In this document: positions 1 through 64,000 of the stretch, in pieces
Numbering within the stretch: position 1 is the stretch's first letter
Layout of the letters: every line of letters starts with the position of its first letter
NCBI RefSeq assembly: GCF_900890425.1
Contig: NZ_CAAHFG010000003.1
Span: 496,001 to 560,000, forward strand
Source of the DNA: Pontiella desulfatans
GTDB taxonomy: Bacteria; Verrucomicrobiota; Kiritimatiellia; Kiritimatiellales; Pontiellaceae
Direction: 5' to 3'
DNA length: 64,000 bases
The notes under the pieces: model-generated
The model's input: only the letters and a program-made list of their open reading frames with translations
Database searches by the model: none
Told to the model about the DNA's origin: nothing
Translations under genes and position numbers: made by a program

Positions 1-1248
1 GGTATCGACTATTCCATCGAAAACGGAGGGATTGTCAGGTGCTCTTCGTTCAGCCTTTCAGGCGATCAAACGCAAGGCGTTGTGTATTCCTACCTGATCA
101 ACCATTTATCCGTTTCGGGGCAAGGTTCGTTGTTGGATGTGGCCGGCAACCTGGACCTCTGGTCTCCGGAGTCGCCTGGTGCTCCGGGGTTGCCGTTTGA
201 ACTGCCCCGCGAAATCCCTTGTTATGCGGAGGTGTCCGGAGGTGGGACGGTTTCGGTGGATTCGCTTTCGGTCGCGAATGGGAGCTGGTTCAGGCTAGGG
301 GAGGGCGGCCACTTGCATGTCGAGAATGATTTCAACGTCTCCACTGATCATTTCCTGTTCGATGGCGGAACGCTTTCCGTCGGCGGTAAGGTGAGCGGGC
401 GGCTCAAGGCAACCCGGGTGTCTGGAGGCCTGACGCTCGCCGGAACCTATGCCCTGGACGAGGAGATGTCGGCGTGCGTGGTGGATGGATCGTTAACGAT
501 CTCTTCCGAGGGAGTGCTGGAGGTGGCGGCCGGCTATGCCGCAAACGGGCATTTGACCGTTGAAGGACTCGCCGTTCTCGAAGGCTCGCTGGAGGTGCTG
601 TTCACGGGCGATGCCCCGGTCTATGGGGCACGTTATGATTTATTCGACTGGAATGGGGGGGTAAGCGGTCAGTTTGTTGCCATTACGGCTCCCCAACTCG
701 TTGGCGGGCTGTTTCTTGACTCCTCTGAACTTTATACCACTGGAAGCGTTAGCGTGATTCCCGAGCCGGCAACATTGAGTTTGATGGGGATGGCATCGTC
801 GGGACTTTTTTGGGCTCGGCGCATTCGTCGGCGCAGGCGGTTCGGGAGGTCTGTGATGCCCGTCGAGGGCTTGGCCATGGATCGGTTCTTCGAGGAGCCG
901 GTTTCGTCCGGGCCTGTCTTCGATGATGCAGCCCCGAGGGCGAACTTGGATGGGAGCCTGAAGCGATTGCTCGACGGAGCGACTGGACGGTTCGGGGCGG
1001 TTGGTTCCCGTTTCGTTGATGCGTTGATGGCCTGGGACCGGTGGGTGGATTTGCCGGGCAGAAAACGATCGCTCAGGCATGCCCGCAAGGCGCTCGCTTC
1101 CCGTGGGCTTGCGCTTCTAGATGCCGTTGTGGCTTCCGTTGCCTGGGATCGGATCGAAAGCCGGGGGAGGGCCCGGCGCAGGAAGCTGGCGGCCATCAGG
1201 AAGCGCGCGGTTTCCCTGCTCGATGCGTTCCTTGAGCGCGTGATGTGA
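1..1248 (+). CDS. PEP-CTERM protein with basic C-terminal extension (5' end outside window)
   Basis: The reading frame is open from base 1, so the start lies upstream of the window. The visible part is a Gly/Ser/Val-rich, repetitive beta-type region typical of a secreted surface protein. A PEP-CTERM sorting signal (VIPEPATLSLMGMASSG, a hydrophobic stretch, then ARRIRRRRR) is encoded at about 754-843. In this family the signal normally ends the protein. Here the frame continues for about 135 further codons, rich in Arg, Ala and Leu, before TGA at 1248. Exosortase recognition is known to need a C-terminal signal, so the extension may block sorting or may stay in the cytoplasm as a separate domain; that is inference. 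No function is recognised for the extension. Confidence 0.75.
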   Translation, partial: GIDYSIENGGIVRCSSFSLSGDQTQGVVYSYLINHLSVSGQGSLLDVAGNLDLWSPESPGAPGLPFELPREIPCYAEVSGGGTVSVDSLSVANGSWFRLGEGGHLHVENDFNVSTDHFLFDGGTLSVGGKVSGRLKATRVSGGLTLAGTYALDEEMSACVVDGSLTISSEGVLEVAAGYAANGHLTVEGLAVLEGSLEVLFTGDAPVYGARYDLFDWNGGVSGQFVAITAPQLVGGLFLDSSELYTTGSVSVIPEPATLSLMGMASSGLFWARRIRRRRRFGRSVMPVEGLAMDRFFEEPVSSGPVFDDAAPRANLDGSLKRLLDGATGRFGAVGSRFVDALMAWDRWVDLPGRKRSLRHARKALASRGLALLDAVVASVAWDRIESRGRARRRKLAAIRKRAVSLLDAFLERVM

Positions 1249-1270
1249 TGGCTCCGGCGGTTGCCCTGTT

Positions 1271-2404
1271 CTACGTTTTTTCGAAGTAGAAATAGTTGTG
1301 TTCGGCCAGTTTTTTTCCGTAGCGCTCGATGTGCGTGGCGGCATATTCCATGCGGTCTGAAAAGCGGATGAATTCGTCGCGCAGGAATCCGGACAGCTCG
1401 CGCTGTTCGGAGAGCAGGCGCATTTGGCGCGCGCGGTCGCGGCAAACCTTGGTGAGGGCTTCGGCGCTATCGGACATATCCTTGCGGATGCGTCGGTTGG
1501 TGTTGTCGAGCTCATGCTGGGTGATCTTTGTGCCGAGTGTTCGCTCGATGCGTTTGACCATGAGGTTGTGTTCGCTCGACCATTTTTGCAGGCCGGAATC
1601 CTTGTGGTCGTCGGCGAACATACGGCTGAAGGGGTCGCCGTACCACGAATCGGCGGCTTCGAAGATGGAGTCGATGAGTTGTTCGTAGTCGCGGTAAAGC
1701 TTGCCGTATTTCTCATTGTATTTTTTCCATCTAACCGCGCCCCAGTTGCAGTCGGTGAGGCGATAGCAGAAGCGCCGGGGTTTGTTGTCCTTCGTTTCGC
1801 CGGTCGAATAGGTCACGTAGCTCGCGATCCCGATCACATTGCGATTAAGATCCAGCACGGGGCTTCCGCTGTTGCCTGAGACGAAACCGGCACTCACCTC
1901 GACCTTGTCGGCGCCGATCCCGGTGACCTTGCCATAAAGCTCCGTTGCAACGCCCCCGCCCTCGCTGTTGCCAAAAACGCCGACTGGGCCGCCCATGGAG
2001 AGCTTTTTCGTTACCGGCAGCCCGGTTTCATCGGCCAGCAGCAGGCGCGCGATGTCGCGCTCGGCCGAAAGCTCGACGCTGCGTGGCCGCAGCGTCCGAC
2101 CGGTCGCTGTCTTGAAGCTGATCGTTTCCGAGCCGAGAATGACGTGTTGGTTGGTGAAGAGGTAGGTTTTTCCATCAAGCTCGGCAATGAATCCGCTTCC
2201 GGAGCTTTTCCCGAGCCGGCTCTCGCAGGAGACCGTGACCAGCTTGTCGGAGATATCGTTGAAGGAATAGGCGAACTTTGCCTTGATGGCGCCCTCCTCG
2301 GCGAGCCGTTTTTCGAGTGCCTTTTGCGCTTTGGCATCGTTGTCCGCCGCGAAGGTGGCGGCGGCAAGGCTGAGTAGGGCGAGGGGGATGTGAGAGGCTT
2401 TCAT
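1271..2404 (-). CDS. secreted S1-type (trypsin-like) serine protease, paralog 1
   Basis: A 377-residue protein with a Sec signal peptide (MKASHIPLALLSLAAATFAA). A chymotrypsin-fold protease domain follows, with His in TNQHVI (about residue 87), Asp in ERDIARL (about 117) and Ser in SGNSGSP (about 179), so the catalytic triad looks intact. The last 150 residues are charged and helical and match no domain I know. It is the last gene of a three-gene minus-strand operon, 13 bases after the paralogous protease upstream. The paralogs align over their full length, including the C-terminal region. It probably acts in the periplasm or outside the cell. The substrate is unknown. Confidence 0.82.
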   Translation of the reverse strand: MKASHIPLALLSLAAATFAADNDAKAQKALEKRLAEEGAIKAKFAYSFNDISDKLVTVSCESRLGKSSGSGFIAELDGKTYLFTNQHVILGSETISFKTATGRTLRPRSVELSAERDIARLLLADETGLPVTKKLSMGGPVGVFGNSEGGGVATELYGKVTGIGADKVEVSAGFVSGNSGSPVLDLNRNVIGIASYVTYSTGETKDNKPRRFCYRLTDCNWGAVRWKKYNEKYGKLYRDYEQLIDSIFEAADSWYGDPFSRMFADDHKDSGLQKWSSEHNLMVKRIERTLGTKITQHELDNTNRRIRKDMSDSAEALTKVCRDRARQMRLLSEQRELSGFLRDEFIRFSDRMEYAATHIERYGKKLAEHNYFYFEKT

Positions 2405-2417
2405 GCGGGCTCCTGGC

Positions 2418-3554
2418 TTAGCGTTGGCTATAGATCATTGCGCTGCATTGGTCGATCCATTGGGCGGCGTAATCGAGCGAGCCGGATTGTTTTTCGAATT
2501 CCTCGCGCAGGAATCCGGTAAGCTCGCGCTGTTCGGAAAACATGCTGATCTGGCGAGCCCGGCCGCGGCACACCCCGGAGAGCTTTTTCAGGCTTTCGGC
2601 ATATTCGGTCATCAGCTGGCGTTTGTGCGCGGAGCTGCGGTCGAACCGCGAGATCACCTCGTTGTGCGACTTTGCCCAGGAATGGAGACTGCGTTCAGGA
2701 TTGTCTTCGATGCTTACCTTGGCCAACGGGGATTCGCTCCAGTTCTTGATGATCTCGAAAATGCCGTTGTAGAGCATTTCGCTCTGGCGGTAGAGCTTAC
2801 CGTATTGCTTGTTGTAGTGCGTCCAGCGAACGCTCTTCCATTCAACGCCGGAAAGGCGGTAGCAAAACCGGCGGGTTTGGTTTTCGAACTTGGTGCCCTC
2901 CTTCATGGCATGGTTGCGGGAAACACGGACATAGCTGGCAATGCCCAGAACCTCCTGGCTCAGGTTGAGGATGGGGCTTCCGCTGTTGCCGGATACGAAT
3001 TCGGCCGAGGTTTCGACCAGCTCCGCCCCGAGGCCGTTAACCACGCCGAACAACTCGGTGCCAACGCCGGCGCCCTCGCTGTTGCCGAAAACAGCCACCG
3101 GGATGTCCATTTCAACTTCGTTGCCAATGTCGAATGCGTGGTCGGTTTCCAGTTCGAGGCGTGCTATGTCGCGGGTTAGCGATAGCTCGACGCTACGCGG
3201 CTTCAGCTGGGTTCCGGATGCCGTTTTGAAGCTGATCTTGTCGGCCCCCATGATGACGTGCTGGTTGGTGAAAATGTAGGTTTTCCCGTCCATTCGGGCA
3301 ACGAAACCGCTGCCGAAGGTCTTGCCCTGTTCGCTTTTGCAACTGATGATCACCAGCTTGTCGGCCACGTCGCTGAATCCATAGCTGAACTGGGCGCTGA
3401 TCAGGGCCTGGCTCTCCTGCTTGTTTTTCAGCTCATTCCGCTTCCGTTGCTTTTCGCGGGCTTCTTCGTCGCTCTCGGTTTCGGCAACCACCGGAACGGC
3501 AGCCAGGGCGGCAACCAGCAGGAGCAGGGCGGTTTTGAATGCGCTATTCATCAT
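2418..3554 (-). CDS. secreted S1-type serine protease, paralog 2
   Basis: The start is placed at the ATG pair 3549-3554 because a signal peptide (MMNSAFKTALLLLVAALAA) begins there. An earlier in-frame start would run far into the upstream gene. The triad is His in TNQHVI, Asp in TRDIARL and Ser in SGNSGSP. A charged KQRKRNELKNKQ segment follows the signal peptide. The C-terminal half is homologous to the downstream paralog. The start overlaps the stop of the upstream gene by a few bases, which suggests translational coupling. The pair looks like a tandem duplication that has diverged. The substrate is unknown. Confidence 0.82.
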   Translation of the reverse strand: MMNSAFKTALLLLVAALAAVPVVAETESDEEAREKQRKRNELKNKQESQALISAQFSYGFSDVADKLVIISCKSEQGKTFGSGFVARMDGKTYIFTNQHVIMGADKISFKTASGTQLKPRSVELSLTRDIARLELETDHAFDIGNEVEMDIPVAVFGNSEGAGVGTELFGVVNGLGAELVETSAEFVSGNSGSPILNLSQEVLGIASYVRVSRNHAMKEGTKFENQTRRFCYRLSGVEWKSVRWTHYNKQYGKLYRQSEMLYNGIFEIIKNWSESPLAKVSIEDNPERSLHSWAKSHNEVISRFDRSSAHKRQLMTEYAESLKKLSGVCRGRARQISMFSEQRELTGFLREEFEKQSGSLDYAAQWIDQCSAMIYSQR

Positions 3555-4314
3555 GGTACTCAATTTTTCGGGTGGTGAATTTTTCGAAATCCTTGGTTTC
3601 TCCATCCTCCACGGTTTTCAGTTTCAGCAGGCACTGCGTCCAATTTCCCTGGTCGTCGATGCGCAGGTATTCGTAGTCGTTGGAATCCTTCCGGTCTTTT
3701 TGGGCATAGGCGATCCTCGTGCCCGACATGAGTCCGTTGTCGGTCCAGGCGTAGGCCATCGTGTATTTGATCCGTCCCCGCTCATCGTATCGGGTGTAAA
3801 GTTGTTTCGTGTTGTCCGGTGCGCGCTGGAACTTCGAGAGGGGGAGGGTTCTTTCCCCCTTGTTCTTGATGGTGGACGTCAGTTGGTAGCCCTCGCTGTT
3901 GTAGGTCAGAATCTCGACTTCGCCCGAGAGCTTGCATTGATAGGCGATCTGGCGGGTCGGGGCATTGAGCACGATTTCATAATCGTTGGTCGATCCATGG
4001 CGTACGTCCTCGGTGCGTTGCCGCACCAGGCATCCCGCTTCATTGAACATGTTGGTTGCAAAGTAGGTTTGCTCCCCTTTGCTGTTCCATTTCTTGCGGT
4101 ATTTAAGGTTGCCCGCCCGGTCGTATTCCCGGAATTCCTTGTATTTCCGGTCGGACATGTCGTAGGCGTATTCCTCTTCGACCGATTTCACGGGGCCAAA
4201 GTAGTCGCTCGCCACCCGCGAGGGCACGGCGATATCAAGATGGGTTTCCCCGGCGGAACATATGGCCGGCAAGAGTGCCGCCATCAATAGGCCCAAGACA
4301 TGTTTTCGTTCCAT
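3544..4314 (-). CDS. secreted protein of unknown function, first gene of the S1 protease operon
   Basis: A 256-residue protein with a signal peptide (MERKHVLGLLMAALLPAICSA). The mature part is rich in Tyr, Asp and Arg and contains loosely repeated strands such as YDRAGNLKYRKKWNSKGE and YDERGRIKYTM. These resemble YD-repeat-like beta-hairpin units, but the match is weak. The ATG at 4314 is preferred to the TTG two codons upstream. The gene overlaps the next protease gene by several bases, so the three genes are probably one transcript. It may be a partner or a substrate of the proteases; this rests on position only. Confidence 0.65.
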   Translation of the reverse strand: MERKHVLGLLMAALLPAICSAGETHLDIAVPSRVASDYFGPVKSVEEEYAYDMSDRKYKEFREYDRAGNLKYRKKWNSKGEQTYFATNMFNEAGCLVRQRTEDVRHGSTNDYEIVLNAPTRQIAYQCKLSGEVEILTYNSEGYQLTSTIKNKGERTLPLSKFQRAPDNTKQLYTRYDERGRIKYTMAYAWTDNGLMSGTRIAYAQKDRKDSNDYEYLRIDDQGNWTQCLLKLKTVEDGETKDFEKFTTRKIEYHDE

Positions 4315-4442
4315 TAACAACCCCCAAACACAGGATCGTTGTACCTAATATGGGAACCCCCGAAAAGAAAAGATTGCCATTGGTCTTCGAAAGAGGGTGC
4401 GGAATCGATGAGACGGACGCCCTTCCCGCGACAAAATGGCAC

Positions 4443-4476
4443 CACGCCTGTGCTCACGATCGTGAGCACAGGCGTG
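4443..4476. repeat. 34-bp perfect palindrome, CACG-N8-CACG-AT-CGTG-N8-CGTG
   Basis: Two 17-base arms are perfect reverse complements with no spacer. The centre is CACGATCGTG and each outer end is CACG/CGTG. It lies in the non-coding stretch 4315-4577 between the protease operon and the exchanger gene. No T-run follows on either side, so a classic terminator is unlikely. A second copy of the same architecture with different inner bases lies at 63751-63784. Elsewhere in this stretch I see only a small CCGGAT-AA-ATCCGG hairpin near 4514-4528. Confidence 0.85.
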
Positions 4477-4577
4477 ATGTGGGGCTTTGATTGTAAACCG
4501 GGATGTATTCCGGATAAATCCGGGTTTTTGCTCGAATCGTCCGGGGGCTTCGGCTACCACTTGATGCACCTGCATTC

Positions 4578-5393
4578 ATGATCAAAGACCTCTCCATCCT
4601 GGTGTTGAGCGCGGCCGCAATTGTTGTGGCGGTGCGCTTTCTGCTGGTTCCGGGCATCGGGAGGATCGGGGCGGCGCTGAAGTTTTCCGCCAAGGTGCGC
4701 GGCCAGATGATCGGCTATGCCACCAGCGTGCCCGAATTCACCGTGCTTGTTGCGGGGGCGCTCAACGGGGTGTTCGATGCCGGCATGTGGAATATTGTGG
4801 CTTCGAATGTCGTAAACTGGGTGCTCTTTCTCCTGACGGTTTTCGCTTTCCGCCAGCAGCTCGACCTGAAGAACAAGGGCTTTGCCGATGAACTCGTTTT
4901 TGGGGTTTTGTCGGTCGTGGTTCCGTTGCTGATGTTTGCCGCCCACATTGGAACCAGCTATGCGACAGCTATCGGGTTGATCGCCTTTTTCATGGTCTAC
5001 AAGGTGATGGACAAGCGCCTCAACAAGGCCGGCAAGCCCGCCGTGCTGCCGCCCGGCGCAGAGGGTGGGACGCTATGGGGCGGGGGAGGCATGTTGCTTC
5101 TCGGTATCGTGCTAATCCTGCTTTCCGGGCGATTTCTCGGGAATAGCGCCGAGGCGTTGATCACCCAATTGAACGTGCCCGCTTGGGCGGTTGGTTGGAT
5201 CCTCGGCCTCGTGACTTCCGTATGCGAGCTCGCTTCGTTCATCGAGATCTACCGCATCCATAAACCCAAGGATTCTCCGGAGCATATCAAGGATACCCAG
5301 GAGGCGCTGGATGCCCTGGTTGCATCGAACATCGCCAATCTCGCCCTGATCCTCCCGCTCGGGATGGTGATCTATCTGGCGCTTTCAAGCTAG
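4578..5393 (+). CDS. CaCA-type sodium/calcium exchanger-like membrane protein
   Basis: A 271-residue polytopic membrane protein with about nine hydrophobic segments. Two related motifs mark the alpha repeats of the cation/Ca2+ exchanger superfamily: GYATSVPEF (about residue 47) and GLVTSVCELASF (about 210). Each carries the acidic residue expected in the ion path. The protein is shorter than typical prokaryotic exchangers (300-350 residues). I see no good ribosome-binding site before the ATG. It converges with the PP-loop gene, leaving 19 bases between the stops. The transported ion cannot be deduced. Confidence 0.72.
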   Translation: MIKDLSILVLSAAAIVVAVRFLLVPGIGRIGAALKFSAKVRGQMIGYATSVPEFTVLVAGALNGVFDAGMWNIVASNVVNWVLFLLTVFAFRQQLDLKNKGFADELVFGVLSVVVPLLMFAAHIGTSYATAIGLIAFFMVYKVMDKRLNKAGKPAVLPPGAEGGTLWGGGGMLLLGIVLILLSGRFLGNSAEALITQLNVPAWAVGWILGLVTSVCELASFIEIYRIHKPKDSPEHIKDTQEALDALVASNIANLALILPLGMVIYLALSS

Positions 5394-5412
5394 CACGGCG
5401 TGGTTTTCGGGG

Positions 5413-6408
5413 CTATTGCGGGGTAATCATGAGTTGCTTGACGGCATCGGGATCCATGGGGATGACCTCGATGGTGTGCGATCCTGAACCGTTGGTAATT
5501 TCCACCGTGCAGGGCTGGTCCTTTGGGGTCTTCGCATAACGGGCGCAGATGGCCGCCGCGGTTTCCAGCTGATCCTCGCGGGCATTCGGCGGGGCGATTA
5601 CGAGCGGGCTGGGAAGGGTGGGGCAGGTGATGCGGTAATCGTCCGGGTGGGCCTTTTCGTCGAGCAGCTCGTTGTCTTCCTTGCAGGAGCCGACGATGAT
5701 CTTCACATCGTCCGCGAGGCGCATGTGGCGTCCTGTGGGCAAAAGCCAAACGTTGGTGCGGTCGGCATCGGGGCCTTCGTGGTCGAGCAGGTCCTTCAGC
5801 TTTTTGCCGAAGCGCTCCTCGGTCAGCAGGCAACCGCCGGCCGGGGTGGGGTAGCTGGTAATGCCGAAATGTTTCGCCAGCTCCATCTGCGGGGTGCGGT
5901 TGCGCCCGGAAAAACGCGGCAATTTTCCGGCATCGATCCACCCTTCGCGGATGGGCTTCGTGGGCGGCAGCAGGCTGGCGCTGAGGGGGCGGACGATGAG
6001 GTCTTCATATTTCGAGCAGCGCGCCACCACGCCCAGGCTCTGCTTGTTCTGCGACATCGGCCGCTGGGCCAGCACCTCGCCGGTGGCAATGAAGTCGAAG
6101 CCCCATTCCTCCAGCAACTCCCCGGCGCGCATGATCATGTGCGCATGGCAGTCGATGCAGGGATTCATGGCGCCGCCCAGCCCGTGGGCGGGATGCTGCA
6201 CCTGCTCAAGAATGTCTTCGGTGAAGTCGATGATGTGAAGCGGGATGTCGAGCGCCTTTGCCGCAGCTTCGGCCTTATCCGTTCCGAAAAAGGGACTGTT
6301 GTAGACGATGGCCTCCACGTGGACGCCCTGTTCGCGCAATACGCAAACCGCGAGCTGGCTATCCAGCCCGCCGGAAAGGAGGGAGAGTGCCTTGTATTGT
6401 TTTTTCAT
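5413..6408 (-). CDS. PP-loop ATPase, MnmA/ThiI-like tRNA sulfurtransferase family
   Basis: A 331-residue soluble protein. The N-terminus carries the PP-loop SGGLDS (residues 12-17), which binds ATP and adenylates the target base. Cysteines in PCIDCH (about 84 and 87) and GGCLL (about 194) fit a catalytic thiolation pair or a metal site. It resembles the short TrmU-like or ThiI-like proteins found in anaerobes rather than full MnmA, whose C-terminal part is not recognisable here. The exact tRNA product (2-thiouridine or 4-thiouridine) cannot be decided. AAGGA lies at good spacing before the ATG. Confidence 0.72.
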   Translation of the reverse strand: MKKQYKALSLLSGGLDSQLAVCVLREQGVHVEAIVYNSPFFGTDKAEAAAKALDIPLHIIDFTEDILEQVQHPAHGLGGAMNPCIDCHAHMIMRAGELLEEWGFDFIATGEVLAQRPMSQNKQSLGVVARCSKYEDLIVRPLSASLLPPTKPIREGWIDAGKLPRFSGRNRTPQMELAKHFGITSYPTPAGGCLLTEERFGKKLKDLLDHEGPDADRTNVWLLPTGRHMRLADDVKIIVGSCKEDNELLDEKAHPDDYRITCPTLPSPLVIAPPNAREDQLETAAAICARYAKTPKDQPCTVEITNGSGSHTIEVIPMDPDAVKQLMITPQ

Positions 6409-6470
6409 GATAAGTCCTTGTCTGGGAAAACGTTTGCTGATGTCCGCACCATTTGGATCAAAGTCAGCGT

Positions 6471-7343
6471 TTATCCGTGTTGTTCCGTGGCGGAACTTCG
6501 GCGAAATAGGTTCAGCTGCCAGGCCACGATGACGGCGACCGCGATCATGACCGCCGAATAGAGCTGGCCTTTGGTGAGCCAGCCAAGATAGATGGTGCTG
6601 TCCGGTTCGCGGAAAAACTCCATGGCAATGCGGGCGAGGGCGTAGAGCGCAAGATAGCTGATGCTGGGCGCTCCCGGTCGCTTGCCCCAGGCCGTTCGGC
6701 GCAACAGCATCATGATCCCGAAAACCAGGAAACCTTCCGCAAAGGCTTGGTAGAGCTGCGAGGGATGGCGGGGGACCAGCTGCCCGGCCTCCACCATCCT
6801 TTCAATCTCGGGAATGGTGTATTGGCCATAGTGAAGATGGGCGGATTGCGGGAAAACCACCGCCCATTTAACATCCGATGCCCGTCCCCAAAGCTCGCCG
6901 TTCACAAAGTTGGCCAGCCGGCCGAAGGCAAAGCCCAGCGAGGTCGTCACCGCCATGTGGTCGGTCAGGTTCAGGAAATGGTGATGGTTCTTCTTGGCGT
7001 ACCATACCAAGAATAGGATCACGCCGATGAACCCGCCGTGGCTCGCCATGCCTCCATCCCAAACGCGGAAAACATAGAGCGGATCCTCCAAAAAGGAGTC
7101 GAAACCATAGAAAAGCACATAACCCAGCCGCCCGCCCAGAAACACGCCGAAAAAGGCCAGGAGCACAACAAAGTTGCTAACCTCCTTCTCCGGCACCTCG
7201 AACTCGCCCCGCTTCGACCACCGGCGCAGCAACAGGATGCAGGCAATAAACCCCATCAAATAGGAAATGCCATACCACCGAACCGCCAATGGCCCCCCAA
7301 TCTCCAGCAGGATCGGATTAATGTTGTGGATGTAGTGCGTCAT
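6471..7343 (-). CDS. lgt: prolipoprotein diacylglyceryl transferase
   Basis: This inner-membrane enzyme moves diacylglyceryl from phosphatidylglycerol to the lipobox cysteine, the first step of lipoprotein maturation. The 290 residues hold about seven membrane segments. Family motifs are clear: RWYGISYLMGF near the N-terminus, WDGGMASHGGFIG (about 98-110) with the conserved His-Gly-Gly, and GRLANFVNGELWGR (about 140-153). The length is normal. Several predicted lipoproteins are encoded in this window, so the substrate class is present. It lies 62 bases downstream of the next gene's region and is not clearly in an operon. Confidence 0.95.
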   Translation of the reverse strand: MTHYIHNINPILLEIGGPLAVRWYGISYLMGFIACILLLRRWSKRGEFEVPEKEVSNFVVLLAFFGVFLGGRLGYVLFYGFDSFLEDPLYVFRVWDGGMASHGGFIGVILFLVWYAKKNHHHFLNLTDHMAVTTSLGFAFGRLANFVNGELWGRASDVKWAVVFPQSAHLHYGQYTIPEIERMVEAGQLVPRHPSQLYQAFAEGFLVFGIMMLLRRTAWGKRPGAPSISYLALYALARIAMEFFREPDSTIYLGWLTKGQLYSAVMIAVAVIVAWQLNLFRRSSATEQHG

Positions 7344-7361
7344 TCCGCTAAACAGGAAAAT

Positions 7362-7381
7362 GGGAAGAGCAAGCTCTTCCC
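7362..7381. terminator. short hairpin upstream of lgt
   Basis: GGGAAGAGC and GCTCTTCCC pair with a two-base loop between the start of lgt and the stop of the next gene upstream. No long T-run follows, so it may be a weak terminator or a processing site. Confidence 0.35.
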
Positions 7382-7391
7382 GGAACCCTGC

Positions 7392-7415
7392 AAAACGCTA
7401 CCCTGTTAGCGTTTT
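7392..7415 (-). terminator. intrinsic terminator overlapping the stop of the HEAT-like gene
   Basis: Arms AAAACGCTA and TAGCGTTTT enclose a six-base loop. The TAA stop of the minus-strand gene lies inside the stem. Both sides end in A/T runs, so it could act in both directions. Confidence 0.6.
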
Positions 7416-8341
7416 CCTTTTTTCCGTTTTTCGTTTGCGCGGACGGTGTCGATTTCTGCCGCCAGTTTCGGGGTTAGCCAGAATTTTTGCATGAAATCGA
7501 ATTGTTCGTTTGTGTCATTCAGCTTCGCCTCAACCGTCTCGTGGTCGCGTGTGATATAGGTGGTGAGGAGGAGCACGCGCTGGCCGGCGTATCCGGAAAC
7601 CTCAACATAGAAACTTTCAATTCCGAGTCCGGATACCCACTTCTCCAGATCAGTTGCAGCGGCATTCTTATCCTGGTTCTTTGTTGTGAAGACATAGAGC
7701 CGGGGCTGGGTGGATGGGAGGTTCAGGTAGTTTTCGGAATTAGGTGGATTTCCTCCAGTCAAATCCCGGTAGATTTCAAAATAGGCGATGGACGACTCAT
7801 CCTTTATTTTCCCCGCCAGATAGTTTTTCGCGTGGGTCTTATTTTCGGAAATAGCAACGATGATCCGGTCGTAAAGGTTTTCTTCACGGTTTACAACCGC
7901 AGCTTCAACAAGCTCCTCGATCAATTGATCGGACTTTGGTTCGACCTGGGTGAGGCCATAGTGGAGGGCGTTGTAGCGAACATCGGCCGATTCATCTTTG
8001 GAAAGCTTTTGCAATATGGCCAGCGCCTCTGGATTGGAGGGATTTTTACCTTCAATGAAATGCTCGCCAAGCAGACGGGCGGTCACGCTGCGAATGGAGG
8101 AGGCTTTATCTGTCGAGCAGGCCTTGAATCCCGGAAGATAGCTCTCGTTTATGGTTTCTCCAGTCTTTTCGCGGGTAATCGTGGCAAGCGCATGCATTCT
8201 CATGGCGGTGGAGTTGAAGCTAAGCACTTGTTGTATGGAATATTGATGGGCTGTCGCCGGCGTGTTGGTTGGTGCTTGGGCATTTGATAGGGATGCCAGT
8301 ACGAATGCAGAAAGGCTCAGCATAGCAAATGTTTTGTTCAT
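7406..8341 (-). CDS. secreted HEAT-like repeat protein of unknown function
   Basis: The start is ATG 8341, preceded by AAGGAGAA at good spacing, giving 311 residues. A signal peptide (MNKTFAMLSLSAFVLASLSNAQA) leads into helical pairs such as STDKASSIRSVTARLLGEHF and DESADVRYNALHYGL. These look like HEAT/armadillo-type repeats of about 35 residues (about residues 50-190). The last 100 residues are a mixed region ending in a Lys/Arg-rich tail (ANEKRKKGKR). The role is unknown; HEAT arrays usually bind proteins. Confidence 0.6.
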   Translation of the reverse strand: MNKTFAMLSLSAFVLASLSNAQAPTNTPATAHQYSIQQVLSFNSTAMRMHALATITREKTGETINESYLPGFKACSTDKASSIRSVTARLLGEHFIEGKNPSNPEALAILQKLSKDESADVRYNALHYGLTQVEPKSDQLIEELVEAAVVNREENLYDRIIVAISENKTHAKNYLAGKIKDESSIAYFEIYRDLTGGNPPNSENYLNLPSTQPRLYVFTTKNQDKNAAATDLEKWVSGLGIESFYVEVSGYAGQRVLLLTTYITRDHETVEAKLNDTNEQFDFMQKFWLTPKLAAEIDTVRANEKRKKGKR

Positions 8342-8454
8342 GTAGGTTCTCCTTAAAGTGATTGCGCTACAAAAATAGGCAATAGGCCGGGTGAAAACAA
8401 GCAACATTGTGCAGTCAGAATTGAGCCATAATCCGATAGGATGCTAGTGGAGGA

Positions 8455-8487
8455 AAATGCCGTCCGTCCAAAAGACGATCGGCATTA
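8455..8487 (-). terminator. intrinsic terminator of the PEP-CTERM gene
   Basis: On the minus strand AATGCCG, a short mismatch, CGTC and a TTTTG loop fold back on GAC and CGGCATT, followed by TTTTCC. The gene's stop codon sits in the first arm. Confidence 0.6.
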
Positions 8488-9102
8488 GCGGGACTTTTTC
8501 AGGCGACGGTTCGTTAGGAAAAATGTGATGGCCCCGATGCCCAGGAGTGATGTGGTTGAAGGTTCCGGAATGACAGCGTTCTCGTAGACTGATATCCGAT
8601 TGGTCGCCAGTGCATCTTTAGCCTGACCCAGGTCATACATTTCCGGTAGCAATGGTGGGACTATGGTTTTGTCTATATTAGACATGGTTTGTACATGACC
8701 GACATAGAATTTGCTCCCGTATCCGGCGTCTTCTGTGTTGAAGATGCGACCGTACACTTTTCCGTTTCCGAGGTAGCCGACATCTACTCTTCTGTAAAAC
8801 AACGCCCACTCCTCGTAGGGTTGGCCTGTGTTTTCATAAACGAACTGATCTAGGAGGATATCGTCTCCTTCAACTCCGCCTCCGATGTAAAGGGTTGATC
8901 CTTGGTAATAGTCGGGGATGCCGTTGTCCCCCGCATAGAGAAGTTGAACCAAGGCTTTGTCGCCCGTGTTGGGAAGAAGGGGGGTGTTGCCGGTCGGGTC
9001 GGATCCGTCGGCAAATCCCCACATCGTCAAGAAATCCAGATAGAAATCTGAAAACACGCTGCCGCACAGCATTACGCAGGTGGTTAGTATAATTCTTCTC
9101 AT
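8485..9102 (-). CDS. small PEP-CTERM-anchored secreted protein
   Basis: The start ATG 9102 follows AGGAGGA. A signal peptide (MRRIILTTCVMLCGSVFS) opens a 205-residue protein. The C-terminus has the sorting signal AVIPEPSTTSLLGIGAITFF followed by NRRLKKSR. In this family an exosortase removes the tail and anchors or exports the protein; no exosortase gene is in this window. The middle (DFLTMWGFADGSDPTG, LLPNTGDKALVQLLYAG) resembles the later PEP-CTERM protein at 17.3 kb only in general style. The function is unknown. Confidence 0.8.
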   Translation of the reverse strand: MRRIILTTCVMLCGSVFSDFYLDFLTMWGFADGSDPTGNTPLLPNTGDKALVQLLYAGDNGIPDYYQGSTLYIGGGVEGDDILLDQFVYENTGQPYEEWALFYRRVDVGYLGNGKVYGRIFNTEDAGYGSKFYVGHVQTMSNIDKTIVPPLLPEMYDLGQAKDALATNRISVYENAVIPEPSTTSLLGIGAITFFLTNRRLKKSR

Positions 9103-9259
9103 GCTTCCTCCTGTCTTAAAGAATTTTTCGATTGTGGGTTTTGATATCGTGTTTGTCAATTGAATGCATTTTTTTTGCATTTTCCCCGGGAGACTCGGTC
9201 AGTGCGTTTTTAGCCATTCCTGCTTGTTGAATAGTTGAGAGGCACTATATAACGTCCTA

Positions 9260-12205
9260 ATGAAAACTATATCCCTTCTGTTTTTCTTCTCGGGTATCGC
9301 CGCGCTCACCTATGAAGTGCTCTGGGTTCGTCACCTGGGTCACATTTTTGGCAATACGGTCTATGCCGCCGCCACCGTCATGATGACCTATATGTTTGGT
9401 TTGGCGTTGGGGTCGCATTTTGCTGGAAAGTGGGCAGCCAAGATTAAAAAACCAGTTCAAATGTTCGGTATTTTGGAAGTGGCAACTGCGTTTTATGCAC
9501 TTTGCGTGCCGCTCATTTTTAAGCTGATCCAGGTGCTTTATCGTTTCTTTGCCCTTCATGTTTCCGATTCGTTTGCCGTTCTCACGGTAGTTCGTGTTGT
9601 TCTTGCATTGGTGTTGCTGCTGATTCCTACCGCCATGATGGGGGCAACCCTTCCCGTGCTGTCCAAAGGGTTCCTTACCCGGGTGGAGCGGTTTGGCTCT
9701 CGCTTGGGTATTCTTTACGGGGTCAACACGCTGGGCGCGGTTTCCGGCGTTTTATTGGCTGGGTTCGTCTTTATTCCTAAACTCGGCATGAGCCTTACCA
9801 ACGTGGTGGCCGTCTGTCTAGATGCTTCTGTTGGCTTCATCGCCATCTATCTTTCGCGTACCATGGATAGCTCGCCGGAGATCGCCGAGGCGATAAAGCT
9901 AGAAGCACAATTAGATAAAGGAAGCTTCAAGCGTGGCAAGGTGGCAACCGGGTTGTTGTTGGCCATTGGTGCTTCCGGTTTTCTTTCCCTTGCTTTCGAG
10001 GTCGTCTGGTTCCGGGCGCTGATTTTGGTGTTTGGTTCCACCACCTATTCCTTTTCCGCCATGCTCGGCGTATTCCTGATCGGCCTTTCGATCGGTTCCA
10101 TGATCATCAGCCGTTTTGCCGACAAGGCGAAGCGTCCGGCCGCCATCTTTGGCGCGGCCGCCATGCTGACCGGTATCTACAGCCTGGTTTCCATGGGCTG
10201 GTTTACGCTGATGCCCGAATATTTGCTGGAAAGCCTGATGCTCAAGGGAACTCCTGGGTGGGGGCGGATGATCATGCTCAAGTTTATGATCACCCTTATT
10301 TTCCTGCTCGTGCCCACCATTCTTTTCGGAGCATCCTTCACGGCGGCGGTCAAGGCCATCCGGGCGGCGATGAATTCCTCCCCGCGCGCTGTCGGCGAAG
10401 CCGCCATGTTCAACACGATTGGTGCGGCGCTGGGTGCCTTTTTTGGCGGATTCATCCTGTTGCCAGCCATTGGCATGGAAAAGTCGCTCATTGTATGCGC
10501 TTTCTTGATCCTGGCCTTGGGACTGGCCCTCAGCCTGACGTCGGCAACGGCCAAGTGGGCTAAGATTCTGGCGGTGGTAGTGGCGGTTCTGGCGCTGGTT
10601 GGAACCTTGATCAGCCCACCGCACTGGGACAAGCAGATCATGTCGTCGGGCCCCTATTTTGGGCCGTGGAACTATGTCAAGGATGGCAAGGTCACCCTTA
10701 TGGAGCAGCTGCGGCAGTTTCGCTTGCTCTATTTTAACGAGGGGATCACCTCCACGATTTCGGTGGTGAAGGATTCCAACGAAGATCTGATGTATTGCAG
10801 CCAGGGTAAGGTCGAGGCCGACACCTCCGAGCGAAGCATGATGTTGCAGCGTATGATGGGTCACCTGCCTATGCTGTTTCATCCCAGTCCCCAGCGCGCC
10901 GTCAATATTGGTCTGGGCGCCGGGGTCACCTTTGGTGCAGTGAGCTGTTATCCGGCCGAGCACCTCGAGGTGGTTGAATTCGAGCCCAGCGTGGTGAACA
11001 TTGCCAGGGTATGGGGCGAACGGAACCATAATGTTGTCGATAAACCCAATGTAACGGTCACCATTAACGACGGTCGCAATCATCTGTTTGTTGGGGGCGA
11101 GCCCTACGACGTGATTACCTCGGACCCTTTCGAGCCGGTCATGGCTGGAGCCGCCAATCTTTATACCGTCGATTTCTTCGAGCTGGCGAAGAGCCGCCTG
11201 GCTGAGGGTGGCATCATGGCGCAATATTTGCCGCTCTACGAATTGTCCTATGAAGACTATTCGATGATTATGCGCTCCTTCGCCAAGGTCTTCCCGGACG
11301 CGCTGTTGTTCTTTACCGGATTCGATTCGATCATGCTTGGTGGAAAGGGCGATTTGGCGCTGACGCTTCCTGTCGCGAAGGAAAAATTTGAGATTCTCGA
11401 GGTCAGGGCCTCTCTTGCCGATGTCGGTTTCACGAAACCTGAAATGCTCTTGAGCATGTTTGTGGCTCGTCTTTCGGATGACGTCCATCTGTTTAGGGAG
11501 GGTAAGCTTAATACTGATAACCATCCCTATGTCGAGTTTGCCGCTCCCAAAAGCACCTTCCGCTATACACCGGATGAAAACCAGCAGACCCTGCTGGAAA
11601 ACTATTCCCCGATGCCGAAATTCCTGCTTGAGGGACTCGATGAAGAGCAGAAAAAGATCGTCCAGGATTCACATAAGGCTATGCGTATGATGCTCGAAGC
11701 CAATATTTTCCGGGCTCAGGAAAACTATAAGAAAAACATCAACCTTTTGATGGAGGCCGCGAAGCTGGCGCCTGAAAACCCGGTCATCGCCAATGAGCTT
11801 GGGTCTAGTCTCATGATATCCGCTAATTCGGTGGCGGCGGCGGGGTATGCCCAGCAGGCCGTTTTGCAGTATGAGCTAGCGCTTAAATACAAGCCTAATG
11901 AATTTAATGCCATCTATCGGCTTGTGAATTTGAACATGCGATTGCAAAACCTTGAAAAAGCCAACCAGTATTTGGAAGAAGGGTTGAGGCGCTTCCCGGA
12001 TTCGCCGTTGTTCATTGCTTTGCGTGGGCGTATTAAGGGGACGTTGGGTGATTTTCAAGGCGCGGCTACGGACATTAATGTGGCCATCGAGATGCTCCCG
12101 GAATATGTAGATTTTTGGGTGGACTATGAAAAGGCGTTGCGGGTCTTGGGCGATGCGAAAGGCGCGAACGAAGCGAAGCGGCAGATCGAGCGACTTTCCC
12201 TCTAG
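9260..12205 (+). CDS. fused MFS-like transporter / spermidine synthase-like protein with TPR tail
   Basis: A 981-residue protein in three parts. Residues 1-450 hold about 12-14 membrane segments of the MFS-like fold usual in fused MFS/spermidine synthases (for example MGATLPVLSKGFLTRVERFG). Residues 530-730 are a SpeE-like Rossmann domain with the nucleotide loop INIGLGAGVTFGAV, an acidic strand VVEFEPSVV, NDGRNHL and TSDPFEP. Residues 790-981 form TPR-like helical pairs. Spermidine synthase activity is not assured in such fusions, as the substrate-binding residues vary. A second family member follows 32 bases downstream, so the two probably work together. TTGTTG/TATATA-like boxes near 9224-9251 would place the transcript start almost at the ATG. 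Confidence 0.8.
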   Translation: MKTISLLFFFSGIAALTYEVLWVRHLGHIFGNTVYAAATVMMTYMFGLALGSHFAGKWAAKIKKPVQMFGILEVATAFYALCVPLIFKLIQVLYRFFALHVSDSFAVLTVVRVVLALVLLLIPTAMMGATLPVLSKGFLTRVERFGSRLGILYGVNTLGAVSGVLLAGFVFIPKLGMSLTNVVAVCLDASVGFIAIYLSRTMDSSPEIAEAIKLEAQLDKGSFKRGKVATGLLLAIGASGFLSLAFEVVWFRALILVFGSTTYSFSAMLGVFLIGLSIGSMIISRFADKAKRPAAIFGAAAMLTGIYSLVSMGWFTLMPEYLLESLMLKGTPGWGRMIMLKFMITLIFLLVPTILFGASFTAAVKAIRAAMNSSPRAVGEAAMFNTIGAALGAFFGGFILLPAIGMEKSLIVCAFLILALGLALSLTSATAKWAKILAVVVAVLALVGTLISPPHWDKQIMSSGPYFGPWNYVKDGKVTLMEQLRQFRLLYFNEGITSTISVVKDSNEDLMYCSQGKVEADTSERSMMLQRMMGHLPMLFHPSPQRAVNIGLGAGVTFGAVSCYPAEHLEVVEFEPSVVNIARVWGERNHNVVDKPNVTVTINDGRNHLFVGGEPYDVITSDPFEPVMAGAANLYTVDFFELAKSRLAEGGIMAQYLPLYELSYEDYSMIMRSFAKVFPDALLFFTGFDSIMLGGKGDLALTLPVAKEKFEILEVRASLADVGFTKPEMLLSMFVARLSDDVHLFREGKLNTDNHPYVEFAAPKSTFRYTPDENQQTLLENYSPMPKFLLEGLDEEQKKIVQDSHKAMRMMLEANIFRAQENYKKNINLLMEAAKLAPENPVIANELGSSLMISANSVAAAGYAQQAVLQYELALKYKPNEFNAIYRLVNLNMRLQNLEKANQYLEEGLRRFPDSPLFIALRGRIKGTLGDFQGAATDINVAIEMLPEYVDFWVDYEKALRVLGDAKGANEAKRQIERLSL

Positions 12206-12237
12206 GTTTTATAAAAGCTAATCCTTTTAAGGCGCCC

Positions 12238-14304
12238 ATGAAAAAGAATCTCCTGTTTCCGTCAACGGTATTTCTCGGGGCGTTCCTGTTGTTTCAGGTT
12301 CAGCCGTTGATCGGGAAATATTTCCTGCCGTGGTTTGGTGGCACTTCCTCGGTCTGGACAATCTGTCTGTTGTTTTTCCAGTTGCTGTTGTTGGGTGGTT
12401 ATGCTTATGCGCATTTCCTGCAGCGCTTTGCCCCGTGCCGGCAGGTGATGATGCATTGCTCGCTGCTTGGGGCAGTCATATTAGTGGGGATCGCTTTGTT
12501 TTTTGTGTGGGGCAACCCTATCCTTCCTTCCGCCGATTGGCGTCCGGAGAACAATTTATGGCCCGCGTGGAGTGTGTTCCGGTTGTTGTTGGTGAGCATT
12601 GGCGCTGCCTATTTTCTGCTCGCGGCGAACACTTCGTTGCTACAGGCATGGATGCATAAGGCCGATTCTTCGAAGTCGCCTTACGTTCTTTATATTGTTT
12701 CGAACACGGCCTCTTTGCTGGCTCTGTTGGGGTATCCTTTCTTGGCGGAGCCCTTCTTTGCCTTGAAGACGCAGGCGTTTCTTTGGAGTCTGGGGTTTAT
12801 TGTCTATGCGTTGCTTTGTGCACTAGCTGCGAGGCATGTTCGGGATATTTCGGCATCGGCTGTAAATCAGGATGCTGCTCTAGGGAGTTCCTCCCCGGGA
12901 TGGCGAAGATACCTCGCTTGGATAAGCCTGTCGGCATGCGGGGTGCTAGTGCTCATGGCGATCACGAATCAGATGACACAGGATGTTCCTCCGGTACCGT
13001 TCCTTTGGGTGCTTCCGCTGGCGCTCTATCTGCTAAGTTATATTGTTGGTTTCATGGATCGTTTGGCCATAGGAAAATGGAACGATGTCTACCTCTATAT
13101 CCTGGTTGTTGGGTGTTATCTGGCATGGTATCTGATGGAAAAGGGTTCGGTCATTGGATTGATTCCGCAGATAGCTGGGTATGGTTTGGTGCTCTTCTCG
13201 CTATGCCTTTTTTGCCACAACGGACTATATCGCCGGAGGCCGGAGCCGCGTTTCCTGACCGGTTTTTATTTATCGATCTCCCTGGGCGGTGTGTTGGGGG
13301 GTATCTTTGTGGCGATTGTGTCGCCAGTTGTTTTTAGCCATTACTGGGAATATCAGATCAGTCTGGTTCTTGCCGCAGTGCTTGCAGTGTTCACCGTGTA
13401 CGCCGATAAGAAGAGCATGTTCCATGTGGTTCGCCATGCGCTCTGGATTCCTGTCTTACTATTGGGGTTCAATGTTTCAAGGGATGCTGTCGAGGAATCC
13501 GGGAAGTCGGTCTATATCTCCCGCAACTTTTTCGGCAAAGTCTACGTGGCAAAAAAGGCCCAGATGGACAATACCGTCATGTCCTATGAGCTCAAGCATG
13601 GGCATATCACGCATGGATTGCAGATCGATCATCCCATTTATCGCAAATATCCCACCACCTATTATACGGAGAAGGGGGGCGGGGGGCTCGCCATTGTCAA
13701 GCATCCGAAAAGGCGCCTAGGCCAGCCTATGCATGTTGGGTTGCTTGGCATGGGCATCGGAACGCTTGCGGCTCATGGGCAGGAGGGCGATGTCTTTAGG
13801 TTCTACGAAATCAATCCCGAGGTAATCAACCTAGCCACCAATAGCCCATGGTTTACCTATGTGGGCGATTCGAAAGCGAATGTGGAGGTTGTCTGTGGGG
13901 ATGGTCGCATGGCCATGGAAGACGATCTGAAAGCGGGCATCTCAAAATTCGATGTTTTGGCAATCGATGTGTTTAGTGGCGACCAGGTGCCGGTGCATAT
14001 CATCACTAAAGAGGCTTTCGGTCTATATCTGGAGCTATTGGAGGAGGATGGCCTGATTGCCATCCACATTAGCAATCGATATTTGGACCTAGCCCCTGTG
14101 CTCAAGGCGGCCGCAGGTCACTACGGCCTATATTCCTCCCTGATCACCACCCCGAAAAAAGGATTCAGCAGTCAGACAACGTGGGTGTTGATGGGGCGGA
14201 GCGAACGGTTGGTTGAGAAGATTAGTCCCTCCGGTATCGGCGGGGAGGTTTCCAGGCTCTGGACGGATGACTTTAGCAATCTGTTTTCTGTGCTGCGGAA
14301 ATAG
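12238..14304 (+). CDS. fused MFS-like transporter / spermidine synthase-like protein
   Basis: A 688-residue protein. Residues 1-440 are strongly hydrophobic with about 12 membrane segments. The C-terminal domain (about 480-680) is a SpeE-like methyltransferase fold with VGLLGMGIGTLAAHG, FYEINPEVINLA, CGDGRMAM and LAIDVFSGDQVP. It lacks the TPR tail of its upstream neighbour. The stop TAG ends at 14304, and its last bases lie in the 10-bp target duplication of the ISAs1 element, so the insertion just missed the coding sequence. The metabolite handled is unknown. Confidence 0.8.
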   Translation: MKKNLLFPSTVFLGAFLLFQVQPLIGKYFLPWFGGTSSVWTICLLFFQLLLLGGYAYAHFLQRFAPCRQVMMHCSLLGAVILVGIALFFVWGNPILPSADWRPENNLWPAWSVFRLLLVSIGAAYFLLAANTSLLQAWMHKADSSKSPYVLYIVSNTASLLALLGYPFLAEPFFALKTQAFLWSLGFIVYALLCALAARHVRDISASAVNQDAALGSSSPGWRRYLAWISLSACGVLVLMAITNQMTQDVPPVPFLWVLPLALYLLSYIVGFMDRLAIGKWNDVYLYILVVGCYLAWYLMEKGSVIGLIPQIAGYGLVLFSLCLFCHNGLYRRRPEPRFLTGFYLSISLGGVLGGIFVAIVSPVVFSHYWEYQISLVLAAVLAVFTVYADKKSMFHVVRHALWIPVLLLGFNVSRDAVEESGKSVYISRNFFGKVYVAKKAQMDNTVMSYELKHGHITHGLQIDHPIYRKYPTTYYTEKGGGGLAIVKHPKRRLGQPMHVGLLGMGIGTLAAHGQEGDVFRFYEINPEVINLATNSPWFTYVGDSKANVEVVCGDGRMAMEDDLKAGISKFDVLAIDVFSGDQVPVHIITKEAFGLYLELLEEDGLIAIHISNRYLDLAPVLKAAAGHYGLYSSLITTPKKGFSSQTTWVLMGRSERLVEKISPSGIGGEVSRLWTDDFSNLFSVLRK

Positions 14305-14312
14305 CTGCTGCA
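14303..14312. repeat. left target-site duplication of the ISAs1 element
   Basis: AGCTGCTGCA here is repeated exactly at 16238-16247 on the other side of the element. Ten bases is within the usual ISAs1 range. Confidence 0.75.
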
Positions 14313-16237
14313 CAGTACCAATTGACGAGAGACCCTAATCCTTATTCCGACAAGGGAATGTGAAAATAACCTGGTAACATCCTGCCCTGTATGCTCCACT
14401 ACGGAGCATGGAATCGACTAAAATACCTACAGAGCAGGATGTCTTGGACAAGGTAACCGTTCGCCTGATCCTCGAACATGAAAAAGAGCAATGGAATGCC
14501 TTTATTGAGAAGGAGCACTATCTTCACAACCCGACGCTCGTGGGCGAGCAGCTGCGCTATGTCGCCGAGGTGGGCGGCCGATGGCTGGCCCTGCTTTCGT
14601 GGAGCGGGGCCGCGTACCACATTGCCGGCCGCGACCGCTGGATCGGTTGGTCGGACATGCAGCGGCGCAATCGCCTGCACTTCGTCGTTTCGAATAGCCG
14701 CTTCCTGCTGCGCACCGGCCGCGGGGAATATCCGAACCTGGCCTCGCGCATCCTGCGGCTGAGTCTGGCGCGGCTGGATGGCGACTGGTGCGAACGCTAC
14801 GGGCACGGCCTGCTGCTGGCCGAGACGTTCGTGGATATCGAAGCGTATGCGGGCACCTGCTACAAGGCCTCGAACTGGATCGAGCTGGGGAGAACCAAGG
14901 GCTTCGAGCGGGCGGGCACCGATTACTACGAACCCCATGCCCGGCCGAAGCGGCTCTTCATCCGCCCGCTGCACCGCAAGGCGCGGGAGCTGCTGAGCGC
15001 TCCCGAGCTGCCCGATGCGTGGGGCGCCCAGGAGCGTTGCTTCCATCCGGGTTGCACCGTGAAAACCCCGCAACTGCGCTCCATCTTCGGCCAGTTCAAT
15101 GCCGTGCCCGATCCCCGGGCCGTTCGCGGGCGGCGCTATCCGATCGGCTGCCTGCTGAGCATCGCCGCCTGCGCCGTGCTGGCCGGGGCGCAGGGATACG
15201 AGGCCATCGCCGACTATGCCTCCCATCTCACCCAGCCCCAGCGCCGCGCCCTGCGCTGCTGGAAACGGCGCAACGGCGCGTACGACGCCCCGTGCGCGAC
15301 CACGTTCTGGGAGCTGTTCAATGCGATCGACCCCGACCGGCTCGATCAAGTGGTCTGCACCGTTCTCAAAGAGCTGCAGGGCGAACGTCCCGCAGCCATT
15401 GCCGTCGATGGCAAAACCGTGCGCAGCACCCGCCCGGACGCGGAGCACGACAACAAGCTCAACCTCTTCGCCGCCCTGGCGCACGAACAGGCCATCGTCC
15501 AGAACCAGATCGCCATCGACGACAAGAGCAACGAAATCCCCGCCCTCGCGGATCTGCTCGAACCGTTGGAGCTCGACGGAACCGTCGTCACCGCCGACGC
15601 CCTCAACACCCAGCGCGAAAGCGCGCGGCATATCGTGCAGGACAAGGGCGCCCACTACGTGTTCACCGTAAAAGACAACCAGCCCGGCCTGCGCCAACGG
15701 ATCGAACAGCGCCTCTCGGGGCGCACTTTTTCCCTCAGCCCGCCGCACCGTTGACAAAGCCGGCGGACAAACCATCGAGCGCCGGATCATCGCCGCGCCC
15801 GTCACCGCCTGCGGGATCGACTTCCCCTTTGCCGCCCAGGTCTTCATGATCCGCCGCAACCGAACCAAAGGGGCCGAAAAGACAACGGAAACCGTCTGCG
15901 GCATAACCGACCTCCGCCCGGACGAGGCCGACGAGCACCGGTTGCTCGCGCTCAACCGCGGGCACTGGAGCATCGAAAACAAACTGCACCTGCCAAGGGA
16001 CACCACCTACCGCGAAGACCACAACCGCATCCGCAAGCGCAACGGGTCTCATGCGCTGGCCTCAATGAAGAACCTGGCCATCGGCCTGCACGCCCTCGGC
16101 GTATTCAATACGCGCAAATCCCCCTGCAAAACCATCCCGAAAATGAACCGCAAACTCGCCCGGAACCCTCAAATCGCAATAAATTTCTGTATAACCCCTT
16201 ATAACAACAGACTACTGCAATGAACTGAATGCTACTG
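14313..16237 (+). mobile_element. ISAs1-family insertion sequence, about 1.9 kb
   Basis: The element is bounded by the 10-bp duplication AGCTGCTGCA. Its left end begins CAGTACCAAT. The reverse complement of its right end begins CAGTAGCATT. The terminal repeats are therefore short and imperfect, but share CAGTA at the tips. It carries one transposase gene, broken by a frameshift. It inserted directly behind the stop of the spermidine-synthase-like gene. Confidence 0.75.
14408..16223 (+). pseudogene. ISAs1 transposase with N-terminal DruA/DUF4338 domain, frameshifted
   Basis: The first frame (14408-15754, 448 codons) begins with a domain of about 200 residues resembling DUF4338, the family of Druantia protein DruA (motifs LVGEQLRYVAEVGGRWLALL, LAETFVD, YYEPHARPKRLF). 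An ISAs1 transposase follows, with the N-terminal helper region (about 215-300) and catalytic Asp in AVDGKT (334) and TADAL (397). Near 15717-15740 the reading shifts by +1. The remaining part (SARRTVDKAGGQTIERR through HWSIENKL, which carries the catalytic Glu) lies in the third frame and ends at 16223. No -1 slippery site would produce this shift, so the gene is probably inactive, unless the base run there is a sequencing error. Confidence 0.8.
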
Positions 16238-16247
16238 AGCTGCTGCA
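16238..16247. repeat. right target-site duplication of the ISAs1 element
   Basis: Exact copy of AGCTGCTGCA at 14303-14312. The non-coding DNA from here to the next gene (about 300 bases) shows only a probable promoter near 16471-16499. Confidence 0.75.
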
Positions 16248-16470
16248 AAGCTAACTGAAATTGAACTTGATTTTTTCGGTCTTTCATGGGTTTATACACA
16301 CGGGTTCGCAATGGATGGAGAGGCGAAATGGGTTCAATTCCTGTCTGTTGCAAGCATCAACGAGTGGAGTTTGGCGACTGAAAGTTGTGGTCTGAGGTTC
16401 TTGAAAATCGCAGGTTTCCAAATGTTTATGCGTTTTGATGTCCAAAATTCGAAATATTCGGAAAAATCAG

Positions 16471-16499
16471 TTGCCGCGCAACATGGATTGATGTAGAAA
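16471..16499 (+). promoter_or_regulatory. sigma-70-like promoter for the TSANIVGYTKV gene
   Basis: TTGCCG, a 17-base spacer and TAGAAA lie about 48 bases upstream of the ATG. The -35 box is inside a small GTTGC-CGC-GCAAC palindrome. Confidence 0.4.
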
Positions 16500-16546
16500 G
16501 TCTAAATCTAAGTGGAATGGGTTCACTTACAACTAGGAGTAATAGA

Positions 16547-17191
16547 ATGAAAAAATTAGTAATGGCAGTAGCAGTACTCGCATGCGCGTCCGCTGTCGTC
16601 GCGCAGACCGTGACCAGCGCTAATATTGTTGGTTACACTAAAGTTAATGCAGTCGGCGGTGAGCTGAGTCTCGTTGCTCTTAACTTTGAAACCGGCGGAA
16701 CTACCCTTCAGGATATGATCGGTACCGATGTTCCGGCTTTGAGTTTTGTTTATCTTTGGGACAAAGACACTTCGGCCTACACCTCTGCCTCATTGAATAC
16801 CCGTGGTAGCTGGACTCCCAACCTGACCGTCGATATCGGTGATGCGATGTGGATTCAGGCGGCTGGCGCTGGAACCAATGAGCTGATTTTTAGTGGTGAG
16901 GTGCTCACTTCCAACAGTGTTTGGGCGCTTCCTGCTGGTATCGTCGCTACAGGCTATAGCTTCCCTGTTGAGAAGGATTTCAAAACCACTCAGGCTGCTA
17001 CCGACCTGGCCGCTCTTAGTTTCCTTTACATGTGGGACGAAGGCACTCAATCCTATGCTGCGTGGTCTAAGAACACCCGCGGTACTTGGACAGGTACTGG
17101 AGATCCTATCATGGATCCGAAGGAAGGCTTCTGGATTGACAATGCTGGTTCTGCCATCGTCGTTGACGAGCCGGTTCCGTTCACCCCGTAA
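16547..17191 (+). CDS. secreted TSANIVGYTKV-type protein, two-repeat
   Basis: The start ATG 16547 follows CTAGGAGTAA. A signal peptide (MKKLVMAVAVLACASAVVAQ) precedes TVTSANIVGYTKV, the opening of a family abundant in Verrucomicrobia/Kiritimatiellota. The mature part holds two copies of a module of about 75 residues: LSFVYLWDKDTSAYTSASLN then RGSWT, and LSFLYMWDEGTQSYAAWSKN then RGTWT. The 214-residue protein has no PEP-CTERM tail. It precedes a PEP-CTERM gene by 66 bases with a hairpin between them. The function is unknown; its style suggests an abundant surface or matrix protein. Confidence 0.75.
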   Translation: MKKLVMAVAVLACASAVVAQTVTSANIVGYTKVNAVGGELSLVALNFETGGTTLQDMIGTDVPALSFVYLWDKDTSAYTSASLNTRGSWTPNLTVDIGDAMWIQAAGAGTNELIFSGEVLTSNSVWALPAGIVATGYSFPVEKDFKTTQAATDLAALSFLYMWDEGTQSYAAWSKNTRGTWTGTGDPIMDPKEGFWIDNAGSAIVVDEPVPFTP

Positions 17192-17208
17192 ATTATAAGC
17201 TTGTTTGA

Positions 17209-17234
17209 AGTTGACCCGCCTAGGTGGGCGGGTC
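17209..17234 (+). terminator. intercistronic hairpin
   Basis: GACCCGCC and GGCGGGTC-type arms (GACCCGCCTAGG/TGGGCGGGTC) form a strong stem between two surface-protein genes. No T-run follows, so it may attenuate transcription or protect the upstream mRNA rather than stop transcription fully. Confidence 0.5.
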
Positions 17235-17257
17235 GTTAACTAAAGGAGAAAATAAAA

Positions 17258-17842
17258 ATGAAAAAAGCAATTGTACTTCTGAGTGCTATCGCCCTTGCTG
17301 GTGCGGCATCTGCAGACATCTATACGGCACTTGCCGCTGGTTTCGGTATCGGTGGTAATGGTTCGGCTGGTGGTATCGTTAACGCAACTGATGGTACCCA
17401 GATCCTTCTTCAGCTTATCGATGGCGGAGGCGATGGCCTTGATTATGAGGCTGGAATGCAGGTTTGGGCTGATGGCGTAAAGGCTAGCGGCAATGATACT
17501 GTATTGGGCACTCTGTCTGGTGTGGTCACTTCTGGTGGTGCTGACTATAGTGATTGGGCTGGCTTGATTGCAGGCACTATTACTGCTACCTACACTGCTG
17601 ATGCATGGATTCGTGTTAGTGGTACCGAAGGTGGTGACTGGGTTTATGAGCAGGCGATGTCCTTCTCCGATATCGATATTTCCGACCCCAAAGCTACTCC
17701 GGAAGGTAAGTTCTTCGATAACGGCGGTGCTGGCGGAACTGCTACTGGCGCAGTGACAGTCATTCCGGAACCGGCAACCATCGGTCTGATGGGCATCGCT
17801 GGCATCGGCATGTTCCTGGCACGTCGCAAAGCTCGCCGCTAA
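17258..17842 (+). CDS. PEP-CTERM-anchored secreted protein
   Basis: A 194-residue protein with AAAGGAGAAA before the ATG and a signal peptide (MKKAIVLLSAIALAGAASA). The mature region is rich in Gly, Ala and Thr. The C-terminus is a textbook sorting signal: VIPEPATIGLMGIAGIGMFL followed by ARRKARR. Within the organism this is the reference form against which the extended signal at 1-1248 looks unusual. A strong terminator follows. The function of the mature part is unknown. Confidence 0.85.
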   Translation: MKKAIVLLSAIALAGAASADIYTALAAGFGIGGNGSAGGIVNATDGTQILLQLIDGGGDGLDYEAGMQVWADGVKASGNDTVLGTLSGVVTSGGADYSDWAGLIAGTITATYTADAWIRVSGTEGGDWVYEQAMSFSDIDISDPKATPEGKFFDNGGAGGTATGAVTVIPEPATIGLMGIAGIGMFLARRKARR

Positions 17843-17865
17843 TCCTAGCTGCTAAGCTTGCAAGA

Positions 17866-17898
17866 AAAGAGTCCGCTTCGGCGGGCTCTTTTTTTTTG
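17866..17898 (+). terminator. strong intrinsic terminator
   Basis: AGAGTCCGC-TTCG-GCGGGCTCT forms a stable tetraloop stem followed by nine T residues, 24 bases after the PEP-CTERM gene. Confidence 0.9.
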
Positions 17899-18014
17899 TC
17901 CGTTGCTCGCATGTCTGATGCGAGATATCGTTCGCACGGCTGAGGTTCGACATCTGAACCACGTTGTTTTTTGTGGGGCGACATTCCTTGCCTGCCCCGC
18001 CAGGCCGCTCCCTC

Positions 18015-18410
18015 CGTACCGCAGGCGTCCCGCCTGCCCCGCCGAGCACCCTATTCCAAGCGCCGCATTTTTCTGCCCGAATCCAGCCTCATGGGTGGTT
18101 CCAACGGAGCGGGGGCTTTCTGGCCCCCGTCGGGGACAGGAATGTCCCCGCTCCCGCACAAACCATTCCCCGCAGGCGTCCCGCCTGCTCCGCGCTAGGC
18201 CATTCCAGTCGTACCGCAGGCGTCCCGCCTGCCCCGCCGAGCAACCCTATTACAAGCGCCGCATCTTTCTGCCTAAATATGATTCTGCCCGAATCCAGCC
18301 TCATGGGTGGTTCCAACGGAGCGGGGGCTTTCTGGCCCCGTCGGGGACAGGAATGTCCCCGCTCCCGTACAAAACCGTTCCCCGCTGGCGAGCCCGCCTG
18401 CTCCACGCCG
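18015..18410. repeat. tandem direct repeat of about 195 bp, non-coding
   Basis: Two units, about 18015-18209 and 18210-18410, share long near-identical blocks: the palindrome GCAGGCG-TCC-CGCCTGC, a block ending in AAGCGCCGCAT-TTTCTGCC, and a block containing GGTTCCAACGGAGCGGGGGC and GGGGACAGGAATGTCCCC. The second unit has about 16 extra bases (near 18273-18290). The frames across it are not gene-like. The whole stretch 17843-18733 is non-coding; besides this repeat and the terminator I see a CTCACG-TATC-CGTGAG hairpin near 18496 and the leader of the autotransporter. Confidence 0.8.
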
Positions 18411-18733
18411 GGCAAGCCGTGCTTGAGTTGGTGCCTTGAGTGCTCCTCGGAATTTGTTCGGTGCAGTTCCGATGTTGGGATTTATCCGCTGAGGCTCACG
18501 TATCCCGTGAGGAAAAGGCGCTTGAATCGCTATCGGCAGGGTGGGGCGTGGTTGGTTGCGATTGCCCATGAATGCCTCGAAGACGTTTGCTTTATGCAGG
18601 GTTCGGTGCCAATGGTTCCGCTTGAAATGCCAATTTCATTTTGCTGTTTTTCCGCACTTTCCGCATGACATCTCCTTCCCATTATGAAATCCTGTTTTGT
18701 TGTGACGTAATCCAATCTTTCCGAGGGGGAATA

Positions 18734-21700
18734 ATGAATAGGACAGCACTGTTTATCGCCGCTTCTGTGGCATCGATTTCCATGGCCTATGGCCAGGCAA
18801 CCAATAATCCGCCGGGGGGCATTCTTGACGGGGTGGATATAACCGGCAATACGGGTGAAGCTGCTGCGGGGGCTTCTGGCATTCCGAGTTTCGAGGTGAC
18901 GGGTAGTACTCTGTCCGGCGGGGTGGGCGCCACTCGGAGCTTGCCAATAAGCGTGGATGCTTCCGGCGGCGAGGGTATTGTGATCGGCTCCGTTGGATCT
19001 TCGCTGATTCACAACTCTTCCACTGTCAAAGGAGGCACGGGCGGCAGTGCGAATGTAACGGTTGGGTCAGGAACCTTGTCGGCAACGGCACATGGCGGTG
19101 ATGCGATCGACTTTACCCCGGGATTGACCTCGGATTCTCTGACCATCGACGGCGCCAACCTGACCGGCGGTTCTGGTGGTATGGTTTCGGCGCTTGCTCC
19201 AGTGAAACTCTTCGCCAACGGCGGTGCGGCTATTGATATGGCCTCGGGGGGAACCTTGAACCTGAATTCCGGCACGCTAACAGGAGGCAACGGTGGTACG
19301 GCCGATACCTCTGCGGGATTCCTGACTGCCCGCGGCGGTCGTGGCGTATCGATTTACGGTGCATACGCTATGGGGACGATCGATGACGATGTTTCGGTCT
19401 CCGGTGGCAAAGGCGGATCAGTTGCTAATGGCGGCGATGGTGCACAGGCGATGGGTGGCGATGGCCTCTTCATTCTATCCACTTCATCCCAGACTCTCGA
19501 CTTTAACGGAGGCTCTTTCTCCGGAGGTGACGGGGGATCGGCCGAGTTCAATACCGATTTAGTAAGCAATCCCTTGCAGGAAAAAAACTATTTCGGCGAA
19601 GCCTATGGCGAAACTGAAAGTTTTAGCGGTGCGCGCGGAGGTCATGGCGTCCGGTATTTCAACGACGATTACCTCGTGTACGGCGTGACCCTTGATATTT
19701 CCGATGGCAAATTTAAAGGCGGCGATGGCGGTACTTCGATTAACAATGGCGCGGGCGATTCCATTGCCGACGGTGGACACGGTATTTTTACCGATTATGC
19801 CGACATTAACATCTCGGGAGGCACGTTTAGCGGTGGCGCGGCCGGTACGGCCAATGGCGAAGCTGGAAGCCGTGGTGCCGGCGTTCGGATGCGTGATGGC
19901 AACCTAACTATCACGGACGGTACGTTTGAGGGCCTTGGTCTCTGGTTTGAGTCGCACTATTATGCCAGCACCGCAAACATCTCGACCGGCACATTCGGTG
20001 ATGTGATCTTTACCGCCACCTATGATGAGTTTTTCGATGCAGCAAATCCGGCTACAGTCACGATTGATGATGGCACCTTTGGCAATGTATTGATGAATGG
20101 GTCGTCGGTGGTCGATGCAACCATTAATGGCGGCCATCTTGACGGCTTGGAGCTCGCCGGGACAGAACAAGAGATTGAACTCGCCTTTGGGGGCGGTACG
20201 GTAACGGCGACACCCTCCATGATCGCTACGATTACTGGTGGTTCGGTCGATGTTCTGAAGATCGGTGGATCCAATGCCCTTAATACGGTAACCGTGTCGG
20301 ATGCTACTATTGGTTCCGTAAACTTCGAGGGTTCTTCCGCGAACACGGTTTCCATTAGTGGAACCGGCGTAGACCGTGTCTCTTTTGCCGGAACTGGCGA
20401 TTCGCTGGCTCTTGATGGGGCTGGCGTTACTTCGGTCGGCTTCGCCGGTTCGTCCAGCAACTTCCTCGGTCTTGCCAACAACGGTGCAAATCTCGACGGT
20501 GTGACTATGGAGGGTGGTGGCTATGGTGCCGTGACATATTCAGGAAGCAGCCATGACATCGGAGATGTCAATGTGTCGAGCGGTACACTGGACATTACCG
20601 GAACCGATTTTGGCATCAGTGATATCATTATTTCCAGCGGTACGCTCAATGTTTCGGGAGCTGGTTTGGAAGTGGCTGGTAAACACGTGTATCAGCTGGG
20701 CTCCATGGACGCCATGCTGAATGTTGACAGCCTGATGGTGAAGAAGAGCGGTACGCTGGATGTTGGTTTGGGTACGGTTCAGGCCAAGGATTTTACTGTT
20801 GAGGACGATGCTTCGATGAAAACGACCTTCTCCGATGACGGAGCAGGTGGCGTTGATACCGGTGTAATCGAGGGCGAAAACGTGGACATTGGGGATATTG
20901 CGAAGTGGACGCTGGTCAACGATGGATCGGTTTCCAGTTCCGAAAACTTTGCCGATGGCTTCCTGCTGGCAACGGCGAGCAGCAACCTGACGCATGAGTT
21001 GGATGCTCTGAAGTTTGAAATTATCGGTAACCCGGAGTGGGCTCAGGGCGTCAATGGCTTTACTACGAACGGTGGTAACCTGGTTGCTACCTATGGCGAT
21101 CTCTCGCTCGAAAAGCTTTTCGAGAATTATCCGGGGCTCGTTGAAACAATGGGCTTCCTTGCGGATTACATTGAGGATAATCCCGAGCTGGGGACCTATG
21201 TCCGCACCAACTGGACGGGTGTGTTGCAAGCGGCCCCGGATATGAACGAAGTGTTTGCCCGCACGCCGGAAATGGCCAACGCGTTGATCAGCCTGCCTTC
21301 CATCTTCAACGACCAGATCAAGGATCGCACGCGCTCCTATCTGCGTCTTGCCAATTATGGCAGCAAGGCCAACATGGCTCCTGCGGGAGCGGCCGGGCCG
21401 TCGGATTGGTACCACGATTCGGTTCAGTGGACGAAGGATCGTCTTCCGTTCTGGGATGCCCAGGGTGCGACGCGCTCTGCGTCCGACAATGCCCCAATGC
21501 CTAACATTTCCGGAGACCCGTCCGAGGTGGGCAAGCCCTACATGGCCGAATCCACTTCGAAGGGTAGCGATTATGATGCCCTCGTGGACGCGGTTCACGG
21601 AGCGCTTCCCATGCCGACTGAAGATATCGAAATTCCTCCCTCCTACCAGATCTGGGGACGTGGCTATGCCGCTATGCTCAACCAGAAAACAACGGGGAGC

Positions 21701-22492
21701 TTTGATGCCGTGGATGATTATTTCTCCGGCTACGATGCCACGGTCGCCGGTGCCATCCTGGGTATGGACAAGCGTTTGAACAACATGATGTTCGGTCTTG
21801 CCGGCGGTTATGCCCACACGATGCTGGAAGGCAACAGGGACAACGATGGTACGGCCAACACGGTTCATGGTGTTGGGTATTTTTCAGCCATGCTGAACGA
21901 TCTCTATCTGGATGCCAACGTCAACTATGCATTCAGCGGGGTTGAAACCACGACCATGGATGATTTCGGTTATTCGGGTGAATACGATGCCAACACACTC
22001 AGCTTCTACCTGGGCGGTGGGTATGGTTTGTCGATGCTTCAGGATAAGTTGCTCTTGACTCCGGAAGCCTCGTTGCTGATGACCTACTACAACCGTGAAG
22101 CATATACCGAAACATCGGATATCGCCGGTTCGGATACCGCTTTCCCGGATAAGAACTATGACTCCTACGACCAGTGGTCGCAGCTGATGTCGATCGGTGC
22201 CACGCTTTCCATGGTTCAGCAGATCGAGTCGTTCAGTTCCGAACTGGAAATCCAGCCGGAGCTACGCGCCCATTGGTTGCACGAGTTCAATGCCCAGATG
22301 GATGATGAAACCTACACGGGCGGTGCTGCGATCTTGCAGGCGCGCGAGGAAGATCTCGTTCGCCTGGGTGCGGGGATCCGGTTCTCCAAGTGGGATAATG
22401 ACAACACCGAGTTTGGCCTCGATGTCGATGGCGTGCTTGGTTCCGACTACGATGCCGTCATCGTAAGCGGCAAGATTATGCACCGCTTCTAA
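18734..22492 (+). CDS. autotransporter with Gly-rich beta-helix passenger
   Basis: The ATG 18734 follows GAGGGGGA, giving 1252 residues. A signal peptide (MNRTALFIAASVASISMAYG) leads to a passenger of about 900 residues made of Gly/Ser/Thr-rich strands with repeated units such as GGSGGMVSA, GGNGGTADT and GGDGGSAEF, a pattern usual for parallel beta-helices. From about residue 968 (PPSYQIWGRGYAAML) to the C-terminal HRF lies a typical autotransporter beta-barrel of about 285 residues with aromatic-ended strands. It belongs to type V secretion, acting at the outer membrane. I see no protease or lipase motif in the passenger, so adhesion or matrix formation is more likely. A terminator follows. 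Confidence 0.88.
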   Translation: MNRTALFIAASVASISMAYGQATNNPPGGILDGVDITGNTGEAAAGASGIPSFEVTGSTLSGGVGATRSLPISVDASGGEGIVIGSVGSSLIHNSSTVKGGTGGSANVTVGSGTLSATAHGGDAIDFTPGLTSDSLTIDGANLTGGSGGMVSALAPVKLFANGGAAIDMASGGTLNLNSGTLTGGNGGTADTSAGFLTARGGRGVSIYGAYAMGTIDDDVSVSGGKGGSVANGGDGAQAMGGDGLFILSTSSQTLDFNGGSFSGGDGGSAEFNTDLVSNPLQEKNYFGEAYGETESFSGARGGHGVRYFNDDYLVYGVTLDISDGKFKGGDGGTSINNGAGDSIADGGHGIFTDYADINISGGTFSGGAAGTANGEAGSRGAGVRMRDGNLTITDGTFEGLGLWFESHYYASTANISTGTFGDVIFTATYDEFFDAANPATVTIDDGTFGNVLMNGSSVVDATINGGHLDGLELAGTEQEIELAFGGGTVTATPSMIATITGGSVDVLKIGGSNALNTVTVSDATIGSVNFEGSSANTVSISGTGVDRVSFAGTGDSLALDGAGVTSVGFAGSSSNFLGLANNGANLDGVTMEGGGYGAVTYSGSSHDIGDVNVSSGTLDITGTDFGISDIIISSGTLNVSGAGLEVAGKHVYQLGSMDAMLNVDSLMVKKSGTLDVGLGTVQAKDFTVEDDASMKTTFSDDGAGGVDTGVIEGENVDIGDIAKWTLVNDGSVSSSENFADGFLLATASSNLTHELDALKFEIIGNPEWAQGVNGFTTNGGNLVATYGDLSLEKLFENYPGLVETMGFLADYIEDNPELGTYVRTNWTGVLQAAPDMNEVFARTPEMANALISLPSIFNDQIKDRTRSYLRLANYGSKANMAPAGAAGPSDWYHDSVQWTKDRLPFWDAQGATRSASDNAPMPNISGDPSEVGKPYMAESTSKGSDYDALVDAVHGALPMPTEDIEIPPSYQIWGRGYAAMLNQKTTGSFDAVDDYFSGYDATVAGAILGMDKRLNNMMFGLAGGYAHTMLEGNRDNDGTANTVHGVGYFSAMLNDLYLDANVNYAFSGVETTTMDDFGYSGEYDANTLSFYLGGGYGLSMLQDKLLLTPEASLLMTYYNREAYTETSDIAGSDTAFPDKNYDSYDQWSQLMSIGATLSMVQQIESFSSELEIQPELRAHWLHEFNAQMDDETYTGGAAILQAREEDLVRLGAGIRFSKWDNDNTEFGLDVDGVLGSDYDAVIVSGKIMHRF

Positions 22493-22527
22493 TCCCAGAG
22501 AGAAGGGGCTGTTGCCCGTTCAAGGAG

Positions 22528-22562
22528 AAACGCGCCTCTTTCACTGAAAGGGCGCGTTTTTT
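22528..22562 (+). terminator. terminator of the autotransporter gene
   Basis: AAACGCGCC-TCTTTC pairs with GAAAGGGCGCG with a small bulge, then TTTTTT follows. Confidence 0.85.
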
Positions 22563-22652
22563 CATGAAGTATGTTCTCTGTTTTGGAGGGCCCGGTTCCA
22601 CCCGGGCTGCTGTTAGGGTGGATTATGCCAAATTAAACTGATTCGTTTTTTT

Positions 22653-22722
22653 ACCACAGAGGGCGCTGAGACACAGAGCAGCCGGGTTGCTATATTTCTC
22701 TGTGCCTCTGTGTCCTTGTGGT
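22653..22722. repeat. ACCACAGAG-type inverted repeat element
   Basis: A left arm (22653-22678, starting ACCACAGAGG and ending ACACAGAG) and a right arm (22698-22722, CTCTGTGCC through CCTTGTGGT) are imperfect reverse complements around a 19-base centre. It resembles small ACCACAGAG...CTCTGTGGT palindromic elements scattered in many bacterial genomes. A GCCCGG-N6-CCGGGC hairpin lies just upstream at 22590-22607. Confidence 0.7.
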
Positions 22723-22746
22723 GAGACCATTCAAGTTAAGTTCCTG

Positions 22747-23556
22747 TTACGAAACCAGCTCGCACTCGGTCTTCCCCGGTCTCCAAACACTCGAAATCTG
22801 GTTTGCAAAGGCGATCTCGAGGTTGATGTGGCCGAGGCCATCGAGCCGTAGCTGCGAGGCCACCGTGCGCATGGCGGTGTCGGGGGTGTTGCAATCGGAG
22901 CTGAGGTGGGCGAGGAACACGTGTTCCAATGCATCCGTGGCGCTGTCCGTGATCAGTTGTGCGGCATCGATGTTGGAGAGGTGGCCCTGGCGGCTACGGA
23001 TGCGCTGCTTGAGTGGCCAGGGGCGCGGTGCCTCGCGCAAGAGATCTTCATCGTGGTTGGATTCAACGATGATGGCCTGGCATCCCCTCAATTTGTCCCG
23101 TATGAGCGCGGTGGCCATTCCGAGGTCTGTAACCACACCAACACTCGTGTTCGCCGTCTGGAGGCGAAATCCGACCGGCTCATAGGCATCGTGGGGCACG
23201 GAAAATGGTTCCACCTTGATGTCCCCAATTTCGAACGCGGATCCTGTTTGGAAGACTTTTGCCGAGATCTCGTTCGACTTCGGCTGCCGCATGATGCCGT
23301 TCAGCGTCCCCGCATTGGCGAATACCGGGATTCCATGGCGCTTCTGCAGCACACGGATGCCGGCAACATGGTCGCCATGCTCGTGCGAAACGCAGATGCC
23401 GTTGATACTTTCCGGCACCACCCCGATTTGATCCAGCCTCACGGCGATCTGCTTGGCGCTAAGCCCGGCATCGATCAAAACCCTGGTTTTGCCGGATGCC
23501 ACATAGATGCAGTTGCCAGAGCTGCCGCTGGCTAAAACGCAAACTTCCAAACTCAT
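22747..23556 (-). CDS. YycJ/WalJ-like metallo-beta-lactamase-fold hydrolase
   Basis: The start ATG 23556 follows AGGAGAA, giving 269 residues. The metal-binding motif VSHEHGDHVAG (about residue 56) matches HxHxDH of the MBL fold. VVTDLGMA gives a further Asp ligand, and the late HLSSDCN supplies a His. SLEVCVLASGSSGNCIYV at the N-terminus is the usual opening of the YycJ family, whose members are linked to DNA repair or cell-wall control; the role here is inferred. A pair of CACACCT palindromes lies about 300-370 bases upstream. Confidence 0.82.
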   Translation of the reverse strand: MSLEVCVLASGSSGNCIYVASGKTRVLIDAGLSAKQIAVRLDQIGVVPESINGICVSHEHGDHVAGIRVLQKRHGIPVFANAGTLNGIMRQPKSNEISAKVFQTGSAFEIGDIKVEPFSVPHDAYEPVGFRLQTANTSVGVVTDLGMATALIRDKLRGCQAIIVESNHDEDLLREAPRPWPLKQRIRSRQGHLSNIDAAQLITDSATDALEHVFLAHLSSDCNTPDTAMRTVASQLRLDGLGHINLEIAFANQISSVWRPGKTECELVS

Positions 23557-23720
23557 AAAAGGGATTCTCCTGCTAATGCCGACCATCATAGGGGAGGCTA
23601 CGTGGATTATGAACATCGAACTTTGAACTTTTAGCTTCCGGCAAGTTTCCCTGTCTCCTATCCGTATCCATGAGTGTTGCATCCGTTCAATAGCATTCGA
23701 AATGACAGGGCTCTTCGCCT

Positions 23721-23888
23721 TGCCGTCCATACCTCAACCCAATCGAGATGCCTTTTTCCAAACTTAAAGCCCATCTGCGGAACCCTGTGGCACGAGGATT
23801 CAATGAGCACCTAGGTGCGGTGGCCGAAGGTTATTCCCTCCAAATAGGCTGCAACTTCCTCTTTCACACCTTTAAAGGTGTGAAATGA
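23721..23888 (+). pseudogene. remnant of an IS630-family transposase C-terminus
   Basis: In one frame the DNA reads CRPYLNPIEMPFSKLKAHLR, then NPVARGFNEHLGAVAEGYSL and a stop at 23886-23888. IS630 transposases have LPPYSPxLNPIE, containing the last catalytic Glu, followed by xFSKLKAHLR and a variable helical tail. The match starts just before NPIE and a few residues of the PPYSPxL part are missing. Nothing further upstream is recognisable and no terminal repeats are seen. The rest of 23557-23956 holds only the operator-like palindromes and no other gene. Confidence 0.65.
23862..23885. promoter_or_regulatory. 24-bp perfect palindrome, CACACCT-type operator site
   Basis: TTTCACACCTTTAAAGGTGTGAAA in two perfect 12-base halves. 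It shares the half-site TCACACCT with three other sites in this window (23901-23928, 36253-36278, 36298-36323). It overlaps the end of the IS630 remnant. Confidence 0.6.
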
Positions 23889-23900
23889 TCGGACTGGGAT

Positions 23901-23928
23901 ATTCTCACACCTCACAAGGTGTGAGAAT
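23901..23928. promoter_or_regulatory. CACACCT-type operator site with 12-bp arms
   Basis: ATTCTCACACCT and AGGTGTGAGAAT flank CACA. Its centre is 41 bases from that of the neighbouring site, close to four DNA turns, which suits cooperative binding of a dimeric regulator. The inner bases match the sites upstream of the ArsR-type gene at 36.2 kb. Confidence 0.6.
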
Positions 23929-23956
23929 GGATGGCTGTAAAAAAAAGACGGACTAT

Positions 23957-25342
23957 TTAGCAGGAATGGTCGCCGGGGTTGGCCTTGATCCACTCGAGGA
24001 TCTCTTCCTTGGAAGCAAAGCGGTCTTCCATTTGTGCTTCGTAGGCTTCCTTTAGGATTTGGCCGATCAGCTTGCCTTCCTTGATGCCCATGGCAATGAG
24101 GTCGTGGCCGCGGATCCACGGCTCGGGGAGGATCGGTTCGTTGGCCATTTTTTCTTGGTAGGCCTGGACATAGTCATAGTTGTCGAGCATGCGGTGCGAG
24201 CCGAGGCAGTCGAGGCGGTGCAGCTCCATCTCCAGGTCGAACGTTTCCGCGCCGATCAGCGTCCGGAGTTTGGAGGTGCGCATGTTTTGGACATCCATGA
24301 AACGCATATGCCCTGCAATGGCGGCAACGATATGCTTCTTTTCCTTGTTCGGGAACCTGAGGCCAATCAGGATCTCCTCGGCCATGGCGGCGCCGACCGA
24401 GGCGTGGCCATCAAACCGGATGCGCGGCTCGCCATCCGCTCCCGCGCCGAACGAGGCGGTGGGCGGTTTGCCTACATCGTGTAGCAGGACGGTGTAGGCC
24501 AGCTCCCGCGCGGTGTAGGCGGGTGCATGTGTGGCGGACTCTCCAGTCTGCCCTTTGTTCATGAGATTAAGCATCAGACAGGTGTGTTCGAAGACATCGC
24601 CTTCGGGGTGGAATTGGGGCGGTTGTTCCTGTCCGACCATCGGAATGAGTTCCGGCAAGATGTATTGGAGCAGTCCCACTTCGAGGAGATGCTTGAGGGC
24701 ATCGCCTGGCTTGGCGCTGTCGGTCAGGATCCGGGTCAGCTCGACTTCGGTTCGCTCGGCACTGATGTTCTTGATCAGGTGGGCCATTTGCTTGATGGCC
24801 GCTTCCGTTTCGGGATCGATGGAGAAGCCGAGGTTGTGTGCGAAGCGGATGGCGCGTAGCATGCGCAGGTGGTCTTCGGCAAACCGTTCGGTGGGTTTCC
24901 CGATGGCGGTGATGATTCTTTTCCCAAGATCGCGCCGTCCGTGGACATAGTCGTGCAGTTGTTCTTTGACCGGGTCGAAGAACATGCCGTTGATGGTGAA
25001 ATCGCGGCGCAGGGCGTCTTCCTTGGCGGCGCTGAAGAGGATGGTTTCCGGGTGCCGGCCATCGAGGGTGCCGACTTCCTCGCGGAAGGTGGCCACTTCG
25101 ATCATTTCGACCCCGTCAACCACGGCAATCACGCCGAAGGCCTTGCCGATGGGAATGGTTTTTGAAAAGAGTTCCTCGACTTCTTCCGGGTAGGCGTCGG
25201 TGGCGACGTCATAATCCTTGGGTTCGCGCCCGAGCATTTCGTCGCGCACGCACCCTCCGGCAAACAGGGCAATGTAGCCCTTGCTTTGCAGGGTCTCGAC
25301 GATGCGTTTGGCCGCGGCCTTCTGGTTGACTATTTCGCCCAT
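23957..25342 (-). CDS. cca: CCA tRNA nucleotidyltransferase / poly(A) polymerase (class II)
   Basis: About 461 residues. The nucleotidyltransferase core shows GGCVRDEMLGREPKDYDVAT (about residue 30), with the helical GG turn and DxD-like acidic pair that bind metal and NTP. Next come RRDFTINGMFFDP and RMLRAIRFAHNLGFSID, both standard for the class. An HD-type domain follows with HTCLMLN and LLHDVGKPP. It adds CCA to tRNA 3' ends or poly(A) to RNA; the two are hard to separate by sequence. The ATG at 25342 is preferred to the GTG at 25354, but neither has a strong ribosome-binding site. Confidence 0.88.
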   Translation of the reverse strand: MGEIVNQKAAAKRIVETLQSKGYIALFAGGCVRDEMLGREPKDYDVATDAYPEEVEELFSKTIPIGKAFGVIAVVDGVEMIEVATFREEVGTLDGRHPETILFSAAKEDALRRDFTINGMFFDPVKEQLHDYVHGRRDLGKRIITAIGKPTERFAEDHLRMLRAIRFAHNLGFSIDPETEAAIKQMAHLIKNISAERTEVELTRILTDSAKPGDALKHLLEVGLLQYILPELIPMVGQEQPPQFHPEGDVFEHTCLMLNLMNKGQTGESATHAPAYTARELAYTVLLHDVGKPPTASFGAGADGEPRIRFDGHASVGAAMAEEILIGLRFPNKEKKHIVAAIAGHMRFMDVQNMRTSKLRTLIGAETFDLEMELHRLDCLGSHRMLDNYDYVQAYQEKMANEPILPEPWIRGHDLIAMGIKEGKLIGQILKEAYEAQMEDRFASKEEILEWIKANPGDHSC

Positions 25343-25366
25343 ATTTACTTTCACACTAGATGGAAT

Positions 25367-25378
25367 GAACTATAGTTC
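25367..25378. promoter_or_regulatory. 12-bp palindrome in the divergent cca/dsbD-like promoter region
   Basis: GAACTATAGTTC is a perfect palindrome inside GGAA...TTCC. It lies between the two divergent starts. A regulatory role is only a guess. Confidence 0.3.
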
Positions 25379-25421
25379 CCTTATGATGTCGAAGGAAACA
25401 TTAACAATAGGAATCCTCCGT

Positions 25422-26999
25422 ATGAAGAAAATGGCGAGTTTATATCTCCTGTTATTAGCGTTTCTTTCGACCGCTTTTGGCCAGTTTGGTGATCCGTTCG
25501 ATGTTCAGGTTGAATTGGTCGGCAGCGAGGTTCGGTTGAGTGTCGAGGTGCCGGAAAATCATTATCTCTATGCCGATGCGCTGGAAGTGACCGATGCTGT
25601 CGGCAACCTGCAACGGGTGGTGTCTTTGCCGGAAACCACCGACATCACGGATCCCAACTCCGGGAAGCCGAAGCCCGTTTTCGCGGAGGCGTTCAAGGCC
25701 GTGTTCGCATGGGCGCCCGGGGCGGAGGGCGCGGCGGCCGTTCATGTGAAATATTGGGGTTGCAACGACGAGGTTTGCTTTATTCCCCAAACCAAGGTGG
25801 TTGGGGTTGAGGGCGCATCCGCGGTTCCCGCAGTGCAGGCCGCCGATGGCAAGCCCGTATCCGACTGGGAAAAGGAACTGGAAAATTTCGATGTACTCAA
25901 AATGCACTCCGGTGGCATGGATGCCAGGGAATTCCTTGGTTTTCTCGGAATGGGCGAGGGGAAGGGGGACGGGGATGCCGTCGGTGGATTCCGGCTGTTC
26001 CTCTCCGACCCGGTTGCCTTTGTCCGCGAATCCGGTTTGTTGCTGACGATCCTGTTCATATTAATCGGCGGATTGGCGCTGAACCTAACCCCTTGCGTAC
26101 TTCCCATGATTCCAATCAACCTCGCCATCATTGGCGCCGGTGCACAGGCCGGTTCGAAGGGGCGGGGGTTTGCCCTGGGGGCAACCTATGGATTGGGCAT
26201 TGCCCTGGTCTATGGCCTTCTGGGCTTGGTTGTTGTTCTGACGGGATCGCAGTTCGGCACCATTCAGGCGAATCCCTGGTTCAATCTGGCCATTGCGCTG
26301 ATCTTCGTGGTTTTAGCCTTGGCGATGTTCGATGTTTTCCATATCGACTTTTCCCGCTTCCAGTCGAAGATGGGTGGCGGGGAGCAAAAGCAAGGCAGCT
26401 TCGTGGTGGCGCTGACCATGGGGTCGGTTGCGGCCCTGCTGGCGGGGGCCTGCGTGGCTCCGGTGGTGATTGCCGTACTGCTGCTCTCCGCAAACATCTA
26501 TGAAGCCAATAGTGTTTCGGGCTTGCTGCTGCCGTTCGTGCTGGGGATTGGCATGGCGCTTCCGTGGCCCTTTGCGGGGGCCGGTCTTTCATTCCTGCCC
26601 AAACCCGGGAAATGGATGGAATATGTCAAGTATGCCTTTGGCGTGGGCATCATCTTGTTCGCCCTCTATTACGGCAACCTGAGCTATCGCGCCTTCAATC
26701 CGGTTGAAGTGACCGATGGCATCGACGGTCGCACCAACGCCGGCTTTGCCGATGTTCTCGGCCAGGCCCGTTCGGATGGCAAGCCGGTGTTCATCGACTT
26801 CACGGCCAGTTGGTGCAAGAACTGCGCGGTTATGGAAAAAACCACCTTCAAGGACGGTGCGGTCAAGCTGGCGCTCGCGGATTTCGTGGTCGTTAAATAT
26901 GTGGCCGAGGATCCGGAAAACCCCAACACAAAAGCCGTGATGCGGCATTTCGGGGCGCAGGGGCTTCCGACCTTGGTTTTACTTGAAGCGAAGCGGTAG
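25422..26999 (+). CDS. DsbD-like thiol:disulfide interchange protein
   Basis: A 525-residue protein with a signal peptide (MKKMASLYLLLLAFLSTAFG). The N-terminal periplasmic domain has YWGCNDEVCFIPQ with the reactive Cys pair. A membrane domain of about eight segments follows (residues 210-420), with NLTPCVLPMIPI and AGACVAPVVIAVL carrying the conserved membrane cysteines. The C-terminal thioredoxin-like domain has ASWCKNCAVMEKTTF. This is the full three-domain DsbD order, which carries electrons from cytosolic thioredoxin to periplasmic thiols. It ends slightly earlier than most family members. It converges with the Dabb gene with five bases between the stops. Confidence 0.88.
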   Translation: MKKMASLYLLLLAFLSTAFGQFGDPFDVQVELVGSEVRLSVEVPENHYLYADALEVTDAVGNLQRVVSLPETTDITDPNSGKPKPVFAEAFKAVFAWAPGAEGAAAVHVKYWGCNDEVCFIPQTKVVGVEGASAVPAVQAADGKPVSDWEKELENFDVLKMHSGGMDAREFLGFLGMGEGKGDGDAVGGFRLFLSDPVAFVRESGLLLTILFILIGGLALNLTPCVLPMIPINLAIIGAGAQAGSKGRGFALGATYGLGIALVYGLLGLVVVLTGSQFGTIQANPWFNLAIALIFVVLALAMFDVFHIDFSRFQSKMGGGEQKQGSFVVALTMGSVAALLAGACVAPVVIAVLLLSANIYEANSVSGLLLPFVLGIGMALPWPFAGAGLSFLPKPGKWMEYVKYAFGVGIILFALYYGNLSYRAFNPVEVTDGIDGRTNAGFADVLGQARSDGKPVFIDFTASWCKNCAVMEKTTFKDGAVKLALADFVVVKYVAEDPENPNTKAVMRHFGAQGLPTLVLLEAKR

Positions 27000-27004
27000 G
27001 CTTC

Positions 27005-27388
27005 CTACTTGACCAGCGGAACGTAATCGATTTCCTGGAAATCCTCGACCTCGTTCAACCAGATGTCCTGGACGAAGGCCACGTGCTCGGGATGGTTGTT
27101 GTAGCCGTCGTAGGCCGCCTGGTCAGCGAATTCCATCGAAAGCCCGAAGGCGAAATGGTTCTTCGGGCTCGTTTCCTTCAAAACCTGGAAGTTGCCCACG
27201 CCCGGAATCGATGCGAGTCCGGCCGCCTTTTCAAGGAATCCGGTTTCAGCCGGCGAACCTTTGTCGTGTTTGAGTTTAAAGAAGACGGAATGGACGATCA
27301 TGGCATTCTCCTTTGGAGGTTGTTTGGTTTGGGTCGTGGCGCAGCCGGCCAGCAGGCTGGCCAGCAGCAGGGCGCAAATGTATCTCAT
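27005..27388 (-). CDS. Dabb-family protein with lipoprotein signal and an internal start
   Basis: The 127-residue form starts with a lipobox signal (ALLLASLLAGC at about 5-15). A Dabb (dimeric alpha/beta barrel, stress-responsive) domain follows from about residue 30 (MIVHSVFFKLK to the C-terminus, with the FGLSMEFADQAAYDGY strand-helix). An in-frame ATG at 27301 lies right behind AAAGGAGAATGCC, a better ribosome site than that of the first ATG (CGGAGATATAACC). The gene may therefore make both an anchored and a cytosolic form. It starts two bases after the stop of the DUF3108 gene, so the two are probably cotranscribed. Confidence 0.75.
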   Translation of the reverse strand: MRYICALLLASLLAGCATTQTKQPPKENAMIVHSVFFKLKHDKGSPAETGFLEKAAGLASIPGVGNFQVLKETSPKNHFAFGLSMEFADQAAYDGYNNHPEHVAFVQDIWLNEVEDFQEIDYVPLVK

Positions 27389-27390
27389 GG

Positions 27391-28170
27391 TTATATCTCC
27401 GTTTCCAGTTCGGCTCTAAAACTACCGATTGCCACTTTGCTTTTCAATAAAACAGGAATGTGCCGGTGGTCGGCCGTGCACCAGATGATGGTCTTGCCAT
27501 CCTTGCTCTCCTCGAAAACCCCGCCCACATCCTGGATGTCGGGGATCAGTTTGAGCGCGTCATATTCCCGCCCGTTCACCTTGATCGTCTCGCGTTCAAC
27601 CACCTCGATGCGCGAAACCTTGCAGCGCTTGCCGTCGGTCAATGGGCCTTCCAGCACCGTCCCGACCTCCAGCTTCTGGTTCCGGACAAAATAGAACGCG
27701 GAGAGCGGATCGAGCGTGTTTGCCAGGATCGGGGTGGTTCGCGCATCGTTGCCGAGCGCTTCGTAATAGTGTGCATTCAGGTTTTCCCAGTCGAAATCCA
27801 CCGTAACATGGCGCTTGGTGTTGCCTTCCCGCTGCATCTTGGCATAGCCGAGAGAGCGGCTGACATCATACTCCGCCAGCGAGGAGAGGTCGTTGCGCAC
27901 TTTAAAAATGGCATCCGCCACCTTGCCGGTTCTGGCGGTCATCTTGAAGCTGCGGATTTTCCGTCCGTCCCACTGCTCGTCCGGCAGGACTTCCATGGTG
28001 GCGTGGCCCGCAACAATGAACTGCCACCCCAGGCTATAGGTGAGTTTTTCCCCCGCCTTGAACGCCGGGCTCCACTCTCCTGCAGCCGCCTCTTCCTCCG
28101 CCCGGGAAAACCGTGCGAGAACGGGCAACGCCAGGAGTCTGGCTAGAAAAGATCTTCGGTTTGGCATCAT
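27391..28170 (-). CDS. DUF3108-family exported protein
   Basis: A 259-residue protein. The N-terminus MMPNRRSFLARLLALPVLA has an RR-x-F-L pattern that could be a Tat signal. The mature part fits DUF3108: FKAGEKLTYSLGW, ARTGKVADAIFKVRNDLSS, and YFVRNQKLEVGT. Such proteins are predicted periplasmic or outer-membrane beta proteins often near cell-envelope genes; the biochemical role is unknown. A GAGGTGA site precedes the start. The Dabb gene follows directly. Confidence 0.75.
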   Translation of the reverse strand: MMPNRRSFLARLLALPVLARFSRAEEEAAAGEWSPAFKAGEKLTYSLGWQFIVAGHATMEVLPDEQWDGRKIRSFKMTARTGKVADAIFKVRNDLSSLAEYDVSRSLGYAKMQREGNTKRHVTVDFDWENLNAHYYEALGNDARTTPILANTLDPLSAFYFVRNQKLEVGTVLEGPLTDGKRCKVSRIEVVERETIKVNGREYDALKLIPDIQDVGGVFEESKDGKTIIWCTADHRHIPVLLKSKVAIGSFRAELETEI

Positions 28171-28340
28171 TCAGCTCACCTCTTGAATGGTGCATGGTAT
28201 TCGAATCTTCAAGCCGGTGCAAACCGGTTTTCGGCGGCCGAATTGAAGGTTGCATTTTAGCGGTGCAGCGGTATCATTCGCCCGTTGGCAAAGGACAGTA
28301 GTACTAAATTCAAGCGCCGGAAACGGTGAAGGAGAGCAGT

Positions 28341-28757
28341 ATGAAAGCAACAACATGGCGGAAATTCGCAAGGCGAACCGCAATCATGGCAGCAGGTGCC
28401 TGCTGCCTGGCAGTCCTCACCGGCTGCCCGTGGGACGACGACGATGATGACCTACTCCCAACGCAATGGCAGGTCGAGTGGTATGGAGAGGATGAGGGAG
28501 ACCTCACGCTTGTCCTTGAATGGAGCAACCTGAACAATGTTGGCGACTACGGGCAAAACTACGACGAATACCGTGTCGATATCGTTAGGTCGGGATCCAC
28601 CATCACCATCACCATCGAGGATACCACGGTGGATCCCTTCGTAATTACATTGATGGGTACCATTGCCGACGATGGCCAAAGCGCGGAAGGCACCTATGAA
28701 GGAACCTCCTCGAGTGGCAATGAAATAAACGGTGGCTGGGAAATCTACGCCAAATAA
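28341..28757 (+). CDS. small lipoprotein of unknown function
   Basis: The ATG 28341 follows AAGGAGAGCAGT. The 138-residue protein has a signal with twin Arg (FARRTAIMAAGACCLAVLTGC) ending in a lipobox Cys. It is followed by PWDDDDDDLL, an acidic run that should keep the lipoprotein at a particular membrane. The rest is beta-rich and Thr/Ile-rich (STITITIEDTT), with GTIADDGQSAEGTYEGTSSS near the end, as in small secreted beta-sandwich proteins. I do not recognise a family. A terminator follows. Confidence 0.7.
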   Translation: MKATTWRKFARRTAIMAAGACCLAVLTGCPWDDDDDDLLPTQWQVEWYGEDEGDLTLVLEWSNLNNVGDYGQNYDEYRVDIVRSGSTITITIEDTTVDPFVITLMGTIADDGQSAEGTYEGTSSSGNEINGGWEIYAK

Positions 28758-28780
28758 TCCGTAGTCCTATCCAGGTCTTG

Positions 28781-28806
28781 AGCGGCTCTTGCGGGGGCCG
28801 CTTTTT
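28781..28806 (+). terminator. intrinsic terminator after the small lipoprotein gene
   Basis: AGCGGC and GCCGCT pair around a ten-base loop and are followed by TTTTTG. Confidence 0.7.
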
Positions 28807-28881
28807 GTTTTGGCTCCGCCGTGGTGATTTGTCGGCAGTATTGCACTTTCCCCGCCAACAAATTCTGCTAGGCTCTTTTCC

Positions 28882-29967
28882 ATGTTGAGTCGTTTTGTTT
28901 ATTTATCGATGGCCGCCGGGGTGGCCTGCCTGTTGGGGTGTTCCGAGAGAGGGCCGGCTCCCGTTGTGGAACCGGAAGCGGTTGTGGTTCGTGAATTATC
29001 GGGTTTTCCCTCGTCCACCAGCCTGATGCTGGGCGAATTCCAGGCACAGGTGAAACCCTTGATCAGTATTCCGGTAACCGCCCCGTCGGACGGCGACATC
29101 CTGTTCCATGTCGAGCAGACCCGCCAGATTTTGCCGAAAGGCACGCTCTGGGCGGAGGCCGCGCCGGAACAGATTGCCGGCGAAGAATTGGCGTTGGAGC
29201 TGAATACCCGAAACGAAAAGCTGCGCTTGGAGAGCGAGCTCCAGCTGGCCGAACGCGAGTTGGAACGGGTTGAGTTCATGATGGCCGATCCCGCGCTCCG
29301 GGATCTCCCCTACGAAGACCGTGTTCCGCTTTCCACCAACATTGTCCAGCAGCTGCAGGGGGAATTGGACCTGCTGAAAAAACAGCTGGAATCCTGCGGG
29401 GTGGTGGAGCGGCTGGCCTTCCGGCAAAAGGCGCTGCGCTCCCGGATCGAAATGCCGTTCGATGGCGAGCTCCTGATTTCCCTACCCGTAACGCCCAAGC
29501 GCAAAATGATCCGCGTTGCCGCGAACACGCCGGTCGGCACCATGCGCGATATTTCCGAAATATACCTGCACATCATCATTCGCGACCCGCAAACGGTGGC
29601 CATTCCAACCGATCAGCTGATGGTCGAATTCAAGCGCGATAGCGGCGATGTTTTGCGGGGGCGGTTCCACGATACGCAGATCGTGGAGATGGGCAACCAG
29701 GATGTCCTCGTCTACCGCTTTGGATTCGCGCCGGAAAAATCGGCCGAGCTAACGGCGCTCATCGGGGCCAACCTGACCTGCGATCTCTGGGTGGAGGCCG
29801 GGCAGGCCTTCCACTCGGTTTCAAAGCTCGAGGTGGCACGCATGCTCGGCGGAAACGATTCGTTCGCCGACTGGCGCGAGGTGGTGGAGGAACTCTGGCC
29901 GGGAGCCACGTTGCTGTTCACCGGCCGCACCCATCTGGGCATCGTGGCAAAGGGCGCCGCGGAATGA
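28882..29967 (+). CDS. periplasmic adaptor (MacA/HlyD-like) lipoprotein
   Basis: A 361-residue protein with a lipobox (MAAGVACLLGC). A barrel-sandwich/lipoyl half (about 50-95, VTAPSDGDILFHVEQTRQIL) leads into a charged helical hairpin (about 105-175, LELNTRNEKLRLESELQLAE). The second lipoyl half follows (about 190, SRIEMPFDGELLISLPV), then a beta-barrel region. This is the layout of membrane-fusion proteins. Its last bases overlap the ATPase start (ATGA), so it opens a four-gene export operon. The substrate is not deducible. Confidence 0.75.
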   Translation: MLSRFVYLSMAAGVACLLGCSERGPAPVVEPEAVVVRELSGFPSSTSLMLGEFQAQVKPLISIPVTAPSDGDILFHVEQTRQILPKGTLWAEAAPEQIAGEELALELNTRNEKLRLESELQLAERELERVEFMMADPALRDLPYEDRVPLSTNIVQQLQGELDLLKKQLESCGVVERLAFRQKALRSRIEMPFDGELLISLPVTPKRKMIRVAANTPVGTMRDISEIYLHIIIRDPQTVAIPTDQLMVEFKRDSGDVLRGRFHDTQIVEMGNQDVLVYRFGFAPEKSAELTALIGANLTCDLWVEAGQAFHSVSKLEVARMLGGNDSFADWREVVEELWPGATLLFTGRTHLGIVAKGAAE

Positions 29968-30629
29968 AGACGCTCTCCTGCGAGGACATCACCTTCTCCT
30001 ATGCCCGGAAAGCCCCGCCGGTTTTCGATGGCCAATCGTTCAGCTTCAATCAGGGCATCAACCTGCTTAAGGGCTATTCCGGATGCGGCAAAACGACGTT
30101 GCTCAAGATTTTCGCCGGCTATCTCAAGCCCGAGTCGGGCCGGGTGGTTACGCCAAGCGGCCACAAGCCCACCGCGCCGGAATACCAGCGCAAGGAAATG
30201 AGCTTCCTCTTCCAGCAGTTCAATCTCCTGCCGCTGGCCACCGTGAACCGCAACCTCGAGCTGGCCGGTGAGCTGGCCGGCATGGGGCGCGCCGAGGTGG
30301 CCGAGAAAACCCGCTACTGGATCGAGAAGCTCGGCCTTGCCCCCGTGGCCCACCACAAGGCCAAGAACCTTTCCGGCGGCCAGCAGCAGCGCGCCGCCAT
30401 TGCGCGTACGCTCATCAAGGATGCCCAGGTGCTGCTGCTCGACGAACCCACCTCCGGGCTCGACGACCTCAACACGCGCCTGATTGTCCAGGCCTTGCAG
30501 GAAATGATCGATCGCGAGTGCATCTGCCTCGTGTGCACCCACGACCAACGTTTGGAAAACCTCCCCCATGAAGTTGTTGATTTCAATCGGTTCCTACCTG
30601 TTGAAGGACATCTTTTGGCGCTGGCGTGA
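29964..30629 (+). CDS. ABC transporter ATPase (MacB/LolD-like)
   Basis: A 221-residue ATPase. Walker A GYSGCGKTTLL (about 38-48), Q-loop FLFQQFNLLPLA, signature LSGGQQQRAAIARTLI (about 139), Walker B VLLLDEPTSGLDD and the switch His in VCTHD are all present. The FNLLP segment after the Q-loop is typical of the MacB/LolD/FtsE group. It overlaps the adaptor gene by four bases and the permease gene by 62 bases. It probably powers mechanotransmission through the separate FtsX-like permease. Confidence 0.88.
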   Translation: MKTLSCEDITFSYARKAPPVFDGQSFSFNQGINLLKGYSGCGKTTLLKIFAGYLKPESGRVVTPSGHKPTAPEYQRKEMSFLFQQFNLLPLATVNRNLELAGELAGMGRAEVAEKTRYWIEKLGLAPVAHHKAKNLSGGQQQRAAIARTLIKDAQVLLLDEPTSGLDDLNTRLIVQALQEMIDRECICLVCTHDQRLENLPHEVVDFNRFLPVEGHLLALA

Positions 30630-31695
30630 GCAGCCCGGAAATGTCCTGACACGGTTTGTTGTGGCCTATGCGCTGGTGTTGCCATCGCTTGGGCTGCTTG
30701 GCGCGTTTGCGCTCATGGCCGACAACCTCGAAAGCCGGCTCACGCGCAACGGGATCGACATGCTGTTCATCACCGAGCACGTCAATGCCTCCTCCGACGA
30801 TTTTGTTTCGAGGCAGCGCGCGCCACGCTATGCCCCCCTGCAGGGCCACGGAACCATGTTCCAGTTGCTCCAGCTTTTCGGTTCCGTGCGCACGTCCCAT
30901 GCGGGGGTGGCCCGCGTCGTGGCCTACCCGGATACCGCTCTGCCGTTTCTTGAAAACATGGTTACGGTGGAGGCGCCCATCGTATTCCTGAGCGATGCCC
31001 TGCCGGAGGGCATGCCGATACGCACCGAGATCGACAACCACTATTTCAATGCGCAGGTGCGCCGCCCATCCGGCATGCTCTCGAAGATGTTCCAGCAAAA
31101 CGTGGTGCTGGTTCCCGAGGGAACGCTGCCGCGTCTGGAGACCCGCGGCTTTTCCCGGATCACCCTGTTCAAGGCCGACCGGATCTCCGCGCTGCGCGGG
31201 CTGGAGGAAGCCGTCCGGCTGATGTCGAAGCTGGACAACCAGAACGATTTTGTCCGCAGCTCGCTGAAGCTGCTGGGCGATCTCGACAAGCTGAAGGAAA
31301 AACAGGTCTACTGGCGCTTCGGACTGGCCCTGGCGTCCGGGGGGGTGCTGGCGCTGGTGTTGGGTACGTTGGCCCTGCTGGAGTATCAGCAGCGTGCCTA
31401 TGTGATTGCCCTGCTGCGGAGTTTCGGCATCCGGCGCTGGATGGTCTACGGCATGCAGTTGCTCGAAAGCGCCTTTGTCGTGAATCTCGCCGGCGTGTCG
31501 GCCTATTTCACCTTGGCCTATTTCCAGCAGGTGCTCTACAAATCGTTTGGGCAGCGCACCGGGGCGGGCCTGTCGCTTGAAACGATGGCCTCGGAAATTA
31601 TCGTGATTTTGGTTTGTGTCAATGTCGGCGTGGTCATCAGCACCCTGCCGGCGCTGCATATCCTGAAAAAGGATGTGGGAACGATTTTGAGTTGA
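30568..31695 (+). CDS. ABC permease, FtsX/MacB-like
   Basis: A 375-residue membrane protein with the MacB-type layout. One membrane helix lies near the N-terminus (about 28-52), followed by a large periplasmic domain (about 55-245) and three helices at the C-terminus (about 250-275, 295-320 and 340-365). The start ATG lies inside the ATPase gene and the 62-base overlap is long, but the reading frame and hydrophobic pattern support it. In MacAB systems this domain is fused to the ATPase. Here the two are separate genes, as in Lol and FtsEX systems. Confidence 0.8.
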   Translation: MKLLISIGSYLLKDIFWRWREQPGNVLTRFVVAYALVLPSLGLLGAFALMADNLESRLTRNGIDMLFITEHVNASSDDFVSRQRAPRYAPLQGHGTMFQLLQLFGSVRTSHAGVARVVAYPDTALPFLENMVTVEAPIVFLSDALPEGMPIRTEIDNHYFNAQVRRPSGMLSKMFQQNVVLVPEGTLPRLETRGFSRITLFKADRISALRGLEEAVRLMSKLDNQNDFVRSSLKLLGDLDKLKEKQVYWRFGLALASGGVLALVLGTLALLEYQQRAYVIALLRSFGIRRWMVYGMQLLESAFVVNLAGVSAYFTLAYFQQVLYKSFGQRTGAGLSLETMASEIIVILVCVNVGVVISTLPALHILKKDVGTILS

Positions 31696-31696
31696 T

Positions 31697-33022
31697 ATGG
31701 ATTTTTATAAAACAACGTTAAGATGCGGCGCGGCCGCTTTGGAAAGTGCAAGCCTGATGATGCTTTCGGTAGTCCTGTTGGGGCTTTCCGGTTGCAAAAG
31801 CGTCGAGGAGCGCATCGAGATCCAGCGGGAGGAGGTCGAGGCCCACTATCCGCAAATTTTCACGGATCCATCCCGGCTTCCGGAAAAGGTGTTGGATTGG
31901 GAGACGGCGCTTTCGATGATCGACGGCAACCTGGCGCTACGAACCGCCAACAATGAAATCATCAATGCCGAAGTGGCGATCGACCGCGTTTTCTGGGATC
32001 TCGTTCCGCAGTTGACCATGCAGGGCATCTACAACACCGCCATCAGCGAATTTACGGAACTTTCATCCGACAACTTCAACGGGAACGTGAATGCCTTGTT
32101 CTCCATCCCGGGCTTTGTCCGGTTGCGGATGGACTACTATGCCGCCGTGCTTTCGCACTATGCCGCCACCCAGCAATACGAACTGACCTACCGCGAGGAG
32201 GTGCTCAACCTCTACTCCCTGTTCCGGAAATCCCATTGGAACCGGCAGGAAAGCCTGATCGAAGACCTCGAATCCTCCCACCCGACCTTCACCGAGTCCG
32301 ACCGTCGCGAGCTGGCGTTCGCGCGGAAGCAGCGCGAAAACGAACTCTGGCTGGCGGTGTCCGGGGCGCTGGGCTGCCATTCCAACCGATGGGTGCTGGT
32401 GGGCGACCAGCTCCCTGAAATCGATTATATGCAGAGCGATCCCGCGATTCTCGATACCGACACGTTCGGCGGTTTGTATACGACCATTCAGGCCCTTGAG
32501 CTCGAAGGCGCCCGCCTGCGGGAGTTCGGGGTCAAGTTCCAGTATTGGCCCCAGCTCGATACCCGGGTCTATAGCCCCTCGGTCTACCTCTTCAGTGCGG
32601 GTGATCGCGGTGGTTTCAACTTCGATGCCGAAGATATCCGCTTCGAGGCCTCCGTCAGCATGAAGCTCGATACCAACCTTTCGATCACCCATCAGTTGCG
32701 GGAGACGCGCCGCAGTACCGATTTGCTGAAACAAAAGCTCTATGAAGAGGCCGAGGAACGGGTCAAGGCGTTGGTCGAAACCCGCGATGCCTTGCATTTG
32801 CTCGAGGATCGGATGACGCGGTTGGCGGCCAAGGAATCCCTTTTCGCGAGGTTGGGCAAGCCGTCCACCTACGCCGGATTTGAGATGCTTAATGCGGAGC
32901 GCCTGGAGCTAAAGAAGGAGCGCCTGGCGTTGGAGCGCGAGGCCGATGCGCTCGTCCCCGTCCTCTGGATCGCCGACGATTCCCGCTGGCAGGTCCCCGC
33001 CGAATGGGAGCTAGCCGATTGA
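31697..33022 (+). CDS. TolC-like outer-membrane efflux lipoprotein
   Basis: A 441-residue protein starting one base after the permease stop. The N-terminus has a signal and lipobox (VVLLGLSGC) as in outer-membrane factor lipoproteins. Two long helical regions with heptad-like charge (about 60-210 and 330-425, for example LLKQKLYEEAEERVKALVET) flank strand-rich segments (VNALFSIPGFVRLRMDYYAA; FEASVSMKLDTNLSITHQLR). This matches the duplicated TolC layout. It completes an adaptor-ATPase-permease-outer-membrane channel set. Its 3' end overlaps the convergent nrpR gene by 12 bases. Confidence 0.72.
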   Translation: MDFYKTTLRCGAAALESASLMMLSVVLLGLSGCKSVEERIEIQREEVEAHYPQIFTDPSRLPEKVLDWETALSMIDGNLALRTANNEIINAEVAIDRVFWDLVPQLTMQGIYNTAISEFTELSSDNFNGNVNALFSIPGFVRLRMDYYAAVLSHYAATQQYELTYREEVLNLYSLFRKSHWNRQESLIEDLESSHPTFTESDRRELAFARKQRENELWLAVSGALGCHSNRWVLVGDQLPEIDYMQSDPAILDTDTFGGLYTTIQALELEGARLREFGVKFQYWPQLDTRVYSPSVYLFSAGDRGGFNFDAEDIRFEASVSMKLDTNLSITHQLRETRRSTDLLKQKLYEEAEERVKALVETRDALHLLEDRMTRLAAKESLFARLGKPSTYAGFEMLNAERLELKKERLALEREADALVPVLWIADDSRWQVPAEWELAD

Positions 33023-34018
33023 GGCCAGCTGCTCGCGGAATTCGGAATAGTGGAACAGGCGCCGGAAGTCCACCAGCCCGGAGAGCGCGCGCGATAGCAC
33101 CCGCAGGCCGGTCTCCTCGAAGATCGACATGGGGTTGAGCCCGCCGATGATCACCGCCCCTGCGCGCTGCGGCCCCACCGGTACGCCATGGATCGACTGC
33201 CCGGGATTGCCGAGGAACATCAGGCTGCCGAGCCCGATCGCCTCCAGCCGCGCGGCGACGGCGCGCACCGTTTCGATGCTCTCCGCCGGGAATTCGCGAA
33301 AGCTGGCGCCGATCCGCCCGTTGCCGGAAATCACCGCCCCGATATAGTTGGCCATGCCGCTACGGATGAACACTTCGAGCGGATCGATGGTGGTTCCGTC
33401 GTAGTTGATCACTTCAACAAAGCGGGTGGGGTGGCTGTTCTGCAGCTCCAGCAAGCCGCCAAAGCGCGAGACCGTGGGTACGCCGTGTTTGAGCAACACG
33501 CCATTAAGGGTGATCGAGCAGACCGTGCCAATGCCGACCATGTCGTCCGGTACAACCGTTCCGCAAAAGGTTTCGCCGGGCTCGAACAAGGCCATGAGCT
33601 TGCCCATGGCATACCCCTTGGAAAACACCTTGCCGATGAGCCGCAGGCGTTCGCGGGTGATGTCGGAGGGCTTGACCAGCGAAAGGTTCAGCACCACGTG
33701 CCCGGAGCACGTTGCCGGATCAAAATCCATGCGGTAGGCCATTGTGTCAATTTTGCCGGATAGGAAGCCGATGCGTTCGAGCACCCGCGAGTCGTCGGCC
33801 TCGCGCATGCCGTCGTCGGTGATCCGCCGCCCGCGCCGCCCGAGGTTTTCGGTTAGGCCGTGGTCGTCGAGCTCCAGCAAATAATGCCTTACCGTTCGCT
33901 CACTTATTTCCACTCCCTGCGCCACCAGGATGTCGGTGATGCGGGAGCTGCCGAGCGGGCGTTCGCTGGCACTGAGCACATCCAAAATGGCCAGCCGTTT
34001 CTTTTCGCGTTTATCCAT
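33011..34018 (-). CDS. nrpR: NrpR-type nitrogen regulator
   Basis: A 335-residue regulator. Residues 5-70 form a winged helix (ILDVLSASERPLGSSRITDI, SERTVRHYLLELDDHGLTEN). Residues 80-325 form one NrpR regulatory domain (DUF128), with GYAMGKLMALFEPGETFCGT and GNGRIGASFREFPAESIETV. Archaeal NrpR represses nitrogen genes and is released by 2-oxoglutarate; several family members have two such domains, this one has one. It is divergent from an FMN-type glutamate synthase gene with 134 bases between, so that gene is its likely target. Two CGGCA/TGCCG palindromes lie in the gap. Confidence 0.85.
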   Translation of the reverse strand: MDKREKKRLAILDVLSASERPLGSSRITDILVAQGVEISERTVRHYLLELDDHGLTENLGRRGRRITDDGMREADDSRVLERIGFLSGKIDTMAYRMDFDPATCSGHVVLNLSLVKPSDITRERLRLIGKVFSKGYAMGKLMALFEPGETFCGTVVPDDMVGIGTVCSITLNGVLLKHGVPTVSRFGGLLELQNSHPTRFVEVINYDGTTIDPLEVFIRSGMANYIGAVISGNGRIGASFREFPAESIETVRAVAARLEAIGLGSLMFLGNPGQSIHGVPVGPQRAGAVIIGGLNPMSIFEETGLRVLSRALSGLVDFRRLFHYSEFREQLASIG

Positions 34019-34021
34019 AAG

Positions 34022-34035
34022 CGGCAGAATTGCCG
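34022..34035. promoter_or_regulatory. CGGCA-N4-TGCCG palindrome beside nrpR
   Basis: Five-base arms with a four-base spacer lie four bases upstream of the nrpR start. They share the CGGCA/TGCCG half-sites of the larger palindrome at 34101-34124. Confidence 0.4.
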
Positions 34036-34100
34036 TAAAAGCTTAATTAGATCAAGTATAAATCGCCAATCCATTGCAAAGACTCTAAAAAAAGAGCCTG

Positions 34101-34124
34101 CTTCCGGCAATGGTGTGCCGGAAG
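34101..34124. promoter_or_regulatory. candidate NrpR operator upstream of the glutamate synthase gene
   Basis: CTTCCGGCA and TGCCGGAAG, perfect 9-base arms with a six-base spacer, lie 29 bases before the ATG. Characterised archaeal operators are GGAA-N6-TTCC or GGTA-N6-TACC; here the outer bases are reversed (TTCC...GGAA). Assignment to NrpR is therefore by position. Confidence 0.5.
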
Positions 34125-34152
34125 GGGATGCAACTTAACCAAGGAGAATGCG

Positions 34153-35799
34153 ATGATACATTGGCTTAAGAACAACGATGCGCTCGGAACCACCAACCGC
34201 GGGGTGCCCTGCGAATCAGGACTCTGCACGCTTTGCCGGGCGGACTGTAAAGGCAAATGCGAAACCTGGACATCGTGCCTGGTCGGGCGCAAGTTGCTCT
34301 ATCCGCGCGACTATCCCTTGACGACTGCAGGATCGGCCAATGTCACCTCGTTGGGGGTCGGCTACCAGTCGTTGCGCATCCAGGGCTATGCCTATGGAGC
34401 CAACGGGCTCGGTGAAGGCCTGACCAACGATCCCGACGACTGTATTTTCCCCAACGTCAATGTCGGCACCGAGTTTGGCGGCGAAATCAAGACCAAGTGC
34501 CGCGTCCCGATCATGACCGGTGCGCTGGGTTCAACCTTCATTGCGGCGCACTATTGGGACTCCTTCGCCGCCGGTGCGGCCATCTGCGGTTTCCCGATCG
34601 TCGTCGGCGAAAATGTTGTTGGTGTCGATAAGCAGTCCACGCTCGAAGACGGCGGAATCACTTCCGCCCCGGAGCTCGACCGGCGCATCAACACCTTCCT
34701 GCGCTATTACGATGGCTATGGCGCCATCATCGTCCAGATGAACGTGGAGGACACCCGCAACGGCGTGGCCGAATACCTGGCCGAGAAGTATGGCGACCAG
34801 ATTATCCTCGAGCTCAAGTGGGGGCAGGGCGCCAAGGATATCGGCGGCGAAATCCAGGTGAAGTCGCTCGAATATGCCGAGTTTCTCAAGAACCGTGGCT
34901 ATGTCGTCGATCCCGATCCGACCGATCCGACCGTGAAGGAAGCCTATAGGAACCATGCGGTCACCTCCTTCGCCCGCCACAGTCGGTTGGGGGCGACCAA
35001 TCTCGATAGCCCCGCGCAGGTGCAGGAAGACTTCATGAACGCGGTCGCCTATCTGCGCAAGCTCGGGTTTAAGCGCCTCTCGCTCAAGACCGGCGCCTAT
35101 GGAATGGAAGCGCTTGCCATGTCGATCCGCCTCGCGGCCGATGCCCAACTCGACCTGTTGACCATCGACGGCGCGGGCGGCGGCACCGGCATGAGCCCGT
35201 GGAACATGATGGATCATTGGGGCGTTCCGTCGCTTCCGCTGCATGCGAAGGCCTATGAATATTGCAGTATGCTCGAAGCCCAAGGCATTGAGGTTCCGGA
35301 TATTTCATTCGCCGGCGGCTTTGCTCGGGAAGACCACATCTTCAAGGCGCTGGCCCTTGGCGCGCCGTATGCGAAGCTCGTTTGCATGGGCCGTGCCCCC
35401 ATGATTCCCGGCTATCTCGGCAGCAACATACAAGGGGTCTTCCAGCCAGAAAACCGCGAGCGGCTGCATGGGCACTGGGAAGAGCTTCCGGCCACCGTGA
35501 AAGCGGTTGGAACCTATCCCGAAGAAATCTTCACCGGATGGGAAGCCGTCAAGGCCAAGGTGGGTGCCGACGAAATGAAACACGTGCCGTTCGGTGCCGT
35601 GGCCATGTATGGCTATGCCGACAAGCTTGCCTGCGGCTTACAGCAATTCATGGCCGGCGCGCGAAAGTTTTCGCTGACGGAAATCGCACGCGGCGACCTC
35701 ATGGCGGCCAATCGCGAAACCGCCGCCGAGACCGGAATCCCCTACATGACCGATGCCCAATCCACCAAGGCCGTCGAGATCATGAAGGGACGTTTTTAA
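34153..35799 (+). CDS. FMN-binding glutamate synthase-family protein
   Basis: A 548-residue protein starting after CCAAGGAGAATGCG. The N-terminal 45 residues are Cys-rich (CESGLCTLCRADCKGKCETW), suggesting a metal or Fe-S site. Residues 130-480 form the TIM-barrel FMN/synthase domain of glutamate synthase (LELKWGQGAKDIGGEIQVKS, TIDGAGGGTGMSPWNMMDHW, GAPYAKLVCMGRAP). It lacks the amidotransferase domain, as in archaeal-type GltS. It would make glutamate from 2-oxoglutarate with ammonia or an amidotransferase partner; no such partner is adjacent. The electron donor may be ferredoxin or NfnAB at 60-62 kb; this is inference. Confidence 0.85.
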   Translation: MIHWLKNNDALGTTNRGVPCESGLCTLCRADCKGKCETWTSCLVGRKLLYPRDYPLTTAGSANVTSLGVGYQSLRIQGYAYGANGLGEGLTNDPDDCIFPNVNVGTEFGGEIKTKCRVPIMTGALGSTFIAAHYWDSFAAGAAICGFPIVVGENVVGVDKQSTLEDGGITSAPELDRRINTFLRYYDGYGAIIVQMNVEDTRNGVAEYLAEKYGDQIILELKWGQGAKDIGGEIQVKSLEYAEFLKNRGYVVDPDPTDPTVKEAYRNHAVTSFARHSRLGATNLDSPAQVQEDFMNAVAYLRKLGFKRLSLKTGAYGMEALAMSIRLAADAQLDLLTIDGAGGGTGMSPWNMMDHWGVPSLPLHAKAYEYCSMLEAQGIEVPDISFAGGFAREDHIFKALALGAPYAKLVCMGRAPMIPGYLGSNIQGVFQPENRERLHGHWEELPATVKAVGTYPEEIFTGWEAVKAKVGADEMKHVPFGAVAMYGYADKLACGLQQFMAGARKFSLTEIARGDLMAANRETAAETGIPYMTDAQSTKAVEIMKGRF

Positions 35800-35922
35800 A
35801 GCGGCAGGGAAAACCGATGACGTGGAGTGTTCGGTTCCTCCCGAACATTCGCAGTATCGGGCCGTGCGCCAGATGCAACCCGCCCCACCATGTTGATGGC
35901 TACGGTTTCATTTGCTGAAAAG

Positions 35923-35951
35923 AACGCGCTCCGGGGCGTCCGGAGCGCGTT
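35923..35951. terminator. strong bidirectional hairpin terminator
   Basis: AACGCGCTCCGG and CCGGAGCGCGTT, perfect 12-base arms with a five-base loop, lie between the glutamate synthase gene and the convergent ArsR-type gene. The minus strand continues with CTTTTC. Confidence 0.75.
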
Positions 35952-35966
35952 GTTGTACGGCGCTTT

Positions 35967-36242
35967 TTAGCCTGCAGCGATCGTCAGCAATGTTTTTGCC
36001 AAGGGATTGTTGGGTTGGGCTGAATAGTACACCCATTTCCCGCTCGGGCGCGATGTGATCAGTCCGCGGGAGTTCAGCGTTCGTAATTGGGTGCTGGCAT
36101 AAGCTTCCGCAATGCCGACTTTGCTTCCCAGCATCGCCACGGTGCATTCATTGCATCGCAAGAGTTCACGCAATAGGTTCAAGCGGGTGTCATTTGCGAT
36201 CACCCGGCATGTTCTCCATAGGGTGGGTCGTAGCGTTTGCAT
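35967..36242 (-). CDS. ArsR-family winged-helix regulator
   Basis: A 91-residue protein beginning MQTLRPTLWRTCRVIANDTR. The core ANDTRLNLLRELLRCNECTV, AYASTQLRTLNSRGLITSRP and GKWVYYSAQ is a typical ArsR dimer fold with the recognition helix at about 50-65. There are Cys residues at RCNEC and RTC, but no clear ELCVCDL metal site. The ATG at 36242 has no ribosome-binding site. A GATAAT -10-like box lies nine bases upstream, so the mRNA may be leaderless. Two palindromic operators directly upstream suggest autorepression. Confidence 0.75.
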   Translation of the reverse strand: MQTLRPTLWRTCRVIANDTRLNLLRELLRCNECTVAMLGSKVGIAEAYASTQLRTLNSRGLITSRPSGKWVYYSAQPNNPLAKTLLTIAAG

Positions 36243-36252
36243 GTGCAATCTA

Positions 36253-36278
36253 TTATCACACCTTGTGAGGTGTGATAA
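36253..36278. promoter_or_regulatory. operator site 1 of the ArsR-type regulator
   Basis: TTATCACACCT-TGTG-AGGTGTGATAA, perfect 11-base arms, starts 11 bases upstream of the ATG and overlaps the GATAAT -10-like box. It shares its half-site with the sites at 23.9 kb. Confidence 0.7.
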
Positions 36279-36297
36279 CCAAATTGATCAACAATAT

Positions 36298-36323
36298 TTA
36301 TCACACCTCACAAGGTATGATAA
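36298..36323. promoter_or_regulatory. operator site 2 of the ArsR-type regulator
   Basis: TTATCACACCT-CACA-AGGTATGATAA, 11-base arms with one mismatch. Its centre is 45 bases from that of site 1. Confidence 0.65.
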
Positions 36324-36370
36324 TACGTCTGCGTGAACATCGCGGCTCTTGCCATTGGCGGCGGTGAATT

Positions 36371-36387
36371 TTCATGCGATGCATGAA
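36371..36387 (-). terminator. weak hairpin downstream of clpX
   Basis: TTCATGC-GAT-GCATGAA lies just after the clpX stop. No clear T-run follows, so terminator function is uncertain. Confidence 0.35.
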
Positions 36388-36396
36388 TTATTCAAG

Positions 36397-37656
<1,260 letters not shown>

Positions 37657-37773
37657 CTTAAAATCCTTCGGATTTTTGGGTGGGGAGGAGAGGGGGAGAG
37701 GGGGGAGGTAGGCGTGTCCTTTTCCGATCGCAATCCAGCAATCCATCTTTCCAGTCATCCAAACTTCCATTCG

Positions 37774-38373
37774 TTACTTTGCGTGGGCGACCACTTCGTC
37801 GATCAGGCCATATTCGGCGGCCTGTGCTGCCGACATGAAGTTGTCGCGGTCGGTGTCTTTTTCGAGATCCTCGATCTTCTTGCCGGAATGGCTGGCCAGG
37901 ATGCCGTTGAGGATCTGCTTGATGCGCATGATTTCCTGCGCCTGGATGTTGATGTCGGTCGCCTGGCCTTGTGCTCCGCCGAGGGGCTGGTGGATCATGA
38001 TGCGGGCGTTCGGCAGGGCATAGCGCTTGCCGGGGGCTCCTGCGGCCAGCAGCACGGCACCCATGCTGGCGGCCTGGCCGACGCAGTAGGTGGTGATGTC
38101 GCACTTCAGGAATTGCATGGTGTCGTAGATGGCCAGGCCGGCGGTAACGACGCCGCCCGGCGAGTTGATGTAGAGGCTGATATCCTTTTCCGGATCCTCG
38201 CTCTGCAGGAATAGCATTTGGGCAACAATCAGGTTGGCGACCGTGTCGTCGATCGCTGTTCCGAGGAAAATGATGCGTTCCTTGAGCAGGCGGGAGTAGA
38301 TGTCGTACGCGCGTTCGCCGCGGCCGGTTTGCTCAATTACAGTCGGAACAAGATAGTTCGCCATTTCGTTCAT
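37774..38373 (-). CDS. clpP: ClpP, ATP-dependent protease proteolytic subunit
   Basis: A 199-residue serine protease. Catalytic Ser is in [11 protein letters not shown] (about 102), His in [12 protein letters not shown] (about 127) and Asp in [12 protein letters not shown] (about 176). [17 protein letters not shown] is also diagnostic. AAAGGAAGA precedes the ATG. It lies between tig and clpX in the same direction, the common bacterial order. Confidence 0.97.
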
Positions 38374-38404
38374 AGATCTTCCTTTGTTGGATTGATGGAG
38401 GTCG

Positions 38405-38446
38405 GGATTATTGGATCAATGGGCGTTTCCATCAATCCAATAATCC
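38405..38446 (-). repeat. hairpin in the tig-clpP spacer
   Basis: Two 18-base arms (GGATTATTGGATCAATGG and its near reverse complement, 16/18 matched) flank a six-base loop. There is no T-run. It may be an mRNA processing or stability element. A similar run of ATCCA words occurs near 37732-37770 downstream of clpP. Confidence 0.6.
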
Positions 38447-38476
38447 GGCGATTCCGGCAATCCGGCTCAAAGAGCC

Positions 38477-39772
38477 TTATTTGATCTTCGCGTTTTCAAC
38501 CATGTAGTCGAGCGCCTTGTTGAAGCGGATTTGCTCGCCAACGCTGGACAAGGAGTCGTTTTCCTCCATCTCCCGGCGGAGCGCCTGCGCATCCTTGCGC
38601 TGGCGAATGGCCATCGTTGCGATTTCTTCGTCAACCTCTACTTCACTGGCTTCGAACTTCAGTTCAGTAGCAATTCCGAGGCCAATGTAGCGCAGCTTGA
38701 CGTTTTCGAGGGCGCGATCCTGGGCTTCCTTCTGGATTTCCTCCATCTGCGCGCCGATCTGCTCCTGGGTGGCGCCCATCATCATGCGTTGCTGGGCAAT
38801 GTCGTAGACGACGTTGCGGGCCTGCTGCTGGACGATGCTTTCCGGAACGTCGAGCTTGGTCTTCTTGATGAGGTAATCGACGATCTGGTCGTGCGTTTTT
38901 CCTAGCGCCATGTTTTGGGCCTGGGCTTCGAGCTGTTCGCGGATGTTGGCGCGGAGGGCTTCCTCGGACTCGACCTGGAGACGGCCCAGGAAGGTTTCGT
39001 CGATTTCCGGCAGGGTGCGCACGCGCACGGCGGTGACTTCGATATTGTAGATGGTCTTAACGCCAGCCAGCTCCTTGACCATGAAATCCTCGGGGAAGGT
39101 GACTTCCACTTCCTTCTTGTCGCCGACGTTCAGGCCGATCAGGGCTGCGCCCATGCCCGGGATGAAGGCGTGTTCGTCGGCGGAGACCCAGTAGCCTTCG
39201 CCGGAGCCGATGCCTTTGGCTTCCGGGATCGCGTCCTTGAGCGGGGTGCCGTCGGTGGTGGCTTCGTAGGTGAGCTGGCCCATGTCGCCGGCTTCGATGG
39301 TCTTGCCTTCCACTTCTTCGTAGTTGGCGTGCTGGTTGCGGATGCCGTCGATCTGTTCCTGCACCTGGGCGTCGGAGATCTCGATCTTCTCTTCCTTGAC
39401 GGGAATGTCGGTGTATTTCGGCAGGTTGAACTCCGGTTCGACATCGACGGTGACCTCGAAGGAGACCGGCTCGCCATCCTTGATTTCCACTTCGGTGGCA
39501 TCGACCACGTTGACCACCTTGAGTTCGGTGCTCTGCAGGGCTTCGTGGTAGAAGCGGGGCAGTACGCGCTCTTGCAGATCCTGGTCGATTTCCTTTGCGT
39601 ATTTCTTCAAGACAACGTGTTTCGGGGCCTTGCCTTTACGGAAGCCGGGGAGGTTGGCGAACTTCATGTAGGCCTTGAGGGTTTCCGCTTTTTCCTCACT
39701 GATTTTATCAGCAGGAATCTCGATGGTCATGGTCTTGCGGCAGGTGCCGGCATCCTTCACTGAAACATTCAT
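38477..39772 (-). CDS. tig: trigger factor, ribosome-associated chaperone
   Basis: A 431-residue protein with the three expected parts. The N-terminal ribosome-binding domain has a variant signature, FANLPGFRKGKAPKHVVLKK (about 38-57; family signature GFRxGxxP). A PPIase FKBP-like domain follows (about 160-245, MGQLTYEATTDGTPLKDAIP). The helical chaperone domain fills the rest. It guides folding of nascent chains. ACAGGAG lies upstream of the ATG at moderate spacing. It leads the tig-clpP-clpX operon. Confidence 0.95.
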   Translation of the reverse strand: MNVSVKDAGTCRKTMTIEIPADKISEEKAETLKAYMKFANLPGFRKGKAPKHVVLKKYAKEIDQDLQERVLPRFYHEALQSTELKVVNVVDATEVEIKDGEPVSFEVTVDVEPEFNLPKYTDIPVKEEKIEISDAQVQEQIDGIRNQHANYEEVEGKTIEAGDMGQLTYEATTDGTPLKDAIPEAKGIGSGEGYWVSADEHAFIPGMGAALIGLNVGDKKEVEVTFPEDFMVKELAGVKTIYNIEVTAVRVRTLPEIDETFLGRLQVESEEALRANIREQLEAQAQNMALGKTHDQIVDYLIKKTKLDVPESIVQQQARNVVYDIAQQRMMMGATQEQIGAQMEEIQKEAQDRALENVKLRYIGLGIATELKFEASEVEVDEEIATMAIRQRKDAQALRREMEENDSLSSVGEQIRFNKALDYMVENAKIK

Positions 39773-39821
39773 AAATCCTTGTACTCCTGTGTAGTTACCT
39801 GTTTTTGGTCAAAAGGCGGTG

Positions 39822-39850
39822 AGATTACGCACGAACACCCCTCAGGTCAA
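39822..39850 (-). promoter_or_regulatory. sigma-70-like promoter of the tig-clpP-clpX operon
   Basis: TTGACC, a 17-base spacer and TAATCT on the minus strand lie about 50 bases upstream of tig. The rve-type IS ends 31 bases beyond the -35 box, so the promoter was left intact. Confidence 0.7.
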
Positions 39851-39881
39851 GTCTGGCGGATGGTGTGTTTTGGGGGGGCGA

Positions 39882-41266
39882 GTTGCCTCAAATTAAATGA
39901 CACCGAAGCATCCGATAGGATGCGGGCGGAAAGGATTCGTTGACTCACAAAAAATCACACCCTGTATACAGGGAGGATGAAAGAGATGAGTTGCGAAACC
40001 AGAATGGAATACATCGCGGTACAAAAACGCCGCTATAGGCGCGCGGAAAAGGCCTACAAGACCCGGTTGCTCGATGAAGTATGCGCGGTATGCGGCTATG
40101 ATCGCAAGCATGCCACCAAGCTGCTCAACGACTCGTTTACGCCCTCCAGGGGCAAACGCGGCCGCAAAGGCGAGTACGACTCTGCTGAATTGCGCAAGAC
40201 CCTCAAAACTCTGTGGCTTCGTTCTGGACAACTGTGCGGGAAGCGCCTCAAGCCTGCTATGCCACATTGGCTGAAGCACTATGAAAAACATTACGAACCG
40301 CTATCGACCGAATGCCGTGAAAAGCTACTGAGAATCAGCCCGGCAAGCATCGACCGGGTGCTCAAACCCTTCAAAGCGCAGTACCAGCGAAGGCGCAATA
40401 CCGGTACCAAGCCCGGCTCGCTGCTCAAGAATCAGATCCCAATCCGCACCTCCACCGAGGACATCGACCGGCCCGGCTATCTCGAAGCCGACACAGTAGC
40501 CCACTGTGGCGGATCGATGAGCGGGGACTTCATCTGGTCGATCACCTATACGGACATCATAAGCACCTGGACGGTAACCCGCGCGGTCTGGAACAAAGGC
40601 GCTGAAGGCGTGATGCACCAAACCCACGACGTGGAAAACAAGCTGCCCTTCGCCATCCTGGGCTTCGACTGCGACAACGGCAGCGAGTTCCTCAACCACC
40701 ATCTCACGCGCTACTTCCTGCAACGCAAACAGCCCGTCTGTTTTACACGCAGCAGACCGTACCACAAGAACGACAACGCCCATGTCGAACAAAAGAACTG
40801 GACGCACGTGCGCGAGTTGCTCGGCTACGACCGGCTCGACAACCCGGCCATGATCAGAGAGCTCAACGCACTCTACCGCGACTGGGAACGGCTCAACAAC
40901 TTCTTCAAACCCTCGTTCAAGCTAAAAAGCAAGGTTCGCGTCAAAAGCCGGTACAAAAAGAAATACGATGCCCCCGCCACGCCCTTTGACCGCCTGAAGG
41001 TCAGCGGCATCCTTGGCGAACAACAGGAGGCTGCTCTGCAACGCGAATACGAAACGCTCGACCCTTTCGAGCTGGGCAATCGCATCCAGCGCCGACGTCG
41101 CAAGATCGAAAAAATGAAGAAAACCGGCGAGTCCGCCGCAGTCGGGGAACCCGGGTTCCCCGACTGCCTCCCCACCTTGACAACCCCCGAATTAGAGGGT
41201 ACCCATTAATGCAGTCAAACGACTCCTCATCCGCACCTCTACGGTGTCATTTATTTTTGAGGCAAC
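39882..41266 (+). mobile_element. rve-type insertion sequence, about 1.38 kb
   Basis: The left end (39882-39905) begins GTTGCCTCAAATTAAATGAC and the reverse complement of the right end (41242-41266) begins GTTGCCTCAAAAATAAATGA. Both continue to CACCG, so the inverted repeats match over 24-25 bases with one indel or mismatch area. The single transposase frame is intact, so the element may be active. A GCG lies outside both ends but is too short and G-rich to prove a target duplication. Confidence 0.8.
39977..41209 (+). CDS. rve-domain (DDE integrase-type) transposase
   Basis: A 410-residue protein. The N-terminal helix-turn-helix region (about 15-60, LLDEVCAVCGYDRKHATKLL) binds DNA. The integrase core has Asp in LEADTVAHC (172), Asp in DCDNGSEF (233) and Glu in NAHVEQKN (271), with spacing typical of a DDE integrase. 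The C-terminal 60 residues are basic. It has no programmed frameshift. I cannot place it in a named IS family with confidence. Confidence 0.85.
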   Translation: MKEMSCETRMEYIAVQKRRYRRAEKAYKTRLLDEVCAVCGYDRKHATKLLNDSFTPSRGKRGRKGEYDSAELRKTLKTLWLRSGQLCGKRLKPAMPHWLKHYEKHYEPLSTECREKLLRISPASIDRVLKPFKAQYQRRRNTGTKPGSLLKNQIPIRTSTEDIDRPGYLEADTVAHCGGSMSGDFIWSITYTDIISTWTVTRAVWNKGAEGVMHQTHDVENKLPFAILGFDCDNGSEFLNHHLTRYFLQRKQPVCFTRSRPYHKNDNAHVEQKNWTHVRELLGYDRLDNPAMIRELNALYRDWERLNNFFKPSFKLKSKVRVKSRYKKKYDAPATPFDRLKVSGILGEQQEAALQREYETLDPFELGNRIQRRRRKIEKMKKTGESAAVGEPGFPDCLPTLTTPELEGTH

Positions 41267-41435
41267 GCGGGGGCTGAACCGATTGTCGGGCTTGCGAATC
41301 GACAGGGAATCGATCTCATTTTATAGTGCGCGTGTTTTGAGATGGGAACGTGGGCCATTACACACTGCCAGCCGGGTTGTAATGGCTGGCTTAGGGAGGA
41401 CGGGCTACGTTTTGCCCAGCTACGAAGGGAATACG

Positions 41436-41897
41436 ATGAAATCAAACGAAGTACTCAGGAAATCGCTCGGCGAACTCGGCGTGAAATCGGTGGCATCCGA
41501 TCTCGGCCTCTCCACCTCGCTCATCTACAAATGGTGCCAGCCCTCCGGAACCGAGGATGCCAGCGGGGCGGAGAATCCGCTCGACCGCCTGGCGAAGGTT
41601 TATGAACTGACCGGCGACAAGGGGCCGGTCGAGTGGTTGTGCCGCCGGGCTGATGGCTATTTCGTGCCGAATGTGAAGCCGGCGGACATCGATGCCATCC
41701 CGTTGCTCCATATGACCCGCCGCATTGTGCGCGAATTTTCCGATTTGCTCGATGTGCTCACCGAGAGCATCGAGAACGATGGGGAGATCGATCTCCAGGA
41801 GGCGGAAAAGATCCGCGATGAGTGGGAGAAGCTAAAATCGTCCGCCGAAAGTTTCGTCGGCGCCTGCGAAAAGGGCTCCTACAACGAAGTGCGTTAG
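41436..41897 (+). CDS. phage CII-like regulatory protein
   Basis: A 153-residue protein starting after GAAGGGAATACG. A helix-turn-helix lies at about 10-35 (LGVKSVASDLGLSTSLIYKW). Then comes PLDRLAKVYELTGDKGPVEW and a C-terminal helical half with many Glu/Asp residues. The layout resembles phage regulatory CII-family proteins that bind DNA as oligomers. No other phage gene is nearby, so it may be a domesticated regulator. It lies 169 bases downstream of the rve-type IS. Confidence 0.65.
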   Translation: MKSNEVLRKSLGELGVKSVASDLGLSTSLIYKWCQPSGTEDASGAENPLDRLAKVYELTGDKGPVEWLCRRADGYFVPNVKPADIDAIPLLHMTRRIVREFSDLLDVLTESIENDGEIDLQEAEKIRDEWEKLKSSAESFVGACEKGSYNEVR

Positions 41898-41967
41898 GAC
41901 GCCGGCGAGATGGAATTCAATGAATGGGCAACGATGACGCCGCCACGCACATAGCCGCTCATACGGT

Positions 41968-43104
41968 CTAGTTTTGCTTCAGTTTTTGGAATCCCTTGTC
42001 GAGCAGCTTGCGGGTGGTGGCATTGCGGGTGTCGCGGTCGGGCACGCCCAGGATCACCGAGACCACCCGGTGGTTGCCTTGTTTGGCGGTGGCCGCCAGC
42101 GAATAGCCGCCTTTTGAATGGTAGCCGGTCTTCAGTCCGTCGCATCCCGGATACGGTTCCTTGCCCACCAGCGCGTTGCGGTTGGCCAGCATGAATTTTT
42201 CCTTGCGCAGGCTGTTGGTGGGTAGCCAGGCCAGCTTGGTTCCGGTGTATTCCAGGGTTTGCGGATGCCGCAGGGCGGCGAGGCTCAGGATGGCGATGTC
42301 GTAGGCCGTGCTGATGTCCGGTTGGGCGGTGATGGGCAGGCCGTGCGGGGTGTGGTAGGTGGTGGAGTTCATGCCCAGCTCGCGCGCCTTCTGGTTCATC
42401 ATGTCCACAAAGCCATCAATGGAGCCCGCCACGTGGAAGGCCAGCGCGGCGGCGGCATCGTTGGCGGAGTGGATCATCAATGCCTGCAGCATTTGTTCAA
42501 CGGTGAAGGCGCCGGATTCCCGAACATCGAGGTAGACCCCCGATCCGCCGATGCCGGCGATCTCCGGCGTGATCTTCACCCGGTCGGACAAGCGGACGAG
42601 GCCTTTGTCGATCTGCTCGAGCACGATCAGCATCGTCATCATCTTGGTCACGCTGGCGGGGTAGGCATAGACCGCCGCCCGGTCTTCATGGAGGATTTTA
42701 CCGGTGCGCGCATCAATCACGATGGCGCCTTGGTAGGGATTGCCGACCAGGCTGGAGTAGGTCTTCGACGTACGGCGGTTGGAGCGGTCGGAGCGAAGGT
42801 AGCCCTTGATATTGCGGGGGTGGGCGATGGCTTCGCGCGGTGCTGCCTTGGGCATTTCAACCACTTCGACCGGCACGATCTCGAGCTTCTGTTCCGCCAG
42901 TTCCGGCACGGCAACCTGCAATTCGGGCATCTCGAACCCGGCGGAAGGCGCCGGTTCCGGCGCGGGGGCGGATGGGGCCGCGGGGTTCGTGGGAGGGGAC
43001 TGCTTGTCGGCCTTGCCTTCCTTCGAACCCAGGAAGAGCATGAAAGCCAGGACATGCAGGGAGATCAGGACGGCGGCGATGAATGTGACGTTGCTTTTCT
43101 TCAT
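41968..43104 (-). CDS. D-alanyl-D-alanine carboxypeptidase (peptidase S11)
   Basis: A 378-residue protein. A short cytosolic start and one membrane helix (SNVTFIAAVLISLHVLAFML) anchor it, followed by a Pro/Ala-rich linker (about 30-80). The S11 domain has the nucleophile motif SVTK (in YPASVTKMM), the SxN motif in HSANDA and KTG in DGLKTGYHS. It trims the peptide stem of peptidoglycan. The ATG 43104 is chosen for the membrane helix. It is divergent from mvaD with 45 bases between the starts. Confidence 0.88.
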   Translation of the reverse strand: MKKSNVTFIAAVLISLHVLAFMLFLGSKEGKADKQSPPTNPAAPSAPAPEPAPSAGFEMPELQVAVPELAEQKLEIVPVEVVEMPKAAPREAIAHPRNIKGYLRSDRSNRRTSKTYSSLVGNPYQGAIVIDARTGKILHEDRAAVYAYPASVTKMMTMLIVLEQIDKGLVRLSDRVKITPEIAGIGGSGVYLDVRESGAFTVEQMLQALMIHSANDAAAALAFHVAGSIDGFVDMMNQKARELGMNSTTYHTPHGLPITAQPDISTAYDIAILSLAALRHPQTLEYTGTKLAWLPTNSLRKEKFMLANRNALVGKEPYPGCDGLKTGYHSKGGYSLAATAKQGNHRVVSVILGVPDRDTRNATTRKLLDKGFQKLKQN

Positions 43105-43149
43105 GTGGGCATGTAATTCTCTTAAATAGCGGCTCATCTCAAGGGAATC

Positions 43150-44208
43150 ATGGACGACATACAACACCAATTTGTAAAAAACATCCTCGCGGGGGGGCAA
43201 GCAAACCCGAAGGCCGCCGGTTCGGCCTTTGCGCCATCGAACATCGCGCTTTGCAAATATTGGGGCAAGCGCGACGCCGCACTCAACCTCCCGATCAACT
43301 CCAGCCTCTCGATCTCCCTCGGCGATCTTGGCACCCGCACCGAGCTGCGGATACGCGATGAGGGCATCGCGTCTACGAGTTCGCGCCGCGCGGTAGAAGC
43401 GATGCCCTCATCGCTTGATCTCGTATATCTGAACGACGCGCTACAGAGCCCCGATTCCTCCTTCGCCCAACGCATTTCCGCATTCCTCGACCTGTTCCGT
43501 CCCATGCTGGGCAATGCCGGTTTCGAAGTCCGGACGGAGAACAACATACCGACGGCGGCGGGGTTGGCTTCGTCGGCCTCCGGTTTTGCGGCGCTGGTGA
43601 TGGCGCTGGATGATTTTGCGGGGTGGGGGCTGGAGCGGCGGAAGCTTTCCATGCTCGCCCGGCTTGGCAGCGGTAGTGCCTCGCGCTCGGTCTATGATGG
43701 GTTTGTGCAATGGCATGCCGGAACCCATCCCGATGGCTCCGACTCCTTCGCGGAAAAGCTATCGTTTCAATGGCCGGAGTTCCGCATCGGCATCCTGGAG
43801 CTGACCGATGCCGCCAAACCGGTCGGCTCGCGCGACGGCATGAACCGCACGGTCGAAACTTCGCCGCTGTACAGGAGCTGGCCGACTCAGGCCGGCCGCG
43901 ACATCGAAACGATCCGCAGGGCCATCCAAGAAAAGGATTTTTCAGCCCTAGGACAAACCGCCGAACAAAACGCCCTTTCCATGCACGCGACGATGATGTC
44001 CGCCTGGCCGCCGCTGATCTACCTGCAGCCGGAATCGATGGCGATGATCCACCAGGTGCAGCGCGTCCGCGCCGATGGCCTGGAGGTTTATCTGACCATT
44101 GATGCCGGGCCCAACATCAAGTTGCTCTTCCTTGAGGAAAGCGAAGCGGATGTGGCCGGAAGTTTTCCTGGCCTGAAAATCATCAAGCCGTTCGAGGAGG
44201 TTCCATGA
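43150..44208 (+). CDS. mvaD: diphosphomevalonate decarboxylase with in-frame palindromic insert
   Basis: A 352-residue GHMP-family enzyme that makes isopentenyl diphosphate from mevalonate 5-diphosphate with ATP. The opening APSNIALCKYWGKRDAALNL and ATP loop TAAGLASSASGFAAL are diagnostic, and SGSASRS and TIDAGPNIKLLF carry further conserved residues. AAGGGA precedes the ATG. At codons 69-88 an exact 60-bp palindromic element codes for RDEGIASTSSRRAVEAMPSS, between two beta strands where other family members are shorter. The gene overlaps the glycoside-hydrolase start (ATGA). Confidence 0.9.
   Translation: MDDIQHQFVKNILAGGQANPKAAGSAFAPSNIALCKYWGKRDAALNLPINSSLSISLGDLGTRTELRIRDEGIASTSSRRAVEAMPSSLDLVYLNDALQSPDSSFAQRISAFLDLFRPMLGNAGFEVRTENNIPTAAGLASSASGFAALVMALDDFAGWGLERRKLSMLARLGSGSASRSVYDGFVQWHAGTHPDGSDSFAEKLSFQWPEFRIGILELTDAAKPVGSRDGMNRTVETSPLYRSWPTQAGRDIETIRRAIQEKDFSALGQTAEQNALSMHATMMSAWPPLIYLQPESMAMIHQVQRVRADGLEVYLTIDAGPNIKLLFLEESEADVAGSFPGLKIIKPFEEVP
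43355..43414. repeat. 60-bp palindromic element inside mvaD
   Basis: Two arms of 22 bases (43355-43376 and 43393-43414) match at 21 of 22 positions around a 16-base loop. Each arm also contains a smaller hairpin (GCGATG-AGGG-CATCGC and GCGATG-CCCT-CATCGC). The 60-base length keeps the mvaD frame. It resembles in-gene palindromic repeats of the kind known from Rickettsia. Confidence 0.8.
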
Positions 44209-45656
44209 GGGCGTCTATGCTCTTGTGCCTGTGGGCTACGGCATGTTGTGCGGCGGAATTGCCGGAAAAACTATCGCTTGAGTTGCTGCTGCAGAAGCGC
44301 CAGCCGCTGGAGCAGGACTGCTACGGCGCCAACTGCCTGCTGCTGGGCCGACCGGTTTGGTACACCGACCCGTCCTTCATGGCAAAATACAAGGAAGCCG
44401 GAAAACCCTTCTTCCGTTTTCCGGGGGGAACGCCGGCCAACTTCTATAATCCGCAACGCGGCTTGCGGGATGAGGTGCCCGAATCGGGCAGGGACTACGG
44501 CAAGGAGAATGAGCGCGTAAAACTCATGACGCGGGGCAGGGGGCAGAAACCGGCCGAATTCTTCGAGTTTGCCGAGGCCACGGGGGCTCGCTATTCCGTT
44601 GTGCTCAACATCTGCACCCGGACGGTTGAGCAAAACCGGGAGTGGCTGGCGGAGGCGGCGGAGAAAGGCGTGGAAATCCCCTGCTTCGAAATCGGCAACG
44701 AGCTCTATTTCGAGGCCTATGCCTGGGCGTTCCGGAATCCGCGCGACTATCTTCGCCGGGCGAGGGAAACTTCGGCGATGGTTCGGGATTTGTTTCCGAA
44801 AGCGAAGATCGGCGTACTGGTGCCGAGCCATATCTACACGCACGAATCGTTTCTTGAAGAGGGGCAACCCGCCAACATGGCTCGGCAGCAGCAATGGCTG
44901 GAAATGTTGGAGGGATTAACGTTTTTCGATGCCGTTGTCGTTCACCTCTACTCGCAGACCGGGATGGATGGAAAGGTCGAGGAATCCGACTTCCTCCCCT
45001 TCGTCGATGCGTTCTCGAATGTGGTGGCCTATATGAAGGAGCATCTTGATCCTGCACTGAAGCGGCTCGAAACCCAATTTCCGGACAAGGAGATCTGGGT
45101 CACCGAATATGGGGTCGGCGGATTCTCCGGCAACCTGCGGAAGTATGGCTTGCGCTCCTCCCACCTCGGGGCGCTGCATAGCGACCTCATGCTGCTTCGT
45201 TTCCTGTCGCGCCCCTCCGTCAAGGTGTCGCACTGGCATTCGTTCAGCCATTTCCTCGAATACGACTACAAGCAGGGCGGAATCGGGAAGGGTACGCATC
45301 TTTCATTCCTGCATTTTACTATGTTTGCGGAGGCCGTTCGCAAGAGCGAGTTGTATGTGCCGTTGAAGATTGGCGGTTCATCGGCAATGGAAGGCGGGGC
45401 TTTCATTGGACGGGAGAAAGGCTATCTGATCCTAATCAACAAGGGCCCGGAGCGTTGCGTGGTCGATGCGCTCAAATCAAAGAAGACCTTGAAGGTTTCG
45501 GGTGCCTTGCAACTCTCCCCGCGAAAAGACGTCGCCCTCGCCGAGGCCCTGCAGGAAACGCAGTTCATTAACAAAACGGAAATGACCGGCAAAGCGCTCG
45601 AAGCCATCGAAATTGCACCATACTCCATCACCAGAATCGAATTTGAGTGGGAGTAA
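44205..45656 (+). CDS. secreted GH-A-clan glycoside hydrolase-like protein
   Basis: A 483-residue protein with a signal peptide (MRASMLLCLWATACCA). FFRFPGGTPANFYNPQRGL (about 66) resembles the RFPGG strand of GH51/GH39 enzymes. CFEIGNELYFE (about 160) supplies the acid/base Glu after Asn-Glu, and IWVTEYGVGG (about 298) the nucleophile Glu. A TIM barrel followed by a small beta domain (about 400-483) fits clan GH-A. The family and sugar cannot be named by eye. It is coupled to mvaD by ATGA overlap, an odd pairing. Confidence 0.7.
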   Translation: MRASMLLCLWATACCAAELPEKLSLELLLQKRQPLEQDCYGANCLLLGRPVWYTDPSFMAKYKEAGKPFFRFPGGTPANFYNPQRGLRDEVPESGRDYGKENERVKLMTRGRGQKPAEFFEFAEATGARYSVVLNICTRTVEQNREWLAEAAEKGVEIPCFEIGNELYFEAYAWAFRNPRDYLRRARETSAMVRDLFPKAKIGVLVPSHIYTHESFLEEGQPANMARQQQWLEMLEGLTFFDAVVVHLYSQTGMDGKVEESDFLPFVDAFSNVVAYMKEHLDPALKRLETQFPDKEIWVTEYGVGGFSGNLRKYGLRSSHLGALHSDLMLLRFLSRPSVKVSHWHSFSHFLEYDYKQGGIGKGTHLSFLHFTMFAEAVRKSELYVPLKIGGSSAMEGGAFIGREKGYLILINKGPERCVVDALKSKKTLKVSGALQLSPRKDVALAEALQETQFINKTEMTGKALEAIEIAPYSITRIEFEWE

Positions 45657-45678
45657 GGCTCGTCTCTTCCGGGGATGT

Positions 45679-46035
45679 TCAATCCTTTTTGGTTCGATAT
45701 TCCGGAGTGCTTTCCTTTAGCCGTTGGGTGCAATAGGAGTTCAGGCTTTCGCCTTGTCGAAGGGCTTCGATGGCTAGGGATTTGTGGAGTTCCTTGCCCA
45801 CCCTGACCACGAACTTGCCCGAATACTCCTTGCCCGCGGTTGCGGAGGGAAGGGGTTCGCCGTCTTCTTCGCAAATCACAATCCATTCTTCCGCGGCTTG
45901 GCAGAGCTCTTTGTAGACATTGGCCTCGTTATCTCCGTGAATACCACCAAGCATCAGGCCGGGGCAGGTGCCTACATAGCATTGATCCTCTTCCGACCAT
46001 TCCACGATCTTAAGATATTTGTCGCTAGCCTTCAT
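45679..46035 (-). CDS. hicB: HicB-type antitoxin
   Basis: A 118-residue protein. The N-terminal half (YLKIVEWSEEDQCYVGTCPG, then LGGIHGDNEAN) is the RNase H-like fold of HicB that covers the toxin. The C-terminal half (GKFVVRVGKELHKSLAIEAL, then RQGESLNSYCTQRL) is a ribbon-helix-helix DNA-binding domain, so it should autorepress. Its start overlaps the end of hicA (ATGA), with the toxin gene first. Confidence 0.88.
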   Translation of the reverse strand: MKASDKYLKIVEWSEEDQCYVGTCPGLMLGGIHGDNEANVYKELCQAAEEWIVICEEDGEPLPSATAGKEYSGKFVVRVGKELHKSLAIEALRQGESLNSYCTQRLKESTPEYRTKKD

Positions 46036-46226
46036 TTATTCACCTCGTGGAGCGCCCGTTCCAGTTCGCGCTCCTGATACTTTTTCGCATCGTCTCCTGT
46101 TTTTCCACTGATCGTAATTCTCGTGCCGCTTGGGTGCTTGAAATTCCGGTGACTCCCTTTGCCTCCCCGATCAGCGAAGCCGGCTTTCTTTAGATCCTGT
46201 ATTAACTCGCGAATCTTTCGTGGCAT
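46032..46226 (-). CDS. hicA: HicA-type mRNA interferase toxin
   Basis: A 64-residue dsRBD-like toxin that cleaves mRNA. IRELIQDLKKAGFADRGGKG and SHRNFKHPSGTRITISG show the family core with the catalytic His in GSHRNF. The gene is first in the hicAB pair. The operator and promoter upstream are unusually clear. No strong ribosome-binding site precedes the ATG, which may keep toxin levels low. Confidence 0.9.
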   Translation of the reverse strand: MPRKIRELIQDLKKAGFADRGGKGSHRNFKHPSGTRITISGKTGDDAKKYQERELERALHEVNK

Positions 46227-46232
46227 GGATGT

Positions 46233-46261
46233 TTGATACTAAAATAGTATCATGAAGTCAA
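46233..46261 (-). promoter_or_regulatory. hicAB promoter with operator between -35 and -10
   Basis: TTGACT, a 17-base spacer and TATCAA lie just before hicA on the minus strand. The palindrome TGATACTA-AAA-TAGTATCA (46234-46252) covers the spacer and the -10 box, an ideal place for HicB repression. Confidence 0.75.
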
Positions 46262-46334
46262 CGTGCGTTTGTCTTGGCATCCCATGGAATTGAATTATTT
46301 TGTCCATAATCATTTTGACGAAAAAGGATGTGCC

Positions 46335-47150
46335 ATGCCCGAATTACCAGAGGTTGAAACAATTGCGCGGCAGCTGCGGGCGCGGGGGGTTGAGGGGAAG
46401 GAAATCCTCGCGGTGAAGGTGGCCTGGGCTCCGACCATCGAACCCTATTCCGTTGCGGCCTTTTCCAAGGCGGTCAAGGGAACGACGATCAATGAAATCT
46501 CGCGCGTCGGGAAATGGATGATGTTTTCGCTCAGCTCCGGGCAGACGATCATGGTTCACCTCCGAATGGCGGGTTCCTTTTCAATGGGGCCGGGGAGCCA
46601 TGACCGGATTGTGCTGAAGCTTTCCGATGGCTTGACCCTCTATTATCGGGATACCCGTAAGTTTGGCCGGTGGAAGCTGGTGGATGATCCGGACGTTATC
46701 CTGAAGGGGCTGGGGCCGGATGCGCTGACCCGCCGGTTTACCCGGAACTATTTTGCGGACGCCATGCGCAAACGACATCGGATGATCAAGCCGCTGATCC
46801 TGGATCAGTCGATTGTGGCCGGCCTCGGAAACATCTATGCCGACGAGGCCCTGTGGGAGGCGAAGATCCACCCCGAACGATTGTCGGACTCGCTGACGGA
46901 CGAGGAACTGGCGGCTCTTTTCAAGGCGATCAAACACGTGCTCAACATCGGCGTAGCGAATCGCGGCACCTCGCTGGGCGGTGGAAAAACCAACTATCGC
47001 CAGGTGGACGGCGACTCCGGCGCAAACCGCGCGGAGGTCAAAGCCTATGGACGGGGCGGAAATCCGTGCGACCGATGCGGTGAACCGCTCGAAAAAACCG
47101 TCGTCGCCCAGCGGGGAACCACTTTTTGTCCGGCTTGTCAGCCCATTTAG
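46335..47150 (+). CDS. mutM: formamidopyrimidine-DNA glycosylase
   Basis: The ATG 46335 follows AAAGGATG and gives the canonical N-terminus MPELPEVETI, where Pro2 forms the Schiff base and Glu3 is catalytic. VHLRMAGSF, DTRKFGRW, LGNIYADEALW and NYRQVDGDSG follow as expected. A CDRC...CPAC zinc finger closes the 271-residue protein. It removes oxidised purines such as 8-oxoguanine. It is divergent from hicAB and followed by ahpC, both plausible parts of an oxidative-stress neighbourhood. Confidence 0.95.
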   Translation: MPELPEVETIARQLRARGVEGKEILAVKVAWAPTIEPYSVAAFSKAVKGTTINEISRVGKWMMFSLSSGQTIMVHLRMAGSFSMGPGSHDRIVLKLSDGLTLYYRDTRKFGRWKLVDDPDVILKGLGPDALTRRFTRNYFADAMRKRHRMIKPLILDQSIVAGLGNIYADEALWEAKIHPERLSDSLTDEELAALFKAIKHVLNIGVANRGTSLGGGKTNYRQVDGDSGANRAEVKAYGRGGNPCDRCGEPLEKTVVAQRGTTFCPACQPI

Positions 47151-47189
47151 TCCAATAAAAACGGTGGTTTTTAAAAAACATTAAAAAAG

Positions 47190-47250
47190 TATCCATATTC
47201 CTATTTACAAACTGAACGGGAATGGTACTGTTTGGCCGTTGTTTGGGAAC
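47190..47250 (+). promoter_or_regulatory. promoter region of the peroxiredoxin gene
   Basis: TTTACA, 16 bases and TACTGT (about 47208-47235) form a modest sigma-70-like promoter upstream of the ribosome site. The AT-rich run before it may act as an UP element. I see no clear OxyR or PerR box. Confidence 0.35.
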
Positions 47251-47275
47251 AGCTAACAAATCAAGGAGAAGAAAA

Positions 47276-47839
47276 ATGGTTAGGATTGGTCAGGAAGTGC
47301 CTGAATTCGCAATGGCTGCATTTCAGAATGATGAGATCAAGGACATCAAGCTTTCCGATTATAAAGGAAAGTGGGTTGTGGTGGTTTTCTACCCGGCCGA
47401 CTTCACTTTCGTCTGCCCGACTGAACTCGAGGACGTGGCGGCGCTCTATCCGAAATTCCAGGAAGCTGGCGCTGAGGTTATCTCCGTTAGCACCGACACC
47501 GCTTTTGTCCACAAGGCGTGGCACGACGAGTCCGAAGCCATCGGCAAGGTGAACTACCTGATGGGCGCCGACCCGACCGGAGCCGTTTCCAAGCTCTTCG
47601 GCGTCTACATCGAAGAAGAAGGCCTCGCCCTGCGCGGCACCTTCATCATCGATCCCAACGGCGTACTGAAGACCGCCGAAGTCCACGACCTCGGCATTGG
47701 CCGCAGCGCAGCGGAAGCCCTCCGTAAGCTCGAAGCCGCAAAATTTGTACACGAACATGGCGACCAGGTTTGCCCCGCAAACTGGACGCCGGGAAGCGAC
47801 ACCCTCACCCCGGGTCTCGACCTCGTAGGAAAAATCTAA
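47276..47839 (+). CDS. ahpC: peroxiredoxin, AhpC/2-Cys type
   Basis: The ATG 47276 follows CAAGGAGAAG. The 187 residues include the peroxidatic Cys47 in ADFTFVCPTELED and the resolving Cys166 in HGDQVCPANW, so it is a typical 2-Cys Prx. It reduces H2O2 and organic hydroperoxides. No AhpF lies next to it, so the reductant is probably thioredoxin. It is a single gene ended by a strong terminator. Confidence 0.93.
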   Translation: MVRIGQEVPEFAMAAFQNDEIKDIKLSDYKGKWVVVVFYPADFTFVCPTELEDVAALYPKFQEAGAEVISVSTDTAFVHKAWHDESEAIGKVNYLMGADPTGAVSKLFGVYIEEEGLALRGTFIIDPNGVLKTAEVHDLGIGRSAAEALRKLEAAKFVHEHGDQVCPANWTPGSDTLTPGLDLVGKI

Positions 47840-47871
47840 CTTCCCCTGGTTAGTTAACACCCCACCCCCCG

Positions 47872-47904
47872 GGGGGCTAGGCGCAATGCCTAGCCCCCTT
47901 TTTT
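47872..47904 (+). terminator. strong intrinsic terminator of ahpC
   Basis: GGGGGCTAGGC and GCCTAGCCCCC pair around GCAAT and are followed by TTTTTT. Confidence 0.92.
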
Positions 47905-48056
47905 GTTGGGTATTATTGGAGTTATAGAAACGCGGGAAAAGGGTTTGCTATTCCCAGTTTTACTTAAATCCGAGGACTGACCTAGTCTCCGTGTTTGTCC
48001 TTGTCCGCCCCTAGGTTGATGTTGGGGGGGGGCGGCTCGGGGCTAGGGGCTTGGCG

Positions 48057-48266
48057 TTATTCTACGCGCAGGGTTTCGGGTTCGGAGTGGATACCTTGGT
48101 GCGTGGCGGCGTCGCGCTGGATCTCGATAGCGGCGTCGAGGCGCTCGATGATTTCGTCGTTCTGGCTGATGAGGATGCGCTGGTTGTGGCGGATGTTGCC
48201 GATGCCGAGCGCCCATCCGATTAGGCATCCAAAAAGCAGGAGGAGCCCGAGGGCCACGACAATCAT
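48057..48266 (-). CDS. small membrane protein of unknown function, start uncertain
   Basis: The first ATG in frame (48266) gives 69 residues with one membrane helix (MIVVALGLLLLFGCLIGWAL) and a charged C-terminal helix (ILISQNDEIIERLDAAIEIQ). A good ribosome site (ATAAGGAGACACC) lies about 60 bases earlier and is followed by an open frame without ATG, GTG or TTG near it. The true start may be a rare codon there. It is last in the unknown operon behind the two-module secreted protein. Confidence 0.5.
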   Translation of the reverse strand: MIVVALGLLLLFGCLIGWALGIGNIRHNQRILISQNDEIIERLDAAIEIQRDAATHQGIHSEPETLRVE

Positions 48267-48331
48267 GATGGCGATGTTGAGCAGGGAAACAGGGCTTCGG
48301 TTTCTTATGGTGATCCGGATATGGTGTCTCC

Positions 48332-49300
48332 TTATATGTTTTCCCAGTCGTTCCAGGTGCAGTGGCGGGTTTTTTCTTCCTGCTCGGCGGCGATGGTGCC
48401 GGCGATGTATAGGCGAGCTTTGGTGGCGAGGATCTTGGGGCGGTCGGGGAGGCCTAGATCGGAGAAGGCGGAGGCGTGTTCGGCTTTGTCGCGGATGGTT
48501 TCGTTGGCGATGGCTTTGTAGTCGCAGGGGGGTTGTTTGATTGATTCTTCGGTGGGGTCGAAGTCGGCGGGTTGCGGGAGCCATTCGCCGCCGCCCCAGT
48601 CGAAGTAGGTTTTGAGGACGGCAATGGTTCCGGAGCCGGTCTCCTTGGTGAGGATGGACATGGTGAGGAGTGGCCGGGTGTCGTAGACGGTGGTGCGGGC
48701 GTCGTTGCGAATGGCGACGCTGGGGCGCAGGACGTGGACATCGGAGTTGCCGTATCTTTTTACTTTTTCGATGTTGATGGCGTGTTTTGTGATGCGGATG
48801 CCTTGGGGGGACTTACCGGCGCGTTCTTTGGTTTCGGATTCGTCGGCGAGCTGGCCGCCGATGTATAGGCGGGTTTTTATGGCGAGGATCTTGGGGGTGG
48901 ATTTGTAGGTGCGGGTTTCGAGCTTTTCTTTCTTGGGCGTTCGGAGGGTTTTTGGGGATAGCTCTTTGTAATCGCAGGCGGGCTGCTCTCTCGACCACTT
49001 AATGGTGTGCTCGGGCTTTTTGTGTGTTTGCCAGAGGCCGTTTGCCCATACGTAGTTTAGTTTTACGACTTCGAGGGTTCCGGTGTCTTTGGTTTTCAGG
49101 AGCACGATCATGGTGACGACGGGTCTGGTGGCGTAGCGGGTGGTTTGTGCGCCGGCGTCGATGGTGACGGAGGGGTCGAGGGCTGATCCGCTTTTGGTTT
49201 TGCGGAAGTTTACGCTGTGGTTTTTGATTTTTATGGCCGGTGAGGCGACGACCGTGGATGCGGCGATGAAGGCGATCAGGAGGGCTGCTGTTGTTTTCAT
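48332..49300 (-). CDS. secreted two-module protein of unknown function
   Basis: A 322-residue protein with a signal peptide (MKTTAALLIAFIAASTVVA). Two related modules of about 140 residues follow. Matching parts are IKIKNHSVNFRKTKSG/IRITKHAINIEKVKRYG, TTRYATRPVVTMIVLL/TTVYDTRPLLTMSIL, PACDYKELSPKTLR/PPCDYKAIANETIR and PKILAIKTRLYIGGQLADE/PKILATKARLYIAGTIAAE. No known family is recognised. It overlaps the upstream gene (ATGA) and is probably translated with it. Confidence 0.65.
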   Translation of the reverse strand: MKTTAALLIAFIAASTVVASPAIKIKNHSVNFRKTKSGSALDPSVTIDAGAQTTRYATRPVVTMIVLLKTKDTGTLEVVKLNYVWANGLWQTHKKPEHTIKWSREQPACDYKELSPKTLRTPKKEKLETRTYKSTPKILAIKTRLYIGGQLADESETKERAGKSPQGIRITKHAINIEKVKRYGNSDVHVLRPSVAIRNDARTTVYDTRPLLTMSILTKETGSGTIAVLKTYFDWGGGEWLPQPADFDPTEESIKQPPCDYKAIANETIRDKAEHASAFSDLGLPDRPKILATKARLYIAGTIAAEQEEKTRHCTWNDWENI

Positions 49301-50013
49301 TCGGGGGCTTCCGGGTGAGATTCTGGCGATGGTGCTTGGGGGCTTGGTTCCGTTGGCGGGTTTGAGAAAAAGTCCATTACCTGAGCCATGAGCTCTATGG
49401 CTTTGCTATCTTTGGTTTCATTGATGTTGGATACTATGCTGTTAAGGTCTACCTGTTTATCAGGCCTCGTGATAAATGACACCAGCTGTCCCACCCCCTC
49501 CGGTTGACTCTCTTTTATCAGCTTGAAGGAGCCAATAAGGCGAAGCAGACAATCGATGCATTCAGGAACGTGTTTGGCTGCACTGGAGGAGAGGATTTCA
49601 AGTTCGTTGAGATATAGGATGATCGCCTGGGAATGATTATCCTTGCTCTGGTACTCCATCCCAAGACTCGCCCAAAGGGTCGCGAAGTGGTTGATGGTTA
49701 TTTCTTCGTTTAGGACAAGATTGGCACTAATTTTTTCGTTTTGGCCGGAGGTCTTTTTGTTGGCCTCGATTATATCATCCAAATCCCTCCGCTGATCTTT
49801 TATTTCGCTCGCAACGGCGTCTAGTTTGCCTTTATCGATGGCGTACCTAACCGCCATGATGACCAGGAGCAATCCAACGAGGCCGATGAGCCATGCGGAA
49901 AAGGTGACGAAGCCGTTTATGCTTTTCTCGGCGACCTGGCCGGCGACCTCTGGGGAATACATGGTGACCATGTTGGTGATGGTGAGATAGTTTGTGACGA
50001 TTACTGAATCCAT
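49297..50013 (-). CDS. membrane-anchored coiled-coil/TPR-like protein of unknown function
   Basis: A 238-residue protein with one membrane helix (about 33-56, FSAWLIGLVGLLLVIMAV). A charged coiled-coil-like stretch (about 60-100, EIKDQRRDLDDIIEANKK) follows, then TPR-like helices (NHFATLWASLGMEYQSKDNH, SQAIILYLNELEILSSSA). A Pro/Ser/Glu-rich tail ends it. It starts the three-gene operon. Its partners suggest an envelope complex; no family is recognised. Confidence 0.6.
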   Translation of the reverse strand: MDSVIVTNYLTITNMVTMYSPEVAGQVAEKSINGFVTFSAWLIGLVGLLLVIMAVRYAIDKGKLDAVASEIKDQRRDLDDIIEANKKTSGQNEKISANLVLNEEITINHFATLWASLGMEYQSKDNHSQAIILYLNELEILSSSAAKHVPECIDCLLRLIGSFKLIKESQPEGVGQLVSFITRPDKQVDLNSIVSNINETKDSKAIELMAQVMDFFSNPPTEPSPQAPSPESHPEAPE

Positions 50014-50232
50014 ATTGCCCCCTAAGAAAGGGAAAGCATTGATAAAGGCGGGGTGGATTGCAAGGGAATTCGGGGTGGGCGGCGCGAAGCAAGGCGAAGT
50101 CCCACCTCCGCTCCTCCAACCGTCCTGCCCTGCAAAAATCTCTATGAGTGAGGTGTGTAAATAGAAAAGACCATTTTAGTTTTCTACTCGGGATAAACCT
50201 TCTAATCTGCCGGTCAATTTTAGGAGATGTAT

Positions 50233-51639
50233 ATGCGATACAAGTATGTGGCTACCCTTCTTGGTTTCATTGCAACCATCCTTACCGGTTGCACGACCAA
50301 CCCGCAGAAACTGGGTATGGTCTATTCGGGGGCAACCCGCGCCGAAAACGTTGCGTTGTTGGTGGACGAAACCTGGGTGGATACCAACGAAGTCCGTCAG
50401 GTGAAGCAGGAAATCTACGACTCGGTATTCAACATGATCGAGGAGGCGGAGGAGTTCATCCTGCTGGATATTTTTCTCGTGAACGATTTTGGCTATGTGC
50501 CGGGGCCGTGCATGCGGCAGCTTAGCCAGGAATTGGCCGATCAGCTGGTGGCCAAAAGAAAAGCCGATCCCGAAGTGGAGATCATTTTCATCACCGACCC
50601 GGTCAACTCGGTTTACAGCTCGGTCGAGTCGGCGCAATTCAAGGCGATGGAAGAGGCGGGCGTGCAGGTGGTCTGGACGGATCTCAACCAGATGAAAGAC
50701 AGCAACCCGCTCTATTCCAAGCCTTGGCGGCTTTTGGTGAAGCCGTTCGGCGTCGGGCCGGGGAGCACCGTGCGAAACCCGATGGGCGAGGGGCGCGTTT
50801 CGCTGCGCAGTATTTTCAAGCTACTCAACTTCAAGGCCAACCACCGCAAGATCGTGGTTACCGACAAATCGTTGCTCATCACCAGCGCCAATCCGCACAG
50901 CGCCAGCAGCGCGCATTGGAACACCGCCCTGCGCATTGATGGCGCCGGGCAGGAAATGGCGCTGGAGGCCGAGTCGGCCATTCTTGAATTTTCCGGTGCT
51001 GGAGGGGCGCTCGCTGAGCGCCCGGGCGGAGAAGCCTCCGCCCTTCCATCTGGCAACCGCATAGAGCTGCTGACCGAAAGCCGGATCAGGGACAAGGTGC
51101 TGGAGCTGCTGGGCAACGCCGAGGCCGGAGCCCGCATCGACCTGTGCATGTTCTATTTTTCGCATAAGGATGTGGTGAAGGCTTTTGTTGCGGCCAAGGA
51201 GCGCGGGTGCGAGGTCCGCATCATCATGGATCCTTCGAAGGATGCCTTCGGCCTCGAGAAAAACGGCGTGCCGAACCGGCAGTCGGCCGCCAAGCTGGTC
51301 AAGGGCGGTGTCCCATTGCGCTGGACGCAAACCCACGGCGAGCAGTGCCACGTCAAGATGCTCTATGTCGAGCATGCCGATGGAGCCGCGACGCTGCTGC
51401 TCGGTTCCTGCAACTACACCCGCCGCAACATGGACAACTATAACTGCGAAGCCGACCTTGCCTTCAACGCCCCGCTCGAACATCCCGCCATGCAGCGGGC
51501 GCGTCGGGTGTTTGACCGCTGGTGGAACAATCCGGACGGCCGCACCTACACCACCGACTACGCCACCTACGAAGACAACTCCCGCTGGCGCCGCTTCACC
51601 GCCTGGTGGATGGAAAACACCGGCATGGGCACGTTTTGA
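50233..51639 (+). CDS. phospholipase D-family lipoprotein
   Basis: The ATG 50233 has AGGAG at good spacing; the ATG six bases upstream lies too near it. The 468-residue protein has a lipobox (FIATILTGC). The first HKD motif is NHRKIVVTD with SANPHSASS behind it. The second is CHVKMLYVEH with GSCNYTRRN behind, where the usual Asp is Glu. Both halves make one active site in this superfamily. Phospholipid or nuclease substrates are possible; lipoprotein anchoring favours lipids. An in-frame 49-bp palindromic element codes for about residues 256-272 between the halves. Confidence 0.82.
   Translation: MRYKYVATLLGFIATILTGCTTNPQKLGMVYSGATRAENVALLVDETWVDTNEVRQVKQEIYDSVFNMIEEAEEFILLDIFLVNDFGYVPGPCMRQLSQELADQLVAKRKADPEVEIIFITDPVNSVYSSVESAQFKAMEEAGVQVVWTDLNQMKDSNPLYSKPWRLLVKPFGVGPGSTVRNPMGEGRVSLRSIFKLLNFKANHRKIVVTDKSLLITSANPHSASSAHWNTALRIDGAGQEMALEAESAILEFSGAGGALAERPGGEASALPSGNRIELLTESRIRDKVLELLGNAEAGARIDLCMFYFSHKDVVKAFVAAKERGCEVRIIMDPSKDAFGLEKNGVPNRQSAAKLVKGGVPLRWTQTHGEQCHVKMLYVEHADGAATLLLGSCNYTRRNMDNYNCEADLAFNAPLEHPAMQRARRVFDRWWNNPDGRTYTTDYATYEDNSRWRRFTAWWMENTGMGTF
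51000..51048. repeat. 49-bp double-hairpin element inside the phospholipase D gene
   Basis: GGGCGCT-CGCTG-AGCGCCC and GGGCGGAG-AAGC-CTCCGCCC stand side by side inside imperfect outer arms TGGAGGGGCG/CGCCCTTCCA. It codes for a loop GGALAERPGGEASALPS between the two catalytic halves and keeps the frame. Confidence 0.7.
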
Positions 51640-52145
51640 GCCTGATGATTGACGAGTGAGGCGCGACTCGCCATGAAATCACATTTCACGGCTCACTCAT
51701 CACGATTTACCTGCCTCAAGCTGTAGCGACATTGCTCGGACTTCATTGGTAATGATGCAAGGTATTATGATAGGCGGCTGAAGCATATCCGGACGCAAAT
51801 TATCAAGGCGGAAAAGTAGCAATCCGGCTCTACGTGAACTATTGGTGCGGCTGTTGACTATTCGATCTTCAACAATTCCAGACCATTCTTCTTCAGGTCG
51901 TTGTCGTATGAATAGACCGTTTTGATTTCCTTTTGCCGGGAGAGGGCAAGGATATAGGCATCGACCAGGTCGATTTTCTTGTTTTGTAGGATGGTCAGAC
52001 ACGACCGCATCAAGCCCTTGTCCTGCATCGAGATACCCTTCAAGGAAACCACGAGATTCAGGGTGTGTGCGGCTTCGGCCTGCGGAACTTCATAGAAGCT
52101 GGTGAGAACGAAGAAAGCCTCGAACACAACCAGTTCCGGCAACAG

Positions 52146-52156
52146 GACCCTGGCCT
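52146..52156. repeat. left target-site duplication of the IS4-family element
   Basis: GACCCTGGCCT, repeated exactly at 53755-53765. Eleven bases is normal for IS4-family elements. Confidence 0.9.
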
Positions 52157-53754
52157 GAATGGCACTTAGTTAAGCCGCCTTGGCTCGATATTTATCGCGG
52201 TGTTTGGTTTCATTCATGGTGCTTCGATGTTCGGTCAAAAGTTGGTAGGGCTTGGGTCTGCGCTTGAGGCAGCGGGGTTCTTTTCGGTTGGGCCTGAGCG
52301 GGACGATTTTAAGAGCAATGCCTCGGTATAGCTCGGCGATCAGCTTCCGCTTGTCTTGCTGGGTGGTCTTTGGGTGGTTGAGCTGCCCTTCCCAGTTCCT
52401 GAGTTCCTGAAGCGCTCCCTTGAAACTGATCCGCATGGGATCGGCACCGCTCGTGCCGGCTGCCTTGCAGATCATCCAGCGGGCGGCGTTGTAGGCGATG
52501 AAGTACATGAGCAGTTCCTTCTCCACCATATCCGGCGTCTTGCAGCGAAGTTCATCCATCCCCATGGTGGTCTTAAGATCGTCGAAGTTGAGTTCGACCT
52601 CCCAGCGCCGCAGGTAGAGTTCGGCAAGGTCGTTCGCCGGGTATTCGTCCGGGTTGAGCAAGGTCGTGATGATGTAGAAGGATTTCACGCGGAACCCGTT
52701 GGCTGTGACGTCGACCTTGATCTGGCGAAGCGTCAGTGTTTGGGGCAGGGCCTCCCATTCTTCGCGCGAGTAGGCGGCCTTCTTACTCCAGACCGGCTTT
52801 TTCCAGACCACGATCAAATCGTTGCCGCCAAGCTTCTTGACCGCATTCTCCTCTGCGATGGGCCTGCGCTTGTGCGCGGGCTGGGTAACCACGCTGTCGA
52901 CGCCGCGTTTTAAAAGCATGGCAAACTCGAAATAGCTGCTGAACATCTTATCCGCCAGATTGATGTCACCCGGTTGAAAAAGATCATCCCATTGGTCCCG
53001 AAACAAACGCAGTTCGTGGCTTCTCTTGTTCCCTGTCCTATAACTCAATACGCCGCCGGTTTTTAGCGAGAAACAGGCGCAAACCCGCAAGCTGGGGAAT
53101 CCGCACCCCACTTGTTGCTGCTTTTGCTGCGGCCATTTTTCCTGGTTGTCTTTCGTGTCGGGGGCCGTCAGCCCGGTTCCATCGACCACGATGACGCGAC
53201 GATCACAAAAGTCCCGGCGCTCCATTTTATCAAGGGTTTCGGCGGTATGATCAAAGACCGTCTTTATCTCTTCTTTCAACACGTTTTTTCGCGCCGAGCA
53301 ATACGCGCCCGTTGAGGGCGAAATGGCAAAGGGACATTTGAGCGCAGCAAACGCCCGGAGCTTGGAAACCACCTCGGAGCAACCGCCGTCCGCATTGATA
53401 ACCTGGGATAGAAACGCCCAGAACGTTGTTTGTTTGGTGAATATCCGGCTTCTGCTGTGCTTGCCGCTTGCGTTCTGAACCAGCAAGTGTTCGGGGATGA
53501 ACTCCTCCAGGCATGTGCTGAGCTGCTCAAGGCTGCGGGTTCTTGCCACAGCGATTTCATCGGCTAAGCGTTGCGCGGTGGTACGTCGTTTTTTACTGAG
53601 CGTCTGGATATGGAACTGCATGGAAAACAGGGGCGTCGTGTGCATGTAAAGATAGTGCAATATGACGCAAGACAATCCAAGTCTGTATTCACAAATTGAG
53701 GCAATGTTTGCGGGGAAAACATCCCATTCAAAGCGGCTTAACTAAGTGCCATTC
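52157..53754 (-). mobile_element. IS4-family insertion sequence, 1598 bp
   Basis: Perfect terminal inverted repeats of 22 bases begin GAATGGCACTTAGTTAAGCC at the left end and are mirrored at the right end (53733-53754). The 11-bp duplication GACCCTGGCCT flanks them. One intact transposase gene fills the element. Insertion split a PIN-domain toxin gene. Confidence 0.93.
52170..53645 (-). CDS. IS4-family DDE transposase
   Basis: About 491 residues from ATG 53645; ATG 53621 is also possible. The catalytic Asp residues are in VVDGTGLTAPD and NLADKMFSSY. The Glu is in the YREK signature Y-x2-R-x3-E-x6-K (YLRRWEVELNFDDLK), typical of the IS4 group. The C-terminus is basic. No frameshift is seen, so it should be active. 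It is transcribed in the same direction as the toxin it interrupts. Confidence 0.92.
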   Translation of the reverse strand: MHTTPLFSMQFHIQTLSKKRRTTAQRLADEIAVARTRSLEQLSTCLEEFIPEHLLVQNASGKHSRSRIFTKQTTFWAFLSQVINADGGCSEVVSKLRAFAALKCPFAISPSTGAYCSARKNVLKEEIKTVFDHTAETLDKMERRDFCDRRVIVVDGTGLTAPDTKDNQEKWPQQKQQQVGCGFPSLRVCACFSLKTGGVLSYRTGNKRSHELRLFRDQWDDLFQPGDINLADKMFSSYFEFAMLLKRGVDSVVTQPAHKRRPIAEENAVKKLGGNDLIVVWKKPVWSKKAAYSREEWEALPQTLTLRQIKVDVTANGFRVKSFYIITTLLNPDEYPANDLAELYLRRWEVELNFDDLKTTMGMDELRCKTPDMVEKELLMYFIAYNAARWMICKAAGTSGADPMRISFKGALQELRNWEGQLNHPKTTQQDKRKLIAELYRGIALKIVPLRPNRKEPRCLKRRPKPYQLLTEHRSTMNETKHRDKYRAKAA

Positions 53755-53765
53755 GACCCTGGCCT
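53755..53765. repeat. right target-site duplication of the IS4-family element
   Basis: Exact copy of GACCCTGGCCT at 52146-52156. Confidence 0.9.
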
Positions 53766-53872
53766 CTCCTTGTTCCACTTTTTCGAAAAAGGAATAGATG
53801 CCTTTGAATTTTGGGCGAAGGGTTGCCGGATCTTCGACCAAATAGCGGACGATGACATTGGTGTCAATCAGG

Positions 53873-54124
53873 CTATGCTTCATGGGCCATGCCCTTTGCC
53901 AAGGCGTTGCGCATCTGTTTCTTGGATGGGAATGTCTTGCCTCGGGCATACGTGGAAAGTGATCCGGCGAGTCGTCCAGAAGCCTTCTCCGCCTTTTTCA
54001 GTTCAATGCAGGCGCGGTCGCTGTTCAAATTAATGTCCAGCATGTCGCCAACGTTGAGTCCCAGTTCTTTCCGAATGGCGGCGGGGATGACTACCTGGCC
54101 CTTGTTGAATACCTTCATTAGCAT
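53873..54124 (-). CDS. AbrB/MazE-like (VapB-type) antitoxin
   Basis: An 83-residue protein. The N-terminal SpoVT-AbrB swapped hairpin (KVFNKGQVVIPAAIRKELGL, NVGDMLDIN) binds DNA. The rest is a charged toxin-binding tail. AAGGA lies before the ATG. Its stop lies within the toxin start (11-base overlap), the usual coupling. It is intact although the toxin is broken, so it could still repress its own operator. Confidence 0.85.
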   Translation of the reverse strand: MLMKVFNKGQVVIPAAIRKELGLNVGDMLDINLNSDRACIELKKAEKASGRLAGSLSTYARGKTFPSKKQMRNALAKGMAHEA

Positions 54125-54137
54125 TTGGTGTTCCTTG

Positions 54138-54175
54138 GTTATACTTTAGGGTATAACTTTTCTGCCGGTTGTCAA
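54138..54175 (-). promoter_or_regulatory. vapBC promoter and operator
   Basis: A perfect TTGACA (54170-54175, minus strand) lies upstream of the palindrome GTTATAC-N6-GTATAAC (54138-54157). The palindrome covers the expected -10 region, as in autorepressed AbrB-type antitoxin operons. Confidence 0.6.
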
Positions 54176-54281
54176 GTCGTGGGATGGAGGGGGCTGGTTG
54201 ATCACTAATTCCGCATTACTCGCTACTTTCAATCATGGGCAATGTCGTTTATCAATAGTCCCATGTCCAAAGGGGATTTTG

Positions 54282-55331
54282 ATGAAACGATCGAATTTAA
54301 TGGTGGGGTTGCTGAGCCTGCTGGCGGTGTTTGCCGTGGCGGCGGCGTTCAAGGTGGCGCAGACGGTGGTGATCCCGCTGATGATTGCCTGGCTGCTTTC
54401 CTACATTTGCGGCCCGGTGGTCAACTACCTGGTGCATAAGAGGGTACCGCTGGGCTTGGCGGTCTTTTTCGTGTTGGTGCTGGTACTTTTCGTCTGCTAC
54501 CTCGGCGGCGTGTTCCTGGGGGGGCGCGTGCGCGATGTGCTGTCGGAGTCGCCCCGCTACATTTCGCAGCTCAACGCCATCTATCAGGATGCCACGGCCA
54601 ACCTCGACCTGCCGGAGGACTATCTGGCCGACATCAACTGGACGCAACAGCTCGGCCCGAAGGTGGCGGCGATGTCGGTTTCGGTGGCGGGCTTCATGGG
54701 CAACTTCCTGGGCAAGCTGACGTTGGTCTTGATCTTCCTGGTGTTCATGCTGCTGGGCAAACCCTACTTCAAATACAAGGTGGCCGCCGCGTTTCCGGCC
54801 AGGCAGGCGGTTCAGTTCACGGAAATGACGGCCTCGATCTCGAAGCAGATCGGGCAGTATCTCGTCGTCAAGGTGGCCATCAGCGGAACAACGGGGGTGC
54901 TGGTTTGGTTGGCGCTCACCCTGCTCCAGGTCGAATTTTCCCTGACGTGGGGGGCGTTGGCCTTTTTCCTGAACTTTATCCCGAGCATCGGATCGATCCT
55001 CGCTTCGATCCCCCCGATCCTGCTGTCGATCGTGCAATACTACCCCTCCGTATGGACACCGATCTTCACGGCCATTGTCCTGCTGCTGATCCAGATGACG
55101 ATGGGGAATGTGATTGAGCCGAAGATCATGGGCGACAGCCTCAACCTCAGCCCGGTCGTGATTCTGCTTTCGCTGATCTTTTTCGGTTGGATGTGGGGCA
55201 TGACCGGCGCGCTGCTCTCCGTGCCGATCGCCGCCGCCATCAAGATTGTCTGCGAGAACATCGACGCCCTCAAGCCCATCAGCATCCTGATGGGATCGGG
55301 CAAGCAGTTCATGAAGGATCATGGAGCCTAG
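54282..55331 (+). CDS. AI-2E family membrane transporter
   Basis: A 349-residue membrane protein with about eight helices. GALAFFLNFIPSIGSILASI and the later NVIEPKIMGDSLNLSPVVIL are the family signatures. A soluble helical region lies at about 90-140. Family members export autoinducer-2 or act as ion/H+ antiporters, and sequence does not decide. AAAGGGG precedes the ATG. Its end overlaps the restriction-enzyme start, an unusual coupling for a transporter. Confidence 0.85.
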   Translation: MKRSNLMVGLLSLLAVFAVAAAFKVAQTVVIPLMIAWLLSYICGPVVNYLVHKRVPLGLAVFFVLVLVLFVCYLGGVFLGGRVRDVLSESPRYISQLNAIYQDATANLDLPEDYLADINWTQQLGPKVAAMSVSVAGFMGNFLGKLTLVLIFLVFMLLGKPYFKYKVAAAFPARQAVQFTEMTASISKQIGQYLVVKVAISGTTGVLVWLALTLLQVEFSLTWGALAFFLNFIPSIGSILASIPPILLSIVQYYPSVWTPIFTAIVLLLIQMTMGNVIEPKIMGDSLNLSPVVILLSLIFFGWMWGMTGALLSVPIAAAIKIVCENIDALKPISILMGSGKQFMKDHGA

Positions 55332-56187
55332 GTTGATGGAGGGCATCGGAATCCAGTCCAGGGAGCGCATGGCCATGGGCGTTCGGCGGGTTATTGCCGA
55401 GATGATGGATCGGGTGATGGAGGCGGTGCTGGTGGAAGATCCGTTCATTGCGGCCGACCACCATGCCGAGAAGACGCTGTATGCCGCATTGGTGCCGGAC
55501 GAAATTTTCAAGGGTTCGCATTTCGAGCGCCGCTTCGTGACCCGCTTCGGCGGCGTTTGGGAGGAATTGGCGAAAGTGGTGGCCAGCGAGATCCACGGGC
55601 ACTGTTCCATGGGGCATGTGGTGACCGGGTTCATCGGCAGCGAACGCCTCCGGCGGATCCAGGAGGTACTCGACAAGCTGGAGCACACGCATGCCGGGCG
55701 GAAACCGATCGATCCCGCGTGGAAGGAGGAGCTGGCCTACATCCGCCAGGGCAAAGGGGCCCCGCATCAGGTAAGCGTCCTGTGCGATATCTACATCGAA
55801 AGCGAATCGACCGGCGAAAAATATGCGTTCGAGCTCAAGGCGCCCCTGCCGAACAGCGACCAGTCGAAGGTCAGCAAGGAAAAGATGTTCAAGCTGCTGG
55901 CCATGGACCCCTGCGTGGTCGACCACGTCTTTTTTGCCCTCCCGTACAATCCGTTCGGCAAGCGGGAGGACTACGACTGGAGCTTCCCGAGCCGTTGGTT
56001 CAACATGCAACAGGATCCTGTGGTGCTCATCGGGAACGAGTTCTGGGACTTCATCGGCGGCGCGGGAACCTATGCAAGTTTTGTCCGGGAAATCAATGCC
56101 CTGGGGCTGGACTACAAGAAGCGCATCTACCGCGAATACCTCGGAATGGAACCGCCGTCCGGCTACAACGAGCAAGTGCTGAAATAG
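55321..56187 (+). CDS. TdeIII-like type II restriction endonuclease
   Basis: A 288-residue protein. VLCDIYIES (Asp156) and KYAFELKAPLP (Glu171, Lys173) form a PD-(D/E)xK nuclease site. The flanking motifs (LPNSDQSKVSKEKMFKLLAM; VFFALPYNPFGKREDYDWSF) match the TdeIII family, whose founding enzyme is reported to cut GGNCC. The specificity here is untested. A methyltransferase gene follows two bases later. The start at 55321 lies inside the AI-2E gene end; Met6 (55336) is an alternative. Confidence 0.82.
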   Translation: MEPRLMEGIGIQSRERMAMGVRRVIAEMMDRVMEAVLVEDPFIAADHHAEKTLYAALVPDEIFKGSHFERRFVTRFGGVWEELAKVVASEIHGHCSMGHVVTGFIGSERLRRIQEVLDKLEHTHAGRKPIDPAWKEELAYIRQGKGAPHQVSVLCDIYIESESTGEKYAFELKAPLPNSDQSKVSKEKMFKLLAMDPCVVDHVFFALPYNPFGKREDYDWSFPSRWFNMQQDPVVLIGNEFWDFIGGAGTYASFVREINALGLDYKKRIYREYLGMEPPSGYNEQVLK

Positions 56188-56188
56188 G

Positions 56189-57694
56189 ATGGAACAGGAA
56201 TCCAAGTTTACATTCGTGGATCTGTTCTCCGGTATCGGCGGCTTCCGGATGGCGCTGGCCGCCAACGGGGGGAGCTGCCTCGGCTTCAGCGAGATCAGCC
56301 GCGATGCGGTGGAAACCTACTGCGATAATTTCGCGGAAGCATCCGATGGCAACCTGGGCGACGTCCGAAAGATCGAGGCCCTGCCGCCCCACGATCTGCT
56401 GACCGCCGGTGTGCCGTGCCAAAGCTGGTCGATTGCAGGCAAAAACCTGGGCTTCGACGACGACCGCGGCCAGTTGTGGAACGATACGCTCTACCTGCTC
56501 AAACAGTCCCGGCCCAAGGCCTTCATTTTTGAAAATGTGAAGGGGCTGGTTGACCCGCGCAACGAGAGCGCCCTGGGGCACATTCTGGAGCGGATCCGGG
56601 AAGCGGGCTATCACGCCCGCCACCATGTCATCAATTCCTGCGACCATGGCGTTCCGCAAAACCGGGTTCGTGTCTATATCGTGGGTTTCAGGAACAAGGG
56701 CTGCTTTGAACGGTTCCGGTTGCCCCCGCCACTGGAGGCCCGAAAAACGCTGGGCGATTTGCTCGGGATCCAGACCCGGGTTCCTGCGGCGGCAACCGCT
56801 TCGCCGGGACGCGTCATGAGCCTTTCGAGCAAGAACGGTTTCAACGACTATTTCCTGTTCAACGACCTGCGCAACGGAGACACCACGATTCATTCGTGGG
56901 ATATCCTCGAGACCACCGACCGGCAAAAGCATCTTTGCCATCTCCTCCTGCAAAACCGGCGCAAGCGTGTTTATGGGAGGCTGGATGGGAACCCGCTGTC
57001 GTTGCCGCACTTCCAGTCGCTCGACCCAACGGTGGCGCTGGACGAATTGTTGGCCCTGGTGGACCTGGGCATTCTTGAGGCGGAGGAATACCTGTTCGAC
57101 GTGGCATCGCCCAAGCGGCATGCCTTGGCGGAAGAGGAGTCGATGGTGCTCGCCTGCGCGGCGGGCGGGCAGCTGGTCATCGATGATCTCAAGGGCAACC
57201 GGTCGCTCGGGTTGGGGCGGGGGGGGATTGCCCGGACCGTTGAAGCGCTGAAGGAAAAGGGAATCATCACCTGCCGGGAAATTCGCTACGACTTCAAAAA
57301 CACCAAGATCAGCACGGGACTCTTCGGGGTGAACCGGATCTTTCTGCCCAGCTCCGACCGCTTCCCCACGCTGGTCGCCAGCGATACCACCGATTATATT
57401 GCCCTGGACGACATTGAACCCACCACGACCGAAGACTATCGGCGACAGTTCCTTGAAAAGATCTACAGGTCGGGTAGGTTCCGGAGGATTTCCAAGCGGG
57501 AAGCCTGCCTGATGCAGGGCTTCCCTGGCGAATTCAGGCTGCCGGATGCCCGGGCCCGCTGGATGAAGCTTGTTGGGAACAGTGTTTCCGTTCCGGTGAT
57601 CGACATGTTATGCAAGGCGATTCTGGAAACCGGGGTGTTTGCCCCGAAAACGAAAAAACCGGGTTCCCGCACATCCGTGGCGGCGGGGTCCTGA
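56189..57694 (+). CDS. DNA cytosine-5 methyltransferase of the type II system
   Basis: A 501-residue protein. Motif I VDLFSGIGGFRMAL, motif IV GVPCQSWSIAG with the catalytic Cys, motif VI FENVKGL, motif VIII QNRVRVYIVG and motif X GNSVSVPVIDML are in order. It would protect host DNA at the site cut by the neighbouring nuclease. Between motifs VIII and IX lie about 260 residues, longer than in simple M.HhaI-like enzymes. This region includes a helical part (LDGNPLSLPHFQSLDPTVAL) and a winged-helix-like segment (GRGGIARTVEALKEKGIITC). Confidence 0.92.
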   Translation: MEQESKFTFVDLFSGIGGFRMALAANGGSCLGFSEISRDAVETYCDNFAEASDGNLGDVRKIEALPPHDLLTAGVPCQSWSIAGKNLGFDDDRGQLWNDTLYLLKQSRPKAFIFENVKGLVDPRNESALGHILERIREAGYHARHHVINSCDHGVPQNRVRVYIVGFRNKGCFERFRLPPPLEARKTLGDLLGIQTRVPAAATASPGRVMSLSSKNGFNDYFLFNDLRNGDTTIHSWDILETTDRQKHLCHLLLQNRRKRVYGRLDGNPLSLPHFQSLDPTVALDELLALVDLGILEAEEYLFDVASPKRHALAEEESMVLACAAGGQLVIDDLKGNRSLGLGRGGIARTVEALKEKGIITCREIRYDFKNTKISTGLFGVNRIFLPSSDRFPTLVASDTTDYIALDDIEPTTTEDYRRQFLEKIYRSGRFRRISKREACLMQGFPGEFRLPDARARWMKLVGNSVSVPVIDMLCKAILETGVFAPKTKKPGSRTSVAAGS

Positions 57695-57724
57695 TGAGGA
57701 TTTGATTAAACCGAGGATAGGAAT

Positions 57725-58594
57725 ATGGAATTACCGGACATTTTTAGAAGACCCGAAGTAAAGGAATCGATTGCGTTGGCGTTGAAGGAAGACCTGGGCG
57801 ACATCGGCGTGGACGTCACCACGGAGTCGCTGGTATCGGCCGAGGCCATGGCCGAAGCGCATCTGGTTGCGCGCGAGGCGTGCGTGGTTGCGGGGGTTGG
57901 CGTGGCGAAGGAGGTTTTCCTCCAGGTCAATCCGGAACTCGAAATCGAGGAGTGCGTCGCCGATGGCGATACCGTTTCCCCCCTGACCAATGTGCTGATC
58001 ATCAAAGGCTCGGCCAAAAGCATCCTGACCGCCGAACGCACCGCGCTCAACTTTATCCAGCGCATGTGCGGCGTGGCCACCATCACCGCCCAATATGTCA
58101 AGGCCGCCGGCAACCCGGCCGTCGACCTGCTCTGCACCCGCAAGACCACGCCGCTGCTGCGCCCGTTCGAGAAATATTCCGTCCGCTGCGGCGGCGGGGT
58201 CAACCATCGCTACGGCCTGTTCGATGCCGTGCTCATTAAGGACAACCATCTAGCTTCGTGGGAGCGCACCCACGGCATCGGCGTCGGCGAAGCCGTAGCC
58301 GCCGCCCGCACCAAATATCCCGACCTCAAGATCGAGGTCGAAGTCGATACCATCGAACAGCTCAAGGAGTCGCTCGAAACCAAGCCCGACTGGGTGCTGC
58401 TCGACAACATGCCGCCCAACGTCCTGCGCGAATGCGTGGCGCTCTGCAAGGGCATCTGCAAAACCGAGGCCTCCGGCGGCATCAACCTCAACACCATCCA
58501 CGACATCGCCCAGACCGGCGTCGATGCCATCTCCGTCGGCGCCCTGACCCACTCCGCGCCGTCCATCGACCTCGCCCTCGACTTCGTGGAATAG
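57725..58594 (+). CDS. nadC: nicotinate-nucleotide pyrophosphorylase (quinolinate PRTase)
   Basis: A 289-residue enzyme that makes nicotinate mononucleotide from quinolinate and PRPP in NAD synthesis. ERTALNFIQRMCGVAT, TRKTTPLLRPFEKYSVRCGG and HRYGLFDAVLIKDNHL are family blocks, with the active-site Arg, His and Lys residues. EVEVDTIEQ and LLDNMPP give the acidic Mg2+/PRPP site. GAGGATAGGAAT precedes the ATG. It lies upstream of the GxxExxY cassette and coaX. Confidence 0.95.
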   Translation: MELPDIFRRPEVKESIALALKEDLGDIGVDVTTESLVSAEAMAEAHLVAREACVVAGVGVAKEVFLQVNPELEIEECVADGDTVSPLTNVLIIKGSAKSILTAERTALNFIQRMCGVATITAQYVKAAGNPAVDLLCTRKTTPLLRPFEKYSVRCGGGVNHRYGLFDAVLIKDNHLASWERTHGIGVGEAVAAARTKYPDLKIEVEVDTIEQLKESLETKPDWVLLDNMPPNVLRECVALCKGICKTEASGGINLNTIHDIAQTGVDAISVGALTHSAPSIDLALDFVE

Positions 58595-58604
58595 GCGGGA
58601 ATTC

Positions 58605-58633
58605 ACAGGACTATTGATAACAGGACTATTTTT
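58605..58633. repeat. left 29-bp inverted repeat of the GxxExxY cassette
   Basis: This repeat begins ACAGGACTATTGATAACAGG and matches the reverse complement of 59461-59489 at 28 of 29 positions. It contains a direct repeat of ACAGGACTATT inside itself. It starts 10 bases after the nadC stop. Confidence 0.85.
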
Positions 58634-58668
58634 TTAAAGGGAATGTAGTTTGATCTAGGGAGACGTGA

Positions 58669-59499
58669 ATGCCGGTGCAGTGCCTATTCGATGTGAAGGA
58701 AATGTCGAAATCGCGTTTTCACGAAATTGACTATCAAGTGATGCGGCATGTGTTCGATGTCCAGAACGAGCTGGGGCGTCTGTATCACGAATCGATTTAT
58801 CAAGCGGAAGTTTCTGCACGTTGTTCGTCGGAAGGGATTGTCGTTGTTTCTGAAGGGGAAATCGTGGTGTCGTTGGACTCCTTCCGCAAGTCCTATTATG
58901 TGGATGCATTGATGAATGGCGGCGCATTATACGAACTTAAGGCGGTTGATAACCTTGATGGGAACCACGAATCCCAGCTACTTAATTATATGTTTCTCTC
59001 CGGGTTAAAGGAGGGGAAACTCGTGAACTTTGCATCGCCTTCGATTCAGCACCGTTTCGTGTCGACGACAGTGGGTTTCGCGGCACGCTTCGCTTTTTCG
59101 GTGGAGGAATCGGAATGGGATCAAAATTTGAAATCCAGTCAACGACTCTCGAGGATTGTAAAAATTATATTGGCGGAGTGGGGTGCCTATCTTGATGTCA
59201 ACCTGTATAGGGATGCTTTGGTACATTTCTTGGGTGGCGAGGAAAAAGTATGTTCGCCGGTAGAGATCATCATCGGCGATAGGACGGCGGGCCAACATAC
59301 GCTCCCGTTGCTAGGCGAGGCATTTTGTTTGCACGTTTCATCCGTTGTTCAGCATCAGAATCAATACCGGAAGCATCTAATGAGGTTTTTAGAACATACG
59401 AATCTAAACGGCATCCAGTGGGTCAATTTCAACCGTAACAAAATCCAATTAACCACCCTGAAAAATAGTCCTGTTATCAATCGTCCTGTAAAAAAATGA
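58669..59499 (+). CDS. GxxExxY-family protein, long form, in an inverted-repeat-bounded cassette
   Basis: A 276-residue protein after GGGAGACGTGA. NELGRLYHESIYQAEV (about 33-48) is the G...ExxY motif. YYVDALMNGGALYELKAVDN (about 77-95) gives Asp79, Glu89 and Lys91 of a PD-(D/E)xK nuclease fold. Known GxxExxY proteins are usually about 125 residues; this one has a further 140-residue C-terminal region with no recognised domain. The gene is enclosed by 29-bp inverted repeats, the right one being part of its own 3' end. It separates nadC from coaX. Its activity is unknown. Confidence 0.78.
   Translation: MPVQCLFDVKEMSKSRFHEIDYQVMRHVFDVQNELGRLYHESIYQAEVSARCSSEGIVVVSEGEIVVSLDSFRKSYYVDALMNGGALYELKAVDNLDGNHESQLLNYMFLSGLKEGKLVNFASPSIQHRFVSTTVGFAARFAFSVEESEWDQNLKSSQRLSRIVKIILAEWGAYLDVNLYRDALVHFLGGEEKVCSPVEIIIGDRTAGQHTLPLLGEAFCLHVSSVVQHQNQYRKHLMRFLEHTNLNGIQWVNFNRNKIQLTTLKNSPVINRPVKK
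59461..59489. repeat. right 29-bp inverted repeat of the GxxExxY cassette
   Basis: It reads inward as the reverse complement of 58605-58633 with one mismatch. It encodes the last residues of the GxxExxY protein and ends seven bases before the coaX ATG, replacing any ribosome-binding site there. Confidence 0.85.
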
Positions 59500-60239
59500 A
59501 TACCATTCTTGTCATAGATATCGGCAACACGAGCACTTCGATCGGCTATTTCCGCAACGGGAAGGTTTCCGGGGTGGGGCGGTGCGCTTCGCGCTTCAAA
59601 ACCCAGGAAGAGCTATTGCCGCTCATCTCAGCCAAGCCGGTGGACGGCGTGGTGGTTGCCTCGGTGGTTCCGCCGGTGAACGCGCGCTGGAAAAAGGTGC
59701 TCAAGGCGGCGGGATTGCCGAAGCCGCTGTTTGTGACGCACGAGCTGGAGCTGGGGGTGGCGGTCGACTACCCCAAGCCCGAACGAATCGGCGCCGATCG
59801 GTTGGCCAACGCCGCCGCCGCCGTGCGCCTGCTCGGAACGCCCTCGGTGGTGTGCGATTTCGGCACGGCGCTCACCTTCGATATTCTGGATCCCCAACGC
59901 GGGTATATTGGCGGGATCATCTGCCCCGGCCTGCCGCTCATGTTCGACTATCTGGCCGAAAAAACCGCGCTGCTGCCGCATGTGGCGCCTTCCAAGACCA
60001 AGGCCGTGGTCGGGCGCAATACCGAGCAGGCCATGCAGATTGGCGCTCGCCTGGGGTATCGCGGCATGGTGCGCGAAATCCTCGCGGCTTTGGAGGATGA
60101 CTTCGGGGTCGATCCGTTGCCGGTCTGTTGCACCGGCGGCTATGCCGGTTGGATTTTCAAGGACTGGGATGTCTCCGCAACCATCGATCCCAAGCTCACG
60201 CTGCGGGGGGTTGGCATTATTGGGGAGCTGAATTTGTAG
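59496..60239 (+). CDS. coaX: type III pantothenate kinase
   Basis: A 247-residue enzyme for the first step of coenzyme A synthesis. VIDIGNTSTSIGYF (N-terminal ATP/phosphate loop), PERIGADRLANAAAA, VCDFGTALTFDIL and GGIICPGLPLM are the family blocks with the catalytic Asp in ADR. The ATG overlaps the GxxExxY stop (ATGA). There is no ribosome-binding site, so translation may depend on coupling to the inserted gene. Confidence 0.93.
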   Translation: MNTILVIDIGNTSTSIGYFRNGKVSGVGRCASRFKTQEELLPLISAKPVDGVVVASVVPPVNARWKKVLKAAGLPKPLFVTHELELGVAVDYPKPERIGADRLANAAAAVRLLGTPSVVCDFGTALTFDILDPQRGYIGGIICPGLPLMFDYLAEKTALLPHVAPSKTKAVVGRNTEQAMQIGARLGYRGMVREILAALEDDFGVDPLPVCCTGGYAGWIFKDWDVSATIDPKLTLRGVGIIGELNL

Positions 60240-60358
60240 TTTTCTTTGGGATATAATTTTGCGGGTAATGTGTTGGAGGAGAAAATATTTGCCAGAGGCG
60301 GGAAATCCGGTAAATTTTGGTTCAAACTAACGATTAGACTAACCATGCGGGGTGGGGA

Positions 60359-61195
60359 ATGACTTCAAGCACGATCTATTTCAAGGAGCAACTGTCGGAA
60401 ACCGTGTACCTTATGCGGTTGGAGGCGCCGTTGATCGCGCGCGAGCGCCAGCCGGGGCAGTTCATCATTCTCCAGGTCGATGACGAGCTGGGGGAGCGCA
60501 TCCCCCTCACCATTGCCGATGCCGATCCCGAAGAAGGTTCCATCACCATCGTATTCCAGGTGGTGGGCCGAACCACCGAACTGCTGGCCCAGCTCGAAGT
60601 TGGGCACAAGGTTGCCGCGCTGGTGGGGCCGCTGGGCACCCCGACCCATATCGAAAACCTCGGTTCCGTGGTCTGCGTGGGCGGCGGCATTGGGATTGCG
60701 CCGCTGCATCCGATCGCCAAGGCGCTCAAGGCCGCCGGCAACCAAGTCACGATCATTCTCGGGGCTCGCAACCAGGAGCTGCTCATCCTGGAAGAGCAAA
60801 TGACCGATATCGCCGACGAGATCATCATCTGTACCGACGATGGCTCCTATGGCCGCAAGGCGCTTGTGACCGAACCGCTGGCCGAGGTCTGCGCACGCGA
60901 GAACAAGCCCAGCCTGGCCGTTTGCATCGGGCCTCCGATCATGATGAAGTTTTGCAGCTCCACCACCAAGGAGTTCGATGTGCCCACGGTGGTGTCGCTC
61001 AACGCCATCATGGTCGACGGCACGGGAATGTGCGGCGGTTGCCGCGTCACCATCGGGGGCGAAACCAAATTTGTCTGCGTCGATGGCCCCGAGTTCGATG
61101 GCCACCTGGTCGATTTCGATAACCTGATGATCCGGCTCGGCTCCTACAAGAAGCAGGAGAGCAACCACGTCTGCAGAATGGAGCAATACCGATGA
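60359..61195 (+). CDS. nfnA: NfnA-type ferredoxin:NADP oxidoreductase subunit (FAD, [2Fe-2S])
   Basis: A 278-residue flavoprotein. RQPGQFIILQVDD and ERIPLTIADAD form the FAD-binding barrel, VCVGGGIGIAPLHPIAKALK the NAD(P) domain, and DGTGMCGGCRV plus KFVCVDGPEFDGH the Asp/Cys ligands of the [2Fe-2S] cluster. In Nfn this subunit receives NADH electrons. Its stop overlaps the nfnB start (ATGA). The pair could instead be annotated as sulfide dehydrogenase SudBA, which is homologous. Confidence 0.88.
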   Translation: MTSSTIYFKEQLSETVYLMRLEAPLIARERQPGQFIILQVDDELGERIPLTIADADPEEGSITIVFQVVGRTTELLAQLEVGHKVAALVGPLGTPTHIENLGSVVCVGGGIGIAPLHPIAKALKAAGNQVTIILGARNQELLILEEQMTDIADEIIICTDDGSYGRKALVTEPLAEVCARENKPSLAVCIGPPIMMKFCSSTTKEFDVPTVVSLNAIMVDGTGMCGGCRVTIGGETKFVCVDGPEFDGHLVDFDNLMIRLGSYKKQESNHVCRMEQYR

Positions 61196-62613
61196 GCACG
61201 TTGACCCCCAAGGAACGCATGGCCATCCCGGCGCAGGCCATGCCCGAACAGGATTCCGTCGCCCGCCGCTCCAATATGGAGGAGGTCGCCCAGGGCTACA
61301 CCGCCGAACAGGCGAAGCTCGAAGCCGATCGCTGCCTGCAATGCAAGAACGCCCCCTGCATTTCCGGGTGCCCCGTCGGCATCGATATCCCCGGCTTCAT
61401 CCAGGCCATCGCCGAGGGCGACAACGCCAAGGCCATCGCCGTCATCAAGGAGAATAGCCTACTGCCTGCGGTGTGCGGCCGGGTATGCCCGCAGGAAACC
61501 CAGTGCCAGGCGCCCTGCACCGTGGGCAAGGCGCTGAAGTCGGTCGAAAAGGCCGTAAGCATTGGCCGCCTCGAACGCTATGTCGCCGACTGGGAGCGCG
61601 AGAACGGCCTGATCGAAGCCCCCGTTGCCAAGCCACCCACCGGCAAGAAGGTTGGCGTTGTCGGCACCGGCCCCGCCGGCCTCACGGTCGCCGCCGACAT
61701 CCGCCGCGAGGGGCACGACGTGGTGTTGTTCGAGGCGTTCCACAAGCCCGGCGGCGTCATGATCTACGGCATTCCCGAATTCCGCCTGCCCAAGAAGATC
61801 GTCCAGCAGGAAATCGACACGCTCGTCGCCATGGGCTGCAAACTCGAAACCAACTTTGTGGTCGGCCGCACGCGCAAGATCGACGACCTGCTGGAACACG
61901 ACGGGTTCGACGCGCTCTTCATCGGCACCGGCGCCGGCCTGCCGCGCTTCATGAACATCGAGGGCGAAAACCTCGTTGGCGTCTATTCCGCCAACGAATA
62001 CCTCACCCGCTCCAACCTCATGCGCGCCTACGACAAAGGGAACGCCTACACCCCGATCTTCGAATCCGAAAAGGTCGCCGTGCTCGGCGGCGGAAACGTG
62101 GCGATGGATGCCGCACGCACCGCCGTGCGCCTCGGCGCCAAGGAAGTGCACCTCATCTACCGCCGCACCGAGGTCGAAATGCCCGCCCGCGTCGAGGAGG
62201 TGCACCACGCCAAGGAGGAGGGCATCGTTTTCCACATGCTCGAAAACGCCCAGCGCATCCTCTCCGACGAGCGCGGCTGGGTGGCCGGCATCGAATGCCT
62301 CAAATATGAGCTCGGCGAACCCGACGACTCCGGCCGCCGCCGCCCCGTCGAAATCCCGGGTAGCGAATTCGAGATCGATGTCGATACCGTCATCGTGGCC
62401 ATCGGCAACGATTCCAATCCGCTCATCCGCCAAACCACCCCCGGCCTCGAAACCAACAAGTGGGGCAACATTGTGGTGGATGAAAACGGAAAATCCTCCC
62501 TCGATAAAATCTATGCCGGCGGCGACATCGTGCTCGGCGCCGCCACCGTCATCCTCGCCATGGGCGAAGGCCGCCGCGCCGCCGCCGCCATCAACGAGAT
62601 GCTCGCCGGGTAG
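61192..62613 (+). CDS. nfnB: NfnB-type NADPH oxidoreductase subunit / small glutamate synthase chain-like
   Basis: A 473-residue protein. Cysteine motifs RCLQCKNAPCISGCPVGIDI (about 43-62) and CGRVCPQETQCQAPC (about 94-108) bind two [4Fe-4S] clusters. GVVGTGPAGLTVAADIRREG binds FAD and VAVLGGGNVAMDAARTAVRL binds NADPH; YAGGDIVLGAATVILAMGEG closes the FAD site. With NfnA it can bifurcate electrons between NADPH, NAD and ferredoxin. The glutamate synthase catalytic subunit at 34 kb might also use it; this is inference. Confidence 0.9.
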   Translation: MSTLTPKERMAIPAQAMPEQDSVARRSNMEEVAQGYTAEQAKLEADRCLQCKNAPCISGCPVGIDIPGFIQAIAEGDNAKAIAVIKENSLLPAVCGRVCPQETQCQAPCTVGKALKSVEKAVSIGRLERYVADWERENGLIEAPVAKPPTGKKVGVVGTGPAGLTVAADIRREGHDVVLFEAFHKPGGVMIYGIPEFRLPKKIVQQEIDTLVAMGCKLETNFVVGRTRKIDDLLEHDGFDALFIGTGAGLPRFMNIEGENLVGVYSANEYLTRSNLMRAYDKGNAYTPIFESEKVAVLGGGNVAMDAARTAVRLGAKEVHLIYRRTEVEMPARVEEVHHAKEEGIVFHMLENAQRILSDERGWVAGIECLKYELGEPDDSGRRRPVEIPGSEFEIDVDTVIVAIGNDSNPLIRQTTPGLETNKWGNIVVDENGKSSLDKIYAGGDIVLGAATVILAMGEGRRAAAAINEMLAG

Positions 62614-62621
62614 GGCCGTCG

Positions 62622-63575
62622 CTACGCGTTGGCTTCGCCTTTCTTTTTTTCAACCTGTTCCTTGCTGAAGTGGATTGTCTTGAAGCCTGCGACTTCGAGC
62701 GGGTGGCCTTCGTCCATTGCTTCGGCGGACAGGCGGTTGAACATGGCCGGTTCGTATGCGGGATCTATTTCGAGTGCCCGGTCAAACTTGGCCAGTGCCT
62801 CCGCCTTGCGGCCAAGGTAGGCGAGGCATAGCCCCATGTTGCCGTGCGTGGGGGCGTTGAGGTCGTGCAGGGCGGCCGCCGCTTGGAAGCCTGCGAGCGC
62901 CTTCTCCCACTGTTGCTCCTCCTCCATGAGCGCGAAGGCTTTGTTGAATGCCGCTTCTGATTCAAGGTAGGCATTGAGCCCGATCCCATTATTCTCCTGG
63001 ATCACCTGTGCCGTATGTTCGAGGGATTCTTTGGCGGAACGGTAGTATTCTTCCCCTGGGTCACCGTATTCCACGACCTTGCGGTGGGCGCGCACCATGT
63101 CCCCGATTGAGTAAAGCTTCCGGTACGCTTCGGCCATGTTGAAATAGGCTTCGGGGAAATAGGGCAGGATTTCGACGGCTTTCTTGAGCCATTCAACGGT
63201 TTCGGCCGGATTGTTGTTCATGGCGTGCAAGGTCCCCATTCCGTAGCAGACATCGTGGTTGCGCGGATGTTCCGAGGCCAACTGTTCCATGGCCTCCATC
63301 GCTCCGTTCAGGTCTCCATTCTGCTGGAGTTGGAATGCGGAATCGACGGCATCTTGGACTTCGGGATTGATTTCGGCGATGAAGTGCCCGTCCGGCAGTG
63401 TGCCCGCATTCCAGCGTTCGGCCTGATGACGCAGGACCTCGGCATAGTGCGGGCAACCCTCGCAGTGGGTGCCGCGTATTTCCGCGCAGCAGCGAGAGCA
63501 GATGGGGGTGTTTTCCTGGAGCCGGCATTCGCGCCTGGGCTTGCCTTTGCTGCAGATTGGGCATTTATTCTTCAT
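62622..63575 (-). CDS. zinc-ribbon and TPR-repeat protein
   Basis: A 317-residue protein. The N-terminal 50 residues hold many Cys and His (CPICSKGKPRRECRL, CSRCCAEIRGTHCEGCPHY), suggesting two zinc sites. From about residue 90 to 290 there are five or six TPR-like helix pairs (AVDSAFQLQQNGDLNGAMEA, LLGKAEALAKFDRALEIDPA-like). The function is unknown; zinc-TPR proteins often scaffold RNA or chaperone complexes. It converges on nfnB with eight bases between the stops. Confidence 0.7.
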   Translation of the reverse strand: MKNKCPICSKGKPRRECRLQENTPICSRCCAEIRGTHCEGCPHYAEVLRHQAERWNAGTLPDGHFIAEINPEVQDAVDSAFQLQQNGDLNGAMEAMEQLASEHPRNHDVCYGMGTLHAMNNNPAETVEWLKKAVEILPYFPEAYFNMAEAYRKLYSIGDMVRAHRKVVEYGDPGEEYYRSAKESLEHTAQVIQENNGIGLNAYLESEAAFNKAFALMEEEQQWEKALAGFQAAAALHDLNAPTHGNMGLCLAYLGRKAEALAKFDRALEIDPAYEPAMFNRLSAEAMDEGHPLEVAGFKTIHFSKEQVEKKKGEANA

Positions 63576-63750
63576 ATAGGATACCTCGGTGATGTGGATA
63601 AATAGTTTGGATTGCTAGCCTTTTTGTTCCGTGCGAATGGATAGCAGGACTTAAAGGTGTAGGCGGATGACAACATAGAGTCACTGGTTTTTCAATCTTT
63701 GGGTCATGCCGACCGGGAACTTTCGTGTCTGCCCTCCCTGGGCTGGAGGT

Positions 63751-63784
63751 CACGGAACTGTCCACGGTCGTGGACAGTTCCGTG
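63751..63784. repeat. 34-bp palindrome, CACG-N8-CACG-GT-CGTG-N8-CGTG
   Basis: Two 16-base arms flank GT, and one further base pair (T...A) extends the stem on the outside. The architecture equals the palindrome at 4443-4476 but the N8 parts differ (GAACTGTC here, CCTGTGCT there). It lies in the 304-base gap between the TPR gene and the transhydrogenase gene, 26 bases upstream of that promoter. No T-run follows. Confidence 0.85.
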
Positions 63785-63809
63785 ACGGTCTGCATTTTCC
63801 TTCGAATCC

Positions 63810-63838
63810 TTGACGGCGATTTTGGAATGGTGTAATAG
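63810..63838 (+). promoter_or_regulatory. sigma-70-like promoter of the transhydrogenase gene
   Basis: TTGACG, a 17-base spacer and TAATAG lie about 41 bases upstream of the ATG. This is one of the clearest promoters in the window. Confidence 0.7.
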
Positions 63839-63879
63839 CTGATAAGCTTTCTTACACTAATCCGTTGCGAGGTGCGCCG

Positions 63880-64000
63880 ATGCTTGTTGCTGTTCCGAAA
63901 GAAATCCTGCCGGGTGAAAACCGGGTGGCTCTGATTCCCGCATCCATTTCGGCGCTCACCCAGGCGGGATTCGAGGTGCTGGTCGAGAGCGGGGCGGGGG
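63880..64000 (+). CDS. pntA: NAD(P) transhydrogenase alpha subunit-like protein (3' end outside window)
   Basis: Only the first 40 codons are visible (MLVAVPKEILPGENRVALIP, then ASISALTQAGFEVLVESGAG). This N-terminus is shared by transhydrogenase alpha subunits and alanine dehydrogenases; PGENRVALIP and FEVLVESGAG favour the transhydrogenase. A membrane-bound enzyme would couple NADPH formation to the proton gradient, fitting with NfnAB nearby. GAGG precedes the ATG. Confidence 0.65.
   Translation, partial: MLVAVPKEILPGENRVALIPASISALTQAGFEVLVESGAG

What the first reader, a model, noticed from the sequence alone, without database searches (positions are those of the whole stretch)
14313..16237. 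DruA-like domain fused to an ISAs1 transposase in an element with target duplication
The transposase gene begins with about 200 residues resembling DUF4338/DruA, the Druantia defence protein of unclear function. Finding it as the N-terminal part of a transposase in an element flanked by the 10-bp repeat AGCTGCTGCA supports a transposition-linked origin or role for DruA. The gene has a +1 frameshift between the second Asp and the Glu.
Basis: partly seen in the sequence, partly recalled or inferred. Interest (0 to 1): 0.62.

Follow-up and report, generated by a model that had tools for sequence, protein, structure and literature searches.

The report
DruA-fused transposon with programmed slippage
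A small bacterial jumping gene carries, in front of its transposase, a domain shared with a phage-defence protein and resembling a phage DNA-modifying enzyme, and its apparent reading-frame error is a conserved switch rather than damage.

Summary
Window 14313-16237 is a 1,925-bp ISAs1-family element with a 10-bp target duplication (AGCTGCTGCA). Its ORF1 starts with a PF14236/DruA domain (80.5 bits, cut-off 27). Two corrections follow. (1) The frameshift is not a mutation. In 26 of 26 readable DruA-ISAs1 relatives the gene changes frame at a homopolymer or two-tract run (2.1 runs expected). The direction is +1 in some and -1 in others. TnCn sites are all +1 (7/7), and the seven plus one C8 site all follow a hairpin (8/8), as at the Roseiflexus T5C5 transcriptional-slippage site. 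Identical split copies with their own perfect target duplications show that split elements move. (2) DruA is not structurally enigmatic. The modelled domain is GNAT-fold and its closest solved structure is phage Mu Mom, a DNA adenine-modifying enzyme (Z 13.3, next 11.1). Mom's essential serine aligns with an invariant DruA serine. Of 50 DruA ORFs examined, 33 are fused to a transposase (26 ISAs1, 6 IS4/Tn5, 1 IS701). Others adjoin IS66, IS1182-like or Tn7-like transposase genes. A transposition-linked role is supported; a transposon origin of Druantia DruA is not shown. DruA-less ISAs1 elements have similar ends and duplications, so DruA is an accessory.

The parts
14303..14312 (+). left copy of the 10-bp target site duplication AGCTGCTGCA; it starts inside the stop codon of the preceding ORF (12238-14304)
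14313..16237 (+). ISAs1-family insertion sequence, 1,925 bp, with two overlapping reading frames
14391..14409 (+). inverted repeat ATGCTCC-actac-GGAGCAT over the GGAG and the start codon of ORF1; could sequester initiation
   Evidence: fold -12.4 kcal/mol for 50 nt; also in L034
14408..15754 (+). ORF1, 448 aa: DruA domain, DDE_Tnp_1-associated domain, first part of the DDE domain with both Asp
14474..14905 (+). DruA (PF14236/DUF4338) domain as matched by Pfam, residues 23-166
   Evidence: fold model of residues 1-215
15092..15355 (+). PF13808 DDE_Tnp_1-associated domain, residues 229-316
15407..15409 (+). first catalytic Asp codon (AVDGK)
15596..15598 (+). second catalytic Asp codon (TADAL)
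15709..15724 (+). hairpin with a 6-bp perfect stem, two bases 5' of the slip run
15727..15734 (+). slip run TTTTTCCC (T5C3) where ORF1 passes to the +1 frame
15672..16223 (+). ORF2 open frame (+1), no start codon before 15846; encodes the part of the DDE domain with the catalytic Glu
15975..15977 (+). catalytic Glu codon (HWSIENK)
16238..16247 (+). right copy of the target site duplication

Best explanation
This is an intact-looking ISAs1-family insertion sequence whose transposase is made in two forms. Normal reading gives an ORF1 protein (DruA domain, DNA-binding region, both Asp but no Glu) that cannot catalyse transposition and may act as a regulator. A minority of transcripts lose one base at the T5C3 run, helped by the hairpin just upstream as RNA polymerase passes. 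These transcripts encode the full DruA-DDE transposase. The DruA domain is an accessory that DDE elements have acquired repeatedly. It is a GNAT-fold domain closest to phage Mu Mom, with its conserved residues intact, and most likely acyl-modifies nucleic acid (element ends, target or new copy). Shown: domain content, split, run, hairpin, duplication, fold match, recurrence with other transposases. Inferred: that slippage is transcriptional, that ORF1 alone regulates, and that DruA is an active nucleic-acid acyltransferase (about 0.4 on its own).
For: Split at a run in 26 of 26 readable loci, against 2.1 expected from the run rate elsewhere in the same ORF1s. Direction is not conserved: at least 6 changes on the tree, the sign Antonov 2013 uses for transcriptional realignment (PMC3711429, passages). 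Polarity fits the rU:dG rule: TnCn 7/7 +1, CnTn 9/12 -1, Fisher p 0.003, and the three exceptions contain a C10, C10 or T7 tract. A hairpin 0-4 nt 5' of the run in 8 of 8 TnCn or C8 sites, combined p 1.2e-5, as in the Roseiflexus T5C5 element (PMC5009743, passages). Movement of split copies: two T. syntrophicum plasmid copies, identical across the 2,057-bp element, with different perfect 10-bp duplications; perfect 9-10 bp duplications beside inverted ends in 12 of 23 scanned loci. DruA: model pLDDT 86, top hit Mu Mom by Foldseek (2.7e-7) and by VIA-align (Z 13.3 vs 11.1); profile-profile match to Mom 97.9% over 181 columns; 18 invariant residues in 29 sequences; Mom's S124A position aligns with invariant S113. 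33 of 50 DruA ORFs fused to a transposase.
Against: No RNA or protein data. A first, flawed hairpin measure gave no enrichment (p 0.22 for +1 and 0.69 for -1 sites); the significant one was defined afterwards. CnTn sites show no hairpin excess (4 of 9, p 0.41). The 26 loci are not independent (window, L034, L035 are close; so are L109, L014 and L106, L107), and some are decayed copies. Pfam Mom (PF25680) does not reach E 1 in the window protein; Mom's invariant Glu and Asp are not invariant in DruA. DruA-less ISAs1 elements move without it. Only one copy in the host genome.
Confidence: 0.68

Rival explanations
1. The frame change is recoded by the ribosome (programmed +1 or -1 frameshifting) instead of by RNA polymerase.
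For: Slippery homopolymers also promote ribosomal shifts; one -1 site (L021/L124, C6T6) has the register of a classical heptamer (read from the sequence).
Against: Both directions occur within one family and switch at least 6 times on the tree. The CnTn runs of -1 sites lie in three different registers to ORF1 (6, 2 and 1 loci), which tandem tRNA slippage does not predict. The review passages seen state that no IS with +1 ribosomal frameshifting had been identified.
Confidence: 0.17
2. The gene is simply broken by an indel, in this copy and in others by chance.
For: Some loci are clearly decayed (L137 and L100 carry extra stops, L107 a second frame change, L038 lacks the end). Long runs mutate easily.
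Against: 26 of 26 readable loci are split, always at a run; DruA-less ISAs1 in the same kind of search are single-frame in 10 full-length cases. Identical split copies in four contigs of one genome and on two plasmids of another.
Confidence: 0.04
3. ORF1 and ORF2 make two separate subunits that assemble, without any recoding.
For: ORF2 has an internal ATG at 15846.
Against: That start would drop about 35 residues that align with relatives; no start codon precedes it in the open frame. Does not explain why the change always sits on a slippery run.
Confidence: 0.06
4. The DruA domain is a non-catalytic DNA-binding or target-choice module in transposases.
For: It sits N-terminal to three unrelated transposase families and beside TniQ in a Tn7-like operon, positions often used by targeting parts (recalled).
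Against: The most conserved residues (H37, N96, R98, S113, E139, GTCYKASNW) include the position of Mom's essential serine.
Confidence: 0.3
5. The DruA domain acylates a protein, RNA or small molecule, for instance of the host, in the manner of ordinary GNAT enzymes.
For: Many ordinary GNAT structures match with Z 10-11.
Against: Mom ranks clearly above them (Z 13.3) and is also matched by sequence profiles.
Confidence: 0.25

Closest known systems
ISAs1 insertion-sequence family (NF033564)
   Same: Transposase, DDE residues, 9-10 bp target duplication, CA-GG type ends in most relatives
   Different: Extra N-terminal DruA domain of about 215 residues and a gene split over two frames; the full-length DruA-less members found here are single-frame
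Roseiflexus IS630 T5C5 transcriptional slippage (review PMC5009743, passages)
   Same: T-run followed by C-run, hairpin immediately 5', loss of one base needed, product is the transposase
   Different: Other transposase family; here related elements also use CnTn and AnGn runs in the opposite direction, and slippage is not yet shown
DruA of Druantia (PF14236; PADLOC PDLC00001/2)
   Same: Same Pfam domain above cut-off; profile match 96% over the N-terminal half
   Different: No PADLOC match for the window protein; no Druantia genes in the element; here fused to a transposase
Phage Mu Mom (PF25680, PDB 8bv8)
   Same: GNAT-type fold, top structural match, near full-length profile match, serine position
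   Different: 16% identity in the structural alignment; Mom's invariant Glu and Asp not kept throughout; no activity shown

Membership tests
ISAs1 insertion-sequence family | transposase matches family model above cut-off | tested here: met
   NF033564 134.5 bits vs 70 for ORF1; C-terminal part 48.9 bits in ORF2, below the cut-off alone
ISAs1 insertion-sequence family | D, D, E catalytic residues | tested here: met
   D at 15407 and 15596 in ORF1, E at 15975 in the ORF2 frame
ISAs1 insertion-sequence family | 8-10 bp target duplication (length recalled) | tested here: met
   AGCTGCTGCA on both sides
ISAs1 insertion-sequence family | terminal inverted repeats | tested here: inconclusive
   window copy CAGTA plus weak matches; clear in relatives
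Programmed transcriptional realignment | frame change at a slippery run, conserved in homologues | tested here: met
   26 of 26 readable loci, 2.1 expected
Programmed transcriptional realignment | both frame directions within one family | tested here: met
   12 loci +1, 14 loci -1; at least 6 changes
Programmed transcriptional realignment | 5' nascent-RNA hairpin at TnCn deletion sites | tested here: met
   8 of 8 TnCn/C8 sites, p 1.2e-5, measure refined after a negative first try
Programmed transcriptional realignment | transcripts with an inserted or deleted base | not testable with these tools
   no RNA data
DruA domain PF14236 | Pfam score above gathering cut-off | tested here: met
   80.5 bits vs 27
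Druantia defence system | DruE helicase and other Dru genes beside DruA | tested here: not met
   element holds only ORF1 and ORF2; the two flanking ORFs tested have no Pfam match; the window protein has no PADLOC match; genes further off were not scanned for Dru proteins
Mom family | Pfam PF25680 above cut-off | tested here: not met
   not listed at E 1 for the window protein; a fusion relative, L080, passes with 28.3 vs 27.1
Mom family | fold | tested here: met
   best match 8bv8, Z 13.3, 169 residues, 3.9 A
Mom family | essential serine (S124 of 8bv8) | tested here: met
   aligned with invariant S113
Mom family | adenine acyl modification activity | not testable with these tools
   needs biochemistry

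The most novel reading that the evidence does not exclude
DruA/DUF4338 is a Mom-like DNA base-acylating enzyme that DDE transposons (ISAs1, IS4/Tn5, IS701, IS66, IS1182-like, Tn7-like) have taken up many times to mark element or target DNA. The mark would shield the transposition intermediate or new copy from host nucleases, or tell self from non-self. The Druantia and DndF versions would be the same marking enzyme turned to defence. In ISAs1 elements its dose is set by a transcriptional-slippage switch that makes a DruA protein without transposase activity in excess.
Probability: 0.2. Interest if true: 0.88.

Novelty: new variant of a known kind. Interest (0 to 1): 0.68.

Why it matters
Finding it fused to or beside several unrelated DDE transposases, with a fold and key serine shared with Mu Mom, turns 'unclear function' into a direct biochemical test: does it acylate DNA bases? 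The conserved slip sites also offer a natural series in which run polarity and a 5' hairpin predict frame direction, a clean system for RNA polymerase slippage. They warn that such transposases, annotated as two genes in at least one complete genome, may be whole.

Tried and rejected
Sequencing or assembly error and private mutation were rejected by conservation of the split in 26 of 26 readable loci and by identical split copies. A first hairpin test, which allowed any fold of even length 14-32 nt with both ends paired, gave p 0.22 (+1) and 0.69 (-1). It skipped short and odd lengths and counted multi-stem folds; the second test used single perfect stems. Both are reported.

Own-genome copies as a test of the split: only fragments of the right end were found besides the window copy. 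PADLOC on the window protein gave nothing. PDB by sequence gave nothing useful. Mom loci from viral contigs were too alike to make a profile, so phage records were used.

Rows dropped before counts: of 30 distinct ORF1s, L011 and L098 end at contig ends, and L101 and L095 (minus strand) lack the C-terminal part. Truncated copies such as L015, L019, L020, L024, L037 and L039 failed the length and coverage filter and were not judged. L107, L100, L137 and L038 are kept although damaged elsewhere. L107 was first reported as frame 0 because of a second frame change downstream and was set to -1 by eye. L013 was placed by eye. One DruA-less copy, L170, is also out of frame; it has a T7 run nearby and may be slippage or decay. 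L092 and two sister copies, L028 and L095 (plus strand) have inverted ends but no perfect duplication.

The tree does not make DruA-bearing ISAs1 one clade (p-AU 0.029): DruA-less, unsplit L175 falls beside L110 and L036. So DruA was lost or gained more than once, and the DruA-split association rests on few independent changes.

Full report
WHAT IS THERE. The window lies in an 8.66-Mb genome. A 10-bp repeat AGCTGCTGCA flanks 14313-16237 and occurs nowhere else in the window. ORF1 (14408-15754) has PF14236 DruA at residues 23-166, then PF13808 and the start of PF01609, and NF033564 ISAs1 up to model position 183. The rest of the ISAs1 model (237-312) is read in the +1 frame. The genome has one PF14236 match, this one, and two fragments resembling the right end of the element.

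THE FRAMESHIFT IS CONSERVED. Relatives came from one scan of genome contigs (34 loci), searches of 97 and 387 genomes of the phylum and plasmid records. A tblastn filter (ORF at least 300 aa, matching from before window residue 60 to beyond 230) left 30 distinct ORF1s. In four the end is missing. In the other 26 the C-terminal part lies in another frame, +1 in 12 and -1 in 14. In all 26 the overlap of the two frames contains a slip-type run: TnCn, CnTn, AnGn or a homopolymer of 7 or more. The rest of the same ORF1s has 15 such runs in 30,882 nt, which predicts 2.1 in the 4,335 nt of overlap. Most changes lie between the second Asp and the Glu; L009, L077 and L083 shift earlier, between the two Asp, so the device has arisen at more than one place in the gene.

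CONTROLS. With the ISAs1 model, DruA-less copies covering the whole model are in one frame without stops in five cases in 194 genomes of the phylum and five in 150 genomes of Pseudomonadota. One further full-length copy holds a stop. One DruA-less copy (L170) is out of frame. DruA fusions to the Tn5-type transposase are single-frame (761 and 765 aa), so the split goes with DruA-ISAs1, not with DruA in general. On the ISAs1 tree DruA-less, unsplit L175 sits with DruA-bearing L110 and L036; only two changes of the label are needed, so the association rests on few independent events.

DIRECTION AND HAIRPIN. The review passages seen (PMC5009743) say that an IS of Roseiflexus slips on T5C5 to lose one C, needs a hairpin just 5', and tolerates one rU:dG but no rC:dA mismatch. 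By that rule TnCn should allow loss (+1) and CnTn gain (-1); the CnTn half is my inference. Found: TnCn 7 of 7 +1; CnTn 9 of 12 -1, and the three exceptions contain C10, C10 and T7 tracts, which can slip either way; Fisher p 0.003. Both AnGn sites are -1, as in the paramyxovirus case of the same review. All eight TnCn or C8 sites have a perfect-stem hairpin ending 0-4 nt before the run, against about 30% of background positions (combined p 1.2e-5); CnTn sites do not (4 of 9, p 0.41). In the window it is a 6-bp stem at 15709-15724, two bases before T5C3. An earlier looser measure found nothing. The eight sites fall in about five lineages. Direction changes at least six times on the tree. Antonov et al. 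take non-conserved direction as the mark of transcriptional realignment (PMC3711429, passages).

SPLIT COPIES MOVE. Two plasmids of Thiodictyon syntrophicum hold copies identical over the 2,057-bp element, each with its own perfect 10-bp duplication (CCTCGCAGGC, GATACCCTGG); the records annotate them as an ISAs1 transposase plus a hypothetical protein. One genome has four contigs with identical ORF1 copies, without duplications in the three that could be read. Of 23 loci scanned, 12 have a perfect 9-10 bp duplication beside inverted ends (L001 there is the window copy). DruA-less elements have CAGGG ends and 9-10 bp duplications in L172, L174 and L115.

THE DruA DOMAIN. An alignment of 29 domains, 7 from ISAs1 elements and 22 mostly from stand-alone genes, has 18 invariant residues. 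The model has pLDDT 86 and pTM 0.83. Foldseek's best PDB match is Mu Mom, 2.7e-7; VIA-align gives Mom Z 13.3 over 169 residues at 3.9 A, with the next entry at 11.1. PHROG 1384 (Mom-like) matches the window domain at 1.1e-4, and Pfam Mom passes its cut-off in L080. Profile against profile, DruA and 16 Mom-like sequences align over 181 columns at 97.9%. The 8bv8 structure carries S124A, an inactive mutant; that serine aligns with DruA S113, invariant in 29 of 29. Against: Mom's invariant Glu (ELNR) and Asp (SFAD) are not invariant in DruA. PMC10853773 (passage) already names DUF4338 a GNAT domain, found on DndF.

RECURRENCE WITH TRANSPOSASES. Of 50 PF14236 ORFs from the phylum searches, 26 also match PF13808 (ISAs1), 6 PF14706 (IS4/Tn5) and 1 PF13546 (IS701 by NF033540), 33 in all; the rest are stand-alone or cut. 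Of 22 loci with mostly stand-alone DruA (L040-L061), 8 have an IS1182-like ORF and 3 an IS66-like match nearby, one (L058) is a Tn5-type fusion, and 10 gave no match to the six query proteins used. The IS1182 call rests on NF033551 at 1e-16 and 1e-22, below its cut-off. In NaphS2 DruA sits in multi-copy units with IS66 ORFs. In L239 a PADLOC-type DruA follows TnsB, TnsC and TniQ.

WHAT IS KNOWN. DUF4338 is in 3 papers of the library, 2 of them with 'transposase'; DruA, Druantia and transposase together in 9. I read passages of PMC10853773 and PMC8565338 among these and saw no fusion described. PMC12458937 (passages) mentions Druantia but no transposase. ISAs1 with frameshifting or slippage terms gave lists; the passages read from PMC3281130 and PMC5009743 name IS1, IS3, IS5 and IS630 as frameshifting families, not ISAs1. 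Antonov's DDE_Tnp_1 clusters, +1 and -1, could include ISAs1 members.

VERDICT.

Noticed in passing
L239 (G644:C1:2594500-2613500), 4125-12242: DruA (PADLOC PDLC00002, E 4e-80) in a co-directed row TnsB-TnsC-TniQ-DruA-unknown-HerA/mad8, a Tn7-like transposon operon; no other Dru protein among the six ORFs scanned.
   Followed up: partly
L041-L044, L046, L047, L050, L052, L158, L160: An IS1182-like ORF of about 530 aa directly beside stand-alone DruA; below the NCBIfam cut-off, no Pfam match in L158, so a divergent transposase group.
   Followed up: partly
L162:2645-4952: IS66 transposase split over two overlapping ORFs, immediately followed by DruA; the unit recurs in L163 and L166.
   Followed up: partly
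L009, L077, L083: Slip runs (A8G2, T9, T7) at an earlier place in the gene, between the two Asp codons.
   Followed up: partly
window 14391-14409: Inverted repeat over the ribosome-binding site and start codon of ORF1, also in L034; would hide the start in read-through transcripts.
   Followed up: partly
L002 (G000:C3:1248991-1249097) and L003 (G000:C3:583929-584011): Remnants of about 80-110 bp, 75-78% identical to the right end of the element, elsewhere in the same genome.
   Followed up: partly
L106 and L107 (G409): Two copies in one genome differ in run length (C10T7 and C7T5), so the slip run itself mutates.
   Followed up: no
L108 (G326:C127): PF14236 matches split over a 1,220-aa ORF, a different and larger DruA protein.
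   Followed up: no
window 9260-12205 and 12238-14304: Two long membrane-protein-like ORFs upstream; the second has no Pfam match at E 1; the element begins just after its stop codon.
   Followed up: no

Follow-up and report, generated by a model that had tools for sequence, protein, structure and literature searches.

GxxExxY nuclease genes between inverted arms, with matching gene-less doublets, suggest an undescribed gene-plus-repeat mobile system

Genes of the GxxExxY family lie between inverted repeat arms in many phyla, and across five pooled samples 156 of 210 loci were bracketed at an inverted-repeat (IR) score of at least 14; there is very high confidence that the association between gene and arms is real. 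Arms are cognate to the gene they enclose, gene-less doublets of the same sequence and orientation are dispersed in the genome, and at fixed junctions such doublets are present, absent or exchanged between relatives. Together these observations point, with moderate probability, to a gene-bearing repeat element in which a Cas4-like nuclease would act both on the arms around its gene and on dispersed doublets that lack the gene, in the manner of RAYT/REPIN systems.

One such element occurs between nadC and coaX in the window, the 64,000-nucleotide stretch of DNA analysed here (Table 1). The initial annotation had placed a 276-residue GxxExxY protein between these genes, within repeats identical at 28 of 29 bases, and the ORF, the profile matches and the arm alignment all agree, with 28/29 identity over 58605-58633 and 59461-59489 and 30/32 when the arms are extended to 58602-58633 and 59461-59492. 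The left arm comprises two ACAGGACTATT units (58605-58615 and 58620-58630; period 15), and the right arm encodes the C-terminus of the protein (KNSPVINRPVKK). As had been described, the right repeat forms the 3' end of the gene and abuts coaX, the ATG of which (59496) overlaps the GxxExxY TGA stop and has no Shine-Dalgarno-like sequence upstream. The window protein scored 72.4 bits with TIGR04256 (curated cut-off, 35) and 73.3 bits with PF13366 (PDDEXK_3; cut-off, 22; E 2.7e-20). The reported lack of a transposase also holds, as the ORFs and profile matches identify GxxExxY as the sole gene between the arms, with no DDE transposase there, and the profiles of the bracketed gene match PDDEXK_3/GxxExxY only, with no HuH/Y1 enzyme. 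Adjoining nadC, positions 55321-57694 of the window hold a type II restriction-modification pair.

Table 1. Features of the GxxExxY element and its surroundings (window positions)
Feature	Position	Strand	Basis or remark
RE_TdeIII-like endonuclease	55321-56187		beside nadC in window
C5 cytosine methylase	56189-57694		beside nadC in window
nadC, quinolinate phosphoribosyltransferase (left flank, outside element)	57725..58594	+	profile matches
Left arm	58602..58633 (core 58605-58633)	+	94% complementary to right arm
GxxExxY gene, long form, 276 aa	58669..59499	+	ORF list and profile matches
GxxExxY / PDDEXK_3 domain, residues 19-125	58723..59043	+	profile match, residue alignment
Putative second, degenerate GxxExxY-like half, ~residues 150-265	59116..59463	+	long-form alignment, L042 match, low-confidence model
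Right arm	59461..59492 (core 59461-59489)	-	inverted copy of left arm; last GxxExxY codons
coaX, type III pantothenate kinase (right flank, outside element)	59496..60239	+	ORF and profile matches

The GxxExxY alignment is conserved at G-x-G-x-x-E-x-x-Y, D, E-x-K, Q-x-x-x-Y and N, and the window protein retains E41, Y44, D79, E89-x-K91, Q103, Y107 and N120, with the second motif glycine replaced by leucine. A short-form model (pLDDT 96.3) is nearest to the Cas4 structure SSO0001 (4ic1; Z 9.9), followed by LHK-Exo, lambda exonuclease and Hjc, and because most of the Z values are middling the structural claim is limited to the fold class. On the alignment and the model, the short form has a predicted Cas4-like fold with an apparently intact active site. 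GxxExxY proteins resemble Cas4, lambda exonuclease and RecB-type nucleases in predicted fold, in active-site layout (E, D, ExK, QxxxY) and in weak Cas4 profile matches (Cas_Cas4, 13.7 bits, below the cut-off of 22.7; PADLOC Cas4, E 0.0025), but are about 120 residues long with no iron-sulphur extension noticed, and their elements are framed by arms and lack cas genes. A sequence search of the PDB returned weak matches to T7 endonuclease I (E 0.07 and 0.19). The additional length of the long forms is predicted to be a GxxExxY-like second half that has degenerated: in a long-form relative (L042) this half matches PDDEXK_3 (E 5.8e-6), and in the window protein, where it has no sequence match, it repeats the helix/strand order in a low-confidence model (pLDDT 54). 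A role in anti-phage defence was considered and set aside, the window protein having no PADLOC match. Two PD-(D/E)XK nucleases, Rpn (recombination-promoting) and TnsA, are linked to recombination or transposition; as far as we know both are families distinct from GxxExxY, and we know of no bracketing arms of the GxxExxY kind for either.

All 14 GxxExxY genes above the cut-off in this genome are bracketed by inverted repeats (IR score 12-30, at least 14 for 12/14), with arms made of short tandem units whose sequence differs from gene to gene, except that L040 and L041 share a type. A single window repeat common to all of the genes was rejected, as the others have repeat sequences of their own. 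Based on an IR score of at least 14, from ungapped scoring that misses diverged arms, 31/42 loci from this genome and its genus were bracketed (shuffles, 0/126), as were 51/78 loci from the Planctomycetes, Bacteroidota, Proteobacteria, Chloroflexota, Acidobacteria and others, in which other ORFs of the same loci were bracketed in 10/441 cases. The same was true of 32/40 further genus loci, 25/30 loci from other families of the phylum and 17/20 long forms (16/20 at a score of at least 17), with slightly wider search windows for the 40 genus loci and the 20 long forms, and with several of the surveyed genomes represented by fragmented draft assemblies. Detectable arms were lacking by ungapped IR scoring at about a quarter of the GxxExxY loci. 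The elements have a median length of 463 bp, and the stop codon marks the start of the right arm (median, +4 nt). Arm build varies with the form of the protein: the long (two-half) proteins have two units with a 15-18 nt period, whereas the short forms have, for the most part, three heptamers at a spacing of about 10 nt.

Across 84 bracketed loci, protein identity was correlated with arm similarity (Mantel r 0.44; maximum of 2000 permutations, 0.17), which on its own indicates co-inheritance and not recognition because arms and gene are linked. Support for specificity that is independent of this linkage comes from 1.2 Mb of this genome, where 15/71 doublets match arms of resident GxxExxY genes and share one orientation (opposite orientation, 0; shuffled, 0). 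Further, among 195 genomes of the phylum the generic arm motif has a mean of 6.5 copies in GxxExxY-positive and 0.21 in GxxExxY-negative genomes, and at least four copies occur in 34/104 positive versus 0/91 negative genomes, a contrast between phylogenetically non-independent genomes that recurs inside single families (f6 and f28). Many GxxExxY-positive genomes have few or zero arms of the generic motif; the richest genome is G044.

The window 29-mer has 34 matches with at most 3 mismatches in the 8.66-Mb genome and a reversed-pattern control has 0, so the repeat is not due to chance. The initial annotation had anticipated several copies bracketing GxxExxY genes, and the copies exist but do not do so: the repeat is absent around the other GxxExxY genes of the genome, which carry their own, and the remaining copies are gene-less inverted doublets or pieces of composite repeats. 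Ten distinct tight inverted doublets of the window type, 61-79 bp in length, are listed among these copies, with short spacers that are dissimilar to each other and mostly unrelated. Doublets are mostly intergenic, with midpoints inside ORFs in 9/27 cases versus an ORF coverage of 86%. Flanking direct repeats, as expected of a target-site duplication, were not clearly in excess for 84 elements (1.82 vs 1.56 +/- 0.14). An Rfam RNA family as the source of the doublets was rejected, the only match being a nearby tRNA. One composite dispersed repeat (L007, L012, L017, L023-L028), in which GGTGCGGGCGCAG and TTCGTGTTCATTCGCGGTTAA motifs come after an ACAGGAC arm, has the look of nested doublets. Additionally, orphan doublets of the ACCACAGAGGGCACTGAGGCACAGAG type (C3:1-400000 and C1:1-400000), several of which have spacers of 19 nt, have no clear matching GxxExxY gene in the genome.

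The GxxExxY genes themselves show little sign of recent movement. The 14 genes of this genome have diverged from one another (72% protein identity in the closest pair), with no near-identical or recent copies, and searches with one query protein found the family on 8/72,556 plasmids and in 0/50,697 phages, too few carriers for exact empty sites to be sought through them. As the genes are diverged and nearly absent from plasmids and phages, the system looks like a resident one in the style of RAYT/REPIN and not like a hopping insertion sequence. An earlier proposal that the gene travels as a minimal unit, the protein acting on its own ends, therefore stands in part: a bracketed unit whose protein would act on its own ends is the best-supported reading, given the bracketing across phyla and the arm-protein correlation, but it is the gene-less doublet that multiplies and not the cassette. 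The comparisons yielded presence/absence patterns only, with no excision, insertion or cleavage event seen in them. Two of the genes (L040 and L041; G000:C5:354425-356196), which share a repeat type and 72% protein identity and lie 1.4 kb from each other, are possibly a local duplication.

The arms could instead be the ends of a non-autonomous element moved in trans by another transposase (e.g., of the RAYT/IS200 type), with GxxExxY as cargo. Scattered gene-less doublets without target duplication would fit IS200-like movement, and the genome has 19 Y1_Tnp matches; however, GxxExxY-type arms occur at 0/19 of these Y1 loci (best local scores, 9-12), and the genuine RAYT of the genome (L378, G000:C4:1091109-1091450; Y1_Tnp E 5e-19) is bracketed by REPs of the TTGCCCTGAAGGGGCAACACAATTTAGCCCGGGGC type that are unrelated to the GxxExxY arms of the same genome. 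On both counts a RAYT was rejected as the driver here. A single enzyme acting in trans would also not explain arms that differ by GxxExxY gene and track the protein, and, in a sampling centred on GxxExxY loci, each phylum sampled had GxxExxY as the gene enclosed by such arms. The cargo reading is judged unlikely.

In relatives, the nadC-coaX junction varies in its contents. The empty sites that the initial annotation had proposed to look for are found in seven loci with overlapping or abutting genes (L077, L078, L079, L084, L087, L088 and L090), and L085 has a 9-nt gap, possibly a remnant. Besides these, gene-less doublets of families other than that of the window occur at L075, L076, L080, L083 and L086, L082 holds the remnant of a window-type doublet with another doublet nested within it, the status of L081 and L089 is less clear, and L097 (G016) has a different palindrome. 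A GxxExxY gene at the junction was seen in this genome and in none of the relatives examined; no relative has a repeat-less nadC-GxxExxY-coaX order and the repeat, in its 34 copies, is not unique to the locus. A rule that doublets at nadC-coaX always match a resident GxxExxY gene was rejected; about half match the arm of such a gene in the same genome, so doublets may lack a present-day partner or the genes may be missing from the assemblies. Other palindromic families at this junction (GTGGGGCGGACATTC; GGCGCGTTCGGCGAACACGCC), in L097 (G016) and in L092 and L093, are apparently unrelated to GxxExxY arms. At the hemW-cyclase junction of 30 Flavobacterium, ten species have a GxxExxY element, ten have one doublet family, about six have another and one has a 29-nt gap; a GIY-YIG-like ORF takes this position in L245. 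Changing occupancy and doublet family between species of one genus suggest turnover rather than conserved sites.

Alternatively, the palindromes might be older and of other origin (e.g., regulatory hairpins), with GxxExxY inserting or persisting in them like a homing gene and cutting empty doublets. Gene-less doublets are commoner than gene-bearing copies, and both the nested doublet of L082 and the GIY-YIG-like ORF of L245, at a junction that in other species holds doublets or GxxExxY, would fit such targets. Against this, genomes that lack GxxExxY show only a background level of the arm motif, and divergence of the arms accompanies that of the protein; older target sites are judged about as improbable as the cargo reading. 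This alternative shares with the gene-bearing repeat element a protein that acts on the arms, and the two differ in which part moves. A host function is judged very unlikely. In that reading the doublets would be hairpins, of RNA or DNA, that serve in regulation, chromosome structure or repair and are processed by GxxExxY as a host nuclease, with bracketing as autoregulation. The intergenic bias of the doublets, the rarity of GxxExxY on plasmids and phages and the doublets within operons such as nadC-coaX would fit such a function, but junction occupancy and doublet family vary between species of one genus.

By analogy, the GxxExxY system works like RAYT/REPIN without being a member. Both tie a gene to palindromic repeats, with each protein having its own repeat class, and both have inverted gene-less doublets with variable spacers in intergenic DNA (PMC3116915, PMC8266576); likewise, GxxExxY here lacks near-identical gene copies and target duplication. 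Membership is denied because the HuH enzyme and the tagged REP are absent: GxxExxY is a PD-(D/E)XK nuclease and not an HuH/Y1 enzyme, its arms are tandem ACAGGACTATT or CACNNAG-type phased units and not self-palindromic REPs tagged with GTAG/CGTC, and its gene is enclosed by a single inverted pair of arms. Terminal inverted repeats and the coexistence of gene-bearing and gene-less forms recall MITEs and insertion sequences, but there is no DDE transposase or target-site duplication, the spacers of window-type doublets are short and dissimilar, and the genome has no near-identical gene copies. Searches of open-access literature found no description of a function for the family, of these repeats or of such a REP-like system, GxxExxY appearing there as annotation only, and by the comparisons above the system falls outside the known element classes.

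The gene-bearing repeat element would operate as follows, with DNA recognition, cleavage and spread by the GxxExxY protein being what we infer. The window locus would be a gene-bearing copy whose two inverted arms are the protein's own recognition sites, and it is fairly likely that the protein acts on them. A GxxExxY dimer, or in the long form a fused pseudo-dimer, would bind the phased units of the arm pair and cut or trim the resulting cruciform or hairpin; the ends might then be repaired or re-ligated such that doublets are copied to new intergenic sites. Arms without the gene would accumulate in intergenic DNA as short palindromic doublets (~60-80 bp in the window family), and the gene would persist because it is located inside the sequence acted on. 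More tentatively, and with somewhat less than even confidence, a lone Cas4-like PD-(D/E)XK nuclease may be sufficient to multiply its own arm pairs in the form of palindromic doublets, with neither transposase nor target duplication, and would define a class of selfish DNA that crosses phyla and in which the phased units serve as a specificity code.

For a very widespread family without a function, the cognate arms offer a direct biochemical handle, as test DNAs to be bound or cut. If the protein does spread the doublets, a Cas4-like nuclease alone can sustain the expansion of a repeat population, and the RAYT/REPIN arrangement would have been invented twice, with a possible bearing on the origin of DNA-end selection and trimming by Cas4-type enzymes. 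The link to GxxExxY may also explain the abundant intergenic palindromes of the CACAGAG/CACGAAG/CGCAAAG type in the Verrucomicrobiota, Planctomycetes, Bacteroidota and Proteobacteria. In G064 (C12:5300-6678 and C40), arm-like units form direct arrays on one strand at a spacing of ~200 nt, in contrast to the inverted doublets elsewhere.
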